Origin: Pirellulaceae bacterium
GTDB taxonomy: Bacteria; Planctomycetota; Planctomycetia; Pirellulales; Pirellulaceae
DNA length: 64,000 nucleotides
Direction: 5' to 3'
Assembly: GCA_020852965.1 (NCBI GenBank)
Contig: JADYZV010000009.1
Coordinates: forward strand, 62,001 to 126,000
Made by a program: the position numbers and the translations under genes. Within the stretch, counting starts at the first letter, position 1. Every line of letters begins with the position of its first letter. The notes below the pieces were generated by a model. The model saw nothing but the letters and a program-made list of their open reading frames with translations. It had not been told where the DNA came from and did no database searches. This document shows, in pieces, positions 1 to 64,000 of the stretch.

Positions 1-1397
<1,397 letters not shown>

Positions 1398-1412
1398 TTA
1401 GCACTGTTGCTT

Positions 1413-1437
1413 AATGTGGCTCGACGCTCCGCGTCGT
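1413..1437 (+). repeat. Family A palindromic repeat between atpD and atpC
   Basis: A 25-bp copy starting AATGTGGCTCGACGC and ending GCGTCG, able to form a short hairpin (CGACGC / GCGTCG). The same unit recurs at 4091, 6937, 14762, 17229, 20895 and 60427. A partly complementary stretch (TTCACGACGC, 1512-1521) matches the reverse of 1431-1440, so a longer fold in the atpD-atpC transcript is possible. The rest of 1398-1635 shows nothing else recognisable. Confidence 0.8.
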
Positions 1438-1635
1438 GAATCCTTGGCGCACTCAATTAGGCCGTAATGAGCACCGCGCTGTTGCGGTGGCCTAGCATTT
1501 TGTTTCGCGAGTTCACGACGCTGCGGAATAATTTGCTGTCATCATTTCATTTACCATTTACATCACTCCACGCCGTAACAGCCGCGGAGCTCGCTCGCGA
1601 GCCCTCCCATTACCGTCCATTCGCCAGAGTCTACT

Positions 1636-2025
1636 ATGAGTACTATCCAATGCGTCGTCGTAACCCCTGAACGCACCGAACTGGATGTCCAAGCCGAGTC
1701 GGTAACGGTTCCGCTCTTCGATGGCGAAATGGGAATACTCAAAGGGCACAGCCCCTTGGTCGGTAGACTCGGCTATGGCCTGCTGCGCATCAAGAGTGCA
1801 GGCAGCTCACAGAACTACTTTGTGGAAGGTGGCTTTGTCCAAGTCGCCGACAATGTGGTGTCGGTACTAACCGACAATGTAGTCGACGCCAGCCAGCTCA
1901 ATAGCACCGCTGCTGCTCAGGCCATGCACGACGCCTTGGCGCTCCCTACCGATCTGCCCGAGCTCAAAACGACGCGCGACAAGGCAATCGACCGCGCCCG
2001 CGCCCTATCGCGCATCACCGCCTAA
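1636..2025 (+). CDS. atpC: F1F0 ATP synthase subunit epsilon
   Basis: Epsilon subunit of F1 (129 residues), which joins gamma to the c-ring and can inhibit ATP hydrolysis. The N-terminal beta-sandwich is recognisable (CVVVTPERTELDVQAESVTVP, then DGEMGILKGHSPLVGRLGYGLLRI and FVEGGFVQVADNVVSVLTD). The C-terminal part (about residues 85-129) is helical and alanine-rich as expected. The length is normal for the family. Position after atpD supports the call. Only the long repeat-containing leader before it is odd. Confidence 0.95.
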   Translation: MSTIQCVVVTPERTELDVQAESVTVPLFDGEMGILKGHSPLVGRLGYGLLRIKSAGSSQNYFVEGGFVQVADNVVSVLTDNVVDASQLNSTAAAQAMHDALALPTDLPELKTTRDKAIDRARALSRITA

Positions 2026-2235
2026 TATTGACGCTCGGCCCGTCCGACGGTTGATTCTACCACCGACTCTGTAGAATGACCTGCGGGCAAGAGATCCAGA
2101 ACCTAGGTGCTCGGAGGCAGGGCAAGCATTCAGCATCGCGCATTTCGGTTGTCCTGGCATCCGTCCACCCAACACCTAGTTGATTTCACATCGCATTCAC
2201 TAGTGCTCTGTCCACCTTAGTTTTTGAGGGTGGTT

Positions 2236-2302
2236 GTAGTGGACGAGGTTACGGGTCCCAAACGGTTAACGATTTAAATGGACTCGTAACCTCGTCCACT
2301 AC
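2236..2302 (+). repeat. Family F inverted repeat (GTAGTGGACGAGG / CCTCGTCCACTAC)
   Basis: Left arm 2236-2259 (GTAGTGGACGAGGTTACGGG...) and right arm 2280-2302 (the reverse complement, ending CCTCGTCCACTAC) enclose a 20-bp loop. It lies in the 367-bp gap between atpC and the next gene. Related copies are at 7993, 29572, 33108, 46545, 47675, 54277 and 59326. A terminator role after atpC is possible, but there is no clear T-tract. The remainder of 2026-2392 shows nothing I recognise. Confidence 0.85.
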
Positions 2303-2392
2303 CCTCAATTTGAATGTGATTGAAGCACCAGCGGAGGCTAGTGAACGAAATCCTTTCAGGGGTTTGCTGAATTTGGATGATTTTAGGTCTTC

Positions 2393-5011
2393 ATGCAATC
2401 AACCCTCCGTCATACGCAAACAAAAACAGCCCTGTATTGGCTTGCCTTGATCGCATGCTTGGCTTGGCTGTTTTATCCCGGCCTGATTGCGTCCGAGGTT
2501 CCCACCTTTCGCGATGCTTATCATTTCTATTATCCACAAGCCGTGTGGCTGGAGCGCTGCGCACAGCAGGGTGACTACTTCCCGACTTGGAATCCCAGCG
2601 AGGGATTAGGCGTATCGATAGCTGGCCAGCCGAGCGCGGCGCTTTACTATCCGCTGCGTCCCGTATGGTGGCTACCGGGCCTCGACACAGCTCAGAAATT
2701 CTCGATATTCATCGTCGCCCATTTACTGATCGCAGCCATCGGCATGCGTCTAGCCACTCGCAGGTTGGGCCTCTCCGATCAGGCCGCTTGGCTAGCTGCC
2801 ATCAGCTACTCGCTTAGCTGCCCGGTCTTCTTTCAGCATACGAACCTAATCTACCTGTGCAGTGCCGCTTGGATCGGCTTTGCGCTTGGCGCGGTCTTCA
2901 CCGCAATGCAGGCCACTGGCCGGCGCGAGCTGCTGAGTTCCTGCATAGCCTTTGCCGCCGCAGCCAGCCTGATGCTACTAGGCGGTGACCCGCAAACGGC
3001 CGTCAACGCCTTCATCATGGTTGGAGTCTTATTCGTTGCGGTCCATGCGCAGTGTCGCTGGTCAGCGCGAAAACTCCACCTATCAGCACCTCAGACGCCG
3101 AAAGAATCTTCACGCGATTTCGACGTGACCGGTACGCACCTGGGCTGGCTGGTAGCAACCGCGGTCCTATTCACAATCCTCAGTTTTGTGCAATGGCTGC
3201 CCGCCTGGCGCTGGGCCAGCCACAGTGGCCGAACGCAGAGGAATAGTACCGAGCAAACTTTGAGAACCGTTGCGACTGCTACGGCACAATCTCAGGGTTC
3301 ATCCCAAATGCCTGCCGTGGATGCAGTATTGCGTGAAAGCAGTCCGCCACGCCATCATCGCTATGATTTCAGCCTGTCCCCTTGGCACCTACTTACCTGC
3401 GTTTGGCCAACCGCAGGCGGCCACTACTTGCCTAGCAACTCTCGAGTTTTCGCGGCGATTCCCGCCGAGGGCCGCATGTGGATTCCTTCACTCTATTTCG
3501 GCTGCTGGCCCTGCCTGCTAGTCTTGCTAGCAGGTTATCAGCGAAGCACACGGACGCGTTTGCTGATTGTCGTCGCCGGCTTTGCGCTGCTCGCATCGTT
3601 TGGCAACTATGCGATCCTCTGGCTATTGCGAGAAATTCTCGGCGGCGTGGGCCTCACTTCGCTGGCGCAGCATTTACCCGCCGACCACGTCGGCAGCCTA
3701 GCCTGGTTGCTCAACACATGCCTACCAGGCTACTCCATGTTCCGCTATCCCGCCAAATGGACAGTCTGGTTCGTGGCCGCTGCCAGCCTAATTGCCGCAT
3801 TGCAATTCGATCGCCTGTCAGCGGAGAATTTGCGGCAATCGACGCGGCGATTCAGGCGGACGTTTGAGGTTCTCTCGCTGGTGGGGTTGGTGATGGCCGG
3901 GAGCCTGTGGATTGCCGCTATCGCAGGCTACTCGTTAGACGCCTGGCTGTCTCAAGTCGCTCCCGACCGGTGGCTTGGGCCCCCTAACACTCGCTCCGTT
4001 GCGCACTCGCTGGTTATCGCTTGCTTGATCACTCGCCTATCATTCCTCGTAGGCTCAATGGAATCTGAACAGTGGAAACGGTTCCTACCCAATGTGGCCC
4101 GACGCTCCGCCGTCGGTTCAAGCACTCCAAAAAAATTCCTACCCAATGTGGCCCGACGCTCCGCCGTCGGTTCAAGCACTCTGAAAAAATTCCTACCCAA
4201 TGTGGCTCGACGCTCCGCCGTCGGTTCAAGCACTCGAAAAAAATTCCTACCGAGTATCGCGCTCCTTACGCTGGTTGAAATGACCCTAAGTGCCAATAAA
4301 TGGACCAGCTTTCTCCCCGCACCGACCGCCCCGCTCGATTCACTGTCGCAATTTTATAATAGCGCACCAGCTCATGCACCTCGCTTCACGTCCGGCATAC
4401 CGTTCGTGTGGGCCAACCACAGCCAAGCCGACTTGCTGGGGGACCGTTTTATACGATCACGGCAGAGTTTCGAAATAGACCAAGCTCGCTATCAACAGGC
4501 TTGGAGGCTGGGGAAGCTCGGGCTACTATCCGATGCTAGAAGTTTAAACGCAACGCAATCGATCGAACCGTTCGAGTTGGCTCAACTGCGCACTTGGCTC
4601 AGTCGCCATGACCGTCTGCTCGGCGATCAGCCTGACGTCGACCAGGTACTGCGCGAGTTGGGAGTAACGCATCGTCTGCTGCGCACGCGATTCGACAGCC
4701 AGCCCAGTCAATTCACGTGGCAGCCGGTCGACGCTCCACGACCACTCTGTCAACTGTCGACAATTGGTCTAGAGCAAGTGATCAAACAGCCGGAGATCGA
4801 TTGGCACTGGCCCAGCCCCGACCAGCTCGACGTCCACATCGCCGCTCCCCAAGCCGCCATGCTGCTCATCCGCCAGACCAACGACGGCGGCTGGTTGGCT
4901 CGTAATCAACGAGACAAACTCCTCGATATTGACGAAAAATCTATGTTTATCGAAATCCCACTTACCAACGAAGACTCGCAAGTCAAACTCTCGCGCAAGT
5001 GGTTTCGATAG
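2393..5011 (+). CDS. Large GT-C/YfhO-like integral membrane protein with in-frame repeat array
   Basis: An 872-residue protein with a hydrophobic N-terminal part of many transmembrane segments (about residues 12-555) and a soluble C-terminal region (about 620-872). Near the N-terminus the pattern FRDAYHFYYPQ...GDYFPTWNP...GQPSAALYYPLRP resembles YfhO-type and other GT-C membrane glycosyltransferases, which use lipid-linked sugars on the outer face of the inner membrane. That function is inferred from pattern only. Residues 564-617 are three copies of an 18-residue unit ([15 protein letters not shown] plus three residues), encoded by family A repeat DNA. The gene stands alone between atpC and an oppositely oriented gene. 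The start at 2393 precedes the first membrane segment directly. Confidence 0.75.
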   Translation: MQSTLRHTQTKTALYWLALIACLAWLFYPGLIASEVPTFRDAYHFYYPQAVWLERCAQQGDYFPTWNPSEGLGVSIAGQPSAALYYPLRPVWWLPGLDTAQKFSIFIVAHLLIAAIGMRLATRRLGLSDQAAWLAAISYSLSCPVFFQHTNLIYLCSAAWIGFALGAVFTAMQATGRRELLSSCIAFAAAASLMLLGGDPQTAVNAFIMVGVLFVAVHAQCRWSARKLHLSAPQTPKESSRDFDVTGTHLGWLVATAVLFTILSFVQWLPAWRWASHSGRTQRNSTEQTLRTVATATAQSQGSSQMPAVDAVLRESSPPRHHRYDFSLSPWHLLTCVWPTAGGHYLPSNSRVFAAIPAEGRMWIPSLYFGCWPCLLVLLAGYQRSTRTRLLIVVAGFALLASFGNYAILWLLREILGGVGLTSLAQHLPADHVGSLAWLLNTCLPGYSMFRYPAKWTVWFVAAASLIAALQFDRLSAENLRQSTRRFRRTFEVLSLVGLVMAGSLWIAAIAGYSLDAWLSQVAPDRWLGPPNTRSVAHSLVIACLITRLSFLVGSMESEQWKRFLPNVARRSAVGSSTPKKFLPNVARRSAVGSSTLKKFLPNVARRSAVGSSTRKKFLPSIALLTLVEMTLSANKWTSFLPAPTAPLDSLSQFYNSAPAHAPRFTSGIPFVWANHSQADLLGDRFIRSRQSFEIDQARYQQAWRLGKLGLLSDARSLNATQSIEPFELAQLRTWLSRHDRLLGDQPDVDQVLRELGVTHRLLRTRFDSQPSQFTWQPVDAPRPLCQLSTIGLEQVIKQPEIDWHWPSPDQLDVHIAAPQAAMLLIRQTNDGGWLARNQRDKLLDIDEKSMFIEIPLTNEDSQVKLSRKWFR
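4082..4243 (+). repeat. Three tandem 54-bp units containing family A repeat, inside a CDS
   Basis: Copies of AATGTGGCYCGACGC...GCCGTCGG start at 4091, 4145 and 4199 with exact 54-bp spacing. The filler between them (TTCAAGCACT, then AAAAAATTCCTACCC) is almost identical each time. Because 54 is divisible by 3, the array stays in frame and adds 54 residues to the membrane protein. A fourth partial filler (TTCCTACC) follows at 4244. Confidence 0.95.
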
Positions 5012-5115
5012 CCGAGGACCACGCCGGTACTTATTCTTCGCGGCAGATCAAATTGGTGGAGTCGGCTTGCAATTACCCAAGAACAACTGACCGGCGGAGC
5101 GGTCAGCGACGATGG

Positions 5116-5583
5116 CTACAATTTCATAAACCTCACGCAGACCGGATTGGCGATTTGCGTCTTGGCCTCAGTCGGAATTAATTCGCCCGTCGCGCTATCG
5201 ATGCGAAAGACGCAGACATTCCCGCCCGACTGATTTGCGACCAGCATGAATCGTCCTGTCGGATCGATGGCGAAATTGCGTGGTGTTTTGATTCCGGTCG
5301 CCTGGTGTCCAACGGGAGACAATTCGAAGCTATCGGGATCGACCGCATAGATGAATTTTTCGTTGGGATGGAAGGCCAAGAACGTAGGACTGTTGGTCTT
5401 TCCCGCCAGTTTGACGGGCGATAGAGAGCCATCGTGCGCGTTGAATTCGCAGTGGTAGATCCCTTGACTGCCATCGTCCGTGTAGGTTCCCAAGTAGACG
5501 CGAAAGCGTTCTTGCCCCTGAGTCGCACAATGAACAGATAGCGAAAACAACACAACCGTCAGCCAATAGCTGCAGCGCAACAT
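5116..5583 (-). CDS. Internally deleted lactonase-type beta-propeller protein
   Basis: The 155-residue product begins with a secretion signal (MLRCSYWLTVVLFSLSVHC) and a first propeller blade (FRVYLGTYTDDGSQGIYHCEF, then SPTFLAFHPNEKFIYAV). This is typical of the 6-phosphogluconolactonase-like seven-bladed lactonase family. After about residue 95 it jumps to what looks like the last blade of the same family (GIKTPRNFAIDPTGRFMLVAN, GNVCVFRIDSATGEL) and ends. Family members are usually 350-400 residues, so about 200 central residues are missing. The frame is intact, but a complete propeller cannot form, so this is probably a decaying remnant. Confidence 0.7.
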   Translation of the reverse strand: MLRCSYWLTVVLFSLSVHCATQGQERFRVYLGTYTDDGSQGIYHCEFNAHDGSLSPVKLAGKTNSPTFLAFHPNEKFIYAVDPDSFELSPVGHQATGIKTPRNFAIDPTGRFMLVANQSGGNVCVFRIDSATGELIPTEAKTQIANPVCVRFMKL

Positions 5584-5621
5584 CGATAGACCTCATGGAG
5601 AACTAGATTCAAAGGAGCATT

Positions 5622-5644
5622 GTAGCTCGGTGGTCCCCCACCGA
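5622..5644 (+). repeat. Family D palindrome (GTAGCTCGGTGGT / ACCACCGAGCTAC type)
   Basis: TAGCTCGGTGGTCCCCCACCGAA is a short hairpin-forming unit upstream of the lactonase remnant. The same unit occurs inside a coding region at 30389-30412 and as a cluster at 41819-41900. Confidence 0.75.
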
Positions 5645-5652
5645 ACTCTTAA

Positions 5653-5972
5653 ATCTACTGACACTCCTCGCTGAACGCCACCATCCTTTTCAATTTTTCG
5701 TGCTCGTGCTCAGTGAAACGGTACTCGTGCTCGTAATCGTAATCGTAAGGGGTAGCAGAGACCAAACAAATCTTCGACGCTGCTCGCCTCAATATTCACT
5801 CGCATGACGTTTAAATTCGAGAGTGCTTCCGAATCACCCGTAAGACAGGTTGCTGCATTCGATTACGAGCACCGTTTCACTGAGCATAAGCATGAAGATG
5901 CAAGCAAAGGTGGGTTTCTTGTAGATTAGCTCCGGCGAATACGGTGGTGTTCAACGAGGAGTGTCAATCTAC
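5653..5972 (+). repeat. About 320-bp element with two nested pairs of inverted repeats
   Basis: The outer arms are 5653-5684 (CTGACACTCCTCGCTGAACG...) and 5942-5972 (its near reverse complement, GGTGGTGTTCAACGAGGAGTG...). The inner arms are 5707-5739 (TGCTCAGTGAAACGG...CTCGTAATCG) and 5860-5886 (CGATTACGAGCACCGTTTCACTGAGCA in two halves). The left inner arm carries a 6-bp insertion relative to the right one. The element fills most of the 444-bp gap 5584-6027 and has no obvious coding potential, so it looks like a non-autonomous mobile element or a long RNA hairpin. Confidence 0.75.
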
Positions 5973-6027
5973 TATATCAAATCCAGCCAAGTCACGGCGG
6001 GGACCGCCGTGCTGCTTTACTTTCTAA

Positions 6028-6993
6028 CTACTTCCGCGACGCGGTGCGTTTGGTTTGCGGCATCAGTTCTTCTGTGAATTTGGCATCGTAGCGCAGTGAG
6101 GTCGCCGGCCCTCGGAAGCCGACGACTTCATCGCTCCAGGTCAATTGCTTACTTAGCATGCGGCCATTGTCGATGTCGAACTTGATTTCACCTTTGCTCA
6201 GTTGCTGTATCAACTGCGACTCGGTGGCGGGGTCTTTCACTGGGGTCAGCGCCTGCGATTCGATGCGAATGGTGGCCACACCGGCGGAGACTTTCTCGAG
6301 CGTATACAACTCGCGGACTTTGATCGTCTTGTGAACACCATTTTCCGATTTGACTCGAGCATCCCTGGGCACACTCCACTGGGAACCAACCGCCACGGCT
6401 TCTTCAGGCAATGGCAGCGTGAGCTCGCCCATGCCAAGCTGCGGATTCTTCAGTTCGCTATCGCGCTTGATGACTTGCCCTTGCGGATTGATCGTCACCG
6501 TCGCCAGCGGCTTCGAAACCGTCTCGGCAACATGTTTGAACATGTCAGGAGCTTCGGTATCGGTCAGGCTGTTGTATTTCAGCTCTTCTCCTTCGCCGAC
6601 CGATTGCGCCAGTTCGACGGATGTAATGCGATACTCGAAGGTCATCTCTCCTGTCGCATTGACGGACGATACCTCCCAGACCTTCTCGGTGATTGTACGT
6701 GAGCTGCTCGATTCTTCATGTTCGGACATTTTCGTCCGGGTGTTGGCCAAGTGGACCACTTTGGAGACGAGCTGTTCGCCGGACTTGAGTTTGTAGCGCA
6801 ACAAAACCTTGGAACCGCTGGAGGCCGACTCGACTTTTGCCTGCGCGGAAACAACGTCTGCGAGAAAAGTCGTACATAGACTTAGGATCGCCACGACCGT
6901 CGCGGGCCGTCGAGCGAGGTTAATAAAAGCCGCAACCGACGCGGAGCGTCGGGCCACATTAATAACAGCCTCGCGCGAGAATGGAATCGCCAT
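6028..6993 (-). CDS. Secreted protein of unknown function with repeat-derived N-terminus
   Basis: A 321-residue protein. The ATG at 6993 is chosen because AAGGAGG (7001-7007 on the complement) sits 7 bases upstream; the TTG at 6996 is less likely. Residues about 30-50 (TVVAILSLCTTFLADVVSAQA) form the hydrophobic core and cleavage region of a signal peptide. The first 30 residues (VINVARRSASV, then INLARRPATV) are translated from two family A repeat copies, whose arginines now form the signal peptide n-region. The mature part is beta-rich (VLLRYKLKSGEQLVSKVVH, later ATVTINPQGQVI and LPEEAVAVGSQWSVP). It resembles planctomycete exported proteins of the DUF6263 kind, but I cannot assign a function. 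Confidence 0.75.
   Translation of the reverse strand: MAIPFSREAVINVARRSASVAAFINLARRPATVVAILSLCTTFLADVVSAQAKVESASSGSKVLLRYKLKSGEQLVSKVVHLANTRTKMSEHEESSSSRTITEKVWEVSSVNATGEMTFEYRITSVELAQSVGEGEELKYNSLTDTEAPDMFKHVAETVSKPLATVTINPQGQVIKRDSELKNPQLGMGELTLPLPEEAVAVGSQWSVPRDARVKSENGVHKTIKVRELYTLEKVSAGVATIRIESQALTPVKDPATESQLIQQLSKGEIKFDIDNGRMLSKQLTWSDEVVGFRGPATSLRYDAKFTEELMPQTKRTASRK
6898..6962 (-). repeat. Family A repeat copies at the 5' end of a CDS
   Basis: On the minus strand AATGTGGCCCGACGC...GCGTCGG lies at 6962-6937. A more diverged copy (AACCTCGCTCGACGG...) follows at 6921-6898. Both lie within the first 35 codons of the secreted protein gene. Confidence 0.8.
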
Positions 6994-7032
6994 CAATTGG
7001 CCTCCTTGCCAAAAAAGTTTAATTAATCTTGC

Positions 7033-7953
7033 TTAACGCTTTGGTTCGCGAGGGTTGCCACCCCAGCCAAGCTTATCACGCAGGGTGCGATACTCGCCTT
7101 TTTCTGGAATGCTGATCATCTTGAATGACACAGGCGCCTTGCCGATTCGGTAGCAATCGCCATCAGCCAAACTGCCGAGCACGCGACCATCAAAAACTGC
7201 TGACACCGATTCGTGGCCTTGGCGAACCACCATTTCAAACGTACGATCGGCCCGATCCACCACTGGTCGCAACGTCAAGGTATGTGGACTGATGGGGCTG
7301 ATGACCACTGCCTGCAAGCGACGTTGCAGAATGGGTCCGCCAGCAGACAAATTGTGAGCCGTCGAACCGACCGGCGTGCTGATGATCAAGCCATCACAAC
7401 TGTAAGTAGACGCCAATTCGCCGTCGACGTAAAGATCGATCTGCAGCATTGAATAGGGAGGTCCTCCCAAAATGGCAGCCTCATTGAGCGCTAATTGATA
7501 GGCCAACGGAGAGGGCGGAAGCTCACCCGCCGGCGTTCCCCGCTGACGTTGCGCAGCCCGCACAATAGCGCACTGCAACATGAGGTGCTCGTCGATTGGG
7601 TATTTACCCGCACAAACTTCAGGCCAAATAGCCCCCAACTCATCTTCGCCCAGTGCAGCCAAAAACCCCAGCCTGCCCAAGTTGACTCCAATGACAGGCT
7701 TCTGATGGAGCCCCATTCTTCGTGCGGCGGAGAGGATCGATCCGTCCCCACCGAGCACTACGCACAAGTCGACGTCGGTCAGGGCGAAGTCGAACGATTC
7801 ATCTTGGTCGATCGCCACGATGTCGGCTGACCGCGCCAGGATCGATTCGAGCTTCTGCAATTCTGCGCGCACCCGGGGGCGATTGACCGACGCTAGTACC
7901 GCTACACGTGGGCGAGAGCGCCCCAAGGCTGGCCAAATCGCTTCAGTTTGCAT
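7033..7953 (-). CDS. nadK: NAD kinase
   Basis: A 306-residue enzyme phosphorylating NAD to NADP with ATP or polyphosphate. The family motif GGDG is at residues 68-71 (VVLGGDGSILSAARRMG), followed by GVNLGRLGFLA, a catalytic-site NE pair in ALNEAAIL, and the glycine-rich GLIISTPVGSTAHNLSAGG block. A typical C-terminal region ISPHTLTLRPVV follows. The length is normal. It begins with ATG at 7953. Upstream lies a cluster of family F repeats and then dxs on the same strand, so it may be the last gene of the isoprenoid operon or separately transcribed. Confidence 0.95.
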   Translation of the reverse strand: MQTEAIWPALGRSRPRVAVLASVNRPRVRAELQKLESILARSADIVAIDQDESFDFALTDVDLCVVLGGDGSILSAARRMGLHQKPVIGVNLGRLGFLAALGEDELGAIWPEVCAGKYPIDEHLMLQCAIVRAAQRQRGTPAGELPPSPLAYQLALNEAAILGGPPYSMLQIDLYVDGELASTYSCDGLIISTPVGSTAHNLSAGGPILQRRLQAVVISPISPHTLTLRPVVDRADRTFEMVVRQGHESVSAVFDGRVLGSLADGDCYRIGKAPVSFKMISIPEKGEYRTLRDKLGWGGNPREPKR

Positions 7954-7992
7954 ACGTCGCCCACTTCGTAGAGAAAGGATTGGTCTAGGAGT

Positions 7993-8109
7993 GTAGTGGA
8001 CGAGGCTACGAGTCCGTGTGCATAGTGGACGAGGCTACAGCCCGTGTGTGTAGTGGACGAGGTTACGAGTCCCTTTTACCGGTCAGGGACTCGTAACCTC
8101 GTCCACTAC
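7993..8109 (+). repeat. Cluster of four family F repeat copies
   Basis: Three direct copies of (G)TAGTGGACGAGGYTAC begin near 7993, 8032 and 8050. A final inverted copy (GGGACTCGTAACCTCGTCC...) ends at 8109. The last two form a strong hairpin with a loop of about 14 bases between dxs and nadK, which could act as a transcript end or RNA stabiliser. Confidence 0.85.
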
Positions 8110-8128
8110 ATTTAGGCGATTTCCACAC

Positions 8129-10021
8129 TTAGGCGACTTCAGACGCGACAGCAGCCAGTTCTCGGCACTTGTCGGCGATACCGGCCGCGGAAAGTCCGAG
8201 ATCGGCCAACAGCTCTTCGCGCTCGGCGTGCTCGATGAACTGATCGGGAATCCCCAATCGGCGCATATGGCGTGCGTCCCAGCCACGATCACCGGCCAGT
8301 TCTAGTACCGCACTACCAAAGCCCCCCATCAAAGCACCTTCTTCCACGGTCACTACGAACTTGCAGTCGTCAAAAACTTTTTCAAGCAGAGCATCGTCTA
8401 GCGGTTTGACAAAACGTTGGTTGATGACAGCCACGTCGATTCCCTGCTGGGCGAGCAACTCAGCCGCATCCAAGGCACTCTCCAGCATACCGCCCAAGCC
8501 GAGAATGGCTCCGTCGGTCCCCCAACGAAGCACCTGTGATTTGCCGAGTTCAATAGGCTGGTCCCCGAGTCCCAAATCTTTGGCTGGCGCCTTGGGGTAG
8601 CGAATAGCTACGGGAACGTCACTAGCGATGGCAAAGTCGAGCATTTTAGCTAGTTCGGGACCATCGCCGGGGGCCAGCACGACCATATTGGGGAAGACCC
8701 GCATATAGCCGATGTCAAACACGCCATGATGCGTCGGGCCATCGGGCCCAGCCAGCCCCGCGCGGTCTAACATGAACGTCACGGGCAAATTTTGCAGCGC
8801 AACCTCTTGGAAAATTTGATCGTAGCTACGCTGCAGGAAGGTGCTATAGATGGTTACGATGGGACGCAGGCCGGTCTTGGCATGACCGGCAGCAAACGCC
8901 ACTGCGTGCGACTCGCAAATCCCCACGTCAAAGAATCGCTCTGGGAACTCCTCGCGAACCGGTTCCAGCTTATTCCCTTGGCACATGGCCGCGGTCATCA
9001 CCGTCACGCGAGAATCGCGTCGCATACAATCGCCGATCGCATCGCGAGCGAAATTCGTAAAGGCAGGCGAACTCGTCCCGCTGCGAATCTTGGCCTGTCC
9101 CGCTTCGTCTTCAAAGGCGGGTGGTGTGTGAAAGAAAACAGGGTCTTGAGCGGCCGGTTGATAGCCGTGTCCCTTCTCCGTTACGACATGCAATAGCACT
9201 GGTCCAGGTTGATCCTTGACCATCTTCAAATACTTGCACATCAAGCCAATGTCGTGTCCATCGATCGGCCCGACATAGCGTATACCCAACTCTTCGAACA
9301 ACATGCCGCCATGCAAGCCGGCCTTTACCCCCTCCTTGATCTGAGCCAACATGCGCTCGGCGGGATCCCCCAAAACAGGTACGTGATTGAGCATACGCAC
9401 CACTTCGCTTTTCAAACCCGTATAAAACGGATTGGTGCGCAAGCGGTCGAGATAACGCGCCACCGAGCCAACTCGTGGACAGATGCTCATGCGGTTGTCA
9501 TTGAGTACGATTAGCAAGTCGCTAGCTAGCTCGCCAGCGTTGTTGAGAGCTTCGAAAACGATTCCCGATGGAAAAGCTCCGTCGCCTATTACCGCTACAC
9601 TCTTCCGATGGCTCTCATCACGCAGATCATCACCACTCTTGAGCCCCAGTGCGGTCGATACGCTGCATCCGGCATGGCCTGTCATGAACAAGTCATAAGG
9701 GCTCTCGGCGGGATTCGGATAACCCATCAAACCACCGCGCGTACGTATGTTGGCAAATTCCTTATAGCGCCCTGTCACCAATTTGTGCGGATAGATTTGG
9801 TGTCCAGTATCCCAAATCAACCGATCGCTGCGGAAGTCAAATACGCTGTGCAACGCCAAGCACAACTCGACCACGCCTAGGTTGGACGCAAAGTGAGCGG
9901 TGCGAATGCTTAACAGCCCACATAGCACATGTCGAATTTCGTCGGCCACTTGTTCCAATTCAACGCGGCTCATGCCATGCAAATCGATGGCCGACTCGAG
10001 TTGCTCCAGGTGTTTTGTCAT
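8129..10021 (-). CDS. dxs: 1-deoxy-D-xylulose-5-phosphate synthase
   Basis: Thiamine-diphosphate enzyme condensing pyruvate and glyceraldehyde 3-phosphate, the entry step of the MEP isoprenoid pathway (630 residues, normal length). The N-terminal domain has WDTGHQIYPHKLVTGR and the GHAGCSVSTALGL substrate-site segment. The ThDP motif runs from GDGAFPSG to LNDN. The central pyrimidine domain has DVGICESHAVAFAAG with the catalytic glutamate, then DRAGLAGPDGPTHHG. The C-terminal transketolase domain ends with the IPDQFIEHAER region. It lies 8 bp after the prenyl synthase gene, as in many bacteria (xseB-ispA-dxs). Confidence 0.97.
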   Translation of the reverse strand: MTKHLEQLESAIDLHGMSRVELEQVADEIRHVLCGLLSIRTAHFASNLGVVELCLALHSVFDFRSDRLIWDTGHQIYPHKLVTGRYKEFANIRTRGGLMGYPNPAESPYDLFMTGHAGCSVSTALGLKSGDDLRDESHRKSVAVIGDGAFPSGIVFEALNNAGELASDLLIVLNDNRMSICPRVGSVARYLDRLRTNPFYTGLKSEVVRMLNHVPVLGDPAERMLAQIKEGVKAGLHGGMLFEELGIRYVGPIDGHDIGLMCKYLKMVKDQPGPVLLHVVTEKGHGYQPAAQDPVFFHTPPAFEDEAGQAKIRSGTSSPAFTNFARDAIGDCMRRDSRVTVMTAAMCQGNKLEPVREEFPERFFDVGICESHAVAFAAGHAKTGLRPIVTIYSTFLQRSYDQIFQEVALQNLPVTFMLDRAGLAGPDGPTHHGVFDIGYMRVFPNMVVLAPGDGPELAKMLDFAIASDVPVAIRYPKAPAKDLGLGDQPIELGKSQVLRWGTDGAILGLGGMLESALDAAELLAQQGIDVAVINQRFVKPLDDALLEKVFDDCKFVVTVEEGALMGGFGSAVLELAGDRGWDARHMRRLGIPDQFIEHAEREELLADLGLSAAGIADKCRELAAVASEVA

Positions 10022-10029
10022 GTATCGTT

Positions 10030-10947
10030 CTACACTTTTCTTTCAATGACGAACTGGGCCAACTGCGTCAGTCGCTCGCCTCTATCCTTAAAAACCGCAA
10101 CCGCTGCCAATGCTTCACTGACCAATTGCTCGGCCAGCGCCCGCGACGACTCGAGCCCCAATAGGCTCGGGTAGGTCAGTTTTCCCAGTTCACTATCTTT
10201 ACGAGTCTTTTTACCCAATTGCTCCGCAGTACTTTCAACATCCAAGCAATCGTCGACTATTTGGAAAGCCAGGCCAATTGCCGCGCCGTACGCGCTGAGA
10301 CTTCTAAGATGATCCAAAGTGGCACCGCCTGCCACCCCTCCTAATTGTAGACTAGCCTCGATCAAGGCACTTGTTTTACGGCGATGAATGCTCTTGAGGA
10401 ACTCCAGCGGCTCGAGCCCAAGCATATCAACGGGGCCGAATCTCCCCTCAGCCGCCAAATCGTCCTGTTGGCCACCGACCAGCTTACCACGCCCTGCCGC
10501 TTCGGACAGGATTCGCAGTGACTCACGGGCGGGCTGCGCAGCGAGCTCTTGGCAAATCACCTGGACGGCCAACATTTGCAGGCTATCCCCAGCCAGTATT
10601 GCCGTCGCCTCGTCAAACTGGATATGACAACACGGCCTTCCACGCCTTAGCGTATCGTCGTCCATGGCCGGCAGATCATCATGGATTAGCGAGTAGACGT
10701 GGATGAATTCGATAGCGCAGGCGGCTGGCAGAGCTGCCTTCCAATCGCCGCTAACCGCTTCACATGCGAGCAAACACAGCAGCGGTCGCAACCGCTTCCC
10801 CGGCGCCAAGACACTATAACGGATGGCTGAAGTCAGGCGTTCCGGGCAGCCTTCGTGGGCGGAAGTGAAGCGATTCAGTTGCTCTTCGATGGCGGCCCGT
10901 AGCGGCGCCAGATCGCTTGTCAATTCATTCAACGTACCACTTACCAT
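10030..10947 (-). CDS. ispA: Polyprenyl (farnesyl/geranylgeranyl) diphosphate synthase
   Basis: A trans-prenyltransferase of 305 residues that elongates allylic diphosphates with isopentenyl diphosphate. The first aspartate-rich motif is DDLPAMDDDTLRRGRP, with the two-residue insertion typical of bacterial short-chain enzymes. The second is FQIVDDCLD. The GKRLRPLLCLLACEAV region near residue 50 binds isopentenyl diphosphate. Chain-length specificity (C15 or C20) cannot be fixed by eye. The gene sits between xseB (3-bp gap) and dxs (8-bp gap), so the three are almost certainly cotranscribed. Confidence 0.93.
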   Translation of the reverse strand: MVSGTLNELTSDLAPLRAAIEEQLNRFTSAHEGCPERLTSAIRYSVLAPGKRLRPLLCLLACEAVSGDWKAALPAACAIEFIHVYSLIHDDLPAMDDDTLRRGRPCCHIQFDEATAILAGDSLQMLAVQVICQELAAQPARESLRILSEAAGRGKLVGGQQDDLAAEGRFGPVDMLGLEPLEFLKSIHRRKTSALIEASLQLGGVAGGATLDHLRSLSAYGAAIGLAFQIVDDCLDVESTAEQLGKKTRKDSELGKLTYPSLLGLESSRALAEQLVSEALAAVAVFKDRGERLTQLAQFVIERKV

Positions 10948-10950
10948 ACC

Positions 10951-11307
10951 TTAAAACAGCCCCGCTGCATCCGAGTCCTCACCGCGCGTCTTGGTCGAGC
11001 TCGCCGAGCGACGACTACTGCGAGACTGCTGTTTTTCCTCCAACGTGCTTTCTGCGTCCTCGACCGGACGCGTGATCGGATTGCCCTGCGAGTCGACGCC
11101 GCTAAGCATTTCGACACGACGCTCAGCGTTCTCCAGCCTGCCATTACAGGTTTTGAGCAGTCCAATGGCAGTGGAGTAATCGCCTAGGGCTTCCTCGAGC
11201 GGCCCGCCCCCTTGTTCCAGGCGTCGCACAATAGTCTCAAGCGATTCCATCGCTTCTTCAAAAGTTGGTTCGTCTGAGTCGGTGGCTGCGGAGCGTTTCT
11301 TGGCCAT
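10951..11307 (-). CDS. xseB: Exodeoxyribonuclease VII small subunit
   Basis: Small subunit of ExoVII, which degrades single-stranded DNA to oligonucleotides together with XseA (not in this window). The diagnostic stretch is FEEAMESLETIVRRLEQGG, then PLEEALGDYSTAIGLLKTCNGRLENAERRVEML. The ATG at 11307 (MAKKRSAA) is preferred over 11331 because GAGG lies at a suitable distance only for the former. The C-terminal tail after residue 75 is long, charged and serine-rich (QQSRSSRRSASS) compared with the usual 80-residue family. It is the first gene of the isoprenoid operon. Confidence 0.92.
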   Translation of the reverse strand: MAKKRSAATDSDEPTFEEAMESLETIVRRLEQGGGPLEEALGDYSTAIGLLKTCNGRLENAERRVEMLSGVDSQGNPITRPVEDAESTLEEKQQSRSSRRSASSTKTRGEDSDAAGLF

Positions 11308-11486
11308 TTGGCGACCTCGGATTCTAATCATTTGATTTGTCGTATCCCAAATTATCGCTACAACCGCACTTTGGCCTAGTGGCCTCCCGAGACAAAGCTC
11401 GCCTAGTCGCAGAAATCCCTACGCCCCACACAAAAAAAGGCTAAGTAACCAGTGTGCGTTATATTATCCAAACAGGGCAAGCTACT

Positions 11487-12869
11487 ATGTCAAGGCAACC
11501 GCCAACACAACTCGCGGAAGCTGCTGACCCCCTGACCGATACCGCTAAGTCTGCCATGAGTCACAATTCGCCGTCCATTTCGCAAAGCCCGCTCCCCCCC
11601 TCCCAGTCGCTTCCCTGTGGGGCCAACGCAGCCCCTCTCATCTCGCCATCTATTGTCGAAACACTCGATCGCAGCTTAGCTCAGTGGCAAGCCCAAATTA
11701 CCCTGGCATACTCTCAGGGCGCTACTCAGGAGCTTGCCGAACAGCTTCAGTTGGTCACGCTGCTCAACGATTCGCTTCAACAACGCGAGGCTCGATTGGA
11801 TGCGCAACGCCAGGCGCTTGAACAGGCCAGCGCAAACATGCTACAACAACAATCGCGTACCCAAAGGCAACGCCGCGCAATCGCCCAAACCATGCGTGCC
11901 CAAAGAGCCGAGTGGATGCTCGAACGCGAGCTGCTTCGACAGAAGGCAGACGAGCTATCGCAAGCCACGCAAATGCCGCATGACGAAGCACCATGCCTTG
12001 ACGAAACGAGCGAAGCCAATGACTCCACCGACCTGCAACTGGAATTGCAAGAAGTGCGTGCCGAACTGTCGCGTACTCAACAAGATTTGCAAGAGACCTC
12101 GCTGCTACTCCAAGAACTCGAACTGATCCAAAAAACCCAACCTATTGAACTCAATGAGTTAAGCGACGCTCCCCAGCGATGCAGTCCCACGGATTCCGAA
12201 GCACGAATCGCCGAACTAGAAGCGCGCTTGATGACTGCGGAGCAAGAGCTAAGTGATCTGAAAGATCAGAACTTCGATTTGGCTTCACAAGTCGCCAAAC
12301 ATCAAGTCCAGTCGTCGGGCCACTCCCCACACATCAACTTCGACGCTTCAACGCTTTCTTGGGAAGAACGCAAACAGTTGTTCTTGCGACAGCTCGAAGA
12401 CGAATCGGACGAAAACGACTGCAATGAAAGCGCTACTGACGCCGCGCAAGCTGCCACCCAACGGCTTGAGATGAAAAAGGTGATCCAAGCCACTCAGATC
12501 GAAATCGATCGCCGCGATGCCGAGATTGCCGAACTCCAATCGATCATCCAGCAACAATCGGATACTCGCCAAGGGGTCGCCATCGGTGCGGCCGCGTTTG
12601 CTCAAGCCTTCGACAACGATGAAATCATCCAGCAAGAGCGACAAAAGTTGATTGACATCCAGCTCCAATGGGAAGAAAAATTACGTCAAGCGGAGATCGA
12701 CGTCTCGCTCGAACGCGCCAAGCTAGCTCGTGAGCGAACTCAGCTCGAACAAGAACTCGCGAGCACCCACAGAGAAAGGTCGGTCCATGAGTCGTCGCCG
12801 ATGGAAGGCAGGACACGCAAGTGGCTCGAGCACTTGGGACTGCGCGAGGAAAATCGTAGTACCCAATAG
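11487..12869 (+). CDS. Long coiled-coil protein of unknown function
   Basis: About 460 residues when started at the ATG at 11487; a GTG at 11454 would add 11. There is a serine/proline-rich N-terminus (to about residue 55), then a nearly continuous coiled coil rich in Q, E, R, L and A to about residue 440. Examples are ELAEQLQLVTLLNDSLQQRE, LELQEVRAELSRTQQDLQET and ARIAELEARLMTAEQELSDL. It has no signal peptide or membrane segment, so it is probably cytoplasmic and structural or scaffolding. It reads away from xseB, giving a divergent promoter region at 11308-11486. I do not recognise a family. Confidence 0.75.
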   Translation: MSRQPPTQLAEAADPLTDTAKSAMSHNSPSISQSPLPPSQSLPCGANAAPLISPSIVETLDRSLAQWQAQITLAYSQGATQELAEQLQLVTLLNDSLQQREARLDAQRQALEQASANMLQQQSRTQRQRRAIAQTMRAQRAEWMLERELLRQKADELSQATQMPHDEAPCLDETSEANDSTDLQLELQEVRAELSRTQQDLQETSLLLQELELIQKTQPIELNELSDAPQRCSPTDSEARIAELEARLMTAEQELSDLKDQNFDLASQVAKHQVQSSGHSPHINFDASTLSWEERKQLFLRQLEDESDENDCNESATDAAQAATQRLEMKKVIQATQIEIDRRDAEIAELQSIIQQQSDTRQGVAIGAAAFAQAFDNDEIIQQERQKLIDIQLQWEEKLRQAEIDVSLERAKLARERTQLEQELASTHRERSVHESSPMEGRTRKWLEHLGLREENRSTQ

Positions 12870-12981
12870 CCCCAACGGCTAATGGGGTCATCCCCGTTCA
12901 ACGCTTTGACCAAGCAATAGCATAGAAATCGCTTCAGTATTAAACTTAATACCCTACCTAAAGAAAGTTTCATTCTTAATG

Positions 12982-13033
12982 TAGCTACGGTCGACAGACC
13001 ATAGAACTCTACCATCTGGCGATGGTAGCTATA
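12982..13033 (+). repeat. Family G imperfect inverted repeat (TAGCTAC...GGTAGCTA)
   Basis: GTAGCTACGGTCGACAGACC and CCATCTGGCGATGGTAGCTA face each other in the 175-bp gap before the UbiB-like gene. The hairpin ends only a few bases before that start codon, so it could influence translation. A related unit is at 14814-14888. Confidence 0.6.
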
Positions 13034-13044
13034 GAATAGCTTCG

Positions 13045-14748
13045 ATGAAAATCAGCTCCATCCCACAACTCTATCGTAATCTGCGCCGCTGGCAGGACAT
13101 CCTGGCCGTGCTGCGGCGCTACGGATTGGCGGATTGGCTCAGCAAGCTCAAATTCGATTTCATACGCGATTGGATCAAGGACGACCAAGGGGTACCGCTG
13201 GCCAGTTTTTCGCGTGAGAAACGTATCCGCTTGGCCCTGACGGAATTGGGGCCAACGTTTATCAAGCTGGGTCAAGTGCTCAGTCAGCGCCCAGACCTGA
13301 TCGGCCCCGATCTAGCCGCAGAACTAACGAGTCTGCAATCGGAGCTACCGGCCGACCCTCCCGAAGACATCCGCAAACTAATCGAAAAGGAACTCGGCAA
13401 ACCTATCGAAGAGCTGTTCGCCGAGTTTGACGGCAGTGCCATTGCTTCGGCTTCCATTGGACAAGTTCACCGGGCGCGCTTGCACGATGGCACCCACGTG
13501 GTAGTGAAAGTCCAACACCCCAATATCCAAAGCATCGTTCGCGAAGACATGGAAGTGCTGGCTGGCCTAGCCACGCTCGCGACGCACATACCCGAGATCG
13601 AGGTCTGGAAGCCAACGGTGCTGGTCGAACAACTCTCCAAGTCGCTCAAGCGTGAACTGAATTTTTCTCGCGAACTGCAGAACTTGCAGCTCTTCGCACG
13701 CGAATTGAAGGGCTACTGTGGAGTACGCATCCCAGCACCGTACCCCAAGCTGTCGACTTCCCGCGTACTAACTATGGAATTGTTGACCGGCGTTCCCGTG
13801 AGCAAGCTGGCCAACGAAGGGCCCACGCGTTTCAATGACGAAACACGGCAGCGGCTGGCCAAGCTGGCTGCCGAGGTCTACGTCGAGATGACTTTTATTC
13901 ATGGCGTCTACCATGCCGACCCGCATCCCGGCAATGTGCTAGTGCTCGACAATGGCGACCTCGGGCTACTAGACTTTGGCATGGTCGGACGTATTGATGA
14001 TCGCCTGCGTGAAACGATTGAGGAAATGCTGCTGGCCGTGGCCTCACGCGACACATCGCTCTTGACCGCTCTAATCAAACGCGTCGGCAACACTCCGCCG
14101 CGTCTCGACGACAGCCTGCTCTCGATCGATGTAGCCGATCTAATCGGAAACTACGGTTCGCAACCACTCGATTCCTTCGACCTCAGCGGTGCGCTCAACG
14201 ATGTGACTGACATCATGCACCGGCATCAGATCTCGTTGCCCCCGCAAACGTCGCTATTGATCAAGATGCTCATCTCGCTCGAAGGAACCCTGGGACAACT
14301 ATCGCCACACTTCAGCTTGCTGGAAGTCATGCAGCCCTTCTTTCGTCGCATGTGGCTCCGCCGTCTCTCGCCAAAGCGGCAAGCTAGGCGAGTCAGGCGG
14401 ATCTACATGGAATTAGAAAACCTGCTCGAAACGCTCCCCGGCCAGGTGAGTGGCGTCATGCAGTTGGTTCAGGAAGGGAGATTGGACGTACACCTTGCGC
14501 ACAAAGGGCTGAGCCCGTCGGTCAATCGCATGGTACTCGGGCTGCTAATCAGCTCTGTCTTCCTCGGTTCCTCGGTGTTGATGGCATTCAATGTTCCTCC
14601 GCTGCTATTTGCCCACAGCCCATGGCTCGGCATCGAGAAGCTCAGCCTGCTGGGCCTGATCGGCTACGCCGTGAGCCTGCTAGCCGGACTACGCCTCATC
14701 CGCGCCATCCATCGCTCCGGTAACCTCGACCGATCCGACAGCGATTAA
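13045..14748 (+). CDS. ABC1/UbiB (AarF) family atypical kinase
   Basis: A 567-residue member of the UbiB protein-kinase-like family, linked to ubiquinone or other prenyl-lipid biosynthesis and lipid homeostasis. Family signatures are present: the KxGQ motif in FIKLGQVLSQRPDLIG, the nucleotide-loop region SIGQVHRARLHDGTHVVVKVQHP with the ATP-site lysine, the catalytic-loop equivalent YHADPHPGNVLV, and LLDFGMVG for the metal-binding aspartate. Two hydrophobic segments near the C-terminus (about 495-520 and 528-550) would anchor it in the inner membrane. The exact substrate is unknown. It is transcribed alone, with repeats on both sides. Confidence 0.93.
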   Translation: MKISSIPQLYRNLRRWQDILAVLRRYGLADWLSKLKFDFIRDWIKDDQGVPLASFSREKRIRLALTELGPTFIKLGQVLSQRPDLIGPDLAAELTSLQSELPADPPEDIRKLIEKELGKPIEELFAEFDGSAIASASIGQVHRARLHDGTHVVVKVQHPNIQSIVREDMEVLAGLATLATHIPEIEVWKPTVLVEQLSKSLKRELNFSRELQNLQLFARELKGYCGVRIPAPYPKLSTSRVLTMELLTGVPVSKLANEGPTRFNDETRQRLAKLAAEVYVEMTFIHGVYHADPHPGNVLVLDNGDLGLLDFGMVGRIDDRLRETIEEMLLAVASRDTSLLTALIKRVGNTPPRLDDSLLSIDVADLIGNYGSQPLDSFDLSGALNDVTDIMHRHQISLPPQTSLLIKMLISLEGTLGQLSPHFSLLEVMQPFFRRMWLRRLSPKRQARRVRRIYMELENLLETLPGQVSGVMQLVQEGRLDVHLAHKGLSPSVNRMVLGLLISSVFLGSSVLMAFNVPPLLFAHSPWLGIEKLSLLGLIGYAVSLLAGLRLIRAIHRSGNLDRSDSD

Positions 14749-14761
14749 CATCACTAACATT

Positions 14762-14888
14762 AATGTGGCCCGGCGCTCCGCGTCGGAAATCCCCGACCGA
14801 CTGCGATTAAACGCGGCTACCGTCGCCAGACGGTAGACATAGACGTAGCTACCGTCGCCCAGCGCCAGACTTCTGCAGTCTGGCGACC
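14762..14888 (+). repeat. Family A and family G repeats between ubiB-like gene and queC
   Basis: A family A copy (14762-14787) is followed by a family G unit: GGCTACCGTCGCCAGACGG at 14815, a second GTAGCTACCGTCGCC at 14845, and a perfect small palindrome CGCCAGAC...GTCTGGCG at 14863-14885. The rest of the 391-bp gap to queC shows nothing else clear. Confidence 0.7.
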
Positions 14889-15139
14889 ACAGCAACACCA
14901 AGGAACCAAGGCTTAGATAGAGATTGAGCTGCTCGCTTTCTCGTGACTCCTTCTTCCAATAGAATCGCTCGTTGGTAGCCATTTCCGAACAAGCGCTCGA
15001 ATTGGTTATGCCAACCCACGTGACCTTGCTAACGCTGCGAGTTACGATGTTGACTGGACTGTGCCACTTTCGTTGGAGTCCAGATATTAATCACACTGAC
15101 GACATTCACCAGCACATACATAACCCCGATTCCAAACCA

Positions 15140-15832
15140 ATGCCAACAATACGCAAAGCGGTCGTGCTCCTCAGCGGGGGACTCGACTCGGCCACCGTGC
15201 TGGCCATGGCCCAACAAGCCCATTACACCGTCCACGCGCTGAGCTTTCGCTACGGGCAACGCCATCAATTGGAACTCGAACGTGCCACGCAACTGGCCCA
15301 AGCCGCCACGGTTGCGCAACATGTGATCGTCGATATCAACCTGGCTCAATTCGGCGGTTCAGCACTGACCGCCGATATCGACGTCCCCAAGCACGAATCG
15401 GCAGACCAGATTGGAGGAGATATCCCAGTCACCTATGTGCCGGCCCGCAACACCGTCTTTCTGTCACTTGCGCTAGCCTACGCCGAGAGCATCGGAGCCG
15501 CCGATATTTTCATCGGCGTCAACGCGCTCGACTACAGTGGTTATCCCGATTGTCGCCCCGAATTCATCTCAGCCTTTGAAATCATGGCCAACTTGGCCAC
15601 CAAGGCGGGCGTCGAAGGAAGCCAGCCATTGAGAATCCACACGCCGCTAAGCAACATGACTAAAGCCGAGATCATCGCGCGAGGTTTAGAGCTTGGCGTC
15701 GACTACGCACATACCACCAGTTGCTATGACCCGCTTTCCAACGGCCAGCCCTGTCAACATTGTGACGCCTGTCTCCTGCGCATGCGCGGCTTTGAACAGA
15801 ACAACCTTCAAGACCCCGCGCTGGCTCATTAG
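15140..15832 (+). CDS. queC: 7-cyano-7-deazaguanine synthase
   Basis: Converts 7-carboxy-7-deazaguanine plus ammonia and ATP to preQ0, in queuosine tRNA modification. The PP-loop ATP site is [17 protein letters not shown] near the N-terminus, followed by [16 protein letters not shown]. The zinc-binding cysteines are in [20 protein letters not shown] (C-x8-C-x2-C-x2-C). The start at 15140 gives 230 residues, the normal size; upstream in-frame starts would add an unrelated leader. Other queuosine genes are not in this window, so it appears to be a single-gene unit. Confidence 0.95.
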
Positions 15833-15913
15833 CTCAATTCCTCGCCTAGTTCCGCAAGCACTGCAACCAACGCCCACCCCAACCACCGAAATCCATTCGC
15901 CGCGAACCAATCA

Positions 15914-16131
15914 TTGAGAAATGCAAAGTGAGAAATGCAAAATGCAAAATGAAGGCTCGAAACCGAAAGCTGTTCAAACTTGCAGTTTACAATTATCAAT
16001 TCTCATTTTGCATTCCCTGAGTGTTCGAGCCCTTCCGACGATGATGTCCCAATGAACTCAAATCGTTTAAGTCACACCAAGAACCAAGAACCAAGCACCA
16101 AGAACTAAGAACTAAGAACTAAGAACCCTCA
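15914..16131 (+). repeat. Low-complexity direct repeats before the radical SAM gene
   Basis: 15914-15952 holds repeated (GA)AATGCAAA(A/G)TG units with a reverse-complement partner TCATTTTGCATT at 16003-16014. 16077-16126 is a run of about seven AGAACYAAG-type units (CCAAGAACCAAGAACCAAGC and so on). These occupy most of the 300-bp gap 15833-16132. No promoter or RNA gene is recognised. Confidence 0.7.
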
Positions 16132-16132
16132 A

Positions 16133-17230
16133 ATGCCTGATCATCGCGCCGAACTCAACCTGCCACACATTGCCGGTCGCGGTGCGCAAACCAATCCCAA
16201 CAATCGCTTTCACAAGATTCACCTGCAGGCCGACTACGAACAGCTCGAAGGGGACGATGAATTCTTCGAAGACTTGAGCAAGGTCAGCACGGAATACTTC
16301 GAGGACGACTCGCAATCGATCCTGTCCGAAAACAACAGTCCCGATATTCCCTTTCGCTACAGCCTCAATCCTTACCGCGGCTGTGCACACGGCTGTGCCT
16401 ACTGCTACGCGCGCCCAACCCATGAGTACTTAGGCCTCAGTGCGGGTGTGGATTTCGAATCGAAGATTTTTGTTAAGACGCGCGCAGCAGAACTTCTGCG
16501 TGAAGAACTCAGCAAGAAAAGCTGGCAGCCCGAGCCGATCATGATGTCGGGCGTCACCGACTGTTACCAACCCGCTGAGCGACAATTCCGAATCACGCGA
16601 GCCTGTTTGGAAATTGCGCGCCAGTTCGGTCAACCCATTGGCATCGTCACCAAGAATGCACTCATCACGCGCGATATCGACATCCTCGCCGATCTGGCTC
16701 AGCATAACTTAACACGAGTTGCCGTGAGCCTCACCTCGCTCGATCAATCGCTCACCCGAGTGCTCGAACCTCGCACCAGCTCACCGGCTTCGAGGCTACG
16801 AGCCATACGGGAACTTTCCTCGGCGGGGATACCTGTGATTGTCATGACGGCACCGATCATTCCGGGGCTCAACGACAGTGAAATCCCCTCGCTGTTGCAA
16901 GCCGCCCGTCAGCACGGTGCAACCTTCGCCGGTTACACGCTATTGCGATTGCCGTTGACGGTGAAGCCTGTCTTTCTCGATTGGTTAGCCAAGAACGTCC
17001 CCAGCCAGCAAGCCAAAATCGAACACTTGATCCAGCAGACGCGCGACGGGGGCCACAATCAATCCCAGTTCGGTCAGCGCATGCGCGGCAGCGGAGCGTT
17101 CGCCGAGCATTTGAGTTCGACATTCAGAATCTTCGCCCACAAGCATCAATTGCAGCGCAAGCCGCCGCCACTCGACTGCTCCCGCTTCGCCCTTCCCGCC
17201 GCTGCCACCCCACAACTTTGGCTCTTCTAA
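16133..17230 (+). CDS. PA0069-type (SplB-like) radical SAM protein
   Basis: A 365-residue iron-sulfur enzyme. The cluster motif is NPYRGCAHGCAYCYARPTHEY (C-x3-C-x2-C), which would bind a 4Fe-4S cluster and S-adenosylmethionine. Other conserved pieces are MMSGVTDCYQPAE, GIVTKNALITRDIDIL, SLTSLDQSLTRVLEPR and MTAPIIPGLND. This matches the family annotated PA0069/SplB-like, whose members resemble spore photoproduct lyase but whose substrate is generally unknown. It follows queC on the same strand after 300 bp of repeats, probably as an independent unit. Confidence 0.88.
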   Translation: MPDHRAELNLPHIAGRGAQTNPNNRFHKIHLQADYEQLEGDDEFFEDLSKVSTEYFEDDSQSILSENNSPDIPFRYSLNPYRGCAHGCAYCYARPTHEYLGLSAGVDFESKIFVKTRAAELLREELSKKSWQPEPIMMSGVTDCYQPAERQFRITRACLEIARQFGQPIGIVTKNALITRDIDILADLAQHNLTRVAVSLTSLDQSLTRVLEPRTSSPASRLRAIRELSSAGIPVIVMTAPIIPGLNDSEIPSLLQAARQHGATFAGYTLLRLPLTVKPVFLDWLAKNVPSQQAKIEHLIQQTRDGGHNQSQFGQRMRGSGAFAEHLSSTFRIFAHKHQLQRKPPPLDCSRFALPAAATPQLWLF

Positions 17231-17361
17231 TGTGGCCCGACGCTCCGCCGTCGGTTTCTCCTTAATGTGGCCCGACGCACCGCCGTCGGATTCTCCTTAA
17301 TGTGGCCCGACGCTCCGCCGTCGGATTCTCCTTAATGTGGCCCGACGCTCCGCGTCGGATA
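17229..17361 (+). repeat. Four tandem family A repeats, 35-bp period
   Basis: Copies start at 17229, 17264, 17299 and 17334. Each has AATGTGGCCCGACGC...GCCGTCGG followed by an identical filler (TTCTCCTT). The first copy overlaps the stop codon of the radical SAM gene (TAATGTGG). The array differs from the other tandem loci in period. Confidence 0.95.
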
Positions 17362-17393
17362 CTTCACCCGCTCGTGCATTTACCTTCCTCCCC

Positions 17394-17660
17394 CAGCCAG
17401 CTTGCCTGGCTGAAGCCAAAGTTTTCAGAGCAGAATCGATTCGTTAAGCGACCTCCTTACGTTCTTCTCGGTTCCACCGCCGCCTGTGGCGGCGGTGGAG
17501 CCGAGAAGAACAGAGCGGCGTTAGCGAGCCCGACTACCGCCAAAACTGATTCACCCGCGAGACAAGCTCGCAGGGGCCTACGAATGGATTCACGATGGAG
17601 GCAAGCTCGCAGGGGTCCAAAATGCGATCGACGCACAAGGCTATTTTGCAGGGGCTAAGG
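17394..17660 (+). repeat. Family B element with long central hairpin
   Basis: The left end AGCTTGCCTGGCTGAAGCC is followed by a 24-bp stem at 17461-17484 / 17488-17511 (GTTCTTCTCGG...CCGCC, loop TGT, one mismatch). The right end 17541-17576 (AAAACTGATTCACCCGCGAG...) recurs almost identically in reverse at 63245-63280. A similar arrangement with a different hairpin is at 46289-46541. No coding content is seen, so it is likely a non-autonomous element. The hairpin may also end converging transcripts from the radical SAM and sulfatase genes. Confidence 0.75.
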
Positions 17661-17665
17661 TTCAT

Positions 17666-19207
17666 TCACAACACCGGCGCAACCCACTTCGGTATACCAC
17701 CATGCTTCATTTGCTGATCAAACAGCACATGGAAAGGTCGCGTTTTGGACATCGGTGCCGTCTCGTTGACCATCAACGGTCGCGCTTCTTTCCAGAATTT
17801 TTCATAGGCGGCCCGCATCTCTTCGACCACCTGCGGATGCTCGTCAATCACATTCGTCGTTTGGCTGGGATCAGCCTGCATGTCGAACAATTGCGTGTTG
17901 TTGACGAAACGATATTGTTGATTGCGAACGGCAAAGTTCTTCCACTGAAAATCGTCGGGGTCGCTCCCTGTTGGCCAGCGTCCAATGTGCGTGAATAGAA
18001 AGCGATCTGGCCATTCCGTCGTAGGGTCATCAATTAAGGGGAGCAGGTTGCGTCCCTCGACTTGACCGGCCGGCAGGTCCGCGCCAGCCAGGGCGGCCAA
18101 AGTTGGGAAGATATCGATGTGCGATGCAATCCGATCGATATCTTGATCGGCTTGGATATGGCCATCCCAACGCGCAAAGAAGGGGACGCGCACGCCCCCT
18201 TCATCGGCACTTCCTTTAAGGCCCTTCATGTTGGCATTGTAAAACTCTAACGGAGATCCTTTGGGCAAATACCCCAACGGTTTGAGTGGATCCCCTGAAC
18301 CACCGCCGGTCATGCCATTGTCCGACATGAAGATCACCAACGTGTTGTCCAGCAATTGCCATTGTTCGAGCTGGGCCATGAGCCGTCCAACATTTTCGTC
18401 GATATTCTCGATCATTCCATAAAATCCAGCCTGGTCCTTTCCGAACCCTAATTCGGCAAAACGCTTCGTGTTTCTCGGTGGAGCGATAAACGGGCTGTGG
18501 GGAGCGTTGGTGACTACATAGGCGAAGAATGGCTCCTGCTGCTCGCTCTGTTGCTTGATCCATCCCAACGCGGCCGTGAAAAACAGATCGGTGCAAAAAC
18601 CTTCGGTCTTGACGAACGAGCCATTGTGGCGAATGATCGGATCAAAATACTTATTGCCCGGTGCATCGGCGCAACTGCAATCGTAGGCTTGTCCAATCCC
18701 GCCCGCACCGTGAATGAAGGTTTCATCGAAACCACGCTGATGCGGCTGATATTCCTCTTCATCTCCCAAATGCCACTTGCCGAAAATTCCCGTTGCGTAG
18801 CCGCGCTGCTTGAGCACTTGGGGGAGCGTGGTCGCTTCGAGCGTCAGTCGCTCGCGTTCCAGAATTGTATGTGTGACCCCGTTTTTGAGCGGATGCCGCC
18901 CGGTCATAATCGCAGACCGCGTCGGCGCACAAGTCGGGCTGACCAGGAAACGAGTAAAGCGTGTGCTGGTATCGTACAGTTTATCCATGCTTGGCGTTTT
19001 CAGCCAAGGATGCCCATGCCGCCCAACGGGCGCATAGCCTTGATCATCGGTCATGATTAACACGATGTTGGGTCGTGTTCCAGCCATCTCCTCAGCCGCC
19101 GCTAGTGTGCCGCTGCAATGCGCGGCAATCGGCGACCATGGCTGACAGACTGCAATAAAAACAAAAGCAGTCAAGAACGAACAGAAACGGTTCAATTTAA
19201 TTGGCAT
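17666..19207 (-). CDS. Sulfatase (formylglycine-dependent), secreted
   Basis: A 513-residue arylsulfatase-family enzyme hydrolysing sulfate esters, probably on algal or other polysaccharides as in marine planctomycetes (inference). After a signal peptide (residues 1-37), the first metal-binding block is NIVLIMTDDQGYAPVGRHG (D54, D55). The modification site is C93 in SPTCAPTRSAIMTGR, fitting C-x-P-x-R for formylglycine. Later conserved blocks are GKWHLGDEEEYQPHQRGFDE and VIFMSDNGMTGGG. It is the third gene after the PSD1 and DUF1501 genes on the same strand, separated from them by a family E element. Confidence 0.93.
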   Translation of the reverse strand: MPIKLNRFCSFLTAFVFIAVCQPWSPIAAHCSGTLAAAEEMAGTRPNIVLIMTDDQGYAPVGRHGHPWLKTPSMDKLYDTSTRFTRFLVSPTCAPTRSAIMTGRHPLKNGVTHTILERERLTLEATTLPQVLKQRGYATGIFGKWHLGDEEEYQPHQRGFDETFIHGAGGIGQAYDCSCADAPGNKYFDPIIRHNGSFVKTEGFCTDLFFTAALGWIKQQSEQQEPFFAYVVTNAPHSPFIAPPRNTKRFAELGFGKDQAGFYGMIENIDENVGRLMAQLEQWQLLDNTLVIFMSDNGMTGGGSGDPLKPLGYLPKGSPLEFYNANMKGLKGSADEGGVRVPFFARWDGHIQADQDIDRIASHIDIFPTLAALAGADLPAGQVEGRNLLPLIDDPTTEWPDRFLFTHIGRWPTGSDPDDFQWKNFAVRNQQYRFVNNTQLFDMQADPSQTTNVIDEHPQVVEEMRAAYEKFWKEARPLMVNETAPMSKTRPFHVLFDQQMKHGGIPKWVAPVL

Positions 19208-19283
19208 CGTAGAGAGCCTCAGCAGTATCTTAGTATTAATTTAAGTTTAAGTTTGGTGCGATTGATCGCCACCTTCAATGTGA

Positions 19284-19423
19284 TCTGTTTAACTGTGACA
19301 GCGCGCTTGGCTGATGCCATCACTGCTCTGATAGTGGATATCGCGTTCGTCCCCCGCTCACCTGCCGCCGAGTTGTTTCGACTTGAACATCACCTGTGCG
19401 TCCGCGCTCCGCGGTTAAACAGA
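19284..19423 (+). repeat. Family E element with TCTGTTTAAC / GTTAAACAGA ends
   Basis: Terminal inverted repeats TCTGTTTAAC (19284-19293) and GTTAAACAGA (19414-19423) bound about 140 bp without coding content in the gap between the sulfatase and DUF1501 genes. The same ends occur at 32533-32672 and 35685-35753. Confidence 0.75.
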
Positions 19424-19448
19424 CCAGCGTACTACCAAGCGAACTCGC

Positions 19449-21020
19449 TCAACCGATCAACTCGCGGACGACGTATCCCTTAACATCGGTAAGTCGCATA
19501 TCGCGACCGCCGAAGCGATATGTCGATCGCGTGTGATCAACTCCCAGCAGGTGCAGCATAGTCGCATGTAGATCGTGTACTTCCATACGATTTTCAATCG
19601 CCTTGTAGCCCCATTCATCCGTGGCACCGTAGACGGTTCCCGCTTTCACGCCGCCACCAGCCATCCAAATCGTAAACCCGTACGGATTGTGATCACGCCC
19701 ATCGCTGCCTTGTGCAAACGGTGTGCGACCGAACTCGCCCGCCCAAACGACTAGGGTATCATCGAGCAATCCTCGCTGCCGCAAGTCCTTCAGCAGGGCG
19801 GCTATGGGTTGGTCGACCGCCCGGGCGTTGTTCTCGTGCCCTTGCTTTAGATGACTATGTTGATCCCAACGATCCCCGCCAACTTGGGGACAAGTCAACT
19901 CGACGAACCGCACGCCGCGTTCAATCAAACGTCGCGCCAGCAGACATTCGGCCGCATAAATCCGCGTCGGCTCGAACGTCGACTCGAAACCATACTGACG
20001 TCGCACATACGCCGGCTCGTCCGCCAGCGACATCAATTCTGGAACGGCCATTTGCATGGCGTAAGCCATTTCATAGTTTTTGATCGCCGACTCGAGGTTT
20101 TCGTTTCGACCCAATTCATCAAGTCCGATATTGTCGAGCTCACGCACCAACGCCAGCTTGCTTTGCTGTTGCTCGAAGGTCGCTTCGGTGCGCGCGATAT
20201 TAGCCACTGCCGAACCAGCAGGTTTGAAGACCGAGCCTTGATAGCTGGCCGGCAAGAAGCCCGATCCAAAACAATCAAGCCCACCTGGCGGAATCAAGCC
20301 ACCGTTGATCGCCACAAAACCAGGCAAGTTTTCATTCTCGCTCCCCAACCCGTAGTTGATCCATGCCCCCATGCTCGGTCGTCCCTGCAAGCCGCTACCG
20401 GTATGCAAGAAGTAATTGGCAAAAGTATGCTCGGGGAACTCGGAGACCAGCGAACGCACTACCGTCAATTCGTCGGCGCAAGTGGCAATGTGCGGGAACA
20501 AATCGCTGATTGGCAAACCCGATTGGCCATACTGTCGAAACTTCCAGGGGCTGGCCAGGACCTTGCCGTTATTATTGAACTGTGTCGGCTCGACGGAAAA
20601 AAAGCGACTCGGATCTTCGCCGTGAAATCGATCCAGCAACGGTTTGGGATCAAACGTATCCACTTGCGAAGGCCCACCGTCCATATACAGAAATATGACT
20701 CGCGTAGCACGCGGTCGATGGTGCAATCCCGGCGCCGCGTGATTGCCCACCACGATCCCGGACTCGCCGACAATACTACTCTCCGGCTCAAGGCCAAATG
20801 CGCGTTCTCGCAGCAAAGCAGCCAAGGCAATCCCCCCCAACCCGCTGCCAGCCTGGCATAGCATTTCGCGCCGCGTGCGCGGTGCCGCCACGGCAATTTG
20901 GCTCGACGCTCCGCGTCGTGAGTCCTGCAGCATTTCGCTCTGTGCGAGCGGCACTCCCTGAGCGCGCTGGCAAGGATAAGGCGACGCCCATGACTCTGTG
21001 GTTTTTTGATGGATATTCAT
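19449..21020 (-). CDS. DUF1501 family protein
   Basis: A 523-residue protein of the DUF1501 family, which is expanded in planctomycetes and structurally related to sulfatase/alkaline phosphatase-like hydrolases; its reaction is not established. A twin-arginine-like signal is seen well inside the N-terminus (RTRREMLCQAGSGLGGIALAALL, about residues 48-70). Family blocks are VIFLYMDGGPSQVDTFDPK, GLGSENENLPGFVAI, FVELTCPQVGGDRWDQH and VVWAGEFGRTPFAQGSDGRDHNP. The start codon lies 6 bp after the PSD1 gene, so the two are cotranscribed. Residues about 33-43 are encoded by a family A repeat in reverse orientation. Confidence 0.9.
   Translation of the reverse strand: MNIHQKTTESWASPYPCQRAQGVPLAQSEMLQDSRRGASSQIAVAAPRTRREMLCQAGSGLGGIALAALLRERAFGLEPESSIVGESGIVVGNHAAPGLHHRPRATRVIFLYMDGGPSQVDTFDPKPLLDRFHGEDPSRFFSVEPTQFNNNGKVLASPWKFRQYGQSGLPISDLFPHIATCADELTVVRSLVSEFPEHTFANYFLHTGSGLQGRPSMGAWINYGLGSENENLPGFVAINGGLIPPGGLDCFGSGFLPASYQGSVFKPAGSAVANIARTEATFEQQQSKLALVRELDNIGLDELGRNENLESAIKNYEMAYAMQMAVPELMSLADEPAYVRRQYGFESTFEPTRIYAAECLLARRLIERGVRFVELTCPQVGGDRWDQHSHLKQGHENNARAVDQPIAALLKDLRQRGLLDDTLVVWAGEFGRTPFAQGSDGRDHNPYGFTIWMAGGGVKAGTVYGATDEWGYKAIENRMEVHDLHATMLHLLGVDHTRSTYRFGGRDMRLTDVKGYVVRELIG
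20895..20919 (+). repeat. Family A repeat inside DUF1501 coding region
   Basis: AATTTGGCTCGACGCTCCGC...GTCG lies on the plus strand, antisense to the gene, within the codons before the Tat-like signal. It shares the GTGAGTCC-type 3' flank with the copy at 1413. Confidence 0.8.
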
Positions 21021-21026
21021 GACATT

Positions 21027-24000
21027 CTACCGAACAAAGATAAACTCTTTCGTATTGACCAGCGCGTGCGCCAGCTCTTGCCACAACTCCAGCGAATCGA
21101 GCTCGAGGGCTTGCCGCTCGGATTGCTCGACAATGAACTGCGCGGCCGCCGAGGTTTCACGCGAGCTAGGCTGGCGACCGAAACCGCTTCGATAGAACCA
21201 TTCAATCCGAGCTCGAACACCATCGGACCGCGACTCATCATCAGAACCAATCGACACCTGGCTCATCCCGCGCCGAGCCCAATGCTGCGTCTGCTCGACG
21301 ACAAATGGATCATTCATCATGATCAGGGCCTGCGCGGGGACATTCGAACTATTGCGACGTCCCATCGTACTAAATGGATTGGGCGTATCGAAAGACAACA
21401 GAAACAGCGATAGAAAATTGCGCCGTACCGCAATATAGATAGATCGCCGAGCCTTGCCATCTAACGGCCCACTCGCGGCCGGTTTGCCACGCCCATCCAT
21501 AAAGGAGGTCAAGTGAATCGGTATCGGCTCGCCAAACATCGTTGGATCCATTGCTCCCGAGATGGCCAAGAGCGAATCGCGAATCGCCTCTCCCTCCAGT
21601 CTTCGAGGCGGACGATGGTGCCACAAGTCGTTGTTCGGATCGATTTCCGCAGCCCGTGGATCGCTCGCTCCCGACATGCGATAGGTACGCGTCAGTACCA
21701 GCCGGCGAATCATGCGCTTGATGCTGCGTCCATCGGCTAGAAACTGTGTCGCTAGATAGTCAAGCAGCTCTGGGTGGGTCGGCCGCTGCCCCAATTGCCC
21801 AAAGTCATCTGTGGTTGATACCAGTCCGCGTCCCAGCAGATGATGCCACAGCCGATTGACCATAACTCGCGATGGGAGCGGGTTGTCCGCAGCGTTGATC
21901 TGAGCAGCCAGTTCGAGCCGCCCACTTCCACGTGCTATGTGAAGCGGCCGGTCGCCGGAGATCGCTGTCAAAAAATGTCGCCGCTCGAGTTTGCCTGGAT
22001 TACTCGAACTACCGCGGACGAGCACATGGTCATCTTCGCTCGTACCATCGATCATCGCCATCGCCAAGCGCGACGTTTCTTTTAGCGTCGCTCGCAGCGC
22101 AATCCGCTGAGTGTGCCACTCGGCCACCAAGCGATTCACCTCAGCAGCCAATGCAGTGTCGCTGGCTAGGATTTGCTCGACTCGTTGCAGGCGCGCCCGA
22201 GCCCAATGCTCCTCCTGTCGCTCATACTCTTCAACATCCTGTTTGGCCTGTGTCAACTCCTCCGGTGAGGTCGCTTGCAGTATAATGGAAACCTCTAACT
22301 GGGTCGCATCGTCGGGGGTGAATTCCAAATGCAAACGATGCCCCACATATCGCGACAGATCGAGCTTGACCCACGGTTGGTCGGACTGAATCGCACGCAG
22401 CGTTTCACCGTGCAGCGGACCAGCCACTAAGTGATGCGAGTCGACGCAGGCGAACACGTGCCCCGCTCCATGCACACGGCACCACACCTCACCGGCAACC
22501 AATTCAAACGTTTCCGTGCGCAGCGTGCGCCCGCTGCGCGGCAGTGGCGACAGTATGCTCCGCGACTGTGCCGCTTGGCCCTTCGACACCATCCCACGCC
22601 AGAACGGGTCGCTGGCTGCAGCCGATCTCGACACACACTGCAAGCGTCCTTCATTTGATACCCCGAACTCCCCAGCCCGCTGCGGCCTCGCTCCAAAAAC
22701 AAACCCATCCTGCAGCCATTCGATCTCTGGCCCTATCGTACTGGTGTCTGTCGCACAGGTGTCTGTCGCACAGGTGTAGGCCGTAACGAGCGCAGCGTTG
22801 TTAAGGCAGGGAGTGCCTGCTGGCCCGCGTCTCGACTCCGACTCCGAACCCAGCTCCTCCAATCTCCCATGCAACAACCCCTCCACTCTACCACGATACT
22901 CTTCATCTAACTCCGACAACCGCTGCGCGACCGCGCGCTCGTTTTCGATCGTATCAAATCGCACCTGTCGATAATCGCTACTCTGCAAAAAGCCACACAG
23001 CGAATAATAGTCTGCCGTCGAGATGGCGTCGAACTTATGATCGTGGCAACGAGCACAAGCCACCGTGACACCCAAGAACGTCTTCGACATCACGTCGATC
23101 ATATTGTCAAAGCGGTCGGTCTCATCCTTGCGGATGTCGACGGGTGAATGCACCCACTCTCCAAGAAACCAAAATCCGGTCCCCAAGATCGACTCGTTGA
23201 AGCCCAGTGTTGGATGCAATCGCGGTTCAACAAGCAAATCACCCGCGATATGCTCGCGCACGAACTGATCGTAGGGAACGTCGGCGTTGAGTGCGCGAAT
23301 CACGTAGTCGCGATACTGATAGGCGTTCTCCGATTCATCATCGAACTCGTGCCCACGCGATTCGGCGTAGCGCACCAAGTCGAGCCAATGACGCGCCCAA
23401 CGTTCGCCGAAGCGGGGCGACTGCAACAAGCGATCGACCAAACGCTCCGTCGCATCGCTGGTGGAACCTTCATCCGACAGATACTCGGTTTGTTGCTCCA
23501 ACGTCGGGGGCAGTCCCAACAAATCAAAGCACAGTCGGCGGAGCAGAGTAGGGCGGTCGACATCCGCTGCCGGAGCAAGCCCGGCTCGTTCCAAACGCGC
23601 CAAGATAAAGTGATCGACGCCTCCCAGCGGCCAAGTCTCATCTTCGACCTGAGGTGGCGTAGGGTCGGTAACAGGTTGCCAAGCCCAATGTTCTGCGGCG
23701 CGCTGCCGTAGATCAAACGACCTGCTGTTCGATTCGTCCTGCGGTGCTACCTCGATCGGCCAGGGGGCTCCCAACTCGACCCAGCGCTCGAGAATGGCGA
23801 TATCCTCATCCGCCAATTTCCCTTTGGGCGGCATCTCATACGCTTCGTAGCGCACCGACTCGATCAACAAACTCCCATCCACATCGCCAGGCGCTATCGC
23901 GGCTCCCGAATCGCCTCCTTGCAATAGAGCCGCTCGACTGTCTAAACGCAGACCTGCCTGCAATTTTTCTGCCCTCGCGCTATGGCACGCATAACAGTGC

Positions 24001-24206
24001 TCGACCAGCAGCGGGCGCACCTTGGTTTCAAAGAACTCGAGCTCTGCTGCGGGCAACTGCGGTTGGCGAGATACAGTCACCAGTCCATCGTCAGCGCAGC
24101 TTGGCGATATCCCCCCCAGCCAAACACCGGCTAACAGCAATGGCCAATATGCCGGCCACAGGATCGCCAGAATCTGCGAGCGGATCATTCTCCATAAATC
24201 TTTCAT
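21027..24206 (-). CDS. PSCyt1-DUF1549-DUF1553 (PSD1) exported protein
   Basis: A 1059-residue protein with the typical planctomycete architecture. It starts with a signal peptide (to about residue 38). A cytochrome-c-like PSCyt1 domain has a heme motif CYACH at 71-75 and its distal EMPPKGKLADEDIAILERWV. A DUF1549 domain follows (about 175-385), including the second motif ACARCHDHKFDAIS. A central beta-rich insertion (about 500-640) is probably a lectin-like domain. DUF1553 lies in the C-terminal third (NPLPSRVMVNRLWHHLLGRGLV, then RSIYIAVRRNFLSLFLLSFDTPNP). The insertion holds a small duplicated peptide TCATDTCATD. It is the first gene of a unit with DUF1501 and probably the sulfatase. The function is unknown; a periplasmic electron-transfer role is suggested by the heme motif. 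Confidence 0.92.
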   Translation of the reverse strand: MKDLWRMIRSQILAILWPAYWPLLLAGVWLGGISPSCADDGLVTVSRQPQLPAAELEFFETKVRPLLVEHCYACHSARAEKLQAGLRLDSRAALLQGGDSGAAIAPGDVDGSLLIESVRYEAYEMPPKGKLADEDIAILERWVELGAPWPIEVAPQDESNSRSFDLRQRAAEHWAWQPVTDPTPPQVEDETWPLGGVDHFILARLERAGLAPAADVDRPTLLRRLCFDLLGLPPTLEQQTEYLSDEGSTSDATERLVDRLLQSPRFGERWARHWLDLVRYAESRGHEFDDESENAYQYRDYVIRALNADVPYDQFVREHIAGDLLVEPRLHPTLGFNESILGTGFWFLGEWVHSPVDIRKDETDRFDNMIDVMSKTFLGVTVACARCHDHKFDAISTADYYSLCGFLQSSDYRQVRFDTIENERAVAQRLSELDEEYRGRVEGLLHGRLEELGSESESRRGPAGTPCLNNAALVTAYTCATDTCATDTSTIGPEIEWLQDGFVFGARPQRAGEFGVSNEGRLQCVSRSAAASDPFWRGMVSKGQAAQSRSILSPLPRSGRTLRTETFELVAGEVWCRVHGAGHVFACVDSHHLVAGPLHGETLRAIQSDQPWVKLDLSRYVGHRLHLEFTPDDATQLEVSIILQATSPEELTQAKQDVEEYERQEEHWARARLQRVEQILASDTALAAEVNRLVAEWHTQRIALRATLKETSRLAMAMIDGTSEDDHVLVRGSSSNPGKLERRHFLTAISGDRPLHIARGSGRLELAAQINAADNPLPSRVMVNRLWHHLLGRGLVSTTDDFGQLGQRPTHPELLDYLATQFLADGRSIKRMIRRLVLTRTYRMSGASDPRAAEIDPNNDLWHHRPPRRLEGEAIRDSLLAISGAMDPTMFGEPIPIHLTSFMDGRGKPAASGPLDGKARRSIYIAVRRNFLSLFLLSFDTPNPFSTMGRRNSSNVPAQALIMMNDPFVVEQTQHWARRGMSQVSIGSDDESRSDGVRARIEWFYRSGFGRQPSSRETSAAAQFIVEQSERQALELDSLELWQELAHALVNTKEFIFVR

Positions 24207-24475
24207 CGCAGGTTTCGTAAGAGCTGAAAGTCAAATATCGGGGGCTTCAGAGTATGCAAACCGACCAACCTCTAAGGCACGCTGCAAGCTGGGCTACCTC
24301 TATTATGAACCAAAAGCCATCAATCGTCGAGCGCGCTTGTTGGAGTGTAGCCTTTAGGTGTCTTTTGCATGTCGAACGTCATAAGAGCGGCCAAAGCTTG
24401 GACTCCAACACAATGTGTGCAACGCCCAACAACACTCGCTACGACGATAGCGCGCACGAAATATCGACGCATGGG
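24207..24475 (+). other. Intergenic region, nothing recognised
   Basis: The 269 bp between two minus-strand genes carry no repeat family, ORF with protein-like composition or RNA gene that I can identify. The region should hold the promoter of the PSD1-DUF1501 operon, but no convincing -35/-10 pair is seen. Confidence 0.5.
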
Positions 24476-25609
24476 TCACGCAAGCAGATTCGTCAGTGAA
24501 ACCGTCTTCCACGGTTTTTCATCGTCCGCACCGCTGTGAATCTCAGCGCGGACATCGTCATCCGTGACAGAAAGGATAGCATAGCCGCTATTGTGAGCCA
24601 GTTGAAAGTGCTCGACGAACGGTTTCTCATCTGACAGGGTTTGTCGTCGAGTGTCGAGCGTATCGGGTGAGAAAGTGGGTTCGAGATCGGCGAGCTCTGG
24701 ACCATAGTCCGACACGTTGCTCAATGTCATTTCCCGATTCGCAATAGAATCTTTGAGCACACTGCTGATCGCAAGTTGCACAAACTTGCCTGTCCGACAG
24801 CGGCGGACAAGCAGGCTGTACTTATGAAGGTGTCCACACAGGACGATCGCTTGGTAGCGTCCCAGCAGGTTGACAAGTCGCTCCCGCCGTTCGGCATCCT
24901 GCTGTTGGTGGTACACACGCCAGTTCGCTCGCGCGGTGTAAGGAACAACTGGCATGTGCAGCAACACGAACAGTCGGCGGAATTGGGTTTCCCGAACGAC
25001 TTCTTCCAGCCAATCAATCGCCGTTCGATCATAGGCATCAAACACGGCAAAGAGACTGTCGCCTTGTTTGAAGAAATACGAACTGCGATCGAGCTTGTCG
25101 CGTCCAAGTTCCTGGGCAGTCTTCTGCAACAGCACTTCGTTGTAAGCTTTGACCGAACCGGGCCCGGTGACGTCGTGATTGCCTTTGGTCATCAATAGAG
25201 GCACGCCAGGGTCCGCCCGCTTGAAAAACTCCCAGCCTTCGAGGCAATGGCGTTTCGCCAACTCTTTGTTGCCGCAGATTCCTTGCACCAAGTCGCCAAC
25301 ATGCAAGGCGAAAGCCGTTGGCGGATCGGCTTGCCGCAGACTCGCCTTTGCGGCTCCTAATAGATTGGGCAGTGTGTCTTTTGTGAGACGGGAGTAGATT
25401 TCAACCTGAGAAATACTCTTGGCAAAATCCGTTTTCATCCAGTTTAGATCATGGTGCTCAATCCGATCAAAGTGTGTATCGCCCAGCAGGAGCAACGAGA
25501 ACCGGTTCTCGTTTTGGAGACCAGCAGCCATCGCTCGCGGCAACGCGAAGGACGAGACCACGGCGGCTGAGGTCGCAGCGACAAAATCACGTCGACGGAG
25601 ACCATTCAT
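24476..25609 (-). CDS. Tat-exported calcineurin-like metallophosphoesterase
   Basis: A 377-residue protein with a twin-arginine signal (LRRRDFVAATSAAVVSSFALP). All five metal-site motifs of the calcineurin-like phosphoesterase fold are visible in order: GDTHFD, GDLVQG, GNHD, the histidine in LLHMPVVP, and CGHLHKY. The enzyme is therefore probably active in the periplasm on a phosphoester. The substrate is unknown; nucleotides, phosphodiesters or phosphoproteins are all possible. It stands alone between the PSD1 operon and a DUF4058 gene, with 170 bp of featureless sequence upstream. Confidence 0.9.
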   Translation of the reverse strand: MNGLRRRDFVAATSAAVVSSFALPRAMAAGLQNENRFSLLLLGDTHFDRIEHHDLNWMKTDFAKSISQVEIYSRLTKDTLPNLLGAAKASLRQADPPTAFALHVGDLVQGICGNKELAKRHCLEGWEFFKRADPGVPLLMTKGNHDVTGPGSVKAYNEVLLQKTAQELGRDKLDRSSYFFKQGDSLFAVFDAYDRTAIDWLEEVVRETQFRRLFVLLHMPVVPYTARANWRVYHQQQDAERRERLVNLLGRYQAIVLCGHLHKYSLLVRRCRTGKFVQLAISSVLKDSIANREMTLSNVSDYGPELADLEPTFSPDTLDTRRQTLSDEKPFVEHFQLAHNSGYAILSVTDDDVRAEIHSGADDEKPWKTVSLTNLLA

Positions 25610-25779
25610 TTCGTTCTCGCTTTTAGAGTTCGATATTTTCTTGCAATGCGACCGAGCCCCCGCCGCCTATGCGAGGTTTCAAATTCGCAGCATACGCATC
25701 CCACTTGCTTTCGTTTCTGTTCGTTTACAAGATTGTCCGTTTGCACCACGATTGATTGGGAATGTTCAACATCATTGGA

Positions 25780-26544
25780 CTAGTTTAGGCGTTGCACAAG
25801 TCGCTCGCGCAAGTGGTTGGGAACGACGCTTAGGGCTGCGTTGTACGTCGACTCGAGCGGCGTGTTGACATAGTGTGTGCTATCCAGAAATAACGGCATG
25901 TCGGGAATGATTTGCCCCACCGCCAATGGTTCCACATAAGCCGTCGGCGGGCGCAGGGCATGATACGAAACCGCAGTCAGATGACGAGCGTCTGGAAAGC
26001 GGAATGGCGTCGAAGGATCGATTTCATTCCAAATCGCCGCGTGAATTCCTTGCGTATCCAATGGCCCTGGCGGATAGGGATCCACGACGAGCAGATGTAT
26101 CCCCTGTTCGATGACGCTGTAGACTTTGTCAAGAAAACGATCGAGCATACGGCGACTGGCTTTGTTGCCGGACGACAACAACTCGATGTAGGCCACCAGC
26201 CGATCGCCAGAACTATGTCGTATCGCCAAACGATTGCGACGTTCGCTATAGACTTCCGCTTCGGAAGCCACTTGCGTGACAGTCACCTGCGGCTCTGCAT
26301 CAAGCAACGTGGCCACTCCCGACGAACCATCAGGGGCAAGAACTTCATCAGCTATAAACTGCTGGCCGTCGAATTCAAGAGCCAGGACATCCGGCCCAGT
26401 CTGGCCTGCGACCAGCTCCGCTTCCGCATAGGATGGGGAGGGGAGTACACCATTGTTGAGTGCCCGAGCGAGTTCCGTAATCCAAGCATTATGGAACTCG
26501 TGAAACGTTCCAGCAGAAACTCGCTTCCAATCATGCAAGGGCAT
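25780..26544 (-). CDS. DUF4058 family protein
   Basis: About 254 residues beginning MPLHDWKRVSAGTFHEFHNAW, characteristic of the DUF4058 family found mainly in planctomycetes and cyanobacteria. The ATG at 26544 is preferred because AGGTGG lies at a good distance; the GTG at 26553 would add three residues. Further conserved parts are AYIELLSSGNKASRRMLDRF, reminiscent of Uma2-like restriction-fold proteins, and HLLVVDPYPPGP. The function is unknown; a nuclease fold has been suspected for related families, but this sequence alone does not show it. Confidence 0.8.
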   Translation of the reverse strand: MPLHDWKRVSAGTFHEFHNAWITELARALNNGVLPSPSYAEAELVAGQTGPDVLALEFDGQQFIADEVLAPDGSSGVATLLDAEPQVTVTQVASEAEVYSERRNRLAIRHSSGDRLVAYIELLSSGNKASRRMLDRFLDKVYSVIEQGIHLLVVDPYPPGPLDTQGIHAAIWNEIDPSTPFRFPDARHLTAVSYHALRPPTAYVEPLAVGQIIPDMPLFLDSTHYVNTPLESTYNAALSVVPNHLRERLVQRLN

Positions 26545-26640
26545 CACTACCACCTATAGCCAATGTCAGCCAACGTTCACCTCTCCGGTACTCGATATTA
26601 TAACTATAACTCGACAACCACTGTTTAACGAGCGCAGCCT

Positions 26641-26750
26641 TTTGGAGTGCGGCGATTCATCGCCGCTTTGGCCTCTTCTTTGGAGCACGGCGATTTATCG
26701 CCGCTTTGGCCTCTTCTTTGGAGTGCGGCGATTCATCGCCGCTTTGGCCT
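26641..26750 (+). repeat. Three tandem family C repeats, 38-bp period
   Basis: Units TTTGGAGTGCGGCGATTCAT...GCCGCTTTGGCC start at 26641, 26679 and 26717. Each contains the small palindrome GGCGATTCATCGCC; the second copy has TTTATCG. Related copies are near 58020-58125 and, inverted, at 58262-58300. They occupy the 317-bp gap between the DUF4058 and esterase genes. Confidence 0.9.
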
Positions 26751-26861
26751 GCGCCACAGCCCGCAGCGCACGAACTCCAAACGTCGAATCAATCCCCAGC
26801 ACCAGATCGCCTGACTCGACCGACCGCTAGACTCAACATTCAAAAACTCTACGGCGAGCTT

Positions 26862-27794
26862 TTACCGCACCGCCTCAAATCGTCGCTCGAAGAACTGCAT
26901 CATCTCGGCTTCTGGATCGCGTCCGTTAGCGTCATCGGTATGAATGTAGGTGTTCTCGATCCCCAGCTTATCCATTTCGCGTTTGAGCTGTTTGCCAAAG
27001 TTTGGGTGATGAATGAATTTTCCTGGAGGTGAATCGGCGGGTGGAACAATGTCGGGCTCACTGTAGATCATGTACAGCGGTGGATCATCGGCGGTTAGAT
27101 GCATGATAGCCGACGATTCGTCGTAGAGCTCTTGCAGCTCCTTCGACGGATGCAGGGCTTCCTCAGCCGATTTGACCGCATAGATTTTGAAGATCGAAGG
27201 ATGCTCCCACGCTCGGCCACCGATCAGTTCCTTGATTTTGATCGGATCGTACGTCCCCTGGCCCCCCATGGTGCCAACCGCCACGATCCGCGTAGACTGA
27301 CGTGCGACGGCATCGTCGCTGTCGGGCTGCGCGAGGTCTTCGTGGAAGGCGAGCCACATACTGATACCCGCTCCGGCCGAACCACCATAACAGGCAACGC
27401 GGCGCGGATCAGTGTTCCACTCGTCAGCTCGACTACGCAAGAATTGTAACGCTCGCGCGCAATCGAGCTGAGGCATTGGGAATTTGACGTCCGTACCGTC
27501 AACAAAGCGATAGTTCAGCGCAGCCACGCTAATTCCCGCATCGTGGGCCATACGAACCATGCGAGGGCGAATCGATGACTTGTCACCACCAACAAAACCA
27601 CCACCGTGGATATAGACTACCAGCGGTGTTGGCCGCTGCGATTCGGCTTGATAGAAGTCCAGCACATTTCTCTCGGCGGGCCCGTAGGCGAAGTCGGCAA
27701 AAGTCGGAGTTGGCTTCTGCTGAGCACCAGCCAAGTTAACCAACAATGCCAAGAACACCCAACAGACGAACGCGCTCCTACCACAAGTTACCAT
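26862..27794 (-). CDS. Secreted alpha/beta-hydrolase esterase (BD-FAE/HSL type)
   Basis: A 310-residue esterase or lipase. The ATG at 27794 has GGAGGT 5-6 bases upstream, which favours it over the GTG at 27797. The signal peptide (FVCWVFLALLVNLAGAQQ) is cleaved at about residue 25. The oxyanion-hole motif is VVYIHGGGFVGGDKSS and the nucleophile elbow is CYGGSAGAG, with the central serine. An acid residue in the region of MIYSEPDIVPP and the histidine in YIHTDDANG could complete the triad. The substrate is unknown; acetyl or feruloyl esters of polysaccharides are plausible given the neighbourhood. Confidence 0.88.
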   Translation of the reverse strand: MVTCGRSAFVCWVFLALLVNLAGAQQKPTPTFADFAYGPAERNVLDFYQAESQRPTPLVVYIHGGGFVGGDKSSIRPRMVRMAHDAGISVAALNYRFVDGTDVKFPMPQLDCARALQFLRSRADEWNTDPRRVACYGGSAGAGISMWLAFHEDLAQPDSDDAVARQSTRIVAVGTMGGQGTYDPIKIKELIGGRAWEHPSIFKIYAVKSAEEALHPSKELQELYDESSAIMHLTADDPPLYMIYSEPDIVPPADSPPGKFIHHPNFGKQLKREMDKLGIENTYIHTDDANGRDPEAEMMQFFERRFEAVR

Positions 27795-27872
27795 CACCCA
27801 CCTCCGATCGAATTAGAATCGCTACCGAACAAGGTTTCAGTATATGTAGCCGTTCACGTTTTAGTTCGTTGG

Positions 27873-28010
27873 TTCACCACGAAAAACGCCAAGAACACGA
27901 AAAGATTCCTCTTTAAAACAATATTTCAGCATTGCTCATTACCTCGCTTGTGAGACCAGCTAGAACACCAGCAGAGATTCTTTCGTATCCTTCGTGTTTT
28001 TCGTGGTTAG
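27873..28010 (+). repeat. Family H element with CCACGAAAAAC / TTTTTCGTGG ends
   Basis: Inverted ends TTCACCACGAAAAACGCC...AACACGAAAAG and TCCTTCGTGTTTTTCGTGGTTAG enclose about 138 bp. Conserved internal text near the right end (ACCAGCAGAGATTCTTTCG) is shared with the copies at 61266-61527 and 63323-63490. It lies between oppositely oriented esterase and PQQ genes. Confidence 0.8.
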
Positions 28011-28165
28011 TCCAATTCCCAACCCTCCAAGTTCATGAGCTCCGTGTTTCAAATGCCCTGCTAAATGAACCGAATCACGATACCGCAGCCCGATAGCCGC
28101 GAAGAAGTCTGTGGCGTATGCTACAGATTATAAACCCAAGGCACTTATCCAACGCGGAAGCCCTC

Positions 28166-29539
28166 ATGCGCACTACACGCTCGCTCGCACCCAACCTGGT
28201 GGTTGCAATTTTTTTCAGCTTCACCTGTTCGTCCACGTTTGCTGAAGACTGGCCGCAGTGGCGCGGACCGAACCGCGATGGCGTCTGGCGAGCAGAGAGG
28301 GTGGTCGACAGATTACCCGAAGGCCAACTGCCACTCGATTGGTCCGTCGACATCGGAGCTGGCTACAGCGGACCAACCGTAGCCGACGGTCGTGTATTTA
28401 TCATGGATCGTCAGACGGCAGATGGCAAGCAAACGGAACGGATTCTCTGTTTGGATTCGAAGACTGGGGAGCAACTTTGGAAACACGAATACGATGCACC
28501 GTACACCGTCAGCTACACGGCAGGACCGCGCGCGAGCGTGACGATCGACGAGGGGCGAGCCTATGCGGTGGGGGCCATGGGAAATTTCCACTGCCTCGAT
28601 GCGTCACATGGTGAAGTACTCTGGCAACGCGACTTGGTGGCCGACTTCGATGTCGAGCTGCCGATCTGGGGTATCGCCGCTTCACCGCTGATCTACCGCG
28701 ACAAATTGATCGAGCAAGTCTCGGGGGCCAACGGTGCGTGCATCGTCGCCTTCGACAAGCTGACAGGGAAAGTGCTGTGGAGCGCCTTGGACGAGGTTGC
28801 CGGTTATTCCTCGCCGATTCTGATCCAACAAGCCGGACAAGATGTACTGGTCTGTTGGACGGGAGAGAGCCTATCGGGACTCGACCCCAATACGGGCAAA
28901 GTGCATTGGGCGCATGCAATGAAACCTTCGCGGATGCCAATCGGCATTGGCACGCCTGCTGTCGACGGCGAGTTGGTTTTTGTATCGAGCTTCTACGACG
29001 GCTCGCTCATGATCCGTGCACCCAAAGACTCGTTGACCAGCAAATTGGTGTGGCGAGCGGTCGGCATCGATGAAAAGTCGACCGGTACCCAGACGGTCCA
29101 GATCGGTAGCGAAACCGTTGGCGACGGTGACAACGACGACGGCAACATCTACGGCATCCATTCGATGATCGGTACCGGTATCGTTCAGAATGGCTTTATC
29201 TATGGTGTCGATAGCTATGGCGAACTGCGCTGTTTGGAGGCAGCTACAGGAAAACGATTGTGGGAAGACCTAACGGCAGTTCCCAAAGCGCGTTGGGCGA
29301 CGATTCACATGGTGCGCCAAGCCAACCGAGTGTGGATGTTCAACGAACGCGGCGAACTGCTGATTACCAAACTCTCCCCTGAAGGACTCGAGATCATCGA
29401 TCGCTGCCAAGTCATCGAGCCGACGCGCGTGCAGCTCAATCAGCGCGGCGGCGTGGTGTGGACTCACCCTGCCTACGCCGAGCAGAGCATCTTTGCGCGC
29501 AATGACCAGCGCATCGTCCGCGCATCTCTGGCCAAGTAG
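28166..29539 (+). CDS. Secreted PQQ-like beta-propeller protein
   Basis: A 457-residue exported protein. The ATG at 28166 is chosen because it places a good signal peptide (LAPNLVVAIFFSFTCSSTFA) at the N-terminus. The mature start DWPQWRGPNRDGVW is the hallmark of planctomycete PQQ-like propellers. Repeated blade motifs follow: CLDSKTGEQLWKHEYDAPY, AVGAMGNFHCLDASHGEVLW, FDKLTGKVLWSALDE, LDPNTGKVHWAHAM and CLEAATGKRLWEDL. BamB-like folding is likely. Enzymatic PQQ dehydrogenase activity is not implied, since the catalytic residues were not identified. The role is unknown. Confidence 0.9.
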   Translation: MRTTRSLAPNLVVAIFFSFTCSSTFAEDWPQWRGPNRDGVWRAERVVDRLPEGQLPLDWSVDIGAGYSGPTVADGRVFIMDRQTADGKQTERILCLDSKTGEQLWKHEYDAPYTVSYTAGPRASVTIDEGRAYAVGAMGNFHCLDASHGEVLWQRDLVADFDVELPIWGIAASPLIYRDKLIEQVSGANGACIVAFDKLTGKVLWSALDEVAGYSSPILIQQAGQDVLVCWTGESLSGLDPNTGKVHWAHAMKPSRMPIGIGTPAVDGELVFVSSFYDGSLMIRAPKDSLTSKLVWRAVGIDEKSTGTQTVQIGSETVGDGDNDDGNIYGIHSMIGTGIVQNGFIYGVDSYGELRCLEAATGKRLWEDLTAVPKARWATIHMVRQANRVWMFNERGELLITKLSPEGLEIIDRCQVIEPTRVQLNQRGGVVWTHPAYAEQSIFARNDQRIVRASLAK

Positions 29540-29571
29540 CGCTTCAACCATTTTGGGTTTTAGGTTTGGCC

Positions 29572-29638
29572 GTAGTGGACGAGGTTACGAGTCGCTGGCA
29601 TCCCATCCATCAAACGGACTCGTTACCTCGTCCACTAC
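29572..29638 (+). repeat. Family F inverted repeat
   Basis: GTAGTGGACGAGGTTACGAG (29572) and its reverse complement ending CCTCGTCCACTAC (29638) flank a loop of about 20 bases between the PQQ and Rieske genes. Confidence 0.85.
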
Positions 29639-29679
29639 CCCAAAATTTATTGTGGATAGAGCACTAGGATTAGATAGCG

Positions 29680-29991
29680 ATGAGTTGGCATTATTTGTGT
29701 GAGCTATCCGACATCCCTCAAAATAGCAGTCGAGAGTTCGTGGTCGAATCGCAAATCGTCGCCCTATTTCACAGCTCACAAGGCTTGCACGCCATCGACG
29801 GCATGTGCGCGCATCAAGGTGGCCCCATCGCCCAAGGTCAGCTCGACGGCCAATGCGTCACCTGCCCCTGGCACGGCTGGCAATACGACATCACCAACGG
29901 TAAGAACTTGCTAACCGGCAAGCAAATGCTCGAATGCTTTGAAGTCGAAAGGCGCGGAGATGCCGTGTGGGTCAACATAGATAAGCAATAG
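29680..29991 (+). CDS. Rieske [2Fe-2S] ferredoxin-like protein
   Basis: A 103-residue single-domain Rieske protein. The cluster ligands are complete: C43-A-H45 (CAHQGGP) and C62-P-W-H65 (CPWHGWQYD). It resembles NirD or the ferredoxin components of ring-hydroxylating oxygenases, and has no signal peptide or membrane anchor, so it is cytoplasmic. No reductase or oxygenase partner is adjacent, so its redox partner is unknown. Confidence 0.92.
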   Translation: MSWHYLCELSDIPQNSSREFVVESQIVALFHSSQGLHAIDGMCAHQGGPIAQGQLDGQCVTCPWHGWQYDITNGKNLLTGKQMLECFEVERRGDAVWVNIDKQ

Positions 29992-30090
29992 CAAGGAGAA
30001 TCTTGCACCTGCTTGCGTGCTCGAAACGCGACGTGTGGATTACTCCCCAATGTTCGCAACCACCAATCTATCCAACGGAGCTCTGTTTCT

Positions 30091-31194
30091 TCAGAGTACT
30101 GCCTCAGAAAACTCAAATACAACCGCTCGATGGTCTGATCCACAGTCGGAGAGAATCGTCCTCGAGTTGCAATGCAACTCCTTCGAATACAGACCGTGAT
30201 CGAGCACTAGTCCGAAGGGTAAAGTCGGCCAGCGATACCAAGTCGGCTGCAACCCGCGTCCAGCAGCTGCGCTAGTCAAATGCGTCGTAGCCAGCAGATC
30301 GTCGAACCACGGCGACCAAGGAGTTAGATTGAGATCGCCCACTACGATCGTTGCCTCCCTCGACGTCTGTTCTTGCGACTTCCGCAACGTAGCTCGGTGG
30401 TCTCCCACCGAATTTGCAGATTGTTCATGCGGCTCCCGCAGTCGCTGGGCCAACAACTGCAAATGGCGATTGCGTTCTGCAAAGTTTCCCGGGCCAATCG
30501 GCGGAAGTGGATGATTCGCCACAATATGTACCCACTGGTCCCCGACCCGCACGTCAACCTCGGCCGACGGCAGCCCAGGCAAGCTCAACTGAAAAATGCC
30601 GGCATCGCGCGCGGGCAGACGAGTCCATATACCTATACCGAAATTGCCATCGTCCTGCGACTCGCAAATTGCCGTCGAGTAACTATTGCCAAACTCTGCT
30701 TGAAGCCGCTGCTGCAATGCCGAACTGAGTTCGAGGATCGCAATGACATCTGGATTCGATTGACGGATCTGCTCGACGATGCGATCGTGTTGATCATTGC
30801 CGGTCAGCGCATTGAGCAAAAAGACTCGCAGAGTTGTTCCTGGTGTCCCATTTTCCGATGCCGAGTGCGCGGCAGACGCCTGCGGAAACTCAATCACGTT
30901 GATGACTGTGAACGCAGAGGAAAATGCGAGGGTTTGCCAGATGGTCAGTGCACCGAGAACAGCCAGCCAGCGCCAACTCCTTAAAATCAGCAAACCGACT
31001 AACGCGAACGTCATCCCGATGACTAGTTGCACGCGCAGATTGGCAACTAGATCTGCTAACCACCAGTAGCGAGCTAGAGGCGTAACCAAGGCGGCGATGC
31101 TGACTGTCGCAACCAGCCCAAATGATGCGAGTCTAAAACGACTTTGGAACCACGAACGGATTTTCGGCGAACTAGTTTTGGTCAAATTGCTCAT
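30091..31194 (-). CDS. Membrane-anchored endonuclease/exonuclease/phosphatase (EEP) family protein
   Basis: A 367-residue protein started at the ATG at 31194. Three hydrophobic segments within residues about 20-105 anchor it in the membrane (LASFGLVATVSIAALVTPLA, LVIGMTFALVGLLIL, LAVLGALTIWQTLAFSSAFTV). An EEP domain follows: LLNALTGNDQHDRIVEQIRQ, DVIAILELSS with the catalytic glutamate, IVANHPLPPI, VVGDLNLTPWSPWF with the D-x-N motif, and SDHRAVVFEF. Phosphodiesters are likely substrates. Residues near 263-273 (SVGDHRATLRK) come from a family D repeat within the gene, in a surface region between EEP motifs. Confidence 0.88.
   Translation of the reverse strand: MSNLTKTSSPKIRSWFQSRFRLASFGLVATVSIAALVTPLARYWWLADLVANLRVQLVIGMTFALVGLLILRSWRWLAVLGALTIWQTLAFSSAFTVINVIEFPQASAAHSASENGTPGTTLRVFLLNALTGNDQHDRIVEQIRQSNPDVIAILELSSALQQRLQAEFGNSYSTAICESQDDGNFGIGIWTRLPARDAGIFQLSLPGLPSAEVDVRVGDQWVHIVANHPLPPIGPGNFAERNRHLQLLAQRLREPHEQSANSVGDHRATLRKSQEQTSREATIVVGDLNLTPWSPWFDDLLATTHLTSAAAGRGLQPTWYRWPTLPFGLVLDHGLYSKELHCNSRTILSDCGSDHRAVVFEFSEAVL
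30389..30412 (+). repeat. Family D repeat inside the EEP-family coding region
   Basis: GTAGCTCGGTGGTCTCCCAC...CGAA matches the intergenic copies at 5622 and 41875 (reverse) with about one change. It is translated in frame on the minus strand. Confidence 0.8.
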
Positions 31195-31241
31195 GGTTTG
31201 AATCACAACTGGAACAAACTGAAAATCCTACCGAGTTTCAG

Positions 31242-31307
31242 TCTCACGCGAAGGCGCAAAGTTTTTCAACGTAAATTCTTTGCGAGCTCTGCGCCTTTGC
31301 GTGAGGA
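31242..31307 (+). repeat. Family I inverted repeat (CTCACGCGAAGGCGC / GCGCCTTTGCGTGAG)
   Basis: The arms CTCACGCGAAGGCGCAAAG (31242-31260) and CTCTGCGCCTTTGCGTGAGG (31288-31307) are near reverse complements. They lie in the divergent gap 31195-31450 between the EEP and AcuI genes. The rest of the gap shows nothing further. Confidence 0.8.
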
Positions 31308-31450
31308 TCGTTTTCCTGACCGTCGGCGACGAATGAAGTTTCTATTCGATAGTTCAACGAGCTGTTCCGAATCGGGTATTGTAGACATAATAATGAATCT
31401 CCTCAGGGCACTAAACCACCCAACTATCCTAACCATCATAGCAGCCACCC

Positions 31451-32527
31451 ATGACTCCACCCAACTTTCGTTCACTCATGGTCGAACAGAATCCATCGAC
31501 CGAATCAACCACACCGCAATCTTCGACGCCGCAATCCAAATCAAACCAATCGACCACACGCGCCTCGGTAGTGACGCTCGGCAGCGATCGCCTACCGGAG
31601 GGCGATGTGACCATTCAAGTCGCTTACTCGTCGCTCAATTACAAAGACGCGTTGGCTTACCAAGGACATCGTGGAGTCGTCAAAAAGCTACCGCACATCC
31701 CTGGTATCGATGCGGCAGGAACTGTTATCGACAGCCGCAGCGAACACTACCGCAAGGGCGACCAAGTTCTAGTGACTGGGTACGATCTGGGACAGGGACA
31801 CTGGGGAGGCTGGTCCGAGTTGATCCGAGTCCCTGCGGATTGGATCGTTCCCTTGCCAAACTCGCTCAGCCTGCGTGAAGCGATGATCTATGGCACGGCC
31901 GGCTTCACAGCGGCCCAGTCGGTGATGGCCTTGCAACGCAACGATGTTTCACCCAACATGGGAGAGGTGGTCGTCACCGGTGCCACAGGCGGAGTTGGCA
32001 GTTTAGCTGTACAACTATTGTCCCATCTAGGCTACGAGGTAGTGGCCGTCACGGGCAAAACCGAGCAGCACGAAGCACTGCTAGCCTGCGGTGCCAAGCG
32101 CGTCGTCGGTCGGGCCGAGATCACCGACGATTCGACTCGACCACTACTCTCCGCCACTTGGGCCGGAGCTATCGACACGGTCGGAGGTCCTATGCTGCAA
32201 ACCCTGCTGCGATCAACCGTCTATGGCGGTTGTGTTACGGCCTGTGGACTGGTAGCTGGTGCCGACCTCTCGATGACCGTCTATCCTTTCCTGCTTCGTG
32301 GCGTGAGCCTGTGTGGCATTGCATCGGCCGACTGCCCCATGGCAAGACGGCGGCAGATCTGGGAGTTGTTGGCTGAAACGTGGAAGCCGAATAACTTGGA
32401 CAGCTTAGTGACCGAAGTCAGCTTGGAGCAACTCCCCGAGCAGGTCGAACGCATTCTGGCCGGACAGATCGTGGGACGCGTGGTGGTCAAGATTGGCTAC
32501 CGCACAAGCGATAATGGTTGGAAGTAG
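31451..32527 (+). CDS. YhdH/AcuI-type quinone oxidoreductase (acrylyl-CoA reductase family)
   Basis: A zinc-free medium-chain dehydrogenase/reductase of 358 residues using NADPH. The family text is VAYSSLNYKDALAYQGH, PHIPGIDAAGTV, GDQVLVTGYDLGQGHWGGW, YGTAGFTAAQSVMAL, and the nucleotide-binding VVVTGATGGVGSLAVQLL. AcuI members reduce acrylyl-CoA in DMSP or 3-hydroxypropionate metabolism, but substrate assignment here is inferred. Between residues about 14 and 37 there is a serine/threonine/glutamine-rich insertion (STESTTPQSSTPQSKSNQS) not seen in usual 325-335-residue members. Confidence 0.88.
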   Translation: MTPPNFRSLMVEQNPSTESTTPQSSTPQSKSNQSTTRASVVTLGSDRLPEGDVTIQVAYSSLNYKDALAYQGHRGVVKKLPHIPGIDAAGTVIDSRSEHYRKGDQVLVTGYDLGQGHWGGWSELIRVPADWIVPLPNSLSLREAMIYGTAGFTAAQSVMALQRNDVSPNMGEVVVTGATGGVGSLAVQLLSHLGYEVVAVTGKTEQHEALLACGAKRVVGRAEITDDSTRPLLSATWAGAIDTVGGPMLQTLLRSTVYGGCVTACGLVAGADLSMTVYPFLLRGVSLCGIASADCPMARRRQIWELLAETWKPNNLDSLVTEVSLEQLPEQVERILAGQIVGRVVVKIGYRTSDNGWK

Positions 32528-32532
32528 ACTAG

Positions 32533-32672
32533 TCTGTTTAACCGCGCCAGCGCGGCCGCGCAGGCGTTCTGTAAATCGAAACGACTCTGCGGCACCGGTG
32601 CGGAGGACCACCGCGAGGTCCGCAGTCAGGGTAACACTTACCTCAGCCACGCACTAACGCGGTTCAACAGAC
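32533..32672 (+). repeat. Family E element
   Basis: TCTGTTTAACCGCG (32533-32546) and CGCGGTTCAACAGAC (32658-32672) form terminal inverted repeats around a GC-rich core with further small palindromes (CAGCGCGGCCGCG). It occupies the gap between convergent genes. Confidence 0.8.
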
Positions 32673-32680
32673 CACATTAA

Positions 32681-33055
32681 TTATGACAGCAACTTTTCAA
32701 TCCGCTCGACGGCCAATTGCAATGAGCGAGCGGCCATTTTGAAGTTGGTATGCCCGGAAACCTCAGGCTGTATCTCGACAAATAGCGCTGCCGCATTGCG
32801 CAATTTGCTAAGTTTCTTTTTAGCCAGTTTAAGATATGTGGCACTGTCGTTCGCATCCAGTGCGGGACCCAAGGCTAGCATAAAATCGTATAAATCGCGG
32901 TGTACCGAGGCTAACTCCTCGTCCTCGGCTGCTTCGTCGCTATGCTTGAGAAATGTGCGTACCATCCATACATGCGAGATCTGACTGTCGATGTCGAGCA
33001 TCTCTTGTTCGAGGCTATCATCCATAGAAGCGTTCATACCATGCTTGTTCCGCAT
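32681..33055 (-). CDS. Small helical protein of unknown function
   Basis: 124 residues from the ATG at 33055; an alternative ATG at 33037 would give 118. It is acidic and alanine/leucine-rich, predicted helical throughout: EQEMLDIDSQISHVWMVRTF, LASVHRDLYDFMLALGP, LKLAKKKLSKLRNAAALFVE. No signal peptide, membrane segment or known motif. It faces the cyclase gene divergently. I do not recognise it; a planctomycete-restricted family is likely. Confidence 0.65.
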   Translation of the reverse strand: MRNKHGMNASMDDSLEQEMLDIDSQISHVWMVRTFLKHSDEAAEDEELASVHRDLYDFMLALGPALDANDSATYLKLAKKKLSKLRNAAALFVEIQPEVSGHTNFKMAARSLQLAVERIEKLLS

Positions 33056-33107
33056 TAGAATTAATAATTAATGTTGATAGGATACGACGCGTCCAAAGCA
33101 CGCGGGG

Positions 33108-33129
33108 GGCTCGTAACCTCGTCCACTAC
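33108..33129 (+). repeat. Family F half-unit
   Basis: GGCTCGTAACCTCGTCCACTAC, a single arm without its partner, 27 bp before the cyclase start. Confidence 0.8.
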
Positions 33130-33155
33130 AATAAGACTTAGGATAATCTTTAACT

Positions 33156-34967
33156 ATGCCTGACTTGATTGCCCAAGGAACGCGTCCGCAAGACTGTTGG
33201 CGTCGCGTCGTGCCAACGAGCGGCGACGCAGTCGTATTGGGGCGCACTGCGGAACCATGGTCGGTCCCCTGGGATGACCGCATCTCACGACAACACGCGA
33301 CTTTGAATTGGAGCAACAATAAACTCCAAGTCAACAAGCTACCGCAAGCTCGCAATGAAATCTTCTTTCGTGGCAAGCGCTGCGATCAATTCTCCGCAGC
33401 GGTGGGAGAGCACTTCGTCATCGGCCAAACGACGTTCACCGTTGACGATCAACAAATTTCAGCTCTCGATGTCACTCCACCAGTTTTTGCTGAACAAACC
33501 TTCTCATCTCATCTACTGCGGCAGAATCAATATAAAGATGGCGGGCAGCGCATCGAGGCTCTAGGGAAAATCCCCGAAATCATTGCTGGTGCCATCGACG
33601 ATGAAGAACTCTACCCGCGAATCGTCAACCTACTGCTGCAGGGTATTCCCCATGCATCGTTCGTCGCCATTCTACAATATGTAGAGCAGAGCCCCGACGC
33701 AGGGGACGAACCCGCGAGCGACGACGAACTGAATATCTTGCATTGGGATTGCCGAGATTTTGTAAGCCACCAATTTACTCCCAGCAGGCAGTTGGTCAAG
33801 TCAGCCAGCGAAACCAAGCAGAGCGTGCTGCATGTGTGGAATCGCGCGCTGGTCGCCAACAACTCGTATACGCATAGCGAGAACATCGACTGGGCCTTTT
33901 GCACTCCAGTCGAATCGGAAGCCTGTCCAGGCTGGTCGATCTACGTGGCAGGAAACTTTGCGGGCCGTCTACGCCCAAGCAACACGGTCGACAACAGCCA
34001 AATGGAGACGTTGCAAGACGACCTCAAATTCACCGAACTGACGGCCACAACCCTGGGTGCTCTGCGTCAAGTCCGCGCGCTGCAGAGACGCCAGGACAGC
34101 CTGCGCAATTTCTTCGCCCCTGTCGTGCTCGAAGCGCTCTCCAAACGCGACGCCAATGAAGTGCTCGCACCACGCGAAACCAATGTGTCAATACTTTTCT
34201 GCGATCTGCGGGGATTCTCGCAGCATAGTGAAGAATCGGCCGACCGCTTGTTGGAATTATTGCAACGTGTCAGCGATGCCCTGGGAGTAATGACCCATCA
34301 TATTTTTTCCAACGATGGCGTGGTGGGGGATTTCCATGGCGACGCGGCCATGGGCTTTTGGGGTTGGCCCTTCGATAATGGCCAATCGATCCTGGGTGCT
34401 TGCCGAGCCGCCTTGGCGATTCGTCAAGAATTTCAAATCTCCGCAGCTCAGCCGGGACATCCATTGGCCAACTTCCGCGCCGGTTTGGGAATCGCCTCTG
34501 GTCCGGCTGTGGCGGGTAGTATCGGGACGAAGGATCAAGTGAAAGTGACCGTGTTCGGCCCAGTGGTCAACCTGGCCTCGCGTTTGGAAGCGATGACCAA
34601 ACAGCTTCAAGCATCGATCCTGCTCGACGAGCCGACGGCCGAATGGGTGCGAGCCCATGTGCCCGGCGACATACTTCGCGTTCGCCGCGTAGCCAAAGTG
34701 ATTCCCTACGGCATGCTCACGCCGCTTGTCGTCAGCGAGCTACTCCCACCAGCGGGAAAAAATGGTGTGCTGACCGACGAGCAGCTTGCCGCCTACGAAG
34801 CGGCGCTAGACCACTTCATCCAAGGCGACTGGCACTCGGCATTTCGACTGCTCCACGAAGTCCCCGCTGAAGATCAGGTGAAAGATTTCCTCACCGTCAC
34901 CATCGCCGGCCACCGACGCCAGGCTCCCGCCGATTGGCAAGGCGTCATCAAGTTGCCGGCCAAATAA
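33156..34967 (+). CDS. Class III adenylate/guanylate cyclase with N-terminal FHA domain
   Basis: A 603-residue signalling enzyme. Residues about 25-100 form a forkhead-associated (FHA) domain that binds phosphothreonine (VVLGR at 26-30, ISRQH with S44 and H47). Residues about 125-310 look like a GAF-type sensory domain (IVNLLLQGIPHASFVAILQYV). Residues about 340-520 are the cyclase homology domain. Its two metal aspartates are in VSILFCDLRGFS (about 350) and GDFHGDAAMGFWGWP (about 395), followed by RAGLGIASGPAVAGSIG and KVTVFGPVVNLASRLE. A C-terminal tail of about 70 residues follows. No membrane segment is seen. The product (cAMP or cGMP) cannot be read from the sequence. The FHA domain suggests control by a serine/threonine kinase. 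Confidence 0.92.
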   Translation: MPDLIAQGTRPQDCWRRVVPTSGDAVVLGRTAEPWSVPWDDRISRQHATLNWSNNKLQVNKLPQARNEIFFRGKRCDQFSAAVGEHFVIGQTTFTVDDQQISALDVTPPVFAEQTFSSHLLRQNQYKDGGQRIEALGKIPEIIAGAIDDEELYPRIVNLLLQGIPHASFVAILQYVEQSPDAGDEPASDDELNILHWDCRDFVSHQFTPSRQLVKSASETKQSVLHVWNRALVANNSYTHSENIDWAFCTPVESEACPGWSIYVAGNFAGRLRPSNTVDNSQMETLQDDLKFTELTATTLGALRQVRALQRRQDSLRNFFAPVVLEALSKRDANEVLAPRETNVSILFCDLRGFSQHSEESADRLLELLQRVSDALGVMTHHIFSNDGVVGDFHGDAAMGFWGWPFDNGQSILGACRAALAIRQEFQISAAQPGHPLANFRAGLGIASGPAVAGSIGTKDQVKVTVFGPVVNLASRLEAMTKQLQASILLDEPTAEWVRAHVPGDILRVRRVAKVIPYGMLTPLVVSELLPPAGKNGVLTDEQLAAYEAALDHFIQGDWHSAFRLLHEVPAEDQVKDFLTVTIAGHRRQAPADWQGVIKLPAK

Positions 34968-34999
34968 TTTGTAGCCGAACACAGCATCTAGCACTGACT

Positions 35000-35092
35000 A
35001 AGCAGCCACGCATGAGTTTATGCGCATATTTGGCCGGATTGGCGTTAGCCAGGGTTAATTGATATGCCAGGTAACTTATGCGTGGGTGCTTA
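35000..35092 (+). repeat. Inverted repeat (family J) upstream of hicB
   Basis: The arms AAGCAGCCACGCATGAGTT (35000-35018) and AACTTATGCGTGGGTGCTT (35073-35091) are near reverse complements around about 55 bp that contain a second small pairing (GGCG/GCCAGG). The rest of 34968-35231 includes a good -10 box TATAAT at 35183-35188, about 45 bp before hicB. Confidence 0.6.
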
Positions 35093-35231
35093 TTGTAACA
35101 AAGGAGAAAAAACTCGACCGTCCTGCCAAAAATGTTCGGTGCCCCCGTTGGCTTGCAAGTCCGCGAACGTTGCGATTTTTGTTATAATCGAATAAAGTTG
35201 CGATGAGTCTGCATTTGAAAGGAGTGGTCCT

Positions 35232-35516
35232 GTGTTGGTCTATAAATCTGCGTACAAATGGGAAGAAAGCGTCTGTTTGGGTGAAGTGCTGGACTTTCCC
35301 GGTACGGTCTCGTGCGGCAACACGTTGGACGAAGCCCGTGCTAATTTGGCGGGTGCACTACAGGACATGGCCGAAACCAATCTGCTTTGCGGTGAACCTC
35401 TTCCGATCCCCGATTCGTCACGATGTGATCCGTTGGCGGAATTGGAAGAGCCGATCTATTTATTGCTTCAGGTCGGCCAACATCTCGTACAGCATGTCAC
35501 TGCCCCCACGCCATGA
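35232..35516 (+). CDS. hicB: HicB-like antitoxin
   Basis: A 94-residue type II antitoxin-like protein. It starts at GTG 35232, with AAAGGAG eight bases upstream. The degenerate RNase H-like HicB fold is recognisable: VYKSAYKWEESVCLGEVLDFPGTVSCGNTLDEARANLAGALQDM in pieces, similar to the family pattern with FPG-x-x-S-x-G-x-T-x-x-EA. The C-terminus lacks an obvious DNA-binding domain. Its stop overlaps the start of a HicA-like frame by four bases (ATGA), the usual arrangement for translationally coupled pairs. Confidence 0.8.
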   Translation: MLVYKSAYKWEESVCLGEVLDFPGTVSCGNTLDEARANLAGALQDMAETNLLCGEPLPIPDSSRCDPLAELEEPIYLLLQVGQHLVQHVTAPTP

Positions 35517-35845
35517 AACGTCGCGATTTCGCCCGCCATTTGGAACAGCCCGGGTGTGTGCTCGTTCGTGAAGGACATAGCCATTCGATCTACCAAAACT
35601 TGACAAACGGCCATCGTTCACCAACACCTGACATAGCTCGTCGACGGTCGATCGCAACAAGGGGTGAGCGCGAAGCGAGCGCTGGCGCGGTTAAACAGAA
35701 ACACTCGTCGGCAGCCGTTACGCGTAGCCGGAGAAGAAATCTGTTTAACCGCGTAGCGCGGCGCGGAGGTGCGCAGCGGTTGTGCGTTGATCCGAATTTG
35801 CATCGAGTGATTGCATGCCGGCATGCATCGAGGGCTATGCAATGA
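35513..35845 (+). pseudogene. hicA: HicA-like toxin, disrupted
   Basis: The first 35 or so residues match HicA mRNA interferases: MKRRDFARHLEQPGCVLVREG, then HSHSIYQNLTNGHRS. The catalytic-type histidine is retained in the G-H-S-H-S segment. After this the frame loses the expected PRHxEI motif and C-terminal helix. It reads instead into family E repeat DNA (GCGCGGTTAAACAGA at 35685 and the inverted end at 35739). The open frame runs to 35845 by chance and overlaps the opposite-strand DUF1501 gene. A frameshift plus element insertion has probably inactivated the toxin. Confidence 0.65.
35685..35753 (+). repeat. Family E ends, outward-facing pair
   Basis: GCGCGGTTAAACAGA (35685-35699) is followed 40 bp later by TCTGTTTAACCGCG (about 35740-35753). 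Unlike the copies at 19284 and 32533, the ends face the other way, as if two elements abut or one end was rearranged. It lies in the hicA remnant. Confidence 0.75.
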
Positions 35846-37286
35846 GATCATGCACGACTTCACCATGCACATCGGTCAAGCGATAATCGCGACCTTGAAA
35901 GCGATAGGTCAAGCGTGTATGGTCAAAGCCCAGCAAGTGCAATATGGTGGCTTGCAGATCGTGGACATGCACCGGATTCTCGGCCACTCCGAAGCTGAGC
36001 TCATCCGTGGTTCCGTAGTCGAAACCACCTTTGACTCCCCCTCCCGCCATCCACATGGTAAAGCAATCTGGATAGTGATCGCGACCTAGCACTTCGCTCT
36101 TGGCGGTGCGCCCTTCTCGGAATGGGGTACGGCCAAATTCTCCTCCCCAAACAACGAGCGTATCTTCGAGCAGCCCGCGCTGGCGCAAGTCGCGAATGAG
36201 CGCGGCCACGGGCTTGTCCATCGACGCGCATTTGTCGTTCAGCCCTTGACCGATACCTGTTGATGCGCCGGTACCGTGAAAATCCCAGCCCCAGTCAAAC
36301 AACTGTACGAAGCGCACACCCGACTCGACCAATCGTCGAGCGAGCAGACAGTTTTTGGCAAAACCACCCAATTCCACGCCGTAATCGTCGAGCGTCTGCT
36401 GCGATTCGCGCGAGATGTCCATCACCTCCGGAACGCTAGCCTGCATGCGATAAGCCAACTCGTACTGCGAAATTCGCGTCTGCGTTTCGGGATGCCCCAT
36501 GGCTTCAATCTGCAGTTGATTCAGCTCGTTGAGCGTATCGAGCGTCTGTCGCCGAAGCTTGCTGTCCATGCCAGCTGGGTTGGACGCAAACAAAACAGGG
36601 TCTCCTTTGGAACGACACTGAACCCCTTGATACACGCTCGGCAAGAAGCCACTTCCGAACGAGCTCTTGCCACCGTTGGGCTGTACACCGCTGGAAATCA
36701 ACACCACAAACGACGGCAAGTTTTCGTTTTCGGAGCCCAGACCATACGACACCCAGGAGCCAAGTGAAGGGCGACCGGAACGCGGCGAGCCCGTGTAGAT
36801 CAGCAGTTCGGCCGGTGCATGATTGAATTGATCCGAGTGCATGGAATGGACCAGACACATCTGGTCCGCTACGTCGTGCAGATGCGGAATTGCGGAAGAC
36901 ATCCAGCTCCCCGCCGAGCCGACTTGCTGAAACTTTTGCGGCGTTCCCAGCAGAGTCGGTGTTCCCGAGGTAAAGGCAAACTCTTTACCGGCCAGGAACG
37001 AAGCCGGACAGTCCTCGCCATTGCGCCGCGACAACTCGGGCTTGTAGTCGAACATATCCAAATTCGGAGGCGAACCGGTCATGTGCAGATAGATAACCCG
37101 TTTGGCACGCGGCGCAAAATGAGGCTGCAACAGCCGCTGATCGCTGCTCGTCGCACCGTGGGCCAAGCTGTTACTTGCCCCCCCTCCCAGCAACTCTTGC
37201 ATGGCAATGGCCCCCAAGCCAAGCGTGCCCTGCTGCAAGAAGTAACGCCGAGTCTTCAACTGTAGATTCTGTAGAAGTGGGTCCAT
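35835..37286 (-). CDS. DUF1501 family protein (second copy)
   Basis: A 483-residue DUF1501 protein. The N-terminus is Tat-like (LKTRRYFLQQGTLGLGAIAMQELLGG). Family blocks are RVIYLHMTGSPPNLDMFDYKPEL, YGLGSENENLPSFVVL, RFVQLFDWGWDFHGTG, VVWGGEFGRTPFREGR and GRDHYPDCFTMWMAGGGVKGG. It follows the second PSD1 gene by 91 bp on the same strand, repeating the pairing seen at 19449-24206. It is clearly diverged from the first copy, so this is not a recent duplication. Confidence 0.92.
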   Translation of the reverse strand: MDPLLQNLQLKTRRYFLQQGTLGLGAIAMQELLGGGASNSLAHGATSSDQRLLQPHFAPRAKRVIYLHMTGSPPNLDMFDYKPELSRRNGEDCPASFLAGKEFAFTSGTPTLLGTPQKFQQVGSAGSWMSSAIPHLHDVADQMCLVHSMHSDQFNHAPAELLIYTGSPRSGRPSLGSWVSYGLGSENENLPSFVVLISSGVQPNGGKSSFGSGFLPSVYQGVQCRSKGDPVLFASNPAGMDSKLRRQTLDTLNELNQLQIEAMGHPETQTRISQYELAYRMQASVPEVMDISRESQQTLDDYGVELGGFAKNCLLARRLVESGVRFVQLFDWGWDFHGTGASTGIGQGLNDKCASMDKPVAALIRDLRQRGLLEDTLVVWGGEFGRTPFREGRTAKSEVLGRDHYPDCFTMWMAGGGVKGGFDYGTTDELSFGVAENPVHVHDLQATILHLLGFDHTRLTYRFQGRDYRLTDVHGEVVHDLIA

Positions 37287-37377
37287 GGTATCTCGATTTC
37301 CCAGTTTTATTCTCGATCTCGATCTCGGTTACCGCTCACCGAATTGCATGTTCTTCGCATGAGCGGCTATGGCATTT

Positions 37378-40300
37378 CTAACGTTTCATCAAGACTTCAT
37401 CCAAATTCAGCAGCACGTTGCAGACACTGGTCCAAGCCGCCAATTCAATCTCTTGCGCAGGGCTTTCCAACGGTCCCAGCGGATCGCTGGACAATTGCTT
37501 GGCGGCGGTCGGCTCGTCGGCAAAATGCTGGCGCGCCGAGTCCAACAACCCGAGCAGTGACTGCAACTCGGCTTCGGTCGCCGCGCGCGACGTACACAGC
37601 TCGAATGCGCTCTGCAATCGAATCGAATCGTCAGACGCCTGATCCGTTTCGACCAACACCACGCGCCGGGCCAATGCCTGAGCGGCTTCGACAAAGGCAG
37701 GATCGTTGAGCGTCACCAGCGCTTGCAGTGGCGTGTTCGTACTATCGCGACGTAAAATGCACACCTCGCGGCTGGGAGCGTCGAAGGTAGCCATCGACGG
37801 ATAGGGATTCGAGCGCCGCCAAGTCGTATACAGGCCGCGGCGGTAGCGATCTTCACCGGCGCTAGTTTGCCAATCGGTATCGCTGCCAAAGGCCGCTTTC
37901 AATCCCAAATTGGGTTGGGGGGGACGCACGGGAGCTCCATGCATTTTGTGCGACAACAAGCCCCCAATCGACAGAGCCTGATCGCGGACCATCTCCGCGC
38001 TCAAACGCACGCGTGGTCCTCGCGCCAACCATTCGTTGTCTTGATCTTGCTGCCAGGCGTCGTGTGTCACTCGGGAAGTCTGGCGATACGTTTGGCTGGT
38101 TACCATCAATCTCAATAGCCGCTTGTTGTCCCAACGAACATCCATCAATTCACAGGCCAGCCAGTCGAGCAGCTCGGGATGCGTGGGCATATCGCCTTGA
38201 GCTCCAAAATCCTCGCTGGTGCGGACGAGCCCGAGACCAAACAGCGACTCCCACATACGATTGACCCACACGCGCGCGGTGAGCGGATTGCGACGATCGA
38301 CCAACCACTGAGCCAAAGCCAAGCGGTCGACAGGCAGCTTGGAAGAGCTACTCGTCGAAACCAGGTTGCCCCCCGCGTTGGCACGCACTGCTTTGGCCGT
38401 CGCTGCCGCAGCATCCGACGTTTCTGACTCGCCCCTTAACGGATGAAAGATCGCAGGGACTCCTGGCTCCACTTTGGCACCAAGCGATTTGTAGTTGCCA
38501 CGAATTTGTATAAAAGTCTCTCGACGTGAAGATTCTCCGAGTTCCCGCATCACGGGTACGCTCGTGTCAGGTTTCATATCGGCCAGTTGCGTTTGCAGCG
38601 CCGTCAGCTCGGTGCGGGCGGCGGCATTTTCAGGGGCGATGTTGCGGCAATAAAACTGCTCCAACCGTTCGAGTTGAGTCGACGAACGTTCGGCTTCGGG
38701 CAAGGCGAGTGTGGCGATGAGCTCGTCGTCGAGCAGGCTCCATTGCGAGGCACTCTCGCTAAGGCTCGTTTCCACGCGAAAGCTTCCGAGCAAATGATGG
38801 CGATGTGACGAACCGTGTTCAATCTGCAGTTCCAGTATCGCCGACGGTTCCAACTCGAACGGTTGCTCAGGAATCAGAGTCAACAAATGCGAGCTGGCCA
38901 CAGCACCACCCACAGCCCAACCGCTGGCCCCGTCCGCATCGATGATATTGCTTGCCGGAAAACCGGTTTGCTCATAGTCTGCACGTGCGGCCAAGAACCG
39001 AATTTCGCGTCGCGGTTTAGTCGTCAGCGACTCGCTAACTTTGGGAGCCGCAGTGAACGTATGTTCGAACAGCGGTTTGCGATCAGCATCCAAGAGTTGC
39101 AGTCGAGCACCATTGAGCCGTTGTGCTAAGTTCCCGTCGGTACGATTCCAAAGCACCACGCGCTCCACCGACTGAGGTTCGTTGAGTTGGCATTCCCACC
39201 AGGGATTGTTTTCTTTTCCTGTATGCGTGGTTGAATCGCGTGCGTATTCGCCGTCGGTTTCACCGTCCACGGCTCGCGCCGCCTTGCCCTGGAAGGCTGT
39301 GCTGCTCTGCCGGGCCTGCGCGTTCAATGCGACGTTGATATCTCCCGCAAAGGCTTGCACTTCGGCCAACGAAAGTATCTTGTCTTGGCCCGGCAGGTCG
39401 ATTCGTACAAACTTCACACCCGATGTTCGAGGCTGCTCAGCCGTCACGCTGGCGGTCAGCCCTGTAACGACAAAATTGCCACCCGTTGCACTCGTCCCCG
39501 CACCACCACCGGGCAATTCACCATTGGGAATGGTTCGCAAGCCCAGTGCATGAACTCGCTGCGATTGCGAAGAATCGGATCGCAGCCGCAGCGTGTAGGT
39601 ATCCGCGACAATATTATTGGCCGTTGGCCGTACCTGAATCGATCGATCCGCTTCGAACCGCACGTCGCTGTCGCGTTGCGTCTCACAGCTCTGAGGCACA
39701 AGAGCTGTCCACTCCGGTTCAGCAATCGTCGACTGCCATTGAGCAAATCCCGCGAGTGCCTCCTGCGTTGGTTCAGACAACTGCGATTCGAGTTGCTCCG
39801 CGCGGTCGCTCATCTGCCTCTGTTGGTACCGCTGCTCGCTCGAATACAGTTCGAGCACCGGGCTTTCATCGACCAGATCTGCATCTTGCGATTGATTGAA
39901 GATCGCATAAAGTTTGAAGTACTCCTCTTGCGTAAAGGGATCGAACTTGTGCGTATGGCACTGCGCACAGGCCATGGTCACTCCCATCCACACCGCCATC
40001 GTCGTGTTGACACGATCGACGATGGCCACGCTCCGAAACTCTTCGTCGTTCGTCCCTCCCTCATTGTTCGTGAGCGTATTGCGGTTAAAGGCCGTGGCGA
40101 CCAATTGCTCCTGAGTCGGATTGGGTAGGAGATCGCCCGCCAGTTGCTCAATCGTGAATTGATCGATTGGTATGTTATCATTGAGCGCGTCGATGACCCA
40201 GTCGCGATAGGCCCAAATGGTCCGCGAGGGATCGTCAGCGTAGCCGGCCGAATCGGCATAGCGGGCGAGGTCCAACCACTTGCGAGCCCAGTGCTCACCA

Positions 40301-41010
40301 TATGCCGGCGATCCGAGCAGCCGATCGACTTGGCGTTCGTAAGCGTCTGGCGCGGCGTCTTGCTCAAAGCGATGTACCTCGTCGATCGTCGGTGGCAACC
40401 CAATCAAATCGAGGCTCAAACGCCTGAGTAATTCAGCGCGAGTCGCCTGGGGTGATGGCTGCATTCCATGCCGTACGTGCTGTTGTCGCACAAAGCGGTC
40501 GACAGGGTGAGAACTCCAGTCAGCAGCAGTCGCTTCACCGGATGTGCCTTGGGTGGCCGCTTCGGGAAGCGGCGGCCGCACGGGTGCCACGAACGACCAA
40601 TGCTCCGGGAGCTTAGCACCTTGCGTGATCCAGTCTTCGATGGCCTGCACTTCGGCTTCGCCTAGCGGCTTACTGAAGTCGGACGGTGGCATGCGCTCGT
40701 CCTCGTCGTCGCTCATGATGCGGCGCAACAGTTCGCTCTGCTGCGCGTCGCCCGGAACGATGGGGCGTAGACCGGAATCGGCTTCGGCCAGCATCGAGTC
40801 GCGTTGATCAAGCCGAAAGCCTGCCTGCCGCTCCGCTTCGTCAGGACCATGGCACGCGAAACAACGGTTCGACAAAATCGATCGCACTTGTTGTGACAAA
40901 CCGGCGGAGTGATCCTGAGCAACGGCCCGATTCACAGGCCACCATCCACACAGGTAGACGAGCAATACAATCTTGGGGAAATCGACAATGCAGGGCGGGT
41001 GGGAAAACAT
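37378..41010 (-). CDS. PSCyt1-DUF1549-DUF1553 (PSD1) protein with F5/8C-like insertion
   Basis: A 1210-residue exported protein. After a signal peptide, the PSCyt1 cytochrome domain has CFACH at residues 50-54 and RMPPSDFSKPLGEAEVQAIEDW. DUF1549 (about 165-370) includes LARYADSAGYADDPSRTIW and ACAQCHTHKFDPF. Residues about 540-660 form a discoidin/F5-8 type C-like carbohydrate-binding domain (ARQSSTAFQGKAARAVDG, then PWWECQLNEPQSVERVVLWN). A second lectin-like stretch follows, then DUF1553 (RNPLTARVWVNRMWESLFGLG, RRGLYTTWRRSNPYPSMATFDAPSR in parts). The carbohydrate-binding module suggests cell-surface polysaccharide contact. The reaction is unknown. Confidence 0.92.
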   Translation of the reverse strand: MFSHPPCIVDFPKIVLLVYLCGWWPVNRAVAQDHSAGLSQQVRSILSNRCFACHGPDEAERQAGFRLDQRDSMLAEADSGLRPIVPGDAQQSELLRRIMSDDEDERMPPSDFSKPLGEAEVQAIEDWITQGAKLPEHWSFVAPVRPPLPEAATQGTSGEATAADWSSHPVDRFVRQQHVRHGMQPSPQATRAELLRRLSLDLIGLPPTIDEVHRFEQDAAPDAYERQVDRLLGSPAYGEHWARKWLDLARYADSAGYADDPSRTIWAYRDWVIDALNDNIPIDQFTIEQLAGDLLPNPTQEQLVATAFNRNTLTNNEGGTNDEEFRSVAIVDRVNTTMAVWMGVTMACAQCHTHKFDPFTQEEYFKLYAIFNQSQDADLVDESPVLELYSSEQRYQQRQMSDRAEQLESQLSEPTQEALAGFAQWQSTIAEPEWTALVPQSCETQRDSDVRFEADRSIQVRPTANNIVADTYTLRLRSDSSQSQRVHALGLRTIPNGELPGGGAGTSATGGNFVVTGLTASVTAEQPRTSGVKFVRIDLPGQDKILSLAEVQAFAGDINVALNAQARQSSTAFQGKAARAVDGETDGEYARDSTTHTGKENNPWWECQLNEPQSVERVVLWNRTDGNLAQRLNGARLQLLDADRKPLFEHTFTAAPKVSESLTTKPRREIRFLAARADYEQTGFPASNIIDADGASGWAVGGAVASSHLLTLIPEQPFELEPSAILELQIEHGSSHRHHLLGSFRVETSLSESASQWSLLDDELIATLALPEAERSSTQLERLEQFYCRNIAPENAAARTELTALQTQLADMKPDTSVPVMRELGESSRRETFIQIRGNYKSLGAKVEPGVPAIFHPLRGESETSDAAAATAKAVRANAGGNLVSTSSSSKLPVDRLALAQWLVDRRNPLTARVWVNRMWESLFGLGLVRTSEDFGAQGDMPTHPELLDWLACELMDVRWDNKRLLRLMVTSQTYRQTSRVTHDAWQQDQDNEWLARGPRVRLSAEMVRDQALSIGGLLSHKMHGAPVRPPQPNLGLKAAFGSDTDWQTSAGEDRYRRGLYTTWRRSNPYPSMATFDAPSREVCILRRDSTNTPLQALVTLNDPAFVEAAQALARRVVLVETDQASDDSIRLQSAFELCTSRAATEAELQSLLGLLDSARQHFADEPTAAKQLSSDPLGPLESPAQEIELAAWTSVCNVLLNLDEVLMKR

Positions 41011-41267
41011 GGATCAAGCGCTGGTGTAAGGAGAGGAACAGCGAAGTATCCATCGCACCAAACGGCAATCTTGGTAGGGCTAGCGTTCGTGCGACGGCTA
41101 GCCTTCATTGTAACCAGAAAATGTGCACAACATGTATCGTATCGGCCCGGTGCGACCCAACAGCTGCAATTTGTGCGCGCGATGGGGCCAAGAGCGTGTA
41201 AATATCAGCAGTCACAGTCCCTTGCCCCATTGGCCGAGTGCTTCAACCCCAATGGAAGTGTGCCCAA

Positions 41268-41648
41268 CTACGGTTGGACCATTTCGGCTTCAACGGCTTC
41301 GATGCTGGCCAGCATCTGTCGCTCGTCGTCGGTTAACCTAGCGTAGCCCAGGCCGCGTACCACTTCCAGAATCTCGCTGCAAGTCGGGAACATGCGACCG
41401 CTGGAACGCTTGTAGGCGTCGAGAGCCTGCATGAAATCGATCTCATCCGTGTTGTAATCGCGCTCGCAAGTTGTAGGATCGATCTGACGACGACGTTCTT
41501 TGCGGCGACGTGGCTCTTTGAATTCCTTTACAATTCCATCTTTGGCGAGGAGACTGGCTTGCGCATCGAGCTTGGCGGTTTGGCGGCGTTGGTTGCGGCG
41601 GCGATCAACGGTGACTTCAAGTTCAGTGGGCTTGATGGCCTTCGGCAT
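41268..41648 (-). CDS. Small charged cytoplasmic protein of unknown function
   Basis: About 126 residues from the ATG at 41648 (MPKAIKPTELEVTVDRRR). Earlier in-frame ATGs at 41660 and upstream are possible but lead into sequence without protein character. The N-terminal half is very basic (DRRRNQRRQTAKL, EPRRRKERRRQ). The C-terminal half (EIDFMQALDAYKRSSGRMFPTCSEILEVVRGLGYARL) looks like a compact helical domain. This suggests nucleic-acid or ribosome association, by composition only. No known family is recognised. The 257-bp region upstream of the PSD1 gene (41011-41267) shows nothing else. Confidence 0.7.
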   Translation of the reverse strand: MPKAIKPTELEVTVDRRRNQRRQTAKLDAQASLLAKDGIVKEFKEPRRRKERRRQIDPTTCERDYNTDEIDFMQALDAYKRSSGRMFPTCSEILEVVRGLGYARLTDDERQMLASIEAVEAEMVQP

Positions 41649-41818
41649 GTTTTTCCCCATTGCGACGTAGTGTAAAGTATTGGCAGACTTAGCCAAACCT
41701 GCCATTTCGATGGAAAAACTTACACTCCAACAGCGTGCATGCGGTCTAGACTGTAGTTTTCCTGCCAAGGAATCCTTAACGCCTAGTGAAATTGGTCGGG
41801 CTGTAACGATTGTCACGG

Positions 41819-41900
41819 TAGCACGTTGGTCCCCCAACGTAATTTAAAGTAGCACGTTGGTCCCCCAACGTGATTCTCGGTGGGGGACCACCGAGCTACC
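41819..41900 (+). repeat. Family D repeat cluster
   Basis: Two direct copies GTAGCACGTTGGTCCCCCAA (41819, 41849; 30-bp period) are followed by an inverted variant CTCGGTGGGGGACCACCGAG at 41876. The last ends 20 bp before the start codon of the next gene, so it lies in its 5' leader. Confidence 0.85.
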
Positions 41901-41919
41901 TTCACCCAACGAGAAAACC

Positions 41920-42723
41920 ATGAGAATCGCCCGTCTGTTTGCACTCGCCATCGTGATACAACTCATCAACGCGGCACCACGGCCAGCCTTGGGGCAGGCA
42001 GCAAGAATGCTGCCGCAAGCCCACGCCCACAATGACTATCTGCACGCGCGGCCGCTACTGGACGCGCTCGAACAGGGCTTCGGCAGCGTCGAAGCGGATA
42101 TTTTCTTGGTCGGTGACGAACTGCTAGTGGCTCACGAACGGTCAGCACTAGCCGCCGATCGGACATTGCGCAAGCTATACTTGGAGCCACTCAAACAGCG
42201 TATCGCCGAACATTCGGGGAGCGTTTTCGGCGATGGCGAAAACTTCACGCTGCTGATCGACATCAAAACTGCAGGCGAGCCGACTTACCAAGTTCTAAAC
42301 AAACTGCTAGCCGAGTACGGAGAAATGTTTTCGCATTTCGATCAGGGGCAGTGGCAGCCTGGCGCGGTAACGGCCATCGTCAGTGGCAATCGACCTATCG
42401 AGCTGATCACTCAATCGTCGCCGCGCTTTGCCGGAATCGACGGACGCCTGAGTGATCTCGATAGCAAGCGTCCAGTGCATCTGATGCCGTTGATTAGCGA
42501 CAATTGGAATATGCATTTTAGCTGGCGCGGCCAAGGTGAATTCCCTGCAGCCGAGCGCGAGAAGCTGGAAGAGATTGTCTCCAAGTCCCACGCCGAGGGA
42601 CGCCGCATTCGCTTGTGGGCCACAGTCGACACACCGGCCATGTGGAATGCGCTTCGCGAGGCGGACGTCGATCTAATCAACACCGACAATCTGGCGGGCC
42701 TGCGTGAATTCTTAACAAAGTAG
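41920..42723 (+). CDS. Secreted GDPD/PI-PLC-like phosphodiesterase
   Basis: 267 residues from the ATG at 41920, which immediately precedes a signal peptide (MRIARLFALAIVIQLINAAP). An upstream in-frame start would lie in repeat DNA. The TIM-barrel phosphodiesterase pattern is present: PQAHAHNDYLHARPLLDAL, VEADIFLVGDELLVAHE with the paired acidic and histidine residues, and LLIDIKT. It ends with the typical strand LWATVDTPAMWNALREADVDLINTD in parts. Glycerophosphodiester or phosphoinositol substrates are likely, but not fixed by sequence. Confidence 0.85.
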   Translation: MRIARLFALAIVIQLINAAPRPALGQAARMLPQAHAHNDYLHARPLLDALEQGFGSVEADIFLVGDELLVAHERSALAADRTLRKLYLEPLKQRIAEHSGSVFGDGENFTLLIDIKTAGEPTYQVLNKLLAEYGEMFSHFDQGQWQPGAVTAIVSGNRPIELITQSSPRFAGIDGRLSDLDSKRPVHLMPLISDNWNMHFSWRGQGEFPAAEREKLEEIVSKSHAEGRRIRLWATVDTPAMWNALREADVDLINTDNLAGLREFLTK

Positions 42724-42853
42724 TCTCGCTTCCACACTCTCGCCGGCTAGCCCGGCAAGTGCCCGAGTTTTGGTTTTAGTACGGGCAAGCGTTTCTCCGC
42801 TTTCTAGTTTCAAAACTTTGGCTCCTACCAGACAAGCGGGCAGGGGGTCTACT

Positions 42854-44086
42854 CTAAATCGCTTCGACAATTACTGCGGTGGCGTTGTCGCGGCCCGACT
42901 CCTCGACGGCACGAAACACAAGCCTCTCTGCCGGCGACCCCGCAGGACCTGCCGTGTCGCTGCCCAGTGCGATGTCCTCGATACCGCGATCCCACAGTCC
43001 ATCTACCACTCCGTCAGAACACAATACGAAACGATCGCCTGGGTCGTAGTCGAGCACGCCAACTTGTGGCACCAAGTAGCGATGCCCGGCCCCCAAGGCT
43101 TGGGCCAGCACATTCTTGCGCGGATGCATGCGTCCCTCACGTTCATTGAGCTGCCCCTGCCGCCGTAGCCAGCCGACATGCGTATGATCCTCAGTAATCT
43201 GCTGCATTCCACCGGCGACTGACAGATGATACAAGCGTGTGTCGCCAATGTGCCCAAAGTAAACGCGCCCGCGTCGGAACCAAGCCAATGTCAGCGTGGC
43301 CCCCATATTGCGGCAATTCTCGTCGTAGCGGCCAAGCTTGAGCATATCGCCATGGATACTCTTGAACAGCTCGATGAGAATATCGTCGCTGTAAGCCGAG
43401 AAGCGATCTTCACCGAGGCTGAATTGCTTGGGGAGCTGCATGGTGATTTTCTCGATGGCAATGCGGCTAGCAAACTCTCCCGAACGTTCTCCTCCCATGC
43501 CATCACTGACTGCAAATATGAAGTCGCTCTTTTCTAACGACGCCTCACCCGACTTGCCCAAGTAACGAATACCCTGTTTGTCCAAGAGTAACGCCAGGAA
43601 TTGATCCTCATTGTTCGGACGAAATTTCCCCGGATGCGTCGTCCCCGACCAGCGAACATGTTGGGCTGCCGATTGTCGCGTAGCGAAAGTGTCTCCCATG
43701 GTTTCAATAGGCTGACCGATGATTTCGGCAAACTCAAAGTCGATCGCACAGAAGATCCCGTCGCTAGCCCGATAGGTGATATTTCGAGAAAACGGGTCGT
43801 CGTGCCGAACGCCATACTTCTCCAGTTCGTCGAATAGCTCCTTGACGCGTTCGTCGCTGATATGCTGCACACGCGCACCGCAGTTGGAGGTCACAATCTC
43901 TAACGTCTCCGGCTTGAAGTCGAGCAAACGCGGCACAAACGGGCACTTGCGCGCCTCTAAGTACTGCAATACGCGGACTTCGTTGGCAAAACGAGTATCG
44001 GCTTGCGGCCCACGAAAAAGCTTGTGTACGCGCCCATCGAAACCGATTCGCACCAAAGCCCGTTGCGTATTCTTCGCTTCTTGCAT
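42854..44086 (-). CDS. Fusion of a minimal protein-kinase-like domain and a PP2C phosphatase
   Basis: A 410-residue protein. Residues 1-130 resemble a compact kinase of the RIO/Bud32 sort: VHKLF with K22, E36, a catalytic-loop-like HDDPFSRN (H95, D97, N102) and IDFEFA (D116) in place of DFG. A glycine-rich loop is not evident. Residues about 145-410 are a PP2C-type Mn/Mg-dependent serine/threonine phosphatase: RPNNEDQF (D161), FAVSDGMGGERSGEFAS (D195), FGHIGDTRLYHL, VLCSDGVVDGLW and GRDNATAVIV. All PP2C metal ligands appear present. This suggests a self-contained phosphorylation switch. Whether the kinase half is active is unknown. It is divergent from glnA across a terminator. Confidence 0.85.
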   Translation of the reverse strand: MQEAKNTQRALVRIGFDGRVHKLFRGPQADTRFANEVRVLQYLEARKCPFVPRLLDFKPETLEIVTSNCGARVQHISDERVKELFDELEKYGVRHDDPFSRNITYRASDGIFCAIDFEFAEIIGQPIETMGDTFATRQSAAQHVRWSGTTHPGKFRPNNEDQFLALLLDKQGIRYLGKSGEASLEKSDFIFAVSDGMGGERSGEFASRIAIEKITMQLPKQFSLGEDRFSAYSDDILIELFKSIHGDMLKLGRYDENCRNMGATLTLAWFRRGRVYFGHIGDTRLYHLSVAGGMQQITEDHTHVGWLRRQGQLNEREGRMHPRKNVLAQALGAGHRYLVPQVGVLDYDPGDRFVLCSDGVVDGLWDRGIEDIALGSDTAGPAGSPAERLVFRAVEESGRDNATAVIVEAI

Positions 44087-44213
44087 AGTTGTCTAGCATT
44101 CGTATTCGGAAGGGCGCGGATAAATCTATTCACATAAACGGATAGGCTACCAGCGTTACCTTAGTTCTTGCTGATAACCAAGAATAATTTGAGTTCGAAC
44201 AAAGTGACAGGAA

Positions 44214-44247
44214 CAAAAAAACGCCGTATCGATGTCGATACGGCGTT
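44214..44247 (-). terminator. Rho-independent terminator of glnA
   Basis: On the minus strand a perfect 12-bp stem (ACGCCGTATCGA / TCGATACGGCGT, loop of two bases; 44221-44246) is followed by seven T residues (44214-44220). It lies 70 bp beyond the stop of glnA and before the PP2C fusion gene, so it separates their transcripts. Confidence 0.9.
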
Positions 44248-44317
44248 CTATTGTAACGGATCACGGACCTAGCAATTAAGCTGATCAGCGACTATTGAGC
44301 GACTGTCGCGTGAGGTC

Positions 44318-45334
44318 CTAACCCACCGACTGAATCGTCTTCAACACGCGCGAGACGATCTTGTAGGGGTCGGCTTGAGAATTCGGGCGACGGTCTTCCA
44401 AGTAACCTTTGTGGCCGTTGTTTACGTATGCATGCGGAACGCGAATCGAGGCACCGCGGTTGGCCACGCCCCAATTGAACTTGTCGATCGACTGCGTTTC
44501 GTGCAAACCGGTCAGACGCAAGTGATTGTCGGGTCCATACACGGCGATATGCTCGTTGGCATACTTTTCAAAGGCGGCCATGAGTTTGGTGAAGTAGGGC
44601 TCGCCACCTTGCTCTCGCATGAATTTGGTGGAAAAGTTGCAATGCATGCCCGACCCATTCCAATCGCCCTTGACCGGCTTGCAATGAAACTCGACCCCAA
44701 GAGCGTACTTCTCAGCAAGTCGTAGCATCAGGTAACGCGCCATCCACAAGTCGTCGCCAACCTTGCGCGACCCCTTGGCGAAGATTTGGAATTCCCACTG
44801 CCCCTTGGCGACTTCCGCATTGATCCCTTCGTGATTGATGCCCGCATCGAGGCACAGGTCCAAGTGCTCCTCGACAACTTGTCGGGCGATATCCCCCATA
44901 TGCTTGTAACCCACACCGCAGTAGTACTCGCCTTGAGGCTCTGGAAAGCCGTCTGCCGGAAAGCCGAGCGGGCGGTCATTCTCCGTGAAGAAGTACTCCT
45001 GCTCGAAACCAATCCATAGATCGGGGTCCTCTCCGACGGTCGCCCGAAAGTTCGATGGGTGCGGCGACTTGCCGTCGGGCATCATGACTTCGCACATCAC
45101 TAAAAAGCCATTCTTGCGACTCGAATCGGGATAGAGCGCAACGGGCTTGAGCACGCAATCGGAGCTCTTCCCTTCAGCCTGCTGAGTCGAACTGCCATCG
45201 AAGCCCCATAGGTCGCAGTCTTCGACCGTCTTGGGAGCTTTGTCGACAAGTTTCGTTTTGCCGCGAAGGTTGGGTTCGGGTAGGTAACCGTCGAGCCAAA
45301 TGTACTCGAGCTTGTATTTGCTATCTGACGACAT
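44318..45334 (-). CDS. Glutamine synthetase type II (GSII, eukaryote-like)
   Basis: 338 residues from the ATG at 45334 (MSSDSKYKLEYIWLDGYLPEP). It combines glutamate and ammonia with ATP. Size and motifs are those of GSII rather than the 470-residue GSI: LWGFDGSSTQQAEGKSSDC, IGFEQEYFF, GYKHMGDIARQVVEEHLDLC, AGINHEGINAEVAKGQWEFQ, NGSGMHCNFSTKFMR and NRGASIRVP. There is no adenylylation site typical of GSI. GSII is found in eukaryotes, actinobacteria, rhizobia and planctomycetes. The gene is monocistronic with its own terminator. Confidence 0.93.
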   Translation of the reverse strand: MSSDSKYKLEYIWLDGYLPEPNLRGKTKLVDKAPKTVEDCDLWGFDGSSTQQAEGKSSDCVLKPVALYPDSSRKNGFLVMCEVMMPDGKSPHPSNFRATVGEDPDLWIGFEQEYFFTENDRPLGFPADGFPEPQGEYYCGVGYKHMGDIARQVVEEHLDLCLDAGINHEGINAEVAKGQWEFQIFAKGSRKVGDDLWMARYLMLRLAEKYALGVEFHCKPVKGDWNGSGMHCNFSTKFMREQGGEPYFTKLMAAFEKYANEHIAVYGPDNHLRLTGLHETQSIDKFNWGVANRGASIRVPHAYVNNGHKGYLEDRRPNSQADPYKIVSRVLKTIQSVG

Positions 45335-45747
45335 ACGAACGATTCTTTTCCAAAAAAGAATTGAAACGGGAAGCGACACGCGACAGCGACCAACGTATCG
45401 CTGCCTGACGAAAAAATCTTCCGCCTACAATGAGCCTACGATCAAGCTAACGTAGCGAGCGTCGTTCGTGCTAGGCCGTCCGCAAGTTATGCACCTTGCT
45501 CCTACCCAAAGCTCGGTGCAAACGTAACGTCGAATCCTCTTCCCAACCACGAAAAAGCTCAATAGCTGATGCGCGTGCCCCTTATATTGTCGCCATTAAA
45601 CTAACACGATCGAGCTAGCTGGGCAACGGGCAATTTATTCAGAATTTGCTCAGAATTTTGAGCCAAGTGCATGTAGAGAATCGACGTCCCAAGCCGCGAT
45701 TGCCGACCGAAGCATGAGGCTCTCTGTTAATTCGCCAGCCAGCCCCA
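45335..45747 (+). other. Intergenic region upstream of glnA, nothing firm
   Basis: The 413-bp gap between glnA and nqrM contains a small direct duplication (TTCAGAATTTGCTCAGAATTT near 45637-45659) but no repeat family member or RNA gene that I can identify. It must contain the glnA promoter. Confidence 0.5.
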
Positions 45748-46062
45748 CTATTGACGTCTGCAGGCCTCAATTTCCTCTTCGCTACAGCCATTCGCCTGGC
45801 AGTGATGATCGCAATCAGCATCCTTGGCTCCCCCAGCCTCTTGGCCAGATTCCTGTCTACTCCCCGCCAGCTCGCGACATGCTGCGTCGGAATTCGAGCA
45901 CAGCGAACAAGATGTGCTCCCCCCTTCGCCTTGGCTTGCTCCCAAGCCGCCGCAACTTCCCTTAATCTCACGACGCCCCATCATCACGCCGACCGCCATC
46001 AAACTGATGACCAATCCGAACGCCACCGCCGTCACCATAAATATCGTAATCAAATTGAACAT
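45748..46062 (-). CDS. nqrM: NqrM-like assembly factor of Na+-NQR
   Basis: 104 residues. An N-terminal membrane segment (LITIFMVTAVAFGLVISLMAVGVM) is followed by GRREIKGSCGGLG, the signature of the NqrM (DUF539) family needed to insert the iron centre between NqrD and NqrE. In most bacteria the protein is about 70 residues. Here the cysteine-rich tail is longer, with eight or so more cysteines/histidines (CSLCSNSDAACRE, DCDHHCQANGCSEEEIEAC). It lies 510 bp downstream of apbE on the same strand, separated by repeats, so it is part of the nqr neighbourhood. Confidence 0.85.
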   Translation of the reverse strand: MFNLITIFMVTAVAFGLVISLMAVGVMMGRREIKGSCGGLGASQGEGGSTSCSLCSNSDAACRELAGSRQESGQEAGGAKDADCDHHCQANGCSEEEIEACRRQ

Positions 46063-46288
46063 GCCAATGGGTCCTTAAAATTGAATGCCAACGTCATTTC
46101 TATATTGTACCGACCAAAATAATACTTGCGTTGCAGTTGGCACTACTCTAATCGGTTAAACCCCAAGCGCGGGCTGCGTGGGTGATGTCCAAACCGAAAC
46201 GCCCCGGCGACACTGGTGCGGGGGTGACTTCACCCTCCCGCGTGCGCTCGGTGTACCACACATCTCGATTTTGCATCGGCCCCATGCC

Positions 46289-46541
46289 AGCTTGCCTGGC
46301 GTGAGCCAAGTTTTATGAATAGTGCACGTCGGAAACACCCCAGCTTTACCACCTCTCCACCCGCTCGCCACCTGAGGTGGCGAGCGGGTGGAAAAGTGGG
46401 GGTATGGGTGAGGACCTCGATCTATATTCAAAACTCGTTCACCTGTGAGGCAAGCTCACAGGGGTCCATAAAACATGCGGTCATATTCAAAACTCGTTCA
46501 CCTATGAGGCAAGCTCACAGGGGTCCATAAAACATGCGGTC
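46289..46541 (+). repeat. Family B element with 16-bp perfect hairpin and 59-bp tandem duplication
   Basis: The left end CCAGCTTGCCTGGCGTGAGCC (46288-46308) precedes a perfect hairpin 46357-46372 / 46376-46391 (CCACCCGCTCGCCACC, loop TGA). The right part is two tandem 59-bp units, 46424-46482 and 46483-46541, each with GTTCACCTRTGAGGCAAGCT. The layout matches the copy at 17394-17660, but the hairpin sequence is different. A family F arm (GACTCGTAGCCTCGTCCACT..., 46545-46566) follows. Confidence 0.75.
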
Positions 46542-46571
46542 AGCGACTCGTAGCCTCGTCCACTACGGCAA

Positions 46572-47642
46572 TCACTTTACTGGCCAAACCGCTCTTCGAT
46601 TAAAAGCTGTCGACTCGATTGTTTCAAATTCGCCATCGGCAGTAGGGCGGGCGAGCATGACTGCCCAGTCATTGCGCTCGGCCAACGCCAGCCCTGCGTC
46701 GAATCCTGCCGACATCATCGCCGTTGCCACGCCGTCGGCCAACGCGCAGTTGTCAGCCAAAACGGATGCCGAAACGATGGGATCCTCGACGGGCCAACCG
46801 GTCTTGGGGCTAATCGTGTGCGAATAACGCCGACCGCCTACCTCAAAGTAATTACGATAGTTGCCGCTGGTAGCCAACGCTTGATCGGTTAGCAACAACA
46901 CTTCGGCGACGCTGCGCTGATCGCTGCGCGGTTGTTCAATTCCGATCTGCCACGCTTGGCCACCCGGCTTGGTTCCCTTGGTGCGTACTTCACCGCCGAT
47001 CTCGACGAAATACGAGCTGAACTGCAAACGCTCCAACACGTTCACCACGCGATCCACCCCGTGTCCTTTGGCGATGGCAGACAAGTCGACTTGTAGAGCA
47101 GGATGCGTTTTACGCAGGGCAGGGGGAGCCAAGCGGACTTGCAACTTATCGGCACCCACCGCCTCCAGCAACTCCGTGATCTCCGCTTGGCTGGGTGTCT
47201 GAGTTTGTCGTGGGGCGGGGCCAAAGCCCCACAAGTTCACCAGTGGCCCGACGGTAACATCGAAGGCACCATCCGACTGGTCATTCAACTGTAGCGCGAG
47301 CGCGACAAGGTCGGCCGTCTCCTGGGAAACCGGAAACCATTCGTCGGAAACCTGTTGATTAAACCGCGAAAGCTCCGAGGTTGTCAGATACGTAGACATC
47401 TGAGCGTTGACGCTGGCCAACTCCGCTTCGATCTGCTGTGAGACGTGCGTTAGAGCGGGCGCGCCAGTCGCGGCCGGACTCAATTTAATCGAGTAGGTCG
47501 TCCCCATCGTTTGCCCACTGATGGCTTGCAACACCGGCAACTGGTGCGGTCGGTTGCATGCAGCAGGCGTCAGGCTACCGACTGCCAAAAGGCTAGCGGC
47601 CAGGCACATCCAACGATGGTATGCAGAGCGATGGTGAGTCAC
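46572..47642 (-). CDS. apbE: FAD:protein FMN transferase
   Basis: 356 residues from the GTG at 47642; an ATG at 47609 is an alternative. It transfers FMN from FAD to threonines of NqrB and NqrC. A signal peptide with a possible lipobox (SLTPAAC) directs it across the inner membrane. ApbE motifs are ISGQTMGTTYSIKL, FDVTVGPLVNLWGFGP, VDLSAIAKGHGVDRV, YFVEIGGEVRTKGTKPGG and SGNYRNYFEVGGRRYSHTI. It is located directly downstream of nqrF after 173 bp of family F repeats, so it is very probably part of the same functional unit. Confidence 0.95.
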   Translation of the reverse strand: MTHHRSAYHRWMCLAASLLAVGSLTPAACNRPHQLPVLQAISGQTMGTTYSIKLSPAATGAPALTHVSQQIEAELASVNAQMSTYLTTSELSRFNQQVSDEWFPVSQETADLVALALQLNDQSDGAFDVTVGPLVNLWGFGPAPRQTQTPSQAEITELLEAVGADKLQVRLAPPALRKTHPALQVDLSAIAKGHGVDRVVNVLERLQFSSYFVEIGGEVRTKGTKPGGQAWQIGIEQPRSDQRSVAEVLLLTDQALATSGNYRNYFEVGGRRYSHTISPKTGWPVEDPIVSASVLADNCALADGVATAMMSAGFDAGLALAERNDWAVMLARPTADGEFETIESTAFNRRAVWPVK

Positions 47643-47674
47643 GACACTTGTGCTTTGCCAAGAATCAATTTTGG

Positions 47675-47793
47675 GTAGTGGACGAGGTTACGAGTCCCTT
47701 GGTAGTGGACGAAGTTACGAGTCCCTTGGTAGTGGACGAAGTTACGAGTCCCTTGGATTCGCTATGCGGAAGGGCCCGCGACCTCATCCACTG
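47675..47793 (+). repeat. Family F tandem array (27-bp period) between nqrF and apbE
   Basis: Three direct copies GTAGTGGACGARGTTACGAG start at 47675, 47702 and 47729. A degenerate inverted arm (CGCGACCTCATCCACTGCTG) ends at about 47796. Confidence 0.9.
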
Positions 47794-47815
47794 CTGCCCA
47801 CTGTGTGACAAAGCA

Positions 47816-49048
47816 CTAGCCGCCAAAGTCATCGTAGGCGATGTTCTCTGGTTCGACGCCCAAGTCATCGAGCATCTTGAAAACAGCCGCATTCATCATC
47901 GGGGGTCCACACAAGTAGTACTCGATGTCCTCTGGCGCTGGATGGTTTTTGAGATAGTTCTCCAGCACCACTTGGTGAATAAAGCCCACGTAGCCCGTCC
48001 AATTGTCCTCCGGTTTGGGTTCCGAAAGAGCGATATTGAATTTGAAGTTCGGGAATTGCTCTTCGATCCCACGGAAGTGATCGATGTAGAACAATTCGCG
48101 AATACTCCGACCACCGTACCAATACGATACTTTGCGATCGGTCTTGAGATTCTTGAACAGTTCGAAGATATGGCTGCGCAGGGGGGCCATGCCGGCACCG
48201 CCACCGATGTAGACCATTTCCGCCTTGCTATCTTTGATGAAGAACTCGCCATACGGCCCAGAAATAGTGACCTTGTCACCAGGCTTGAGATTGAAAATAT
48301 ACGAACTCATTTTTCCCGGTGGAGTTCCATCGGGAGCGCGCGGCGGTGGCGAGGCCACGCGTACGTTGAGCATGATGATCCCTTTTTCTCCGGGATAGTT
48401 GGCCATCGAGTAAGCCCGGATGACTGGCTCGTCGACCGTCGAAGTGTAACGCCAGACATTGTAGGTGTCCCAGTCGTCGCGGAAATTCTCTTCGATGTCA
48501 AAATCTTTGTAGTGTACGACGTGAGGAGGTGCTTCGATTTGAATGTAACCACCCGCTTTGAAGCCGACCTCTTCACCGGCCGGCAATTCGAGAATCAACT
48601 CTTTGATGAAAGTGGCCACGTTGCGATTGCTCCTAACCGTACACTCCCACTTTCTAGTTTCGAAGACTTCTGGGGGCACCTCCAGTTTCATGTCCTGTTT
48701 GACCGAAACTTGGCAACTGAGGCGATAGCCCTCCCTGGCTTCCTTGCGATTGATGTGCCCCTTCTCGGTATCGAGAATTTCGCCACCACCTTCGATCACT
48801 CGGACGATACACTGTGCGCACGTTCCACCACCGCCACAGGCGCTCGACACGAATATACCGTTGTCCGCCAAGGCACTGAGCAACTTGCCACCGGCGGGAA
48901 TCGTCAGTTTCTTGCTCTCATTGATCTCCAACTGAACCGGCCCCGAAGGTACCAATGCTCGACGCGCGACGAGGATCATGGCTACGAGCGCAATGACGAC
49001 CGTAGTGAACACCAACACGCCAAGGAAAACGATCATAGCGCCAGACAT
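47816..49048 (-). CDS. nqrF: Na+-NQR subunit F (NADH dehydrogenase subunit)
   Basis: The 410-residue electron-entry subunit. It has one N-terminal membrane helix ([21 protein letters not shown]) and a 2Fe-2S ferredoxin domain with [17 protein letters not shown] plus a downstream cysteine. The FAD domain has RAYSMANYP, and the NADH domain has [32 protein letters not shown] and [13 protein letters not shown]. It oxidises NADH at the cytoplasmic face. Length and order are normal. It is the last subunit gene of the operon, 32 bp after nqrE. Confidence 0.97.
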
Positions 49049-49080
49049 GTGTCTCAGCTCCGCTAGTAAGCAAAATGAAG

Positions 49081-49704
49081 TTAAAGTTGAATACCGGAAA
49101 AAGCCATGAACGCCATGGAGATCAAGCCGACCGTGATGAACGTAATGCCCAAGCCGCGCAGTCCCGGAGGGATATCGCTGTAGCGCAATTTCTCCCGAAC
49201 CGCCGCCAAGGCGACGATGGCTAGCCCCCAGCCGAAGCCGGAGCCGATACCAAACACGACGCTCTGACCAAAGTTATAGTCGCGCTGCTCCATGAACAGC
49301 GAGCCGCCCAAGATGGCACAGTTGACCGTAATCAAGGGGAGGAAAATACCCAATGCGTTGTACAGTGGAGGAAAAAATCGATCGAGCACCATCTCCAAGA
49401 TCTGCACGATCGCCGCAATTACGCCGATGTACGATATCAATCCTAGAAACGTCAAATCGACGGTGGCATAGGCGCTGTCTCCCAGTGTCTTGGCCAGCGC
49501 ACCTTCTTTCAGAACGTGTTGGTAAAGCAGATTGTTCACCGGCACCGTGATGCCTTGAACGACCACGACCGCGATCCCCAAGCTGATCGCCGTACTAACA
49601 TTCTTGGAGATGGCAATGAACGTGCACATTCCTAGGAAAAACGTCAGCGCCAAGTTCTCGACGAAGACCGATTTGAGGAACAGACTCAAGTATTCTTCAA
49701 TCAT
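49081..49704 (-). CDS. nqrE: Na+-NQR subunit E
   Basis: A 207-residue integral membrane subunit with six hydrophobic segments, begun at the ATG at 49704 ([27 protein letters not shown] in parts). A longer upstream frame overlaps nqrD and is unlikely. The cysteine in FFLGMC and the later CAILGG region provide the iron-centre ligands shared with NqrD. The gap after nqrD is four bases. Confidence 0.95.
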
Positions 49705-49708
49705 AGGT

Positions 49709-50335
49709 TTAAGCCTTCTCGATCTGATCGGGTTTGAAGGTGCGATTGATCCAAATGATGATTCCAATAATGAAAAATGCGCTTGGCGCAAGGAGCATCA
49801 GCCCGTTGGGGACGTACCAACCACCGTCGGAGGCGGTCGAAAGAAGTTTGATGCCAAACAGCGAACCTGCCCCCAACAATTCGCGAAAAAACGCGACTAC
49901 GATCAAGATGAAACTGTAGCCCAGCCCGTTGCCAACCCCGTCCAAGAAACTGAGTCTGGGATTGTTCTTCATTGCAAAACCTTCGGCTCGCCCCATCACA
50001 ATGCAATTGGTGATGATCAACCCCACAAATACGCTGAGCTGTTTGCTGATATCAAACAGGAAAGCCTTGAGCAACTGGTCGACCAGAATCACCAGCGAAG
50101 CGATGACCACCATTTGAACGATGATGCGAATGCTGCTGGGGATGCGATGTCGGATGAGGCTTACCGCTGCGCTCGAACAAGCGGTAACCAGCGTCACGGC
50201 AATGCTCATGACCACTGCAGTGCTCATCTGTGTCGTGACCGCCAAAGCGGAACAGATACCTAGGATTTGTAGGCCGATCGGATTGTTATCGAAGATCGGC
50301 TTGAGCAATACGTCTTTAGCTGTTGGGGCTGCCAT
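49709..50335 (-). CDS. nqrD: Na+-NQR subunit D
   Basis: A 208-residue integral membrane subunit: [54 protein letters not shown] and [17 protein letters not shown]. The cysteines in LGICSAL and TNCIVMG match the positions used for the intramembrane iron centre with NqrE. Its start overlaps the end of nqrC by 20 bp. Confidence 0.96.
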
Positions 50336-51137
50336 CGGCGGCTCCTTCTGTTTTAGGGGCTAAGCTTCGTAGGTAAGGTCCGAAACCATCGTCACTGAAC
50401 CAGTACTTGAGCATGGAATCGACGCCACGGCTGGTGATGGTCGCACCAGACAATCCGTCGACCATATAGTCGGCCTTTTCAGCGATCGGAGCCCCCTTGG
50501 CCACACCGACCATCAGGTTCTCATCCTCGCGGGGTGCACCCTCTTCCCAAATCTGCTTGCCAACCCACTTGGCTTTCCAGCTTGGATTCTCGACTTCTCC
50601 GCCGAGCCCCGGAGTCTCTCCGTGTTCGTAGTAGGTCAAGCCTTTGATGGTACGTATGTCGTGGCCGACAGCCACATAACCATAGAGGGTCGACCACAGT
50701 CCCATGCCATAGATGGGCAATACGACTTGTTCGACCTGACCTTTGTCGTCGAGCACTTGGTAGACCCAAGTTTGCTTTTCGCGTTTGGCCAAGCCTATGT
50801 CAAACTGACTTTCAATCGGCTCGTTGAGCTTGTCATTCTTGGCAGCTTTACGTGGATCGTAGGCTTCATCGGCGTCGGCAACCACTTCTCCGCTGTCGAG
50901 GTCAACCAGCACACGCTTGACGCGTTTCTGGAACAGGTCCTCAAGCTCCTTGGTGCTCATTGCCTTCGGATCGCCCAGCCCGGCTGCTGCCACGATATTC
51001 TTCTGACGATCGAGCGCCTTGTTCTTCTCTTGCCTCGGTTTAAGCGCAACGGCCGCGCCACTGACGAGCAGCGAGCAGACGATGCACAGGGTCAATGATA
51101 CGATCAACGTATTGGCGATAGAATCTTTAGGCGGCAT
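50316..51137 (-). CDS. nqrC: Na+-NQR subunit C (covalent FMN)
   Basis: 273 residues. A single N-terminal membrane helix ([22 protein letters not shown]) is followed by a periplasmic domain. The FMN attachment motif is [13 protein letters not shown], in which the threonine would be modified by ApbE. Other family text is [13 protein letters not shown] and [18 protein letters not shown]. It overlaps nqrB by 11 bp, indicating translational coupling. Confidence 0.96.
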
Positions 51138-52428
51138 AACGGGCTGCCCTCCGTTTGATATTGGCTTGGACTACAAAATAATCGATCAACGGTGCAAACA
51201 CGTTTCCGAACAAAATGGCCAGCATGATCCCCTCGGGAAAGGCTGGGTTGATCGCGCGAATCAAAATGGTCATCGCTCCAATCAGCCCACCGTAGTACCA
51301 CTTGCCGGTCTCTGTCATCGACGCACTGACTGGGTCGGTAGCCATGAAGACGGTACCGAAAGCAAAGCCACCGACAACCAGGTGCCACCAGGGTGGAACT
51401 TGAAACATCGGATTGCTGTCACTGCCGACAACGTACAGCAATGACGAGAAGGCCAAAGCACCGACGCAGACTCCCGCCATAATCCGCCACGAACCAATTC
51501 CGGTAGCGATCAGGATGACCGCGCCGATCAAGCAGGCGACCACGCTGGTTTCACCCATCGAACCAGGAATTGTCCCCAGGAATGAACTCCACCAAGTGAT
51601 CGACGTCTCCTGGCCGCCTGTGGTAACAATATGCTGCAAGGCTTCCATGGGACTGTTGTAATTTGCCATGTCGGCCGCCTTCAGTTGCCCCAGTTGCCCC
51701 AGCGCAGTTGCACCCGAATAACCGTCGACTTTGCCATCGCTGACGTATTTGGCCGCAGTCCACACCCGGTCGCCACTGATTTGTCCGGCGTAAGCAAAGT
51801 ACAAAAATGCACGAGCGGTCAGGGCTGGATTGAGGAAGTTGCGCCCCGTTCCACCAAAAATCTCCTTGCCGACCACGACGCCGAACATGATTCCAATGGC
51901 CACTTGCCAAAGCGGAATGTCCGGTGGCAGCGTGAGCGGGAACAACAGGCCTGTTACCAGAAAGCCTTCATTGACCTCGTGGCCGCGGATGCAACTGAAC
52001 ACCACTTCGCTCAGTCCACCCGCCGTCATGCAGACAATGTAGATCGGCAGAAAGTAAATCGCACCGTAGACGAAGTTGTCGAGAAAGCTTCCCGGATCGT
52101 GAGCCAAACCCAACAAGGCATGAATCGAATGGTGCCAGTCGAAAGCGGGCTCCAGCCCCGCGTCCACCATGCGCGAGATCGCCAAGTTGGCTTGATAGCC
52201 CGTATTCCAAAAGGCCATCAGCACGCAGGGGACCAGCGCCACAACGACCATGGTCATCATCCGCTTGAGGTCAATCGCATCGCGGATGTGAGTCAATCCC
52301 TTGGCCACGTGGCCAGGAGTGAATAGGAAGGTGTCTCCCGCTTCGTACAGGGGATACAGCCTCTCGAACTTGCCACCCTTGTCAAACAGCGGATGGAGTT
52401 TATCGAGCATGTTACGCAGGAACTTCAT
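51127..52428 (-). CDS. nqrB: Na+-NQR subunit B (covalent FMN, riboflavin)
   Basis: A 433-residue polytopic membrane subunit involved in ion transport. The ATG at 52428 ([19 protein letters not shown]) is preferred; the earlier in-frame start at 52452 overlaps nqrA. The FMN-binding motif is [11 protein letters not shown], near residue 230. Other family text is [41 protein letters not shown] and [17 protein letters not shown]. Confidence 0.96.
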
Positions 52429-52435
52429 CGAAACA

Positions 52436-53788
52436 CTAACCTTCTTTCTCAATCATGAGCAAATTATCACGCAGTATTTCGCCATATTCGTATTTACCAG
52501 GGCAAACGAATGTACATAGCCCCAGGTCTTCTTCGTCGAGCTCCAGACAGCCCATCTGTTGAGCCGAAGCGGTATCGCGCGAGATCAGCGAACGCAGCAG
52601 CAGCGTGGGAAGCAAATCGAGTGGCATCACTCTTTCATAGGATCCAATCGGTACCATGGCTCGTTCGCTCCCACCCAAGCCGGTATCGAGCCGAAATCTC
52701 TTGGCCCCACCCCAAGCCGATGCAAACGCCCGTGTCACCGAGAATTTATTAAAACCAGGCATCTGCCAATCGAGAAACTCACGCTGATTCCCCTCCGGCA
52801 AACAGGAGATCTGCAAGTGATAGCGCCCCAAGAAACCAGTCAACTCCTTGAGCACTCGACCACACAGTACCGAACCCGAGACGACGCGATTGTCTCCAGG
52901 CTGCAATTCTCCGTCGACCAATTCGGTGAGCGAGGCACCGAGTTGAGTGCGAATCAATCGCGGTTTCTTTACCGACGGTCCAGCCAACGATACGATGCGC
53001 ACCGGATCCAGACGCCCCGACAAGAACAATCGTCCAATCGCGATCACGTCTTGGTAATTCACGTACCAATTGACGTTCCCGGGCGACGCCGGTTTGAGAA
53101 AATGCATGTGAGTGCCAGACAATCCAGCCGGATGCGGGCCATCGAATTCTGCCACGCTAACTTTGCGCTGGGACTCGCCCGGCACCTCGCTTTTGGGTGC
53201 CCGGCAGACGTAGACACTGCCGTCGGTCAATCGCGTCAGCACATCCAATCCCGCTTTGAAATCCTCAACGCTGTCGGCCACAATCGGCCCCGGCGCAGCC
53301 GCCAATGGGTTGGTATCCATGGCATTGACAAAGATTGCTTGCGGCACCGACACCGGCAAGGGGACTTTGCTGTAGGGTCGCGTCCGCAGGCTAGTCCACA
53401 ATCCAGATGCAATCAACTGCTCGACGACCGCCGCTCGATCCAACCCCGCAATTCCACCCGCGTCGTGACTGGCGAAAGACTGGCTCTGCTGACTACCACT
53501 TTTGTCGATGATCAAGGAGAGAAAGCGGCGTTTCTCGCCCCGATTGATCGACCGGACGGTCCCTCCGGCGGGCGAAGTAAATAGCACCCCTTCGGTCTTT
53601 TTGTCCGAAAAGAGCGGCTGCCCCACTTCGACGCGGTCCCCCTCGGAAACCAACAGCGTGGGGCGCATGCCGACGTAATCATCGGCCACCACCGCGACAC
53701 GCGATACCTCTTTGGCGTCGATCTTCTGTTCAGGTTCGCCGTCGATTGGCACAGCCAAACCACGTCCAATTTCAAACCTTTCAACCAT
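52436..53788 (-). CDS. nqrA: Na+-NQR subunit A
   Basis: The 450-residue cytoplasmic, membrane-attached subunit, linked to quinone interaction. It begins [21 protein letters not shown]. Typical stretches are [63 protein letters not shown] and [20 protein letters not shown]. It is the first gene of nqrABCDEF, with a 542-bp upstream region containing a CRP-consensus palindrome. Confidence 0.96.
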
Positions 53789-53962
53789 CGTTGTTGAGCC
53801 TTTTGTAACACTACGGACCCGTTTATCTCGGAATATTCATGAGCACCTAAATCAAGCTGCAAGGTACCCTCTCGCAAACGGGGGAGTACCTGAATCATCC
53901 GACTGTATCACACCGACAAAGCACTTTTGCCTTCGCACTTCCCGTCAATCAGCATACATACT

Positions 53963-53980
53963 TTGTGAAACATTTCACAA
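53963..53980 (-). promoter_or_regulatory. CRP/FNR-type palindrome upstream of nqrA
   Basis: TTGTGAAACATTTCACAA contains TGTGA-N6-TCACA, the exact half-site pattern of CRP-family regulators, 175 bp upstream of the nqrA start. The regulator itself is not in this window, and activity is inferred. The rest of 53789-54330 shows only a family F copy. Confidence 0.5.
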
Positions 53981-54276
53981 GCCCAGTGCTAAAATAATCC
54001 CGCAGCAAAAACAGTTTCACTTGCGGGATGACAGCGAAAGCAAAGGCAGATTGACCGTGGGCATCCAATCCCACCCCTTTAAGTTGCCCACTATGATTAC
54101 GCAGCCAAGCCAATCTGACAACGGCACTTCCGCGTGAGCCGAATTTTAGTTTAGGAGGAGGTGCCGAGAAGCCATCGTTCGCCCAAGAAATCGTTGCAGA
54201 GATGCCTTGGCTGCCAAATTCCTGATTTTTTCGTCGTGGCTTAAATCAATTCTCTCTCCGCGCGCATCCCTTGATT

Positions 54277-54312
54277 GTAGTGGACGAGGCCCGCGAGTCC
54301 CGTGATTGTAGT
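54277..54312 (+). repeat. Family F repeat copy
   Basis: GTAGTGGACGAGGCCCGCGA starts at 54277 and is followed by the partial start of another unit (GATTGTAGT), 20-50 bp before the first GspF-like gene. Confidence 0.75.
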
Positions 54313-54330
54313 TTGTGATGGGGCGATGCT

Positions 54331-55215
54331 ATGAATGAACCGAGTCTGACTGACATCAAAGCCTTCCATCGCGATCTATTGACGGTTTCGGCTGCTGGTG
54401 TTCCGCTAGCGGGCAGCCCACTCGGCGATCGAGCAACTCGTGCAGCAACCGGCTGGATTGGGCTTAGCTCCGTAGATGCTGAAGTCCATTCTCTGCGTGA
54501 ATCACTGCTGACGATCGAACAACGCCTGGCAGCTGCCAGCTTAGAGGGTCGCCCGCTAGCCGATGCGTTGAAATCTCACACGCAAGCCTCGCCGCACTAT
54601 GTGGCTGCGTTGCAAGTTTGGTTGACAAGCGGCCACGACCCAGCAGCTTTTGACGACTGGGCAACTGCCGCGCAGCGGGCCTGCCAAAAAAAATGGAACC
54701 TGCGCATCGCCTGTGTCCAGCCGTTGGTGTGGCTCGTAGTCAGCTACATCGGCCTAACTTTTATTAGTCTCGGGATTGCACCGCAGTTCCTCGCCCTCAG
54801 TCGTCAACTGCACGTCGCACCAGGCTTCGCGTTGTCAACTCTGCTGAGCATCCGAGCCGGCTTTCCGATTTGGGGAGTGGTCGTACCGCTATTGATTTTG
54901 ACATCAGTTTGCGCGCTGTACCTTTTCCACCTGCCCACGCGTTGGTTCACTCGTTCCAAGCGAATGCCTGTCGACCGAATGCCTGTCGACAGGAAGACTT
55001 CGCCGAGTCAGCATGCCACCAACTTCACCACTTGGGGATTTGACGATCAGCACCGACCAACGCAGCCCGGTGCAGCTTGGGTGCTACTCGGTGGAGTGCT
55101 GGTGCTAGGAATTGCCTTGTGCGTATTTGGGCCTTTGATCGAATTGCTCTACAGTGTGGCTCTACCGCTCGGATTGTGTTTACCACTCGGATTCCTAACT
55201 GCGAGTGGAGGCTGA
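54331..55215 (+). CDS. GspF-like membrane protein, shortened (first of three)
   Basis: A 294-residue protein with a cytoplasmic helical domain (LTVSAAGVPLAGSPLGDRAT...LRESLLTIEQRLAAASLEGRPLADAL, about residues 10-105) resembling one GspF/PilC repeat. Hydrophobic segments are at about 130-155, 182-205 and 248-290. Typical GspF proteins hold two such repeats (about 400 residues), so this one is truncated or specialised. A small internal duplication RMPVDRMPVDR is seen near residue 212. It is directly followed by another GspF gene after 3 bp, implying one operon. Confidence 0.65.
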   Translation: MNEPSLTDIKAFHRDLLTVSAAGVPLAGSPLGDRATRAATGWIGLSSVDAEVHSLRESLLTIEQRLAAASLEGRPLADALKSHTQASPHYVAALQVWLTSGHDPAAFDDWATAAQRACQKKWNLRIACVQPLVWLVVSYIGLTFISLGIAPQFLALSRQLHVAPGFALSTLLSIRAGFPIWGVVVPLLILTSVCALYLFHLPTRWFTRSKRMPVDRMPVDRKTSPSQHATNFTTWGFDDQHRPTQPGAAWVLLGGVLVLGIALCVFGPLIELLYSVALPLGLCLPLGFLTASGG

Positions 55216-55218
55216 ATC

Positions 55219-56454
55219 ATGTGGGACTTCGCCTATCAAGCCAAAAACGATCGGGGAGAGCTTCAGTCGGGCAGGCTGTCCGCCGACGACGTATCCGCTG
55301 CCGTGCATGCTTTGGCCAGTCAAGGATTGGAAGTGGTCTCGATCCGGCGCGTGGACGTAGAAATCGAGCCAAGCGTTAGCGAGCCAAACACTGCCGAGCA
55401 CAGCGCCGCAGAACATCCCACGCACAACCCAGCCCTGGAGCTACTAACGTCAGTCATCGAGCGAAGACATCTGTGGTTGCCGGTGATCGAATCGCAGTTG
55501 CAGGAGCTACCGACCGGCCCGGCCCGCCGAGCGACCGAGGCGCGAATAAATCGTTTTAGCCAATCGATGACCGTCGAACAGTTCTTGCAGAATACCGACG
55601 GAGTCGAGCTGCTACCACTGCTCAACAGCGACGAGATTCCCACGCCCGCTTCGCAGCACATGCAAGCTTGGCTGCATCGTATTTACCAAGACCAACACCG
55701 TCGACTCCAACGCGGTAGTCGCTGGAGCTACCCACTCCTGCTGGCGGCAATTGGCTTGGCCCTCGTCGTTGGATGGAGCACGTTAGTTCTCCCCATTTTT
55801 CGTGAAATGTTTGACGAATTCGGGTTGAATTTGCCGCCACCCACGAGGCTGTTGTTCTGGGTGTCGGACCAAGTGACCACCTACGCGTTGCGGACGCTGC
55901 TGGTCGTAGCGGTCGGCTGTGCCATGGTGATTGCCTTTATGCGATGGTGGCGTTCGCGCGCCCTGACCAATCGGATCTTCGGAAGATTTGTCGCGGGTAC
56001 GACCGAGAATCTGCGAGCCATGTCGCGGCTGACTGGCACACTAGCTGAATTGCTCGGACTCCAATTGCCGCTCGCCAGCGCGCTCAGCTTCGCAGGGCAG
56101 GCGAGCGGTCATCGCTACTTCGCGGACGCCGCCGCGCGAGCGGCCGAGTCGGCAAGTGTAAATATGGCTGGAAACGCTGGCTTAAACATGACTGAGGTAG
56201 GCGCACCGGTTGATCCCACTGGACGCTTGCCTCAGTCAGTTGTTTATGGGCTGACGGCAGGAAACGCAGGGCAGCCAAACGTCGCGGTGTTGCGCGAGCT
56301 GGCCATGATCTACGGACAAATTGCGCAGTCGCGACAAGAGCGTTCCCTCGGTAATCTGCCTGTAGTTGGCGTACTAATACTCGGCTTGGTAGTTGGCTTT
56401 GTAGTCATTGCGTTGTTCTTACCACTGTTCAGTATGATCACCTCGTTGGCTTAG
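55219..56454 (+). CDS. Type II secretion/type IV pilus GspF-like platform protein (second)
   Basis: 411 residues. The N-terminal part reads WDFAYQAKNDRGELQSGRLSADDVSAAVHALASQGLEV in pieces, the classical opening of GspF/PilC proteins. A long variable linker follows, then membrane segments near 170-195 (YPLLLAAIGLALVVGWSTLVLPIF) with the family motif FREMFDEFGLNLPPPTRLL, a second near 225-240, and a last one near the C-terminus (VGVLILGLVVGFVVIALFLPLFSMI). GspF proteins form the inner-membrane platform contacted by the assembly ATPase. Confidence 0.85.
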   Translation: MWDFAYQAKNDRGELQSGRLSADDVSAAVHALASQGLEVVSIRRVDVEIEPSVSEPNTAEHSAAEHPTHNPALELLTSVIERRHLWLPVIESQLQELPTGPARRATEARINRFSQSMTVEQFLQNTDGVELLPLLNSDEIPTPASQHMQAWLHRIYQDQHRRLQRGSRWSYPLLLAAIGLALVVGWSTLVLPIFREMFDEFGLNLPPPTRLLFWVSDQVTTYALRTLLVVAVGCAMVIAFMRWWRSRALTNRIFGRFVAGTTENLRAMSRLTGTLAELLGLQLPLASALSFAGQASGHRYFADAAARAAESASVNMAGNAGLNMTEVGAPVDPTGRLPQSVVYGLTAGNAGQPNVAVLRELAMIYGQIAQSRQERSLGNLPVVGVLILGLVVGFVVIALFLPLFSMITSLA

Positions 56455-56456
56455 CA

Positions 56457-57575
56457 ATGGATAGCAGAAACCCCATGTTCCAATCGCTTCGCAAACTTTG
56501 TCTGCAACGCATTCCGCTTGGAGGGAGCTCGTGGCGTATTACGCGATGGTGGAAACGAGATCTGCGCAATGTATCGGAACTATCGCTATTGCGATTGTTG
56601 GCGGTAGCTCATCGCGAACGACTTGACGTGCGGCCCTTAGTTGGCAATTTAACCAATGAATTTCGCGGTGCGGCCCGCAGACGTTTGGCGAGGCTCAGTC
56701 GTCGGCTGGCTGAGGGAGTGCCGCTGGTCGACGCGCTCGACCAAACTCCCGATGCGCTGCGTGACGAAGATGTCCTCAGTCTACGCTTTGCCAGTGGTTC
56801 CGGCACGTTACCGCAAACTTATGCCGAATTGATCGAGCGCGCCCAGGCGCGTTCTGCGGACGCTGCGCTTCAGGTCCGACAGGCACTCAAGTACGGATTC
56901 GTTCTGGCAATTGTCTTCAGCTTGCTGATCGCGATGATGATGACGTTCATCTCGCCGACCTTTAAGAAGATGTTCGAAGAGTTCGGTTTGAGACTACCTG
57001 CAACCTTTGCCCAGTTGATAAGTACAACAGACTGGATCGCCAGGTATCTGCCATTGATGATGCTGTTCGGTCTGCTGGCATTTGGTTTTATTTGGTTCGT
57101 GCGGCCTATCAGGCATTTGCGTCGCTGGTTCGAATTGCGGCCTCTGCGCGCATCAGCCCAACTGCAACGCGCGCATTTGCTGCGCATGTTGGCTCAGGCA
57201 AGCGGTGCGGGCCGGCCACTTCCCAGCTCGCTCTCGACGTTGGCACGCTATCACTTCAGTCGCAATACACGCGTGAAGCTGTTGGTGGCTCGCAATGAAA
57301 TCGAACTGGGGGCTGATCCCTGGGGAACCTTAGCCGCCTCGCAGTTAATCAACTCGAATGAGGCGCAGTCCTTGTCAGGCGCATCGTCGCCCCGCTTAAG
57401 AACTTGGATCATGCGGCGCTTGGCAATGCAAAAGGAACAAGTCGTCTACGATCGTCGCGCAACGCTGGCGATGCTGGTTCATCCAGCGGTCGTGTTGTTT
57501 TTTGGCGCGATCGTCGCCTGGGTCGCAGTCTCCTTTTTCAGCATTTTGGTCAGTATGATTATGTCGCTATCATGA
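56457..57575 (+). CDS. GspF-like platform protein (third)
   Basis: 372 residues, begun two bases after the preceding stop. The cytoplasmic helical repeat (ELSLLRLLAVAHRERLDVRPLV, then LARLSRRLAEGVPLVDALDQTP and LRFASGSGTLPQTYAELIE) is followed by a membrane helix and the family motif FISPTFKKMFEEFGLRLPATF at about 160-180. A second cytoplasmic repeat and C-terminal helix (LVHPAVVLFFGAIVAWVAVSFFSILV) complete the GspF pattern. The stop overlaps the next start (ATGA). Confidence 0.85.
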   Translation: MDSRNPMFQSLRKLCLQRIPLGGSSWRITRWWKRDLRNVSELSLLRLLAVAHRERLDVRPLVGNLTNEFRGAARRRLARLSRRLAEGVPLVDALDQTPDALRDEDVLSLRFASGSGTLPQTYAELIERAQARSADAALQVRQALKYGFVLAIVFSLLIAMMMTFISPTFKKMFEEFGLRLPATFAQLISTTDWIARYLPLMMLFGLLAFGFIWFVRPIRHLRRWFELRPLRASAQLQRAHLLRMLAQASGAGRPLPSSLSTLARYHFSRNTRVKLLVARNEIELGADPWGTLAASQLINSNEAQSLSGASSPRLRTWIMRRLAMQKEQVVYDRRATLAMLVHPAVVLFFGAIVAWVAVSFFSILVSMIMSLS

Positions 57576-57997
57576 AAAACCGAACGATGAACAGTCAGAG
57601 CCATCATCGACGCGGCTCGATGTTGACCGAATTGATTGTCGCGGCTGGCCTCTTGGCCACAACGATGGGCCTAGTGGCCACATGCGCCATGGCAGGCCAG
57701 CGCTTGCAACGCATGCAGCGCGAGCACTCGCTGGCCGTCGACGAGCTCTCCAACCAATTGGAACGTTTCATTGCGTTGCCGATCAATGAAGTGGACAGCA
57801 GCTTGCAACAGCTCGAACCGAGCGATTGGATTACCGCGAGACTACCAGAAACAGAACTTACGGCCCAGCGCCACAGCGACGAACTTGGGGACCGCATTGA
57901 ACTGCAACTGCAATGGAAACGAGTAGGCAATCCACCGCCACTGGTAGCTGTCGCTTGGCTGAATGCCGACGAGCAGACAATCGCGCAGCGACCTTGA
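57572..57997 (+). CDS. Pseudopilin-like protein (minor pilin)
   Basis: 141 residues from the ATG at 57572, overlapping the previous stop by four bases. The N-terminus RRGSMLTELIVAAGLLATTMG has the type IV prepilin cleavage pattern (G/S before a hydrophobic stretch, glutamate at position 5 after cleavage). After the helix the sequence is a coiled region and a small beta domain. Longer upstream frames lie inside the GspF gene and are rejected. Confidence 0.75.
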   Translation: MKNRTMNSQSHHRRGSMLTELIVAAGLLATTMGLVATCAMAGQRLQRMQREHSLAVDELSNQLERFIALPINEVDSSLQQLEPSDWITARLPETELTAQRHSDELGDRIELQLQWKRVGNPPPLVAVAWLNADEQTIAQRP

Positions 57998-58019
57998 TAC
58001 TCAACTCTTTTTCATGTTT

Positions 58020-58300
58020 TGGAGTACAGCGATTCTGGAGTGCGGGAACTTTGGACTGCGGGGATTTATCACCGCTTTGGCCTATTTTGGACTGCGGGGA
58101 TTCATCACCGCTTTGGCCGTCCCTATAGCTAGCAGCGGTGCTCGATGCCACGCTAAACCACCCAGTGCGAACCAAAAGGATTCGAAACAAGCGAATCAGC
58201 CAGCAACCCACTCGGCTCGATTCCGTATGGCAGCGATTAGTCCCAATCGCTGCTGACTTACCACCGGGCCAAAGCGGTGATGAATCCCCGCACTCCATAA
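58020..58300 (+). repeat. Family C repeats in the pseudopilin gene cluster
   Basis: Degenerate family C units lie at about 58017-58050 (TTTTGGAGTACAGCGATT), 58047-58080 and 58084-58118 (TTTGGACTGCGGGGATTYAT...ACCGCTTTGGCC). An inverted copy GGCCAAAGCGGTGATGAATC...GCACTCC is at 58266-58297. They fill the 345-bp gap between two pilin-like genes that would otherwise be adjacent. Confidence 0.75.
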
Positions 58301-58342
58301 GACGGCAGCGGTAAAACCGATCGAAGAACGGAATAAAACCTA

Positions 58343-58891
58343 ATGAGATCACACTCACCATTAAAAGCGAAAGCCGCCACGCCGGCGCGAAAGCAAGCCT
58401 TTACATTGATTGAAATGTTGGTAGCCCTTTCCTTTGGTTCGTCGATCATGCTCACGGCGGTTGCATTGGTACATAGCGTCTTCCAATTGCAATCGCAGGC
58501 ACAAACACGACTAGAGCAAACGAGCATATTAGATCGTTATGTCGAGCAATTTCGCCGCGATGTCAGCTTGGCTGTTCGCTTCGAGTTGCCTACAGAGAAA
58601 ACGCTCAGATTGTTTTTTGTCGGCGAGCGAAGAGTGGAATATCAGACTGACGAAAACCACATTACTCGACGAGCGTTCGACGGAGATGTGCTTCAGCAGG
58701 TCGAGCCAGCGCAGCTCGAAGCGGGTCGCGTAGCGCAATTTGCTCAAGTCCACTCAGGACGCTGCCTGGTGCTCGACATCTTAATTTTGGAAAGCGAAGG
58801 CAAGCCATCGACTGCCCCGCCATCAGCGGTGCGTCAAATAGTCGTAGCCGTGGGAACGATAAACGGAGCGGGGGGCAACGATGAGACATGA
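58343..58891 (+). CDS. Pseudopilin (prepilin-type N-terminal methylation site)
   Basis: 182 residues with a clear prepilin motif QAFTLIEMLVALSFGSSIML (glutamate five residues after the cleavage point), resembling PulG/GspJ-like minor pseudopilins. A soluble domain follows, containing LEQTSILDRYVEQFRRDVSLAV. It would be processed by a prepilin peptidase, not found here. Its end overlaps the next gene by 11 bp. Confidence 0.85.
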   Translation: MRSHSPLKAKAATPARKQAFTLIEMLVALSFGSSIMLTAVALVHSVFQLQSQAQTRLEQTSILDRYVEQFRRDVSLAVRFELPTEKTLRLFFVGERRVEYQTDENHITRRAFDGDVLQQVEPAQLEAGRVAQFAQVHSGRCLVLDILILESEGKPSTAPPSAVRQIVVAVGTINGAGGNDET

Positions 58892-59315
58892 TTTGCTGAA
58901 CGCACAGAAAGATTCTCGTCGTCGGGGCGTGGTGCTGGTATGTGTGTTGGCCTGTATGTTGATCACCATTTCCATAGCCGCTTCGAGCGTACATATGGCG
59001 ATGCGTGGCGCACGGGCCAGTAAACAGAATTTAAGATCGCGACAAACACAGTGGTTGTTGCAAGCGGGGGTCGCGCGGGCGCGGAGCGGTTTGCAGCGCG
59101 GTGACTACTCCGGAGAAGAGTGGCTGGTGCCGGCCACGCAGCTCCCCGAGTCGAGCGGTCGAGTTGTGATCGACGTCGCGCCAGTGGAGTCCACCACTGC
59201 CCCATCGACTTGGCTGGTAACCGTGACTGCCCAGTACGGCCCAACCACCGATCAGCTCACCCGTCGCAGCCACTCATTCCAATTCAAACCCCTCGCGGTC
59301 CCAACCGATGAATAA
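58881..59315 (+). CDS. PilX/GspK-like membrane-anchored protein
   Basis: 144 residues. The N-terminus SRRRGVVLVCVLACMLITISIAASSV is a single membrane helix like that of PilX or GspK minor pilins, though the usual glutamate is absent. A periplasmic region follows (WLLQAGVARARSGLQRGDYSGEEW), a pattern common to GspK-like proteins. Part of the same operon by overlap with the preceding gene. Confidence 0.7.
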   Translation: MRHDLLNAQKDSRRRGVVLVCVLACMLITISIAASSVHMAMRGARASKQNLRSRQTQWLLQAGVARARSGLQRGDYSGEEWLVPATQLPESSGRVVIDVAPVESTTAPSTWLVTVTAQYGPTTDQLTRRSHSFQFKPLAVPTDE

Positions 59316-59325
59316 ACATTTTCAT

Positions 59326-59349
59326 GTAGTGGACGAGGTTACGAGTCCC
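59326..59349 (+). repeat. Family F single arm
   Basis: GTAGTGGACGAGGTTACGAG and CCC follow the end of the GspK-like gene; no inverted partner is adjacent. Confidence 0.8.
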
Positions 59350-59461
59350 TTTGACAGACTACTCCGTCATAGTGAAGTTGTCTCAACGCTACGTAAATTG
59401 TGATCACGGGGTGTCTTTACCCAGTAGTGTCGAATTCAAACCCAATTCCAGGAGACTCAAA

Positions 59462-60427
59462 ATGTACGATGGCGAACAATACCCACTCCCTTACGAGCAG
59501 CCCTGCAGGCGCTCACTTCAACTTCCTCACTCACGCAGGCGGCGAGCTTTTACACTCGTCGAACTGCTGGTAGTGATCGCAATTATCGGCATCCTGGTCG
59601 GCTTGCTACTTCCCGCCGTGCAGGCGGCGCGCGAGGCCGCGCGACGGTCGCAGTGCTTGAATAACTTGATGCAACTCGGCTTGGCGGTTCACCACTACGA
59701 ATTCAACTTTGAACACTTGCCAGCCGGCTGCATCAATCCCGATGGTCCCATTCGCAATGAACCGATCGGGCAGGATGTGAGCTGGATCGCGCAAATTCTG
59801 CCACAGTTCGAAGAGAGGGCCGCGTTTGAGCAATTCGATAGCGAGGCAGGTGCCTACGCGCCGAAAAACCTACCGGTCCGCCAGCATGGAATCGTTACCT
59901 TGCGCTGCCCATCGGAGCCGCGAATGCCCCGAGAGGACAAGCTGGCCATGTCGAGTTATGTGGGCTGTCATCATGATCAGGAAGCACCCATTGATGCGGA
60001 CAACCATGGACTATTATTTCTCAATAGCAAGATCCGTTTTTCGGATATTCGAGACGGTAGTACCTACACATTGTTGTTAGGTGAGGCTCCCATCACATCC
60101 GACAATTTGGGCTGGACCTCCGGCACGCGGGCCACGCTACGCAATACCAGCGGTATTGTTCCACCTCTAAGCGATCAGCAGTTGCGGGCTATCGACGAGA
60201 TGGGGATGGGAATGGGGATAGAAACCGGTAGCGAAGTTGATACCGACCCTGTGGAGAAGGAGCGTATTGAATCGCTCTACGTTGGCGGCTTTGGCAGCTA
60301 TCATACTGGCGGTGCCAACTTTGTCTTGGCCGATGGTAGCGTTCACTTTTTCAGTCAGAGCATCGATCCAAAAACATTTCGATACATGGGCAATCGCGCC
60401 GATGGCGAGATGATCGAATTGGACTAA
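59462..60427 (+). CDS. DUF1559 family pseudopilin
   Basis: 321 residues from the ATG at 59462, preceded by AGGAG (59451-59455). The prepilin signal is [22 protein letters not shown], followed by the hallmark [18 protein letters not shown]. The DUF1559 C-terminal text is [23 protein letters not shown]. This family is greatly expanded in planctomycetes (major pilin-like or substrate proteins of unknown role). The N-terminal leader before the cleavage site is long (about 27 residues). Its stop codon is part of the following family A repeat. Confidence 0.92.
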
Positions 60428-60527
60428 ATGTGGCCCGACGCTCCGCCGTCGGTTTCCGCATTCCAATGTAGCCCGACGCTCCGCCGTCGGACTCTGCTTT
60501 CCAATGTAGCCCGACGCTCCGCGTCGG
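60427..60527 (+). repeat. Three tandem family A repeats, 38-bp period
   Basis: Copies start at 60427, 60465 and 60503. The first overlaps the DUF1559 stop (TAAATGTGG); the second and third read AATGTAGCCCGACGC. The filler is GTTTCCGCATTCC or ACTCTGCTTTCC. They lie between convergent DUF1559 and nth genes. Confidence 0.95.
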
Positions 60528-60558
60528 TTCCCTTACTTCCCCTACTCCGCACAACAAC

Positions 60559-61242
60559 TTATGCCTTGTTCGTCACTACTGGCTTCTTACGATTCGGATA
60601 GAGCGCACGGCAGAGTTGACAGACGGTTCCATCGCAGCCTCTCGCGGTACAGTGCTCACGTCCGTAGTAGATGATCTGCAGATGGAGCGTGTTCCAACTT
60701 TCGATAGGAAACAGCTTTTTTAGATCGGCCTCGGTGCGGACGACGTTCCGGCCATTGGTGAGTCCCCAGCGCTGAGCCAAACGATGGATATGGGTGTCGA
60801 CGGGGAAGGCGGGAATGGAAAATACCTGAGCCATTACGACGCTGGCCGTCTTGTGCCCCACGCCCGGCAGTCGTTCAAGCTGCTCCATGTCGGCGGGGAC
60901 CTGCCCGGCATGTTCGTCGATCAGGATCTGCGACAGTGCTCGAATCGCTCGGGCCTTGCGCGGGGCTAAACCCAGCGGACGGATCACCTCGAGAATTTGC
61001 GACTCGTCGCGTTGGCTCATGTCGTGCGGGTTGTCGGCCAAATCCCACAGGGCTGGGGTAACCCGGTTGACCATCTTGTCGGTACACTGCGCGCTGAGCA
61101 GCACGGCAATTAGCAACGTGTACGGGTCGCGATGGTCCAGTGGAATGGCCGGACTGGGATAGAGTTCTTCGAGCGTGTGTAGCACCAATTCCGCTCGTTC
61201 ACTTTTTCGCACCTTTGTCCCTATCCAATTGATGGAAACCAT
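60559..61242 (-). CDS. nth: Endonuclease III
   Basis: A 227-residue DNA glycosylase/AP lyase of base-excision repair. Helix-hairpin-helix and catalytic segments are LLSAQCTDKMVNRVTPALW (with the conserved lysine), ERLPGVGHKTASVVMAQVF, and FPVDTHIHRLAQRWGL with the catalytic aspartate. The iron-sulfur loop reads HCTARGCDGTVCQLCRALYPN. It has four cysteines spaced C-x4-C-x4-C-x2-C rather than the E. coli C-x6-C-x2-C-x5-C, so the cluster ligation differs from the usual pattern. The gene is single between repeats. Confidence 0.93.
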   Translation of the reverse strand: MVSINWIGTKVRKSERAELVLHTLEELYPSPAIPLDHRDPYTLLIAVLLSAQCTDKMVNRVTPALWDLADNPHDMSQRDESQILEVIRPLGLAPRKARAIRALSQILIDEHAGQVPADMEQLERLPGVGHKTASVVMAQVFSIPAFPVDTHIHRLAQRWGLTNGRNVVRTEADLKKLFPIESWNTLHLQIIYYGREHCTARGCDGTVCQLCRALYPNRKKPVVTNKA

Positions 61243-61265
61243 TCACGACTTAGTTCAGTTGCTGA

Positions 61266-61527
61266 CCACGAAAAACACGAAGAACACGAAGAACACGAAA
61301 AGTTGGCTCGGCTCTTCCTTGAATTGTATAGTACACTCGGGATTTATTCCTCAAAATATTCTAGTAGACGATTCGTTCAATTTGCTCTTTGCAGACCTCG
61401 AACATCGCTCTTGTTGATTTCAAAGCTTTCATCTCGGAACAGTATTTCCGCATTGCTCATTTCCCCGATACTGAGCTCCCACGAACACCAGCTGAGTTTT
61501 TCGTGTGTTTCGTGTGTTTCGTGGTTA
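61266..61527 (+). repeat. Family H element, long version
   Basis: The left end CCACGAAAAACACGAAGAAC, with an extra AAGAACACG duplication, and the right end TTTCGTGTGTTTCGTGGTTA bound about 262 bp. It occupies most of the gap between nth and the oxidoreductase gene. Confidence 0.8.
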
Positions 61528-61638
61528 CACTGGCAATAACTTCAATGTCTGTGGAATTTGTGTTATCATAGCGGCGTTCCTTCAGCCCACCAAGACAACT
61601 TCTCCCCCACCACCACTCAACATGTTCTGGAGCCACTG

Positions 61639-63174
61639 ATGTCCAAGCAGAATCGTCGCAAGTTTATTTGTAAGACCATCGGCACGACCTCCGCGCTGGT
61701 AGCGCTAGGCCAAGCCCGTTTTGCGCATTCCCAAACCGAGGCCAAGGCCAGTAGTTCACCGAATGAGCAGATGAACGTGGCGATCATTGGCACTGGAGGA
61801 CGCGGCGGCACACATATCAGCGAGATGCTTCATGCGGATGGAGTGACCATTTCTCATATTTGCGATGTGGATGAGGAGAAGGGGTCACAGCGTGCGACGC
61901 AGATCGAAAAAGCTCAAGGCTCGCGTCCTGAGTTTAAAACAGATTTGCGGCACGTACTCGATGTGCCTTCGGTCGACTTCGTGACCATGGCTACCCCCAA
62001 TCACTGGCATGCGCTGGGCGGGCTTTGGGCCATGCAAGCGGGCAAGGACGCATATATTGAAAAGCCGGTGTGCCACAACATCGCCGAAGGGACTGCGCTC
62101 ATCGCTGCCGCGCGCAAGTACGACAAGATGTGCCAAGTGGGTACCCAGTGTCGCAGCAGCCAAGCCATCATTGATGCGGTCTCCTTTATGAATGCTGGCG
62201 GAATTGGCGACGTCAAATTCGCGAGAGGCTTATGCTACAAACGCCGCAAGTCGATCGGGCCACTGGGCGACTATCCCGTCCCAGGCAATGTCGACTTTAA
62301 TTTGTGGAGCGGACCTGCGCCGTACACAGATCCCAAGGTGACTCGGGAGCAGTTCCACTACGATTGGCACTGGCAACGCCTCTATGGCAACGGCGATTTA
62401 GGCAATCAGGGTCCGCACCAAACCGATATCGCTCGCTGGGGTCTGGGACTCGATAGCCATCCCATCTCCGTGATCAGCTATGGCGGTCGACTGGGATATC
62501 AAGCGGAACGAGACGACTCGGATTATGTTGACGGCGGGGACACGGCCAACACAGAAGTGTCGATCTACGACTACGGTGACAAGTGCATTGTGTTTGAAAC
62601 TCGTGGGCTGAGCGTGAACGACTCCAGCGACGACGAACTCAATCGTCTATTTGATTCCACCGAAGGGAACAAAGTCGGTGTGGTCTTTTACGGCAGCCAA
62701 GGCTACGTGGTGCAGCGGCAGTACGATTACTGTATCGCGTTCGACAAAGACTTTAACATGATTAAAGAGTTCAAAGGGTCGGGCGATCACTTTGGTAATT
62801 TCGTGGCAGCCTGTCGCAGTCGCGATCAGAAGTCGCTCAATGCGGATGTGCGCGAGGGGCATTTGTCGGCAGCCATCAGTCACTTGGGAAACATCTCCTA
62901 TTACTTAGGAGAAAAGAACCATGCCTCGCCGGATGAACTGCGCACGGCTTTGAAGGGGATCAAGAGTCTGGACGACAATTCGGCCACGCTCGATCGCACC
63001 CTAGCGCATTTGACGAAGAATGGAGTGGATTTGGACAAGTATCCAGTCTCGCTCGGCCTGCATTTGAAGTTTGATCCGGAGCGAGAAGTCTTTCACGATT
63101 CGGAAGCGGCTACTGCGCTCGTCACGCGCGAGTATCGCCCCGAGTTCACCTGTCCCAAAGCGGCTGACGTCTAG
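61639..63174 (+). CDS. Tat-exported Gfo/Idh/MocA family oxidoreductase
   Basis: 511 residues from the ATG at 61639, which gives a twin-arginine signal NRRKFICKTIGTTSALVALG. The NAD(P)-binding Rossmann motif is MNVAIIGTGGRGGTH, followed by the family marker EKPVCHN with the catalytic lysine. The C-terminal half is the typical substrate domain (HYDWHWQRLYGNGDLGNQGPHQTD). Exported members are common in planctomycetes and may carry a tightly bound cofactor. The sugar substrate is unknown. Confidence 0.92.
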   Translation: MSKQNRRKFICKTIGTTSALVALGQARFAHSQTEAKASSSPNEQMNVAIIGTGGRGGTHISEMLHADGVTISHICDVDEEKGSQRATQIEKAQGSRPEFKTDLRHVLDVPSVDFVTMATPNHWHALGGLWAMQAGKDAYIEKPVCHNIAEGTALIAAARKYDKMCQVGTQCRSSQAIIDAVSFMNAGGIGDVKFARGLCYKRRKSIGPLGDYPVPGNVDFNLWSGPAPYTDPKVTREQFHYDWHWQRLYGNGDLGNQGPHQTDIARWGLGLDSHPISVISYGGRLGYQAERDDSDYVDGGDTANTEVSIYDYGDKCIVFETRGLSVNDSSDDELNRLFDSTEGNKVGVVFYGSQGYVVQRQYDYCIAFDKDFNMIKEFKGSGDHFGNFVAACRSRDQKSLNADVREGHLSAAISHLGNISYYLGEKNHASPDELRTALKGIKSLDDNSATLDRTLAHLTKNGVDLDKYPVSLGLHLKFDPEREVFHDSEAATALVTREYRPEFTCPKAADV

Positions 63175-63189
63175 CCACCGCTAGGCTAG

Positions 63190-63490
63190 CCCTCTAGCTC
63201 GCATTCCAGCCCCCTGCGAGCTTGCCACGAATCTTTTTTCATAGCCCCCTGCGAGCTCGTCTCGCGGGTGAATCAGTTTTGTTGCTAGCGCGCCTGTGAA
63301 GTTCAAAAATTCGTTCGTTTGTTAACCACGAAAAACACGAACGACACGAAAAGCTGGCTCTAATCATCTCTAGTTGTTTAGTACATCCCGCGATTTCATC
63401 CTCAAAATCTTTGTCTTTTAGTAGATGTCGCTGGACCACCAAGCACGCCAGCAGAGTTTTTTTCGTGCCCTTCGTGTATTTCGTGGTTAG
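63190..63490 (+). repeat. Family B end and family H element
   Basis: 63245-63280 (CCCCTGCGAGCTCGTCTCGC...) is the near-exact reverse of 17541-17576, with a related partial copy just before it at 63210-63227. A family H element follows at 63323-63490 (TAACCACGAAAAACACGAAC to TTCGTGTATTTCGTGGTTAG). Together they fill the 365-bp gap before rnc. Confidence 0.75.
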
Positions 63491-63539
63491 CCGCCAAGCT
63501 CGTGAACGGTTACGGGCGCGGTCTGACAGAGGGCCGCTC

Positions 63540-64000
63540 TTAAACTTCGTCGGCGAAGGGTGGCGGTTCCCCTTTGAGTTCAGCCAGCGCGTTGCTTGCG
63601 GCGCGCTGTTCGGCATCTTTCTTGGTGCGTCCCCACGCGGGCGTGAACTTGCGGTTCTTGATCTCGGCGGCGATTTGAAAGGTCTTGCAGTGGTCAGGCC
63701 CGCTTTCACCGTAGAGCCGATAGACGGGAGCCGCTCCGTGTTCGCGTTGGGCGAGCTGCTGTAGGGCAGATTTATGGTTGCCAATCGAGTGATCCGAGAC
63801 CGCTTTATGTAGCTCGCTGTGCATGGTCCTCAGGATGAATTCGCTGGCGGGCAAGAATCCACCGTCCAGAAAGATCGCCGCGATCACCGACTCGAAAACG
63901 TCTGACAGCAGGCTGCGAGGTACACCGCTCCCTTGTTGCATTCCCTTGCCGAGGATTAAGCACTCCTCCAACTGCAAGCCGTGGCTGATGCGGGCGCAGA
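63540..64000 (-). CDS. rnc: Ribonuclease III (5' part outside window)
   Basis: Double-stranded-RNA endonuclease involved in rRNA and mRNA processing. The frame is open to the right edge (CARISHGLQLEECLILGKGM), so the gene continues beyond 64000. The second catalytic region SLLSDVFESVIAAIFLDGGF contains the conserved D-x-x-E-x-x-x-A-A pattern. The C-terminal dsRNA-binding domain is NHKSALQQLAQREHGAAPVYRL...FQIAAEIKNRKFTPAWGRTKKDAEQRAASNAL in parts. The start is not visible. Confidence 0.95.
   Translation of the reverse strand, partial: CARISHGLQLEECLILGKGMQQGSGVPRSLLSDVFESVIAAIFLDGGFLPASEFILRTMHSELHKAVSDHSIGNHKSALQQLAQREHGAAPVYRLYGESGPDHCKTFQIAAEIKNRKFTPAWGRTKKDAEQRAASNALAELKGEPPPFADEV

What the first reader, a model, noticed from the sequence alone, without database searches (positions are those of the whole stretch)
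4082..4243. Interspersed palindromic repeat expanded in frame inside a membrane protein gene
The three 54-bp units carry the same family A palindrome that elsewhere lies between genes (1413, 14762, 17229, 60427). Here the period is a multiple of three and adds [19 protein letters not shown] units at residues 564-617 without breaking the frame. Filler is nearly identical between units, so the array arose by local amplification after one insertion. It is direct evidence that these elements invade and enlarge coding sequence.
Basis: partly seen in the sequence, partly recalled or inferred. Interest (0 to 1): 0.75.

Follow-up and report, generated by a model that had tools for sequence, protein, structure and literature searches.

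The report
Mobile palindrome expanded inside a gene
A 26-base palindrome repeated hundreds of times in one bacterial genome has entered a membrane-protein gene and multiplied there without breaking the reading frame, adding 54 amino acids, and it sits in frame in other genes of this genome too; such invasions are known from other bacteria, but the target duplication and the sequence fidelity seen here are unusual.

Summary
In detail: 3 x 54 bp (4082-4243) encode residues 564-617 of an 872-aa membrane protein. Each unit holds a sharply bounded 26-bp element (280 exact core matches in the genome, none in 14 same-genus genomes). None of 28 informative homologues has the peptide; between fixed anchors the protein measures 102 residues, 48 without the array, against 40-55 in 25 of 28. 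So the element entered and lengthened the gene. In 1.46 Mb sampled, 33 of 144 clusters lie in coding-like ORFs, in all six frames; 33 of 33 head-to-tail spacings there are multiples of 3 (40 of 98 elsewhere), and two more genes were checked against homologues. Intragenic palindromes are known (Rickettsia RPEs, GTAG/CGTC REPs), so this is a new variant of a known kind. The mobilising enzyme is unknown; no linkage to Y1 transposases and no Cas1 were found.

The parts
2393..5011 (+). Gene of the 872-aa membrane protein that carries the array (no Pfam family at E <= 1); atpD-like and atpC-like genes lie upstream (names from general knowledge of the sequences)
   Evidence: ORF; homologues in 37 of 59 relatives; no Pfam; atpC-like neighbour in 9 of 12 fetched homologous loci
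4082..4243 (+). Array of three 54-bp units, residues 564-617
4091..4116 (+). Element copy 1 (A1, exact)
4145..4170 (+). Element copy 2 (A1, exact)
4199..4224 (+). Element copy 3 (A1, one difference, synonymous GCC to GCT)
4117..4144 (+). Locus-specific filler 1, 28 bp
4171..4198 (+). Locus-specific filler 2, 28 bp
4244..4251 (+). TTCCTACC, partial fourth unit: the same 8 bases as 4082-4089 (host-flank duplication or microhomology at the ends of the amplified stretch)
   Evidence: TRF to 4251; flank alignment; not significant on its own, P 0.14 against shuffled right flank
1413..1436 (+). A3 relative (24 bp) between the atpD-like and atpC-like genes
6936..6960 (-). A2 relative (25 bp) near the N-terminus of the DUF6263 ORF
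14762..14786 (+). A2 relative with one mismatch
17229..17358 (+). Array of three A1 and one A2, period 35, no ORF of 100 aa found spanning it
20895..20918 (+). A3 relative (one mismatch), antisense near the N-terminus of ORF 19452-21026 (-)
60427..60527 (+). Array of two A1 and one A2, period 38

Best explanation
4082-4243 is a small non-autonomous palindromic element (REP-like: an 8-9-base 5' tag plus a hairpin of 6-7 bp, 24-26 bp in all) that inserted into an existing membrane-protein gene in this lineage and was then tandemly amplified to three 54-bp units by local duplication. SHOWN: the array is absent from the homologues examined, the element is a high-copy dispersed repeat of this genome, and its coding copies keep the frame. 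INFERRED: the element has no stop in any of its six frames, so an insertion whose total length is a multiple of three adds a tolerable peptide in a loop; insertions that shift the frame are removed by selection; once units are in tandem, slippage or unequal exchange changes the copy number in whole units. INFERRED from other loci of the family: the primary insertion often puts in about 36 bp (element plus about 10 bp) and duplicates about 36 bp of target, so that a later repeat unit holds host sequence as well as the element. The enzyme is unknown.
For: Homologues: 0 of 28 informative ones carry NVARRS; segment 40-55 aa in 25 of 28, 48 here without the array. Dispersed element: 280 exact core matches in the genome (135 and 145 on the two strands; reversed control 0), none in 14 same-genus genomes; with one mismatch 359, and 9 of 240 other family genomes have 1-15. 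Sharp edges in 180 aligned copies. Coding copies: 33 of 144 clusters in coding-like ORFs, all six frames; 33 of 33 head-to-tail spacings multiples of 3 there, 40 of 98 elsewhere; arrays 16 of 16 against 22 of 56, Fisher 5.9e-6 (partly circular, because an ORF must span the cluster). Test that does not presuppose the frame: where both flanks score as coding on one strand, 22 keep the frame and 1 shifts. Real hosts: Pfam domains span or bracket insertions (pseudouridine synthase, MFS, SBD_N, DUF7133, Mur ligase, ABC transporter). Two further genes: an RluD-like protein with 36-37 extra residues against 15 informative homologues, and a GluRS-like protein with 59-62 extra against 13 of 13 aligned. 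In the GluRS-like gene the displacement between the two copies of host sequence, 186 nt, equals the 62-residue gap of 11 of these 13.
Against: No strain-level empty site exists in the held data; the best homologue is 48% identical (another reaches 53% over part), so the insertion point is known only to within a few residues. Three of 28 homologues also have long segments here, so the loop tolerates insertions in general. The host duplication is only suggestive at this very locus (8 bp, P 0.14) and not detectable in the RluD-like gene (P 0.42); 120 of 135 loci fail the strict test for it. 22 of 56 other arrays also have all spacings a multiple of 3, and one cluster that the flank test calls in frame (L099 8900) has spacings 37, 38 and 39, in frame only in sum. 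The hairpin of the commonest form A1 is no more stable than 18 of 200 shuffles. No expression data.
Confidence: 0.85

Rival explanations
1. An old protein repeat: the three 18-residue units are a functional peptide module, and the likeness to the intergenic palindromes is secondary.
For: The peptide is strongly basic (13 K/R, 0 D/E in 54 residues) and follows a hydrophobic stretch at 535-558, as a cytoplasmic loop of a membrane protein could. The frame that reads NVARRSAVG is the commonest of six in coding clusters, 13 of 34.
Against: 0 of 28 informative homologues have NVARRS; the same DNA occurs in all six frames in other genes and in arrays without a coding frame, so the DNA, not the peptide, is what is shared.
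Confidence: 0.03
2. An ordinary RAYT-mobilised REP (IS200/IS605-type, single-strand) that inserted without target duplication; the duplicated host flanks come from later tandem duplication stimulated by the hairpin.
For: Hairpin with a 5' tag containing GTGG; 7 Y1_Tnp (PF01797) matches in the genome. Direct tandem arrays show that duplication of element plus flank is common here. A relative, G004, has a family of similar architecture (tag, 7-bp stem, TCC loop), mostly single (35 of 60 clusters) and with inverted (9) and direct (7) pairs.
Against: 1 of 7 Y1_Tnp loci has a copy within the flanks of up to 1.5 kb, and it does not abut the gene; another copy lies about 1.6 kb from a second match. 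Single-copy loci, not only arrays, carry the host duplication, with displacement 71-73 bp in 7 of 10; later tandem duplication would copy the element too. Orientation shows no firm replication-strand bias (mean skew -0.010, s.e. 0.004 at 1 kb; -0.006, s.e. 0.003 at 9 kb). The G004 family shows at most a slight excess in a similar test.
Confidence: 0.3
3. Integration by a Cas1-like integrase: ~36-bp insert with ~36-bp target duplication, like a spacer integrated off target.
For: Sizes of insert and duplication resemble those of spacers and repeats (recalled, no call).
Against: No Cas1 (PF01867) match in the own genome, while the same search rings in 9 of 14 named control genomes. Other displacements (57, 59, 62) also occur.
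Confidence: 0.03
4. The array is a chance or assembly artefact.
For: The genome is a draft of 199 contigs.
Against: The three units differ from one another, the array is internal to an intact ORF, and comparable arrays exist at dozens of loci.
Confidence: 0.02

Closest known systems
Rickettsia palindromic elements (RPE)
   Same: Dispersed palindromes fused in frame in genes of conserved proteins (19 reading frames reported); target duplication entered as '?' in a review table (PMC2229807, passages read)
   Different: RPEs in that review are 105-146 bp and Rickettsia-specific; here the core is 24-26 bp, in another lineage, with locus-specific direct arrays and, at some loci, a ~36-bp host duplication
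GTAG and CGTC REP superfamilies (Di Nocera et al. 2013, PMC3733652)
   Same: 20-40-bp tagged hairpins, some species-specific, some entirely inside ORFs; clusters encode 43-82 aa in Thauera and R. conorii; families reported in Planctomycetes; CGTC ones apparently without a dedicated transposase (abstract, passages, sections 6 and 15 and part 1 of section 17 read)
   Different: Tag here is AATGTGGC, stem 6-7 bp, loop 3 or 6; 68 of 76 multi-copy clusters are uniformly head-to-tail, where that paper reports head-to-head dimers as predominant
YPAL / RU-2 of Yersinia
   Same: Palindromic element with target duplications of variable length, 3 to 26 bp (PMC2229807, passage)
   Different: 168 bp; the duplication here is about 36 bp with a preferred displacement of 71-73 bp
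REPINs with RAYT transposases (PMC3116915, passages read)
   Same: Non-autonomous short palindrome population within one genome
   Different: REPINs are inverted doublets linked to RAYTs; here direct arrays, and no link to Y1 transposase genes was found
PARCEL repeats (PMC2996958, abstract and outline read)
   Same: Tandem in-frame repeats whose DNA shows dyad symmetry, many in membrane-targeted proteins
   Different: PARCELs are a recurring 25-residue protein motif; here the DNA element is constant and all six frames are used

Membership tests
GTAG REP | Unpaired GTAG tag at one end | tested here: not met
   Tag is AATGTGGC, at least 96% at each of its 8 positions in 180 copies (copies were picked by likeness to the core, but the outer AA was not part of it). 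That GTGG is an accepted variant of GTAG is recalled, not tested.
GTAG REP | Head-to-head dimers predominant | tested here: not met
   68 of 76 multi-copy clusters are uniformly head-to-tail (the other 8 are mixed in orientation or too near the end of a stretch)
GTAG REP / RAYT-linked REP | Association with a tyrosine (Y1) transposase gene | tested here: not met
   7 Y1_Tnp matches; 1 of 7 has one element copy in its flanks
CGTC REP | Unpaired CGTC tag, 8-9-bp stem, 4-5-base loop, short tail | tested here: not met
   Folds: stem 6 or 7 bp, loop 6 or 3, tag AATGTGGC; definition from PMC3733652 section 6
REP-like short palindromic repeat (broad sense) | 20-40-bp palindrome in high copy, dispersed | tested here: met
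   280 exact core matches, both strands; hairpins of A1, A2, A3 with z -1.3, -3.7, -2.7, so for A1 the hairpin alone is weak evidence
Intragenic in-frame palindromic element (RPE-like behaviour) | In-frame insertion in genes whose homologues lack it | tested here: met
   Three genes checked:
Intragenic in-frame palindromic element (RPE-like behaviour) | Host protein made and working | not testable with these tools
   No expression or proteome data
Cas1 / casposon integration product | Cas1 integrase in the genome | tested here: not met
   0 matches
Rfam family | Match above gathering score | tested here: not met
   0 matches in window 1200-7500

The most novel reading that the evidence does not exclude
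A distinct class of mobile palindrome: a ~36-bp unit (26-bp invariant element plus ~10 bp) that integrates with a ~36-bp target duplication, giving a 72-bp step that happens to be a whole number of codons, and whose 26-bp core is actively kept identical in place (by re-copying or homing into existing copies, or by DNA-level selection) while the target copies beside it decay. Coding sequence is thereby a standing niche for a selfish element that is open in all six frames.
Probability: 0.3. Interest if true: 0.82.

Novelty: new variant of a known kind. Interest (0 to 1): 0.6.

Why it matters
Intragenic palindromes are known from Rickettsia and some REP-rich genomes, but how they get in and how old the copies are is hard to say. 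This genome offers many independent insertions, some with a readable host duplication, so insertion length, target duplication and age can be measured locus by locus. The contrast of 18% divergence in the duplicated host sequence with 1% in the element beside it poses a testable question: what keeps a 26-bp sequence identical in hundreds of places, inside genes and out, in six different reading frames?

Tried and rejected
RAYT as mobiliser: 7 Y1_Tnp matches, 1 of 7 with a copy in its flanks; not supported. Replication-strand bias: weak, not firm. Cas1: absent. Pure tandem duplication: in 44 of 52 uniformly spaced arrays the periodic stretch is shorter than n full units, since the outer filler copies are diverged beyond the scoring used or absent; this led to the test of host flanks. 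The same duplication in the relative's (G004) palindrome family, by a similar test with 50-bp flanks: 6 of 59 at score 9 or more (2.15 expected, at most 5 in 20 shuffles), 3 of 59 at 10 or more (0.95, at most 3), 0 of 59 at 11 or more; so a slight excess of weak matches but none of the strong ones seen here. A fixed insert length: s ranges 0-20 in the strict set and fillers as short as 4-5 bp exist, so '36 + 36' is a central tendency, not a rule. Literature: the listings showed no paper on this element or on a ~36-bp target duplication by a REP-like element; only the held open-access library is covered, and only four papers were opened.
Full report
Where it lies. The window is part of a draft genome of 8.37 Mb in 199 contigs (G000).

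The array. TRF gives a 54-bp period with 3.1 copies at 4082-4251. The three units encode residues 564-617 of an 872-residue membrane protein (2393-5011) without Pfam family. Pairwise the units differ at no more than one synonymous codon in the element and one non-synonymous codon in the filler. The array follows a hydrophobic segment at 535-558 and is strongly basic (13 K/R, no D/E), so it probably sits in a loop.

Homologues lack it. Of 59 relatives, 37 have a match (its tally of 38 of 60 counts the own genome). The 29 non-own loci returned, each from a different genome, gave 29 homologous ORFs, aligned; matches in the other 8 genomes were not aligned. One (L019) does not reach the region. 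Between two anchors the segment is 102 residues here and 40-55 in 25 of 28; the exceptions are L012 (74), L017 (92) and L038 (86); none of the 28 has NVARRS. Without the array the segment here is 48. An atpC-like gene lies upstream in 9 of 12 fetched loci; two contigs (L137, L139) are too short to tell, and L130, the stretch of L017's genome G004, lacks it, so that homologue is not shown to be syntenic.

Other repeats in the same loop. The long loop of L017 contains a different palindrome with 114 matches (up to 2 mismatches) in its own genome G004. The long loop of L012 contains 24-26 bp that recur at four other places in G006; it was not shown to be a mobile element. L038 was not tested.

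The element. 180 copies aligned by the core give a 26-bp block with sharp edges, AATGTGGCCCGACGCTCCGCCGTCGG, followed by a weak preference over about 7 bases. Two shorter forms (A2, 25 bp; A3, 24 bp) have a 3-base loop; all fold as a tag of 8-9 bases plus hairpin, but the fold of A1 is matched by 18 of 200 shuffles. Genome-wide there are 280 exact core matches and 0 for the reversed control. None of 14 same-genus genomes has an exact match; allowing one mismatch, the own genome has 359 and 9 of 240 other family genomes have between 1 and 15. The element has no stop in any of its six frames; so have 1060 of 4000 random genomic 26-mers, so that by itself is not remarkable.

How far it enters genes. 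They hold 284 copies (220 A1, 38 A2, 26 A3; 188 exact) in 144 clusters. A hexamer model trained on long ORFs places 33 clusters inside coding-like ORFs; two of these are weak (window 14762, a 133-aa ORF, and window 20895, N-terminal). All six frames occur: 13, 5 and 2 sense, 8, 5 and 1 antisense (34 entries, one cluster counted twice). In these clusters 33 of 33 head-to-tail spacings of up to 130 bp are multiples of 3 (one longer pair, of 159 bp, is left out); in the other 111 clusters 40 of 98 are. By array it is 16 of 16 against 22 of 56, Fisher 5.9e-6. This is partly circular, since an ORF must span the cluster. A test free of that asks only whether 180 bp on either side score as coding on the same strand: of 143 clusters, 22 keep the frame, 1 shifts, 1 has opposite strands, 119 do not have two coding flanks. 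Among 3000 random positions the figures are 1484, 34, 68 and 1414. So elements are depleted in genes and the survivors are in frame, as selection would leave them. Two of the 22 (L086 3945, L099 8900) are not among the 33; L099 has spacings 37, 38 and 39, in frame only in sum.

Host genes are real. The 33 clusters lie in 31 ORFs. 28 of them were scanned and the window's array gene; two window ORFs were not scanned. 24 of the 28 match some Pfam family at E <= 0.001 (none: L046, L083, L107, L111:1632-2966), and the window's gene matches none. The PseudoU_synth_2 match of L069 (32-223) spans insertion 118-144; the SBD_N match of L059 spans 202-210; the MFS match of L040 spans 248-257; the DUF7133 match of L071 spans 478-486. 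Others fall between domains (Mur ligase L052, ABC transporter L050, PSCyt2/PSD1 proteins L074 and L113). For L069, 16 of the 19 non-own loci returned were aligned; one is truncated and the other 15 lack 36-37 residues. For the GluRS-like L112, 13 of 19 were aligned (all 13 same-genus loci returned for it) and all lack 59-62 residues.

Host sequence is duplicated around some insertions. In 67 single-copy loci, the 45 bp left of the element match the 80 bp right of it far more than in shuffled pairings (10 against 0.0 loci at score 12 or more). After dropping clusters of mixed orientation or near an end, 135 loci remain (67 single, 68 array). With restricted geometry (left copy within 8 bp of the element, right copy starting within 22 bp) 15 of 135 qualify, against 0.18 (at most 1) in 50 shuffles. 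The displacement in the 10 single-copy cases is 57, 59, 62, 71, 72, 72, 72, 73, 73, 73. Without a threshold, the mean identity of left and right flanks peaks in singles at 48 bp from the element's end (0.289 against 0.261, robust s.d. 0.008), with 44-47 next and 72 and 80 nearly as high (0.28), and in arrays at 46 (0.300 against 0.258, s.d. 0.010). 46 bp plus the 26-bp element is the 72-bp displacement. By locus, 10 of 67 singles reach 60% identity over 30 bp (0.3 expected), 7 of the 10 at 45-48; of 68 arrays 8 do, 5 of them at 45-47 (no control run for arrays). 120 of 135 loci do not pass the strict test, so the duplication is absent, short or decayed there. In the GluRS-like gene the two host copies read EQLGDFVIAR and EQRADFPIAH; their displacement of 186 nt equals the 62-residue gap of 11 of 13 homologues, so there the right-hand copy belongs to what was inserted. 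In the window array only the 8-bp TTCCTACC is shared, not significant on its own; in the RluD-like gene nothing is detectable. A similar test on the palindromes of G004 gives a slight excess at low scores (6 of 59 against 2.15) and nothing at 11 or more, so the method does not produce the strong matches by itself.

The element is kept while its surroundings decay. In those 15 loci the host copies differ at 83 of 455 positions (18.2%) and the elements from their consensus at 6 of 592 (1.0%). Within arrays, in 53 neighbouring unit pairs at 35 loci, elements differ at 35 of 1374 positions and fillers at 216 of 1142; fillers are the more diverged in 31 loci, elements in 1, 3 ties. Pairs with fillers of unequal length, under 9 bp, or under 55% identical were dropped, and elements were detected with at most 4 mismatches; the mismatch counts 188, 64, 20, 8, 4 for 0 to 4 show that few copies lie near that limit. 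Two readings remain: DNA-level maintenance of the element, or error-prone synthesis of the host copy and fillers at the time of insertion. Against maintenance everywhere: L070 has six copies that share local changes (2-4 mismatches each).

Mechanism. Shown: dispersed high-copy palindrome; lineage-specific in-frame gain in this gene; in-frame arrays in many genes. Inferred: an unknown enzyme inserts the element, often with about 36 bp of target copied; tandem units then vary by slippage or unequal exchange; selection keeps multiples of three. The Y1 transposase matches of the genome are not linked to the copies, and no Cas1 is found.

Known kin. The behaviour is that of Rickettsia RPEs and of intragenic GTAG/CGTC REPs (PMC3733652, PMC2229807); membership in the GTAG or CGTC superfamily is not met on tag, stem and arrangement. 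YPAL elements have target duplications of 3-26 bp.

Noticed in passing
window 20895-20918, ORF 19452-21026 (-): An A3 copy lies just upstream of a twin-arginine-like start (TRREMLCQAGSGLGG; motif recalled) with a partly duplicated host stretch at the family's usual distance (R = 45, 60% identity): the N-terminus itself may have been duplicated.
   Followed up: partly
window 6936-6960 (-): An A2 copy encodes INVARRSAS near the N-terminus of a DUF6263 protein, followed by a similar INLARRPA stretch; start codon uncertain.
   Followed up: no
window 2220-2310, 7994-8072, 47674-47756: A second dispersed palindromic family (GTAGTGGACGAGGTTACGAGTCC and its inverse), in tandem with period 27-28 at the latter two; not tested for target duplication.
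   Followed up: no
window 26641-26750 and 58050-58118: A third tandem palindrome, TTTGGAGTGCGGCGATTCATCGCCGCTTTGGCC and a variant, periods 38 and 36.
   Followed up: no
L017 / L130 (G004): The homologous loop in a same-genus genome carries an inverted pair of that genome's own palindrome, tag GGTGC plus 7-bp stem plus TCC loop, the same architecture as A2.
   Followed up: partly
L043 9143-9186: Element truncated after 18 bp and followed at once by a full element (AATGTGGCCCGACGCTCC-AATGTGGC...): an 18-bp in-frame internal duplication inside a thioredoxin/trypsin-like ORF.
   Followed up: no
L085 8060, 15241, 16959: Element copies next to another repeat (CCCGCTTGTCGGGCATGAGCCAAAGTTTT or close to it), part of which has become array filler at 8060.
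   Followed up: no
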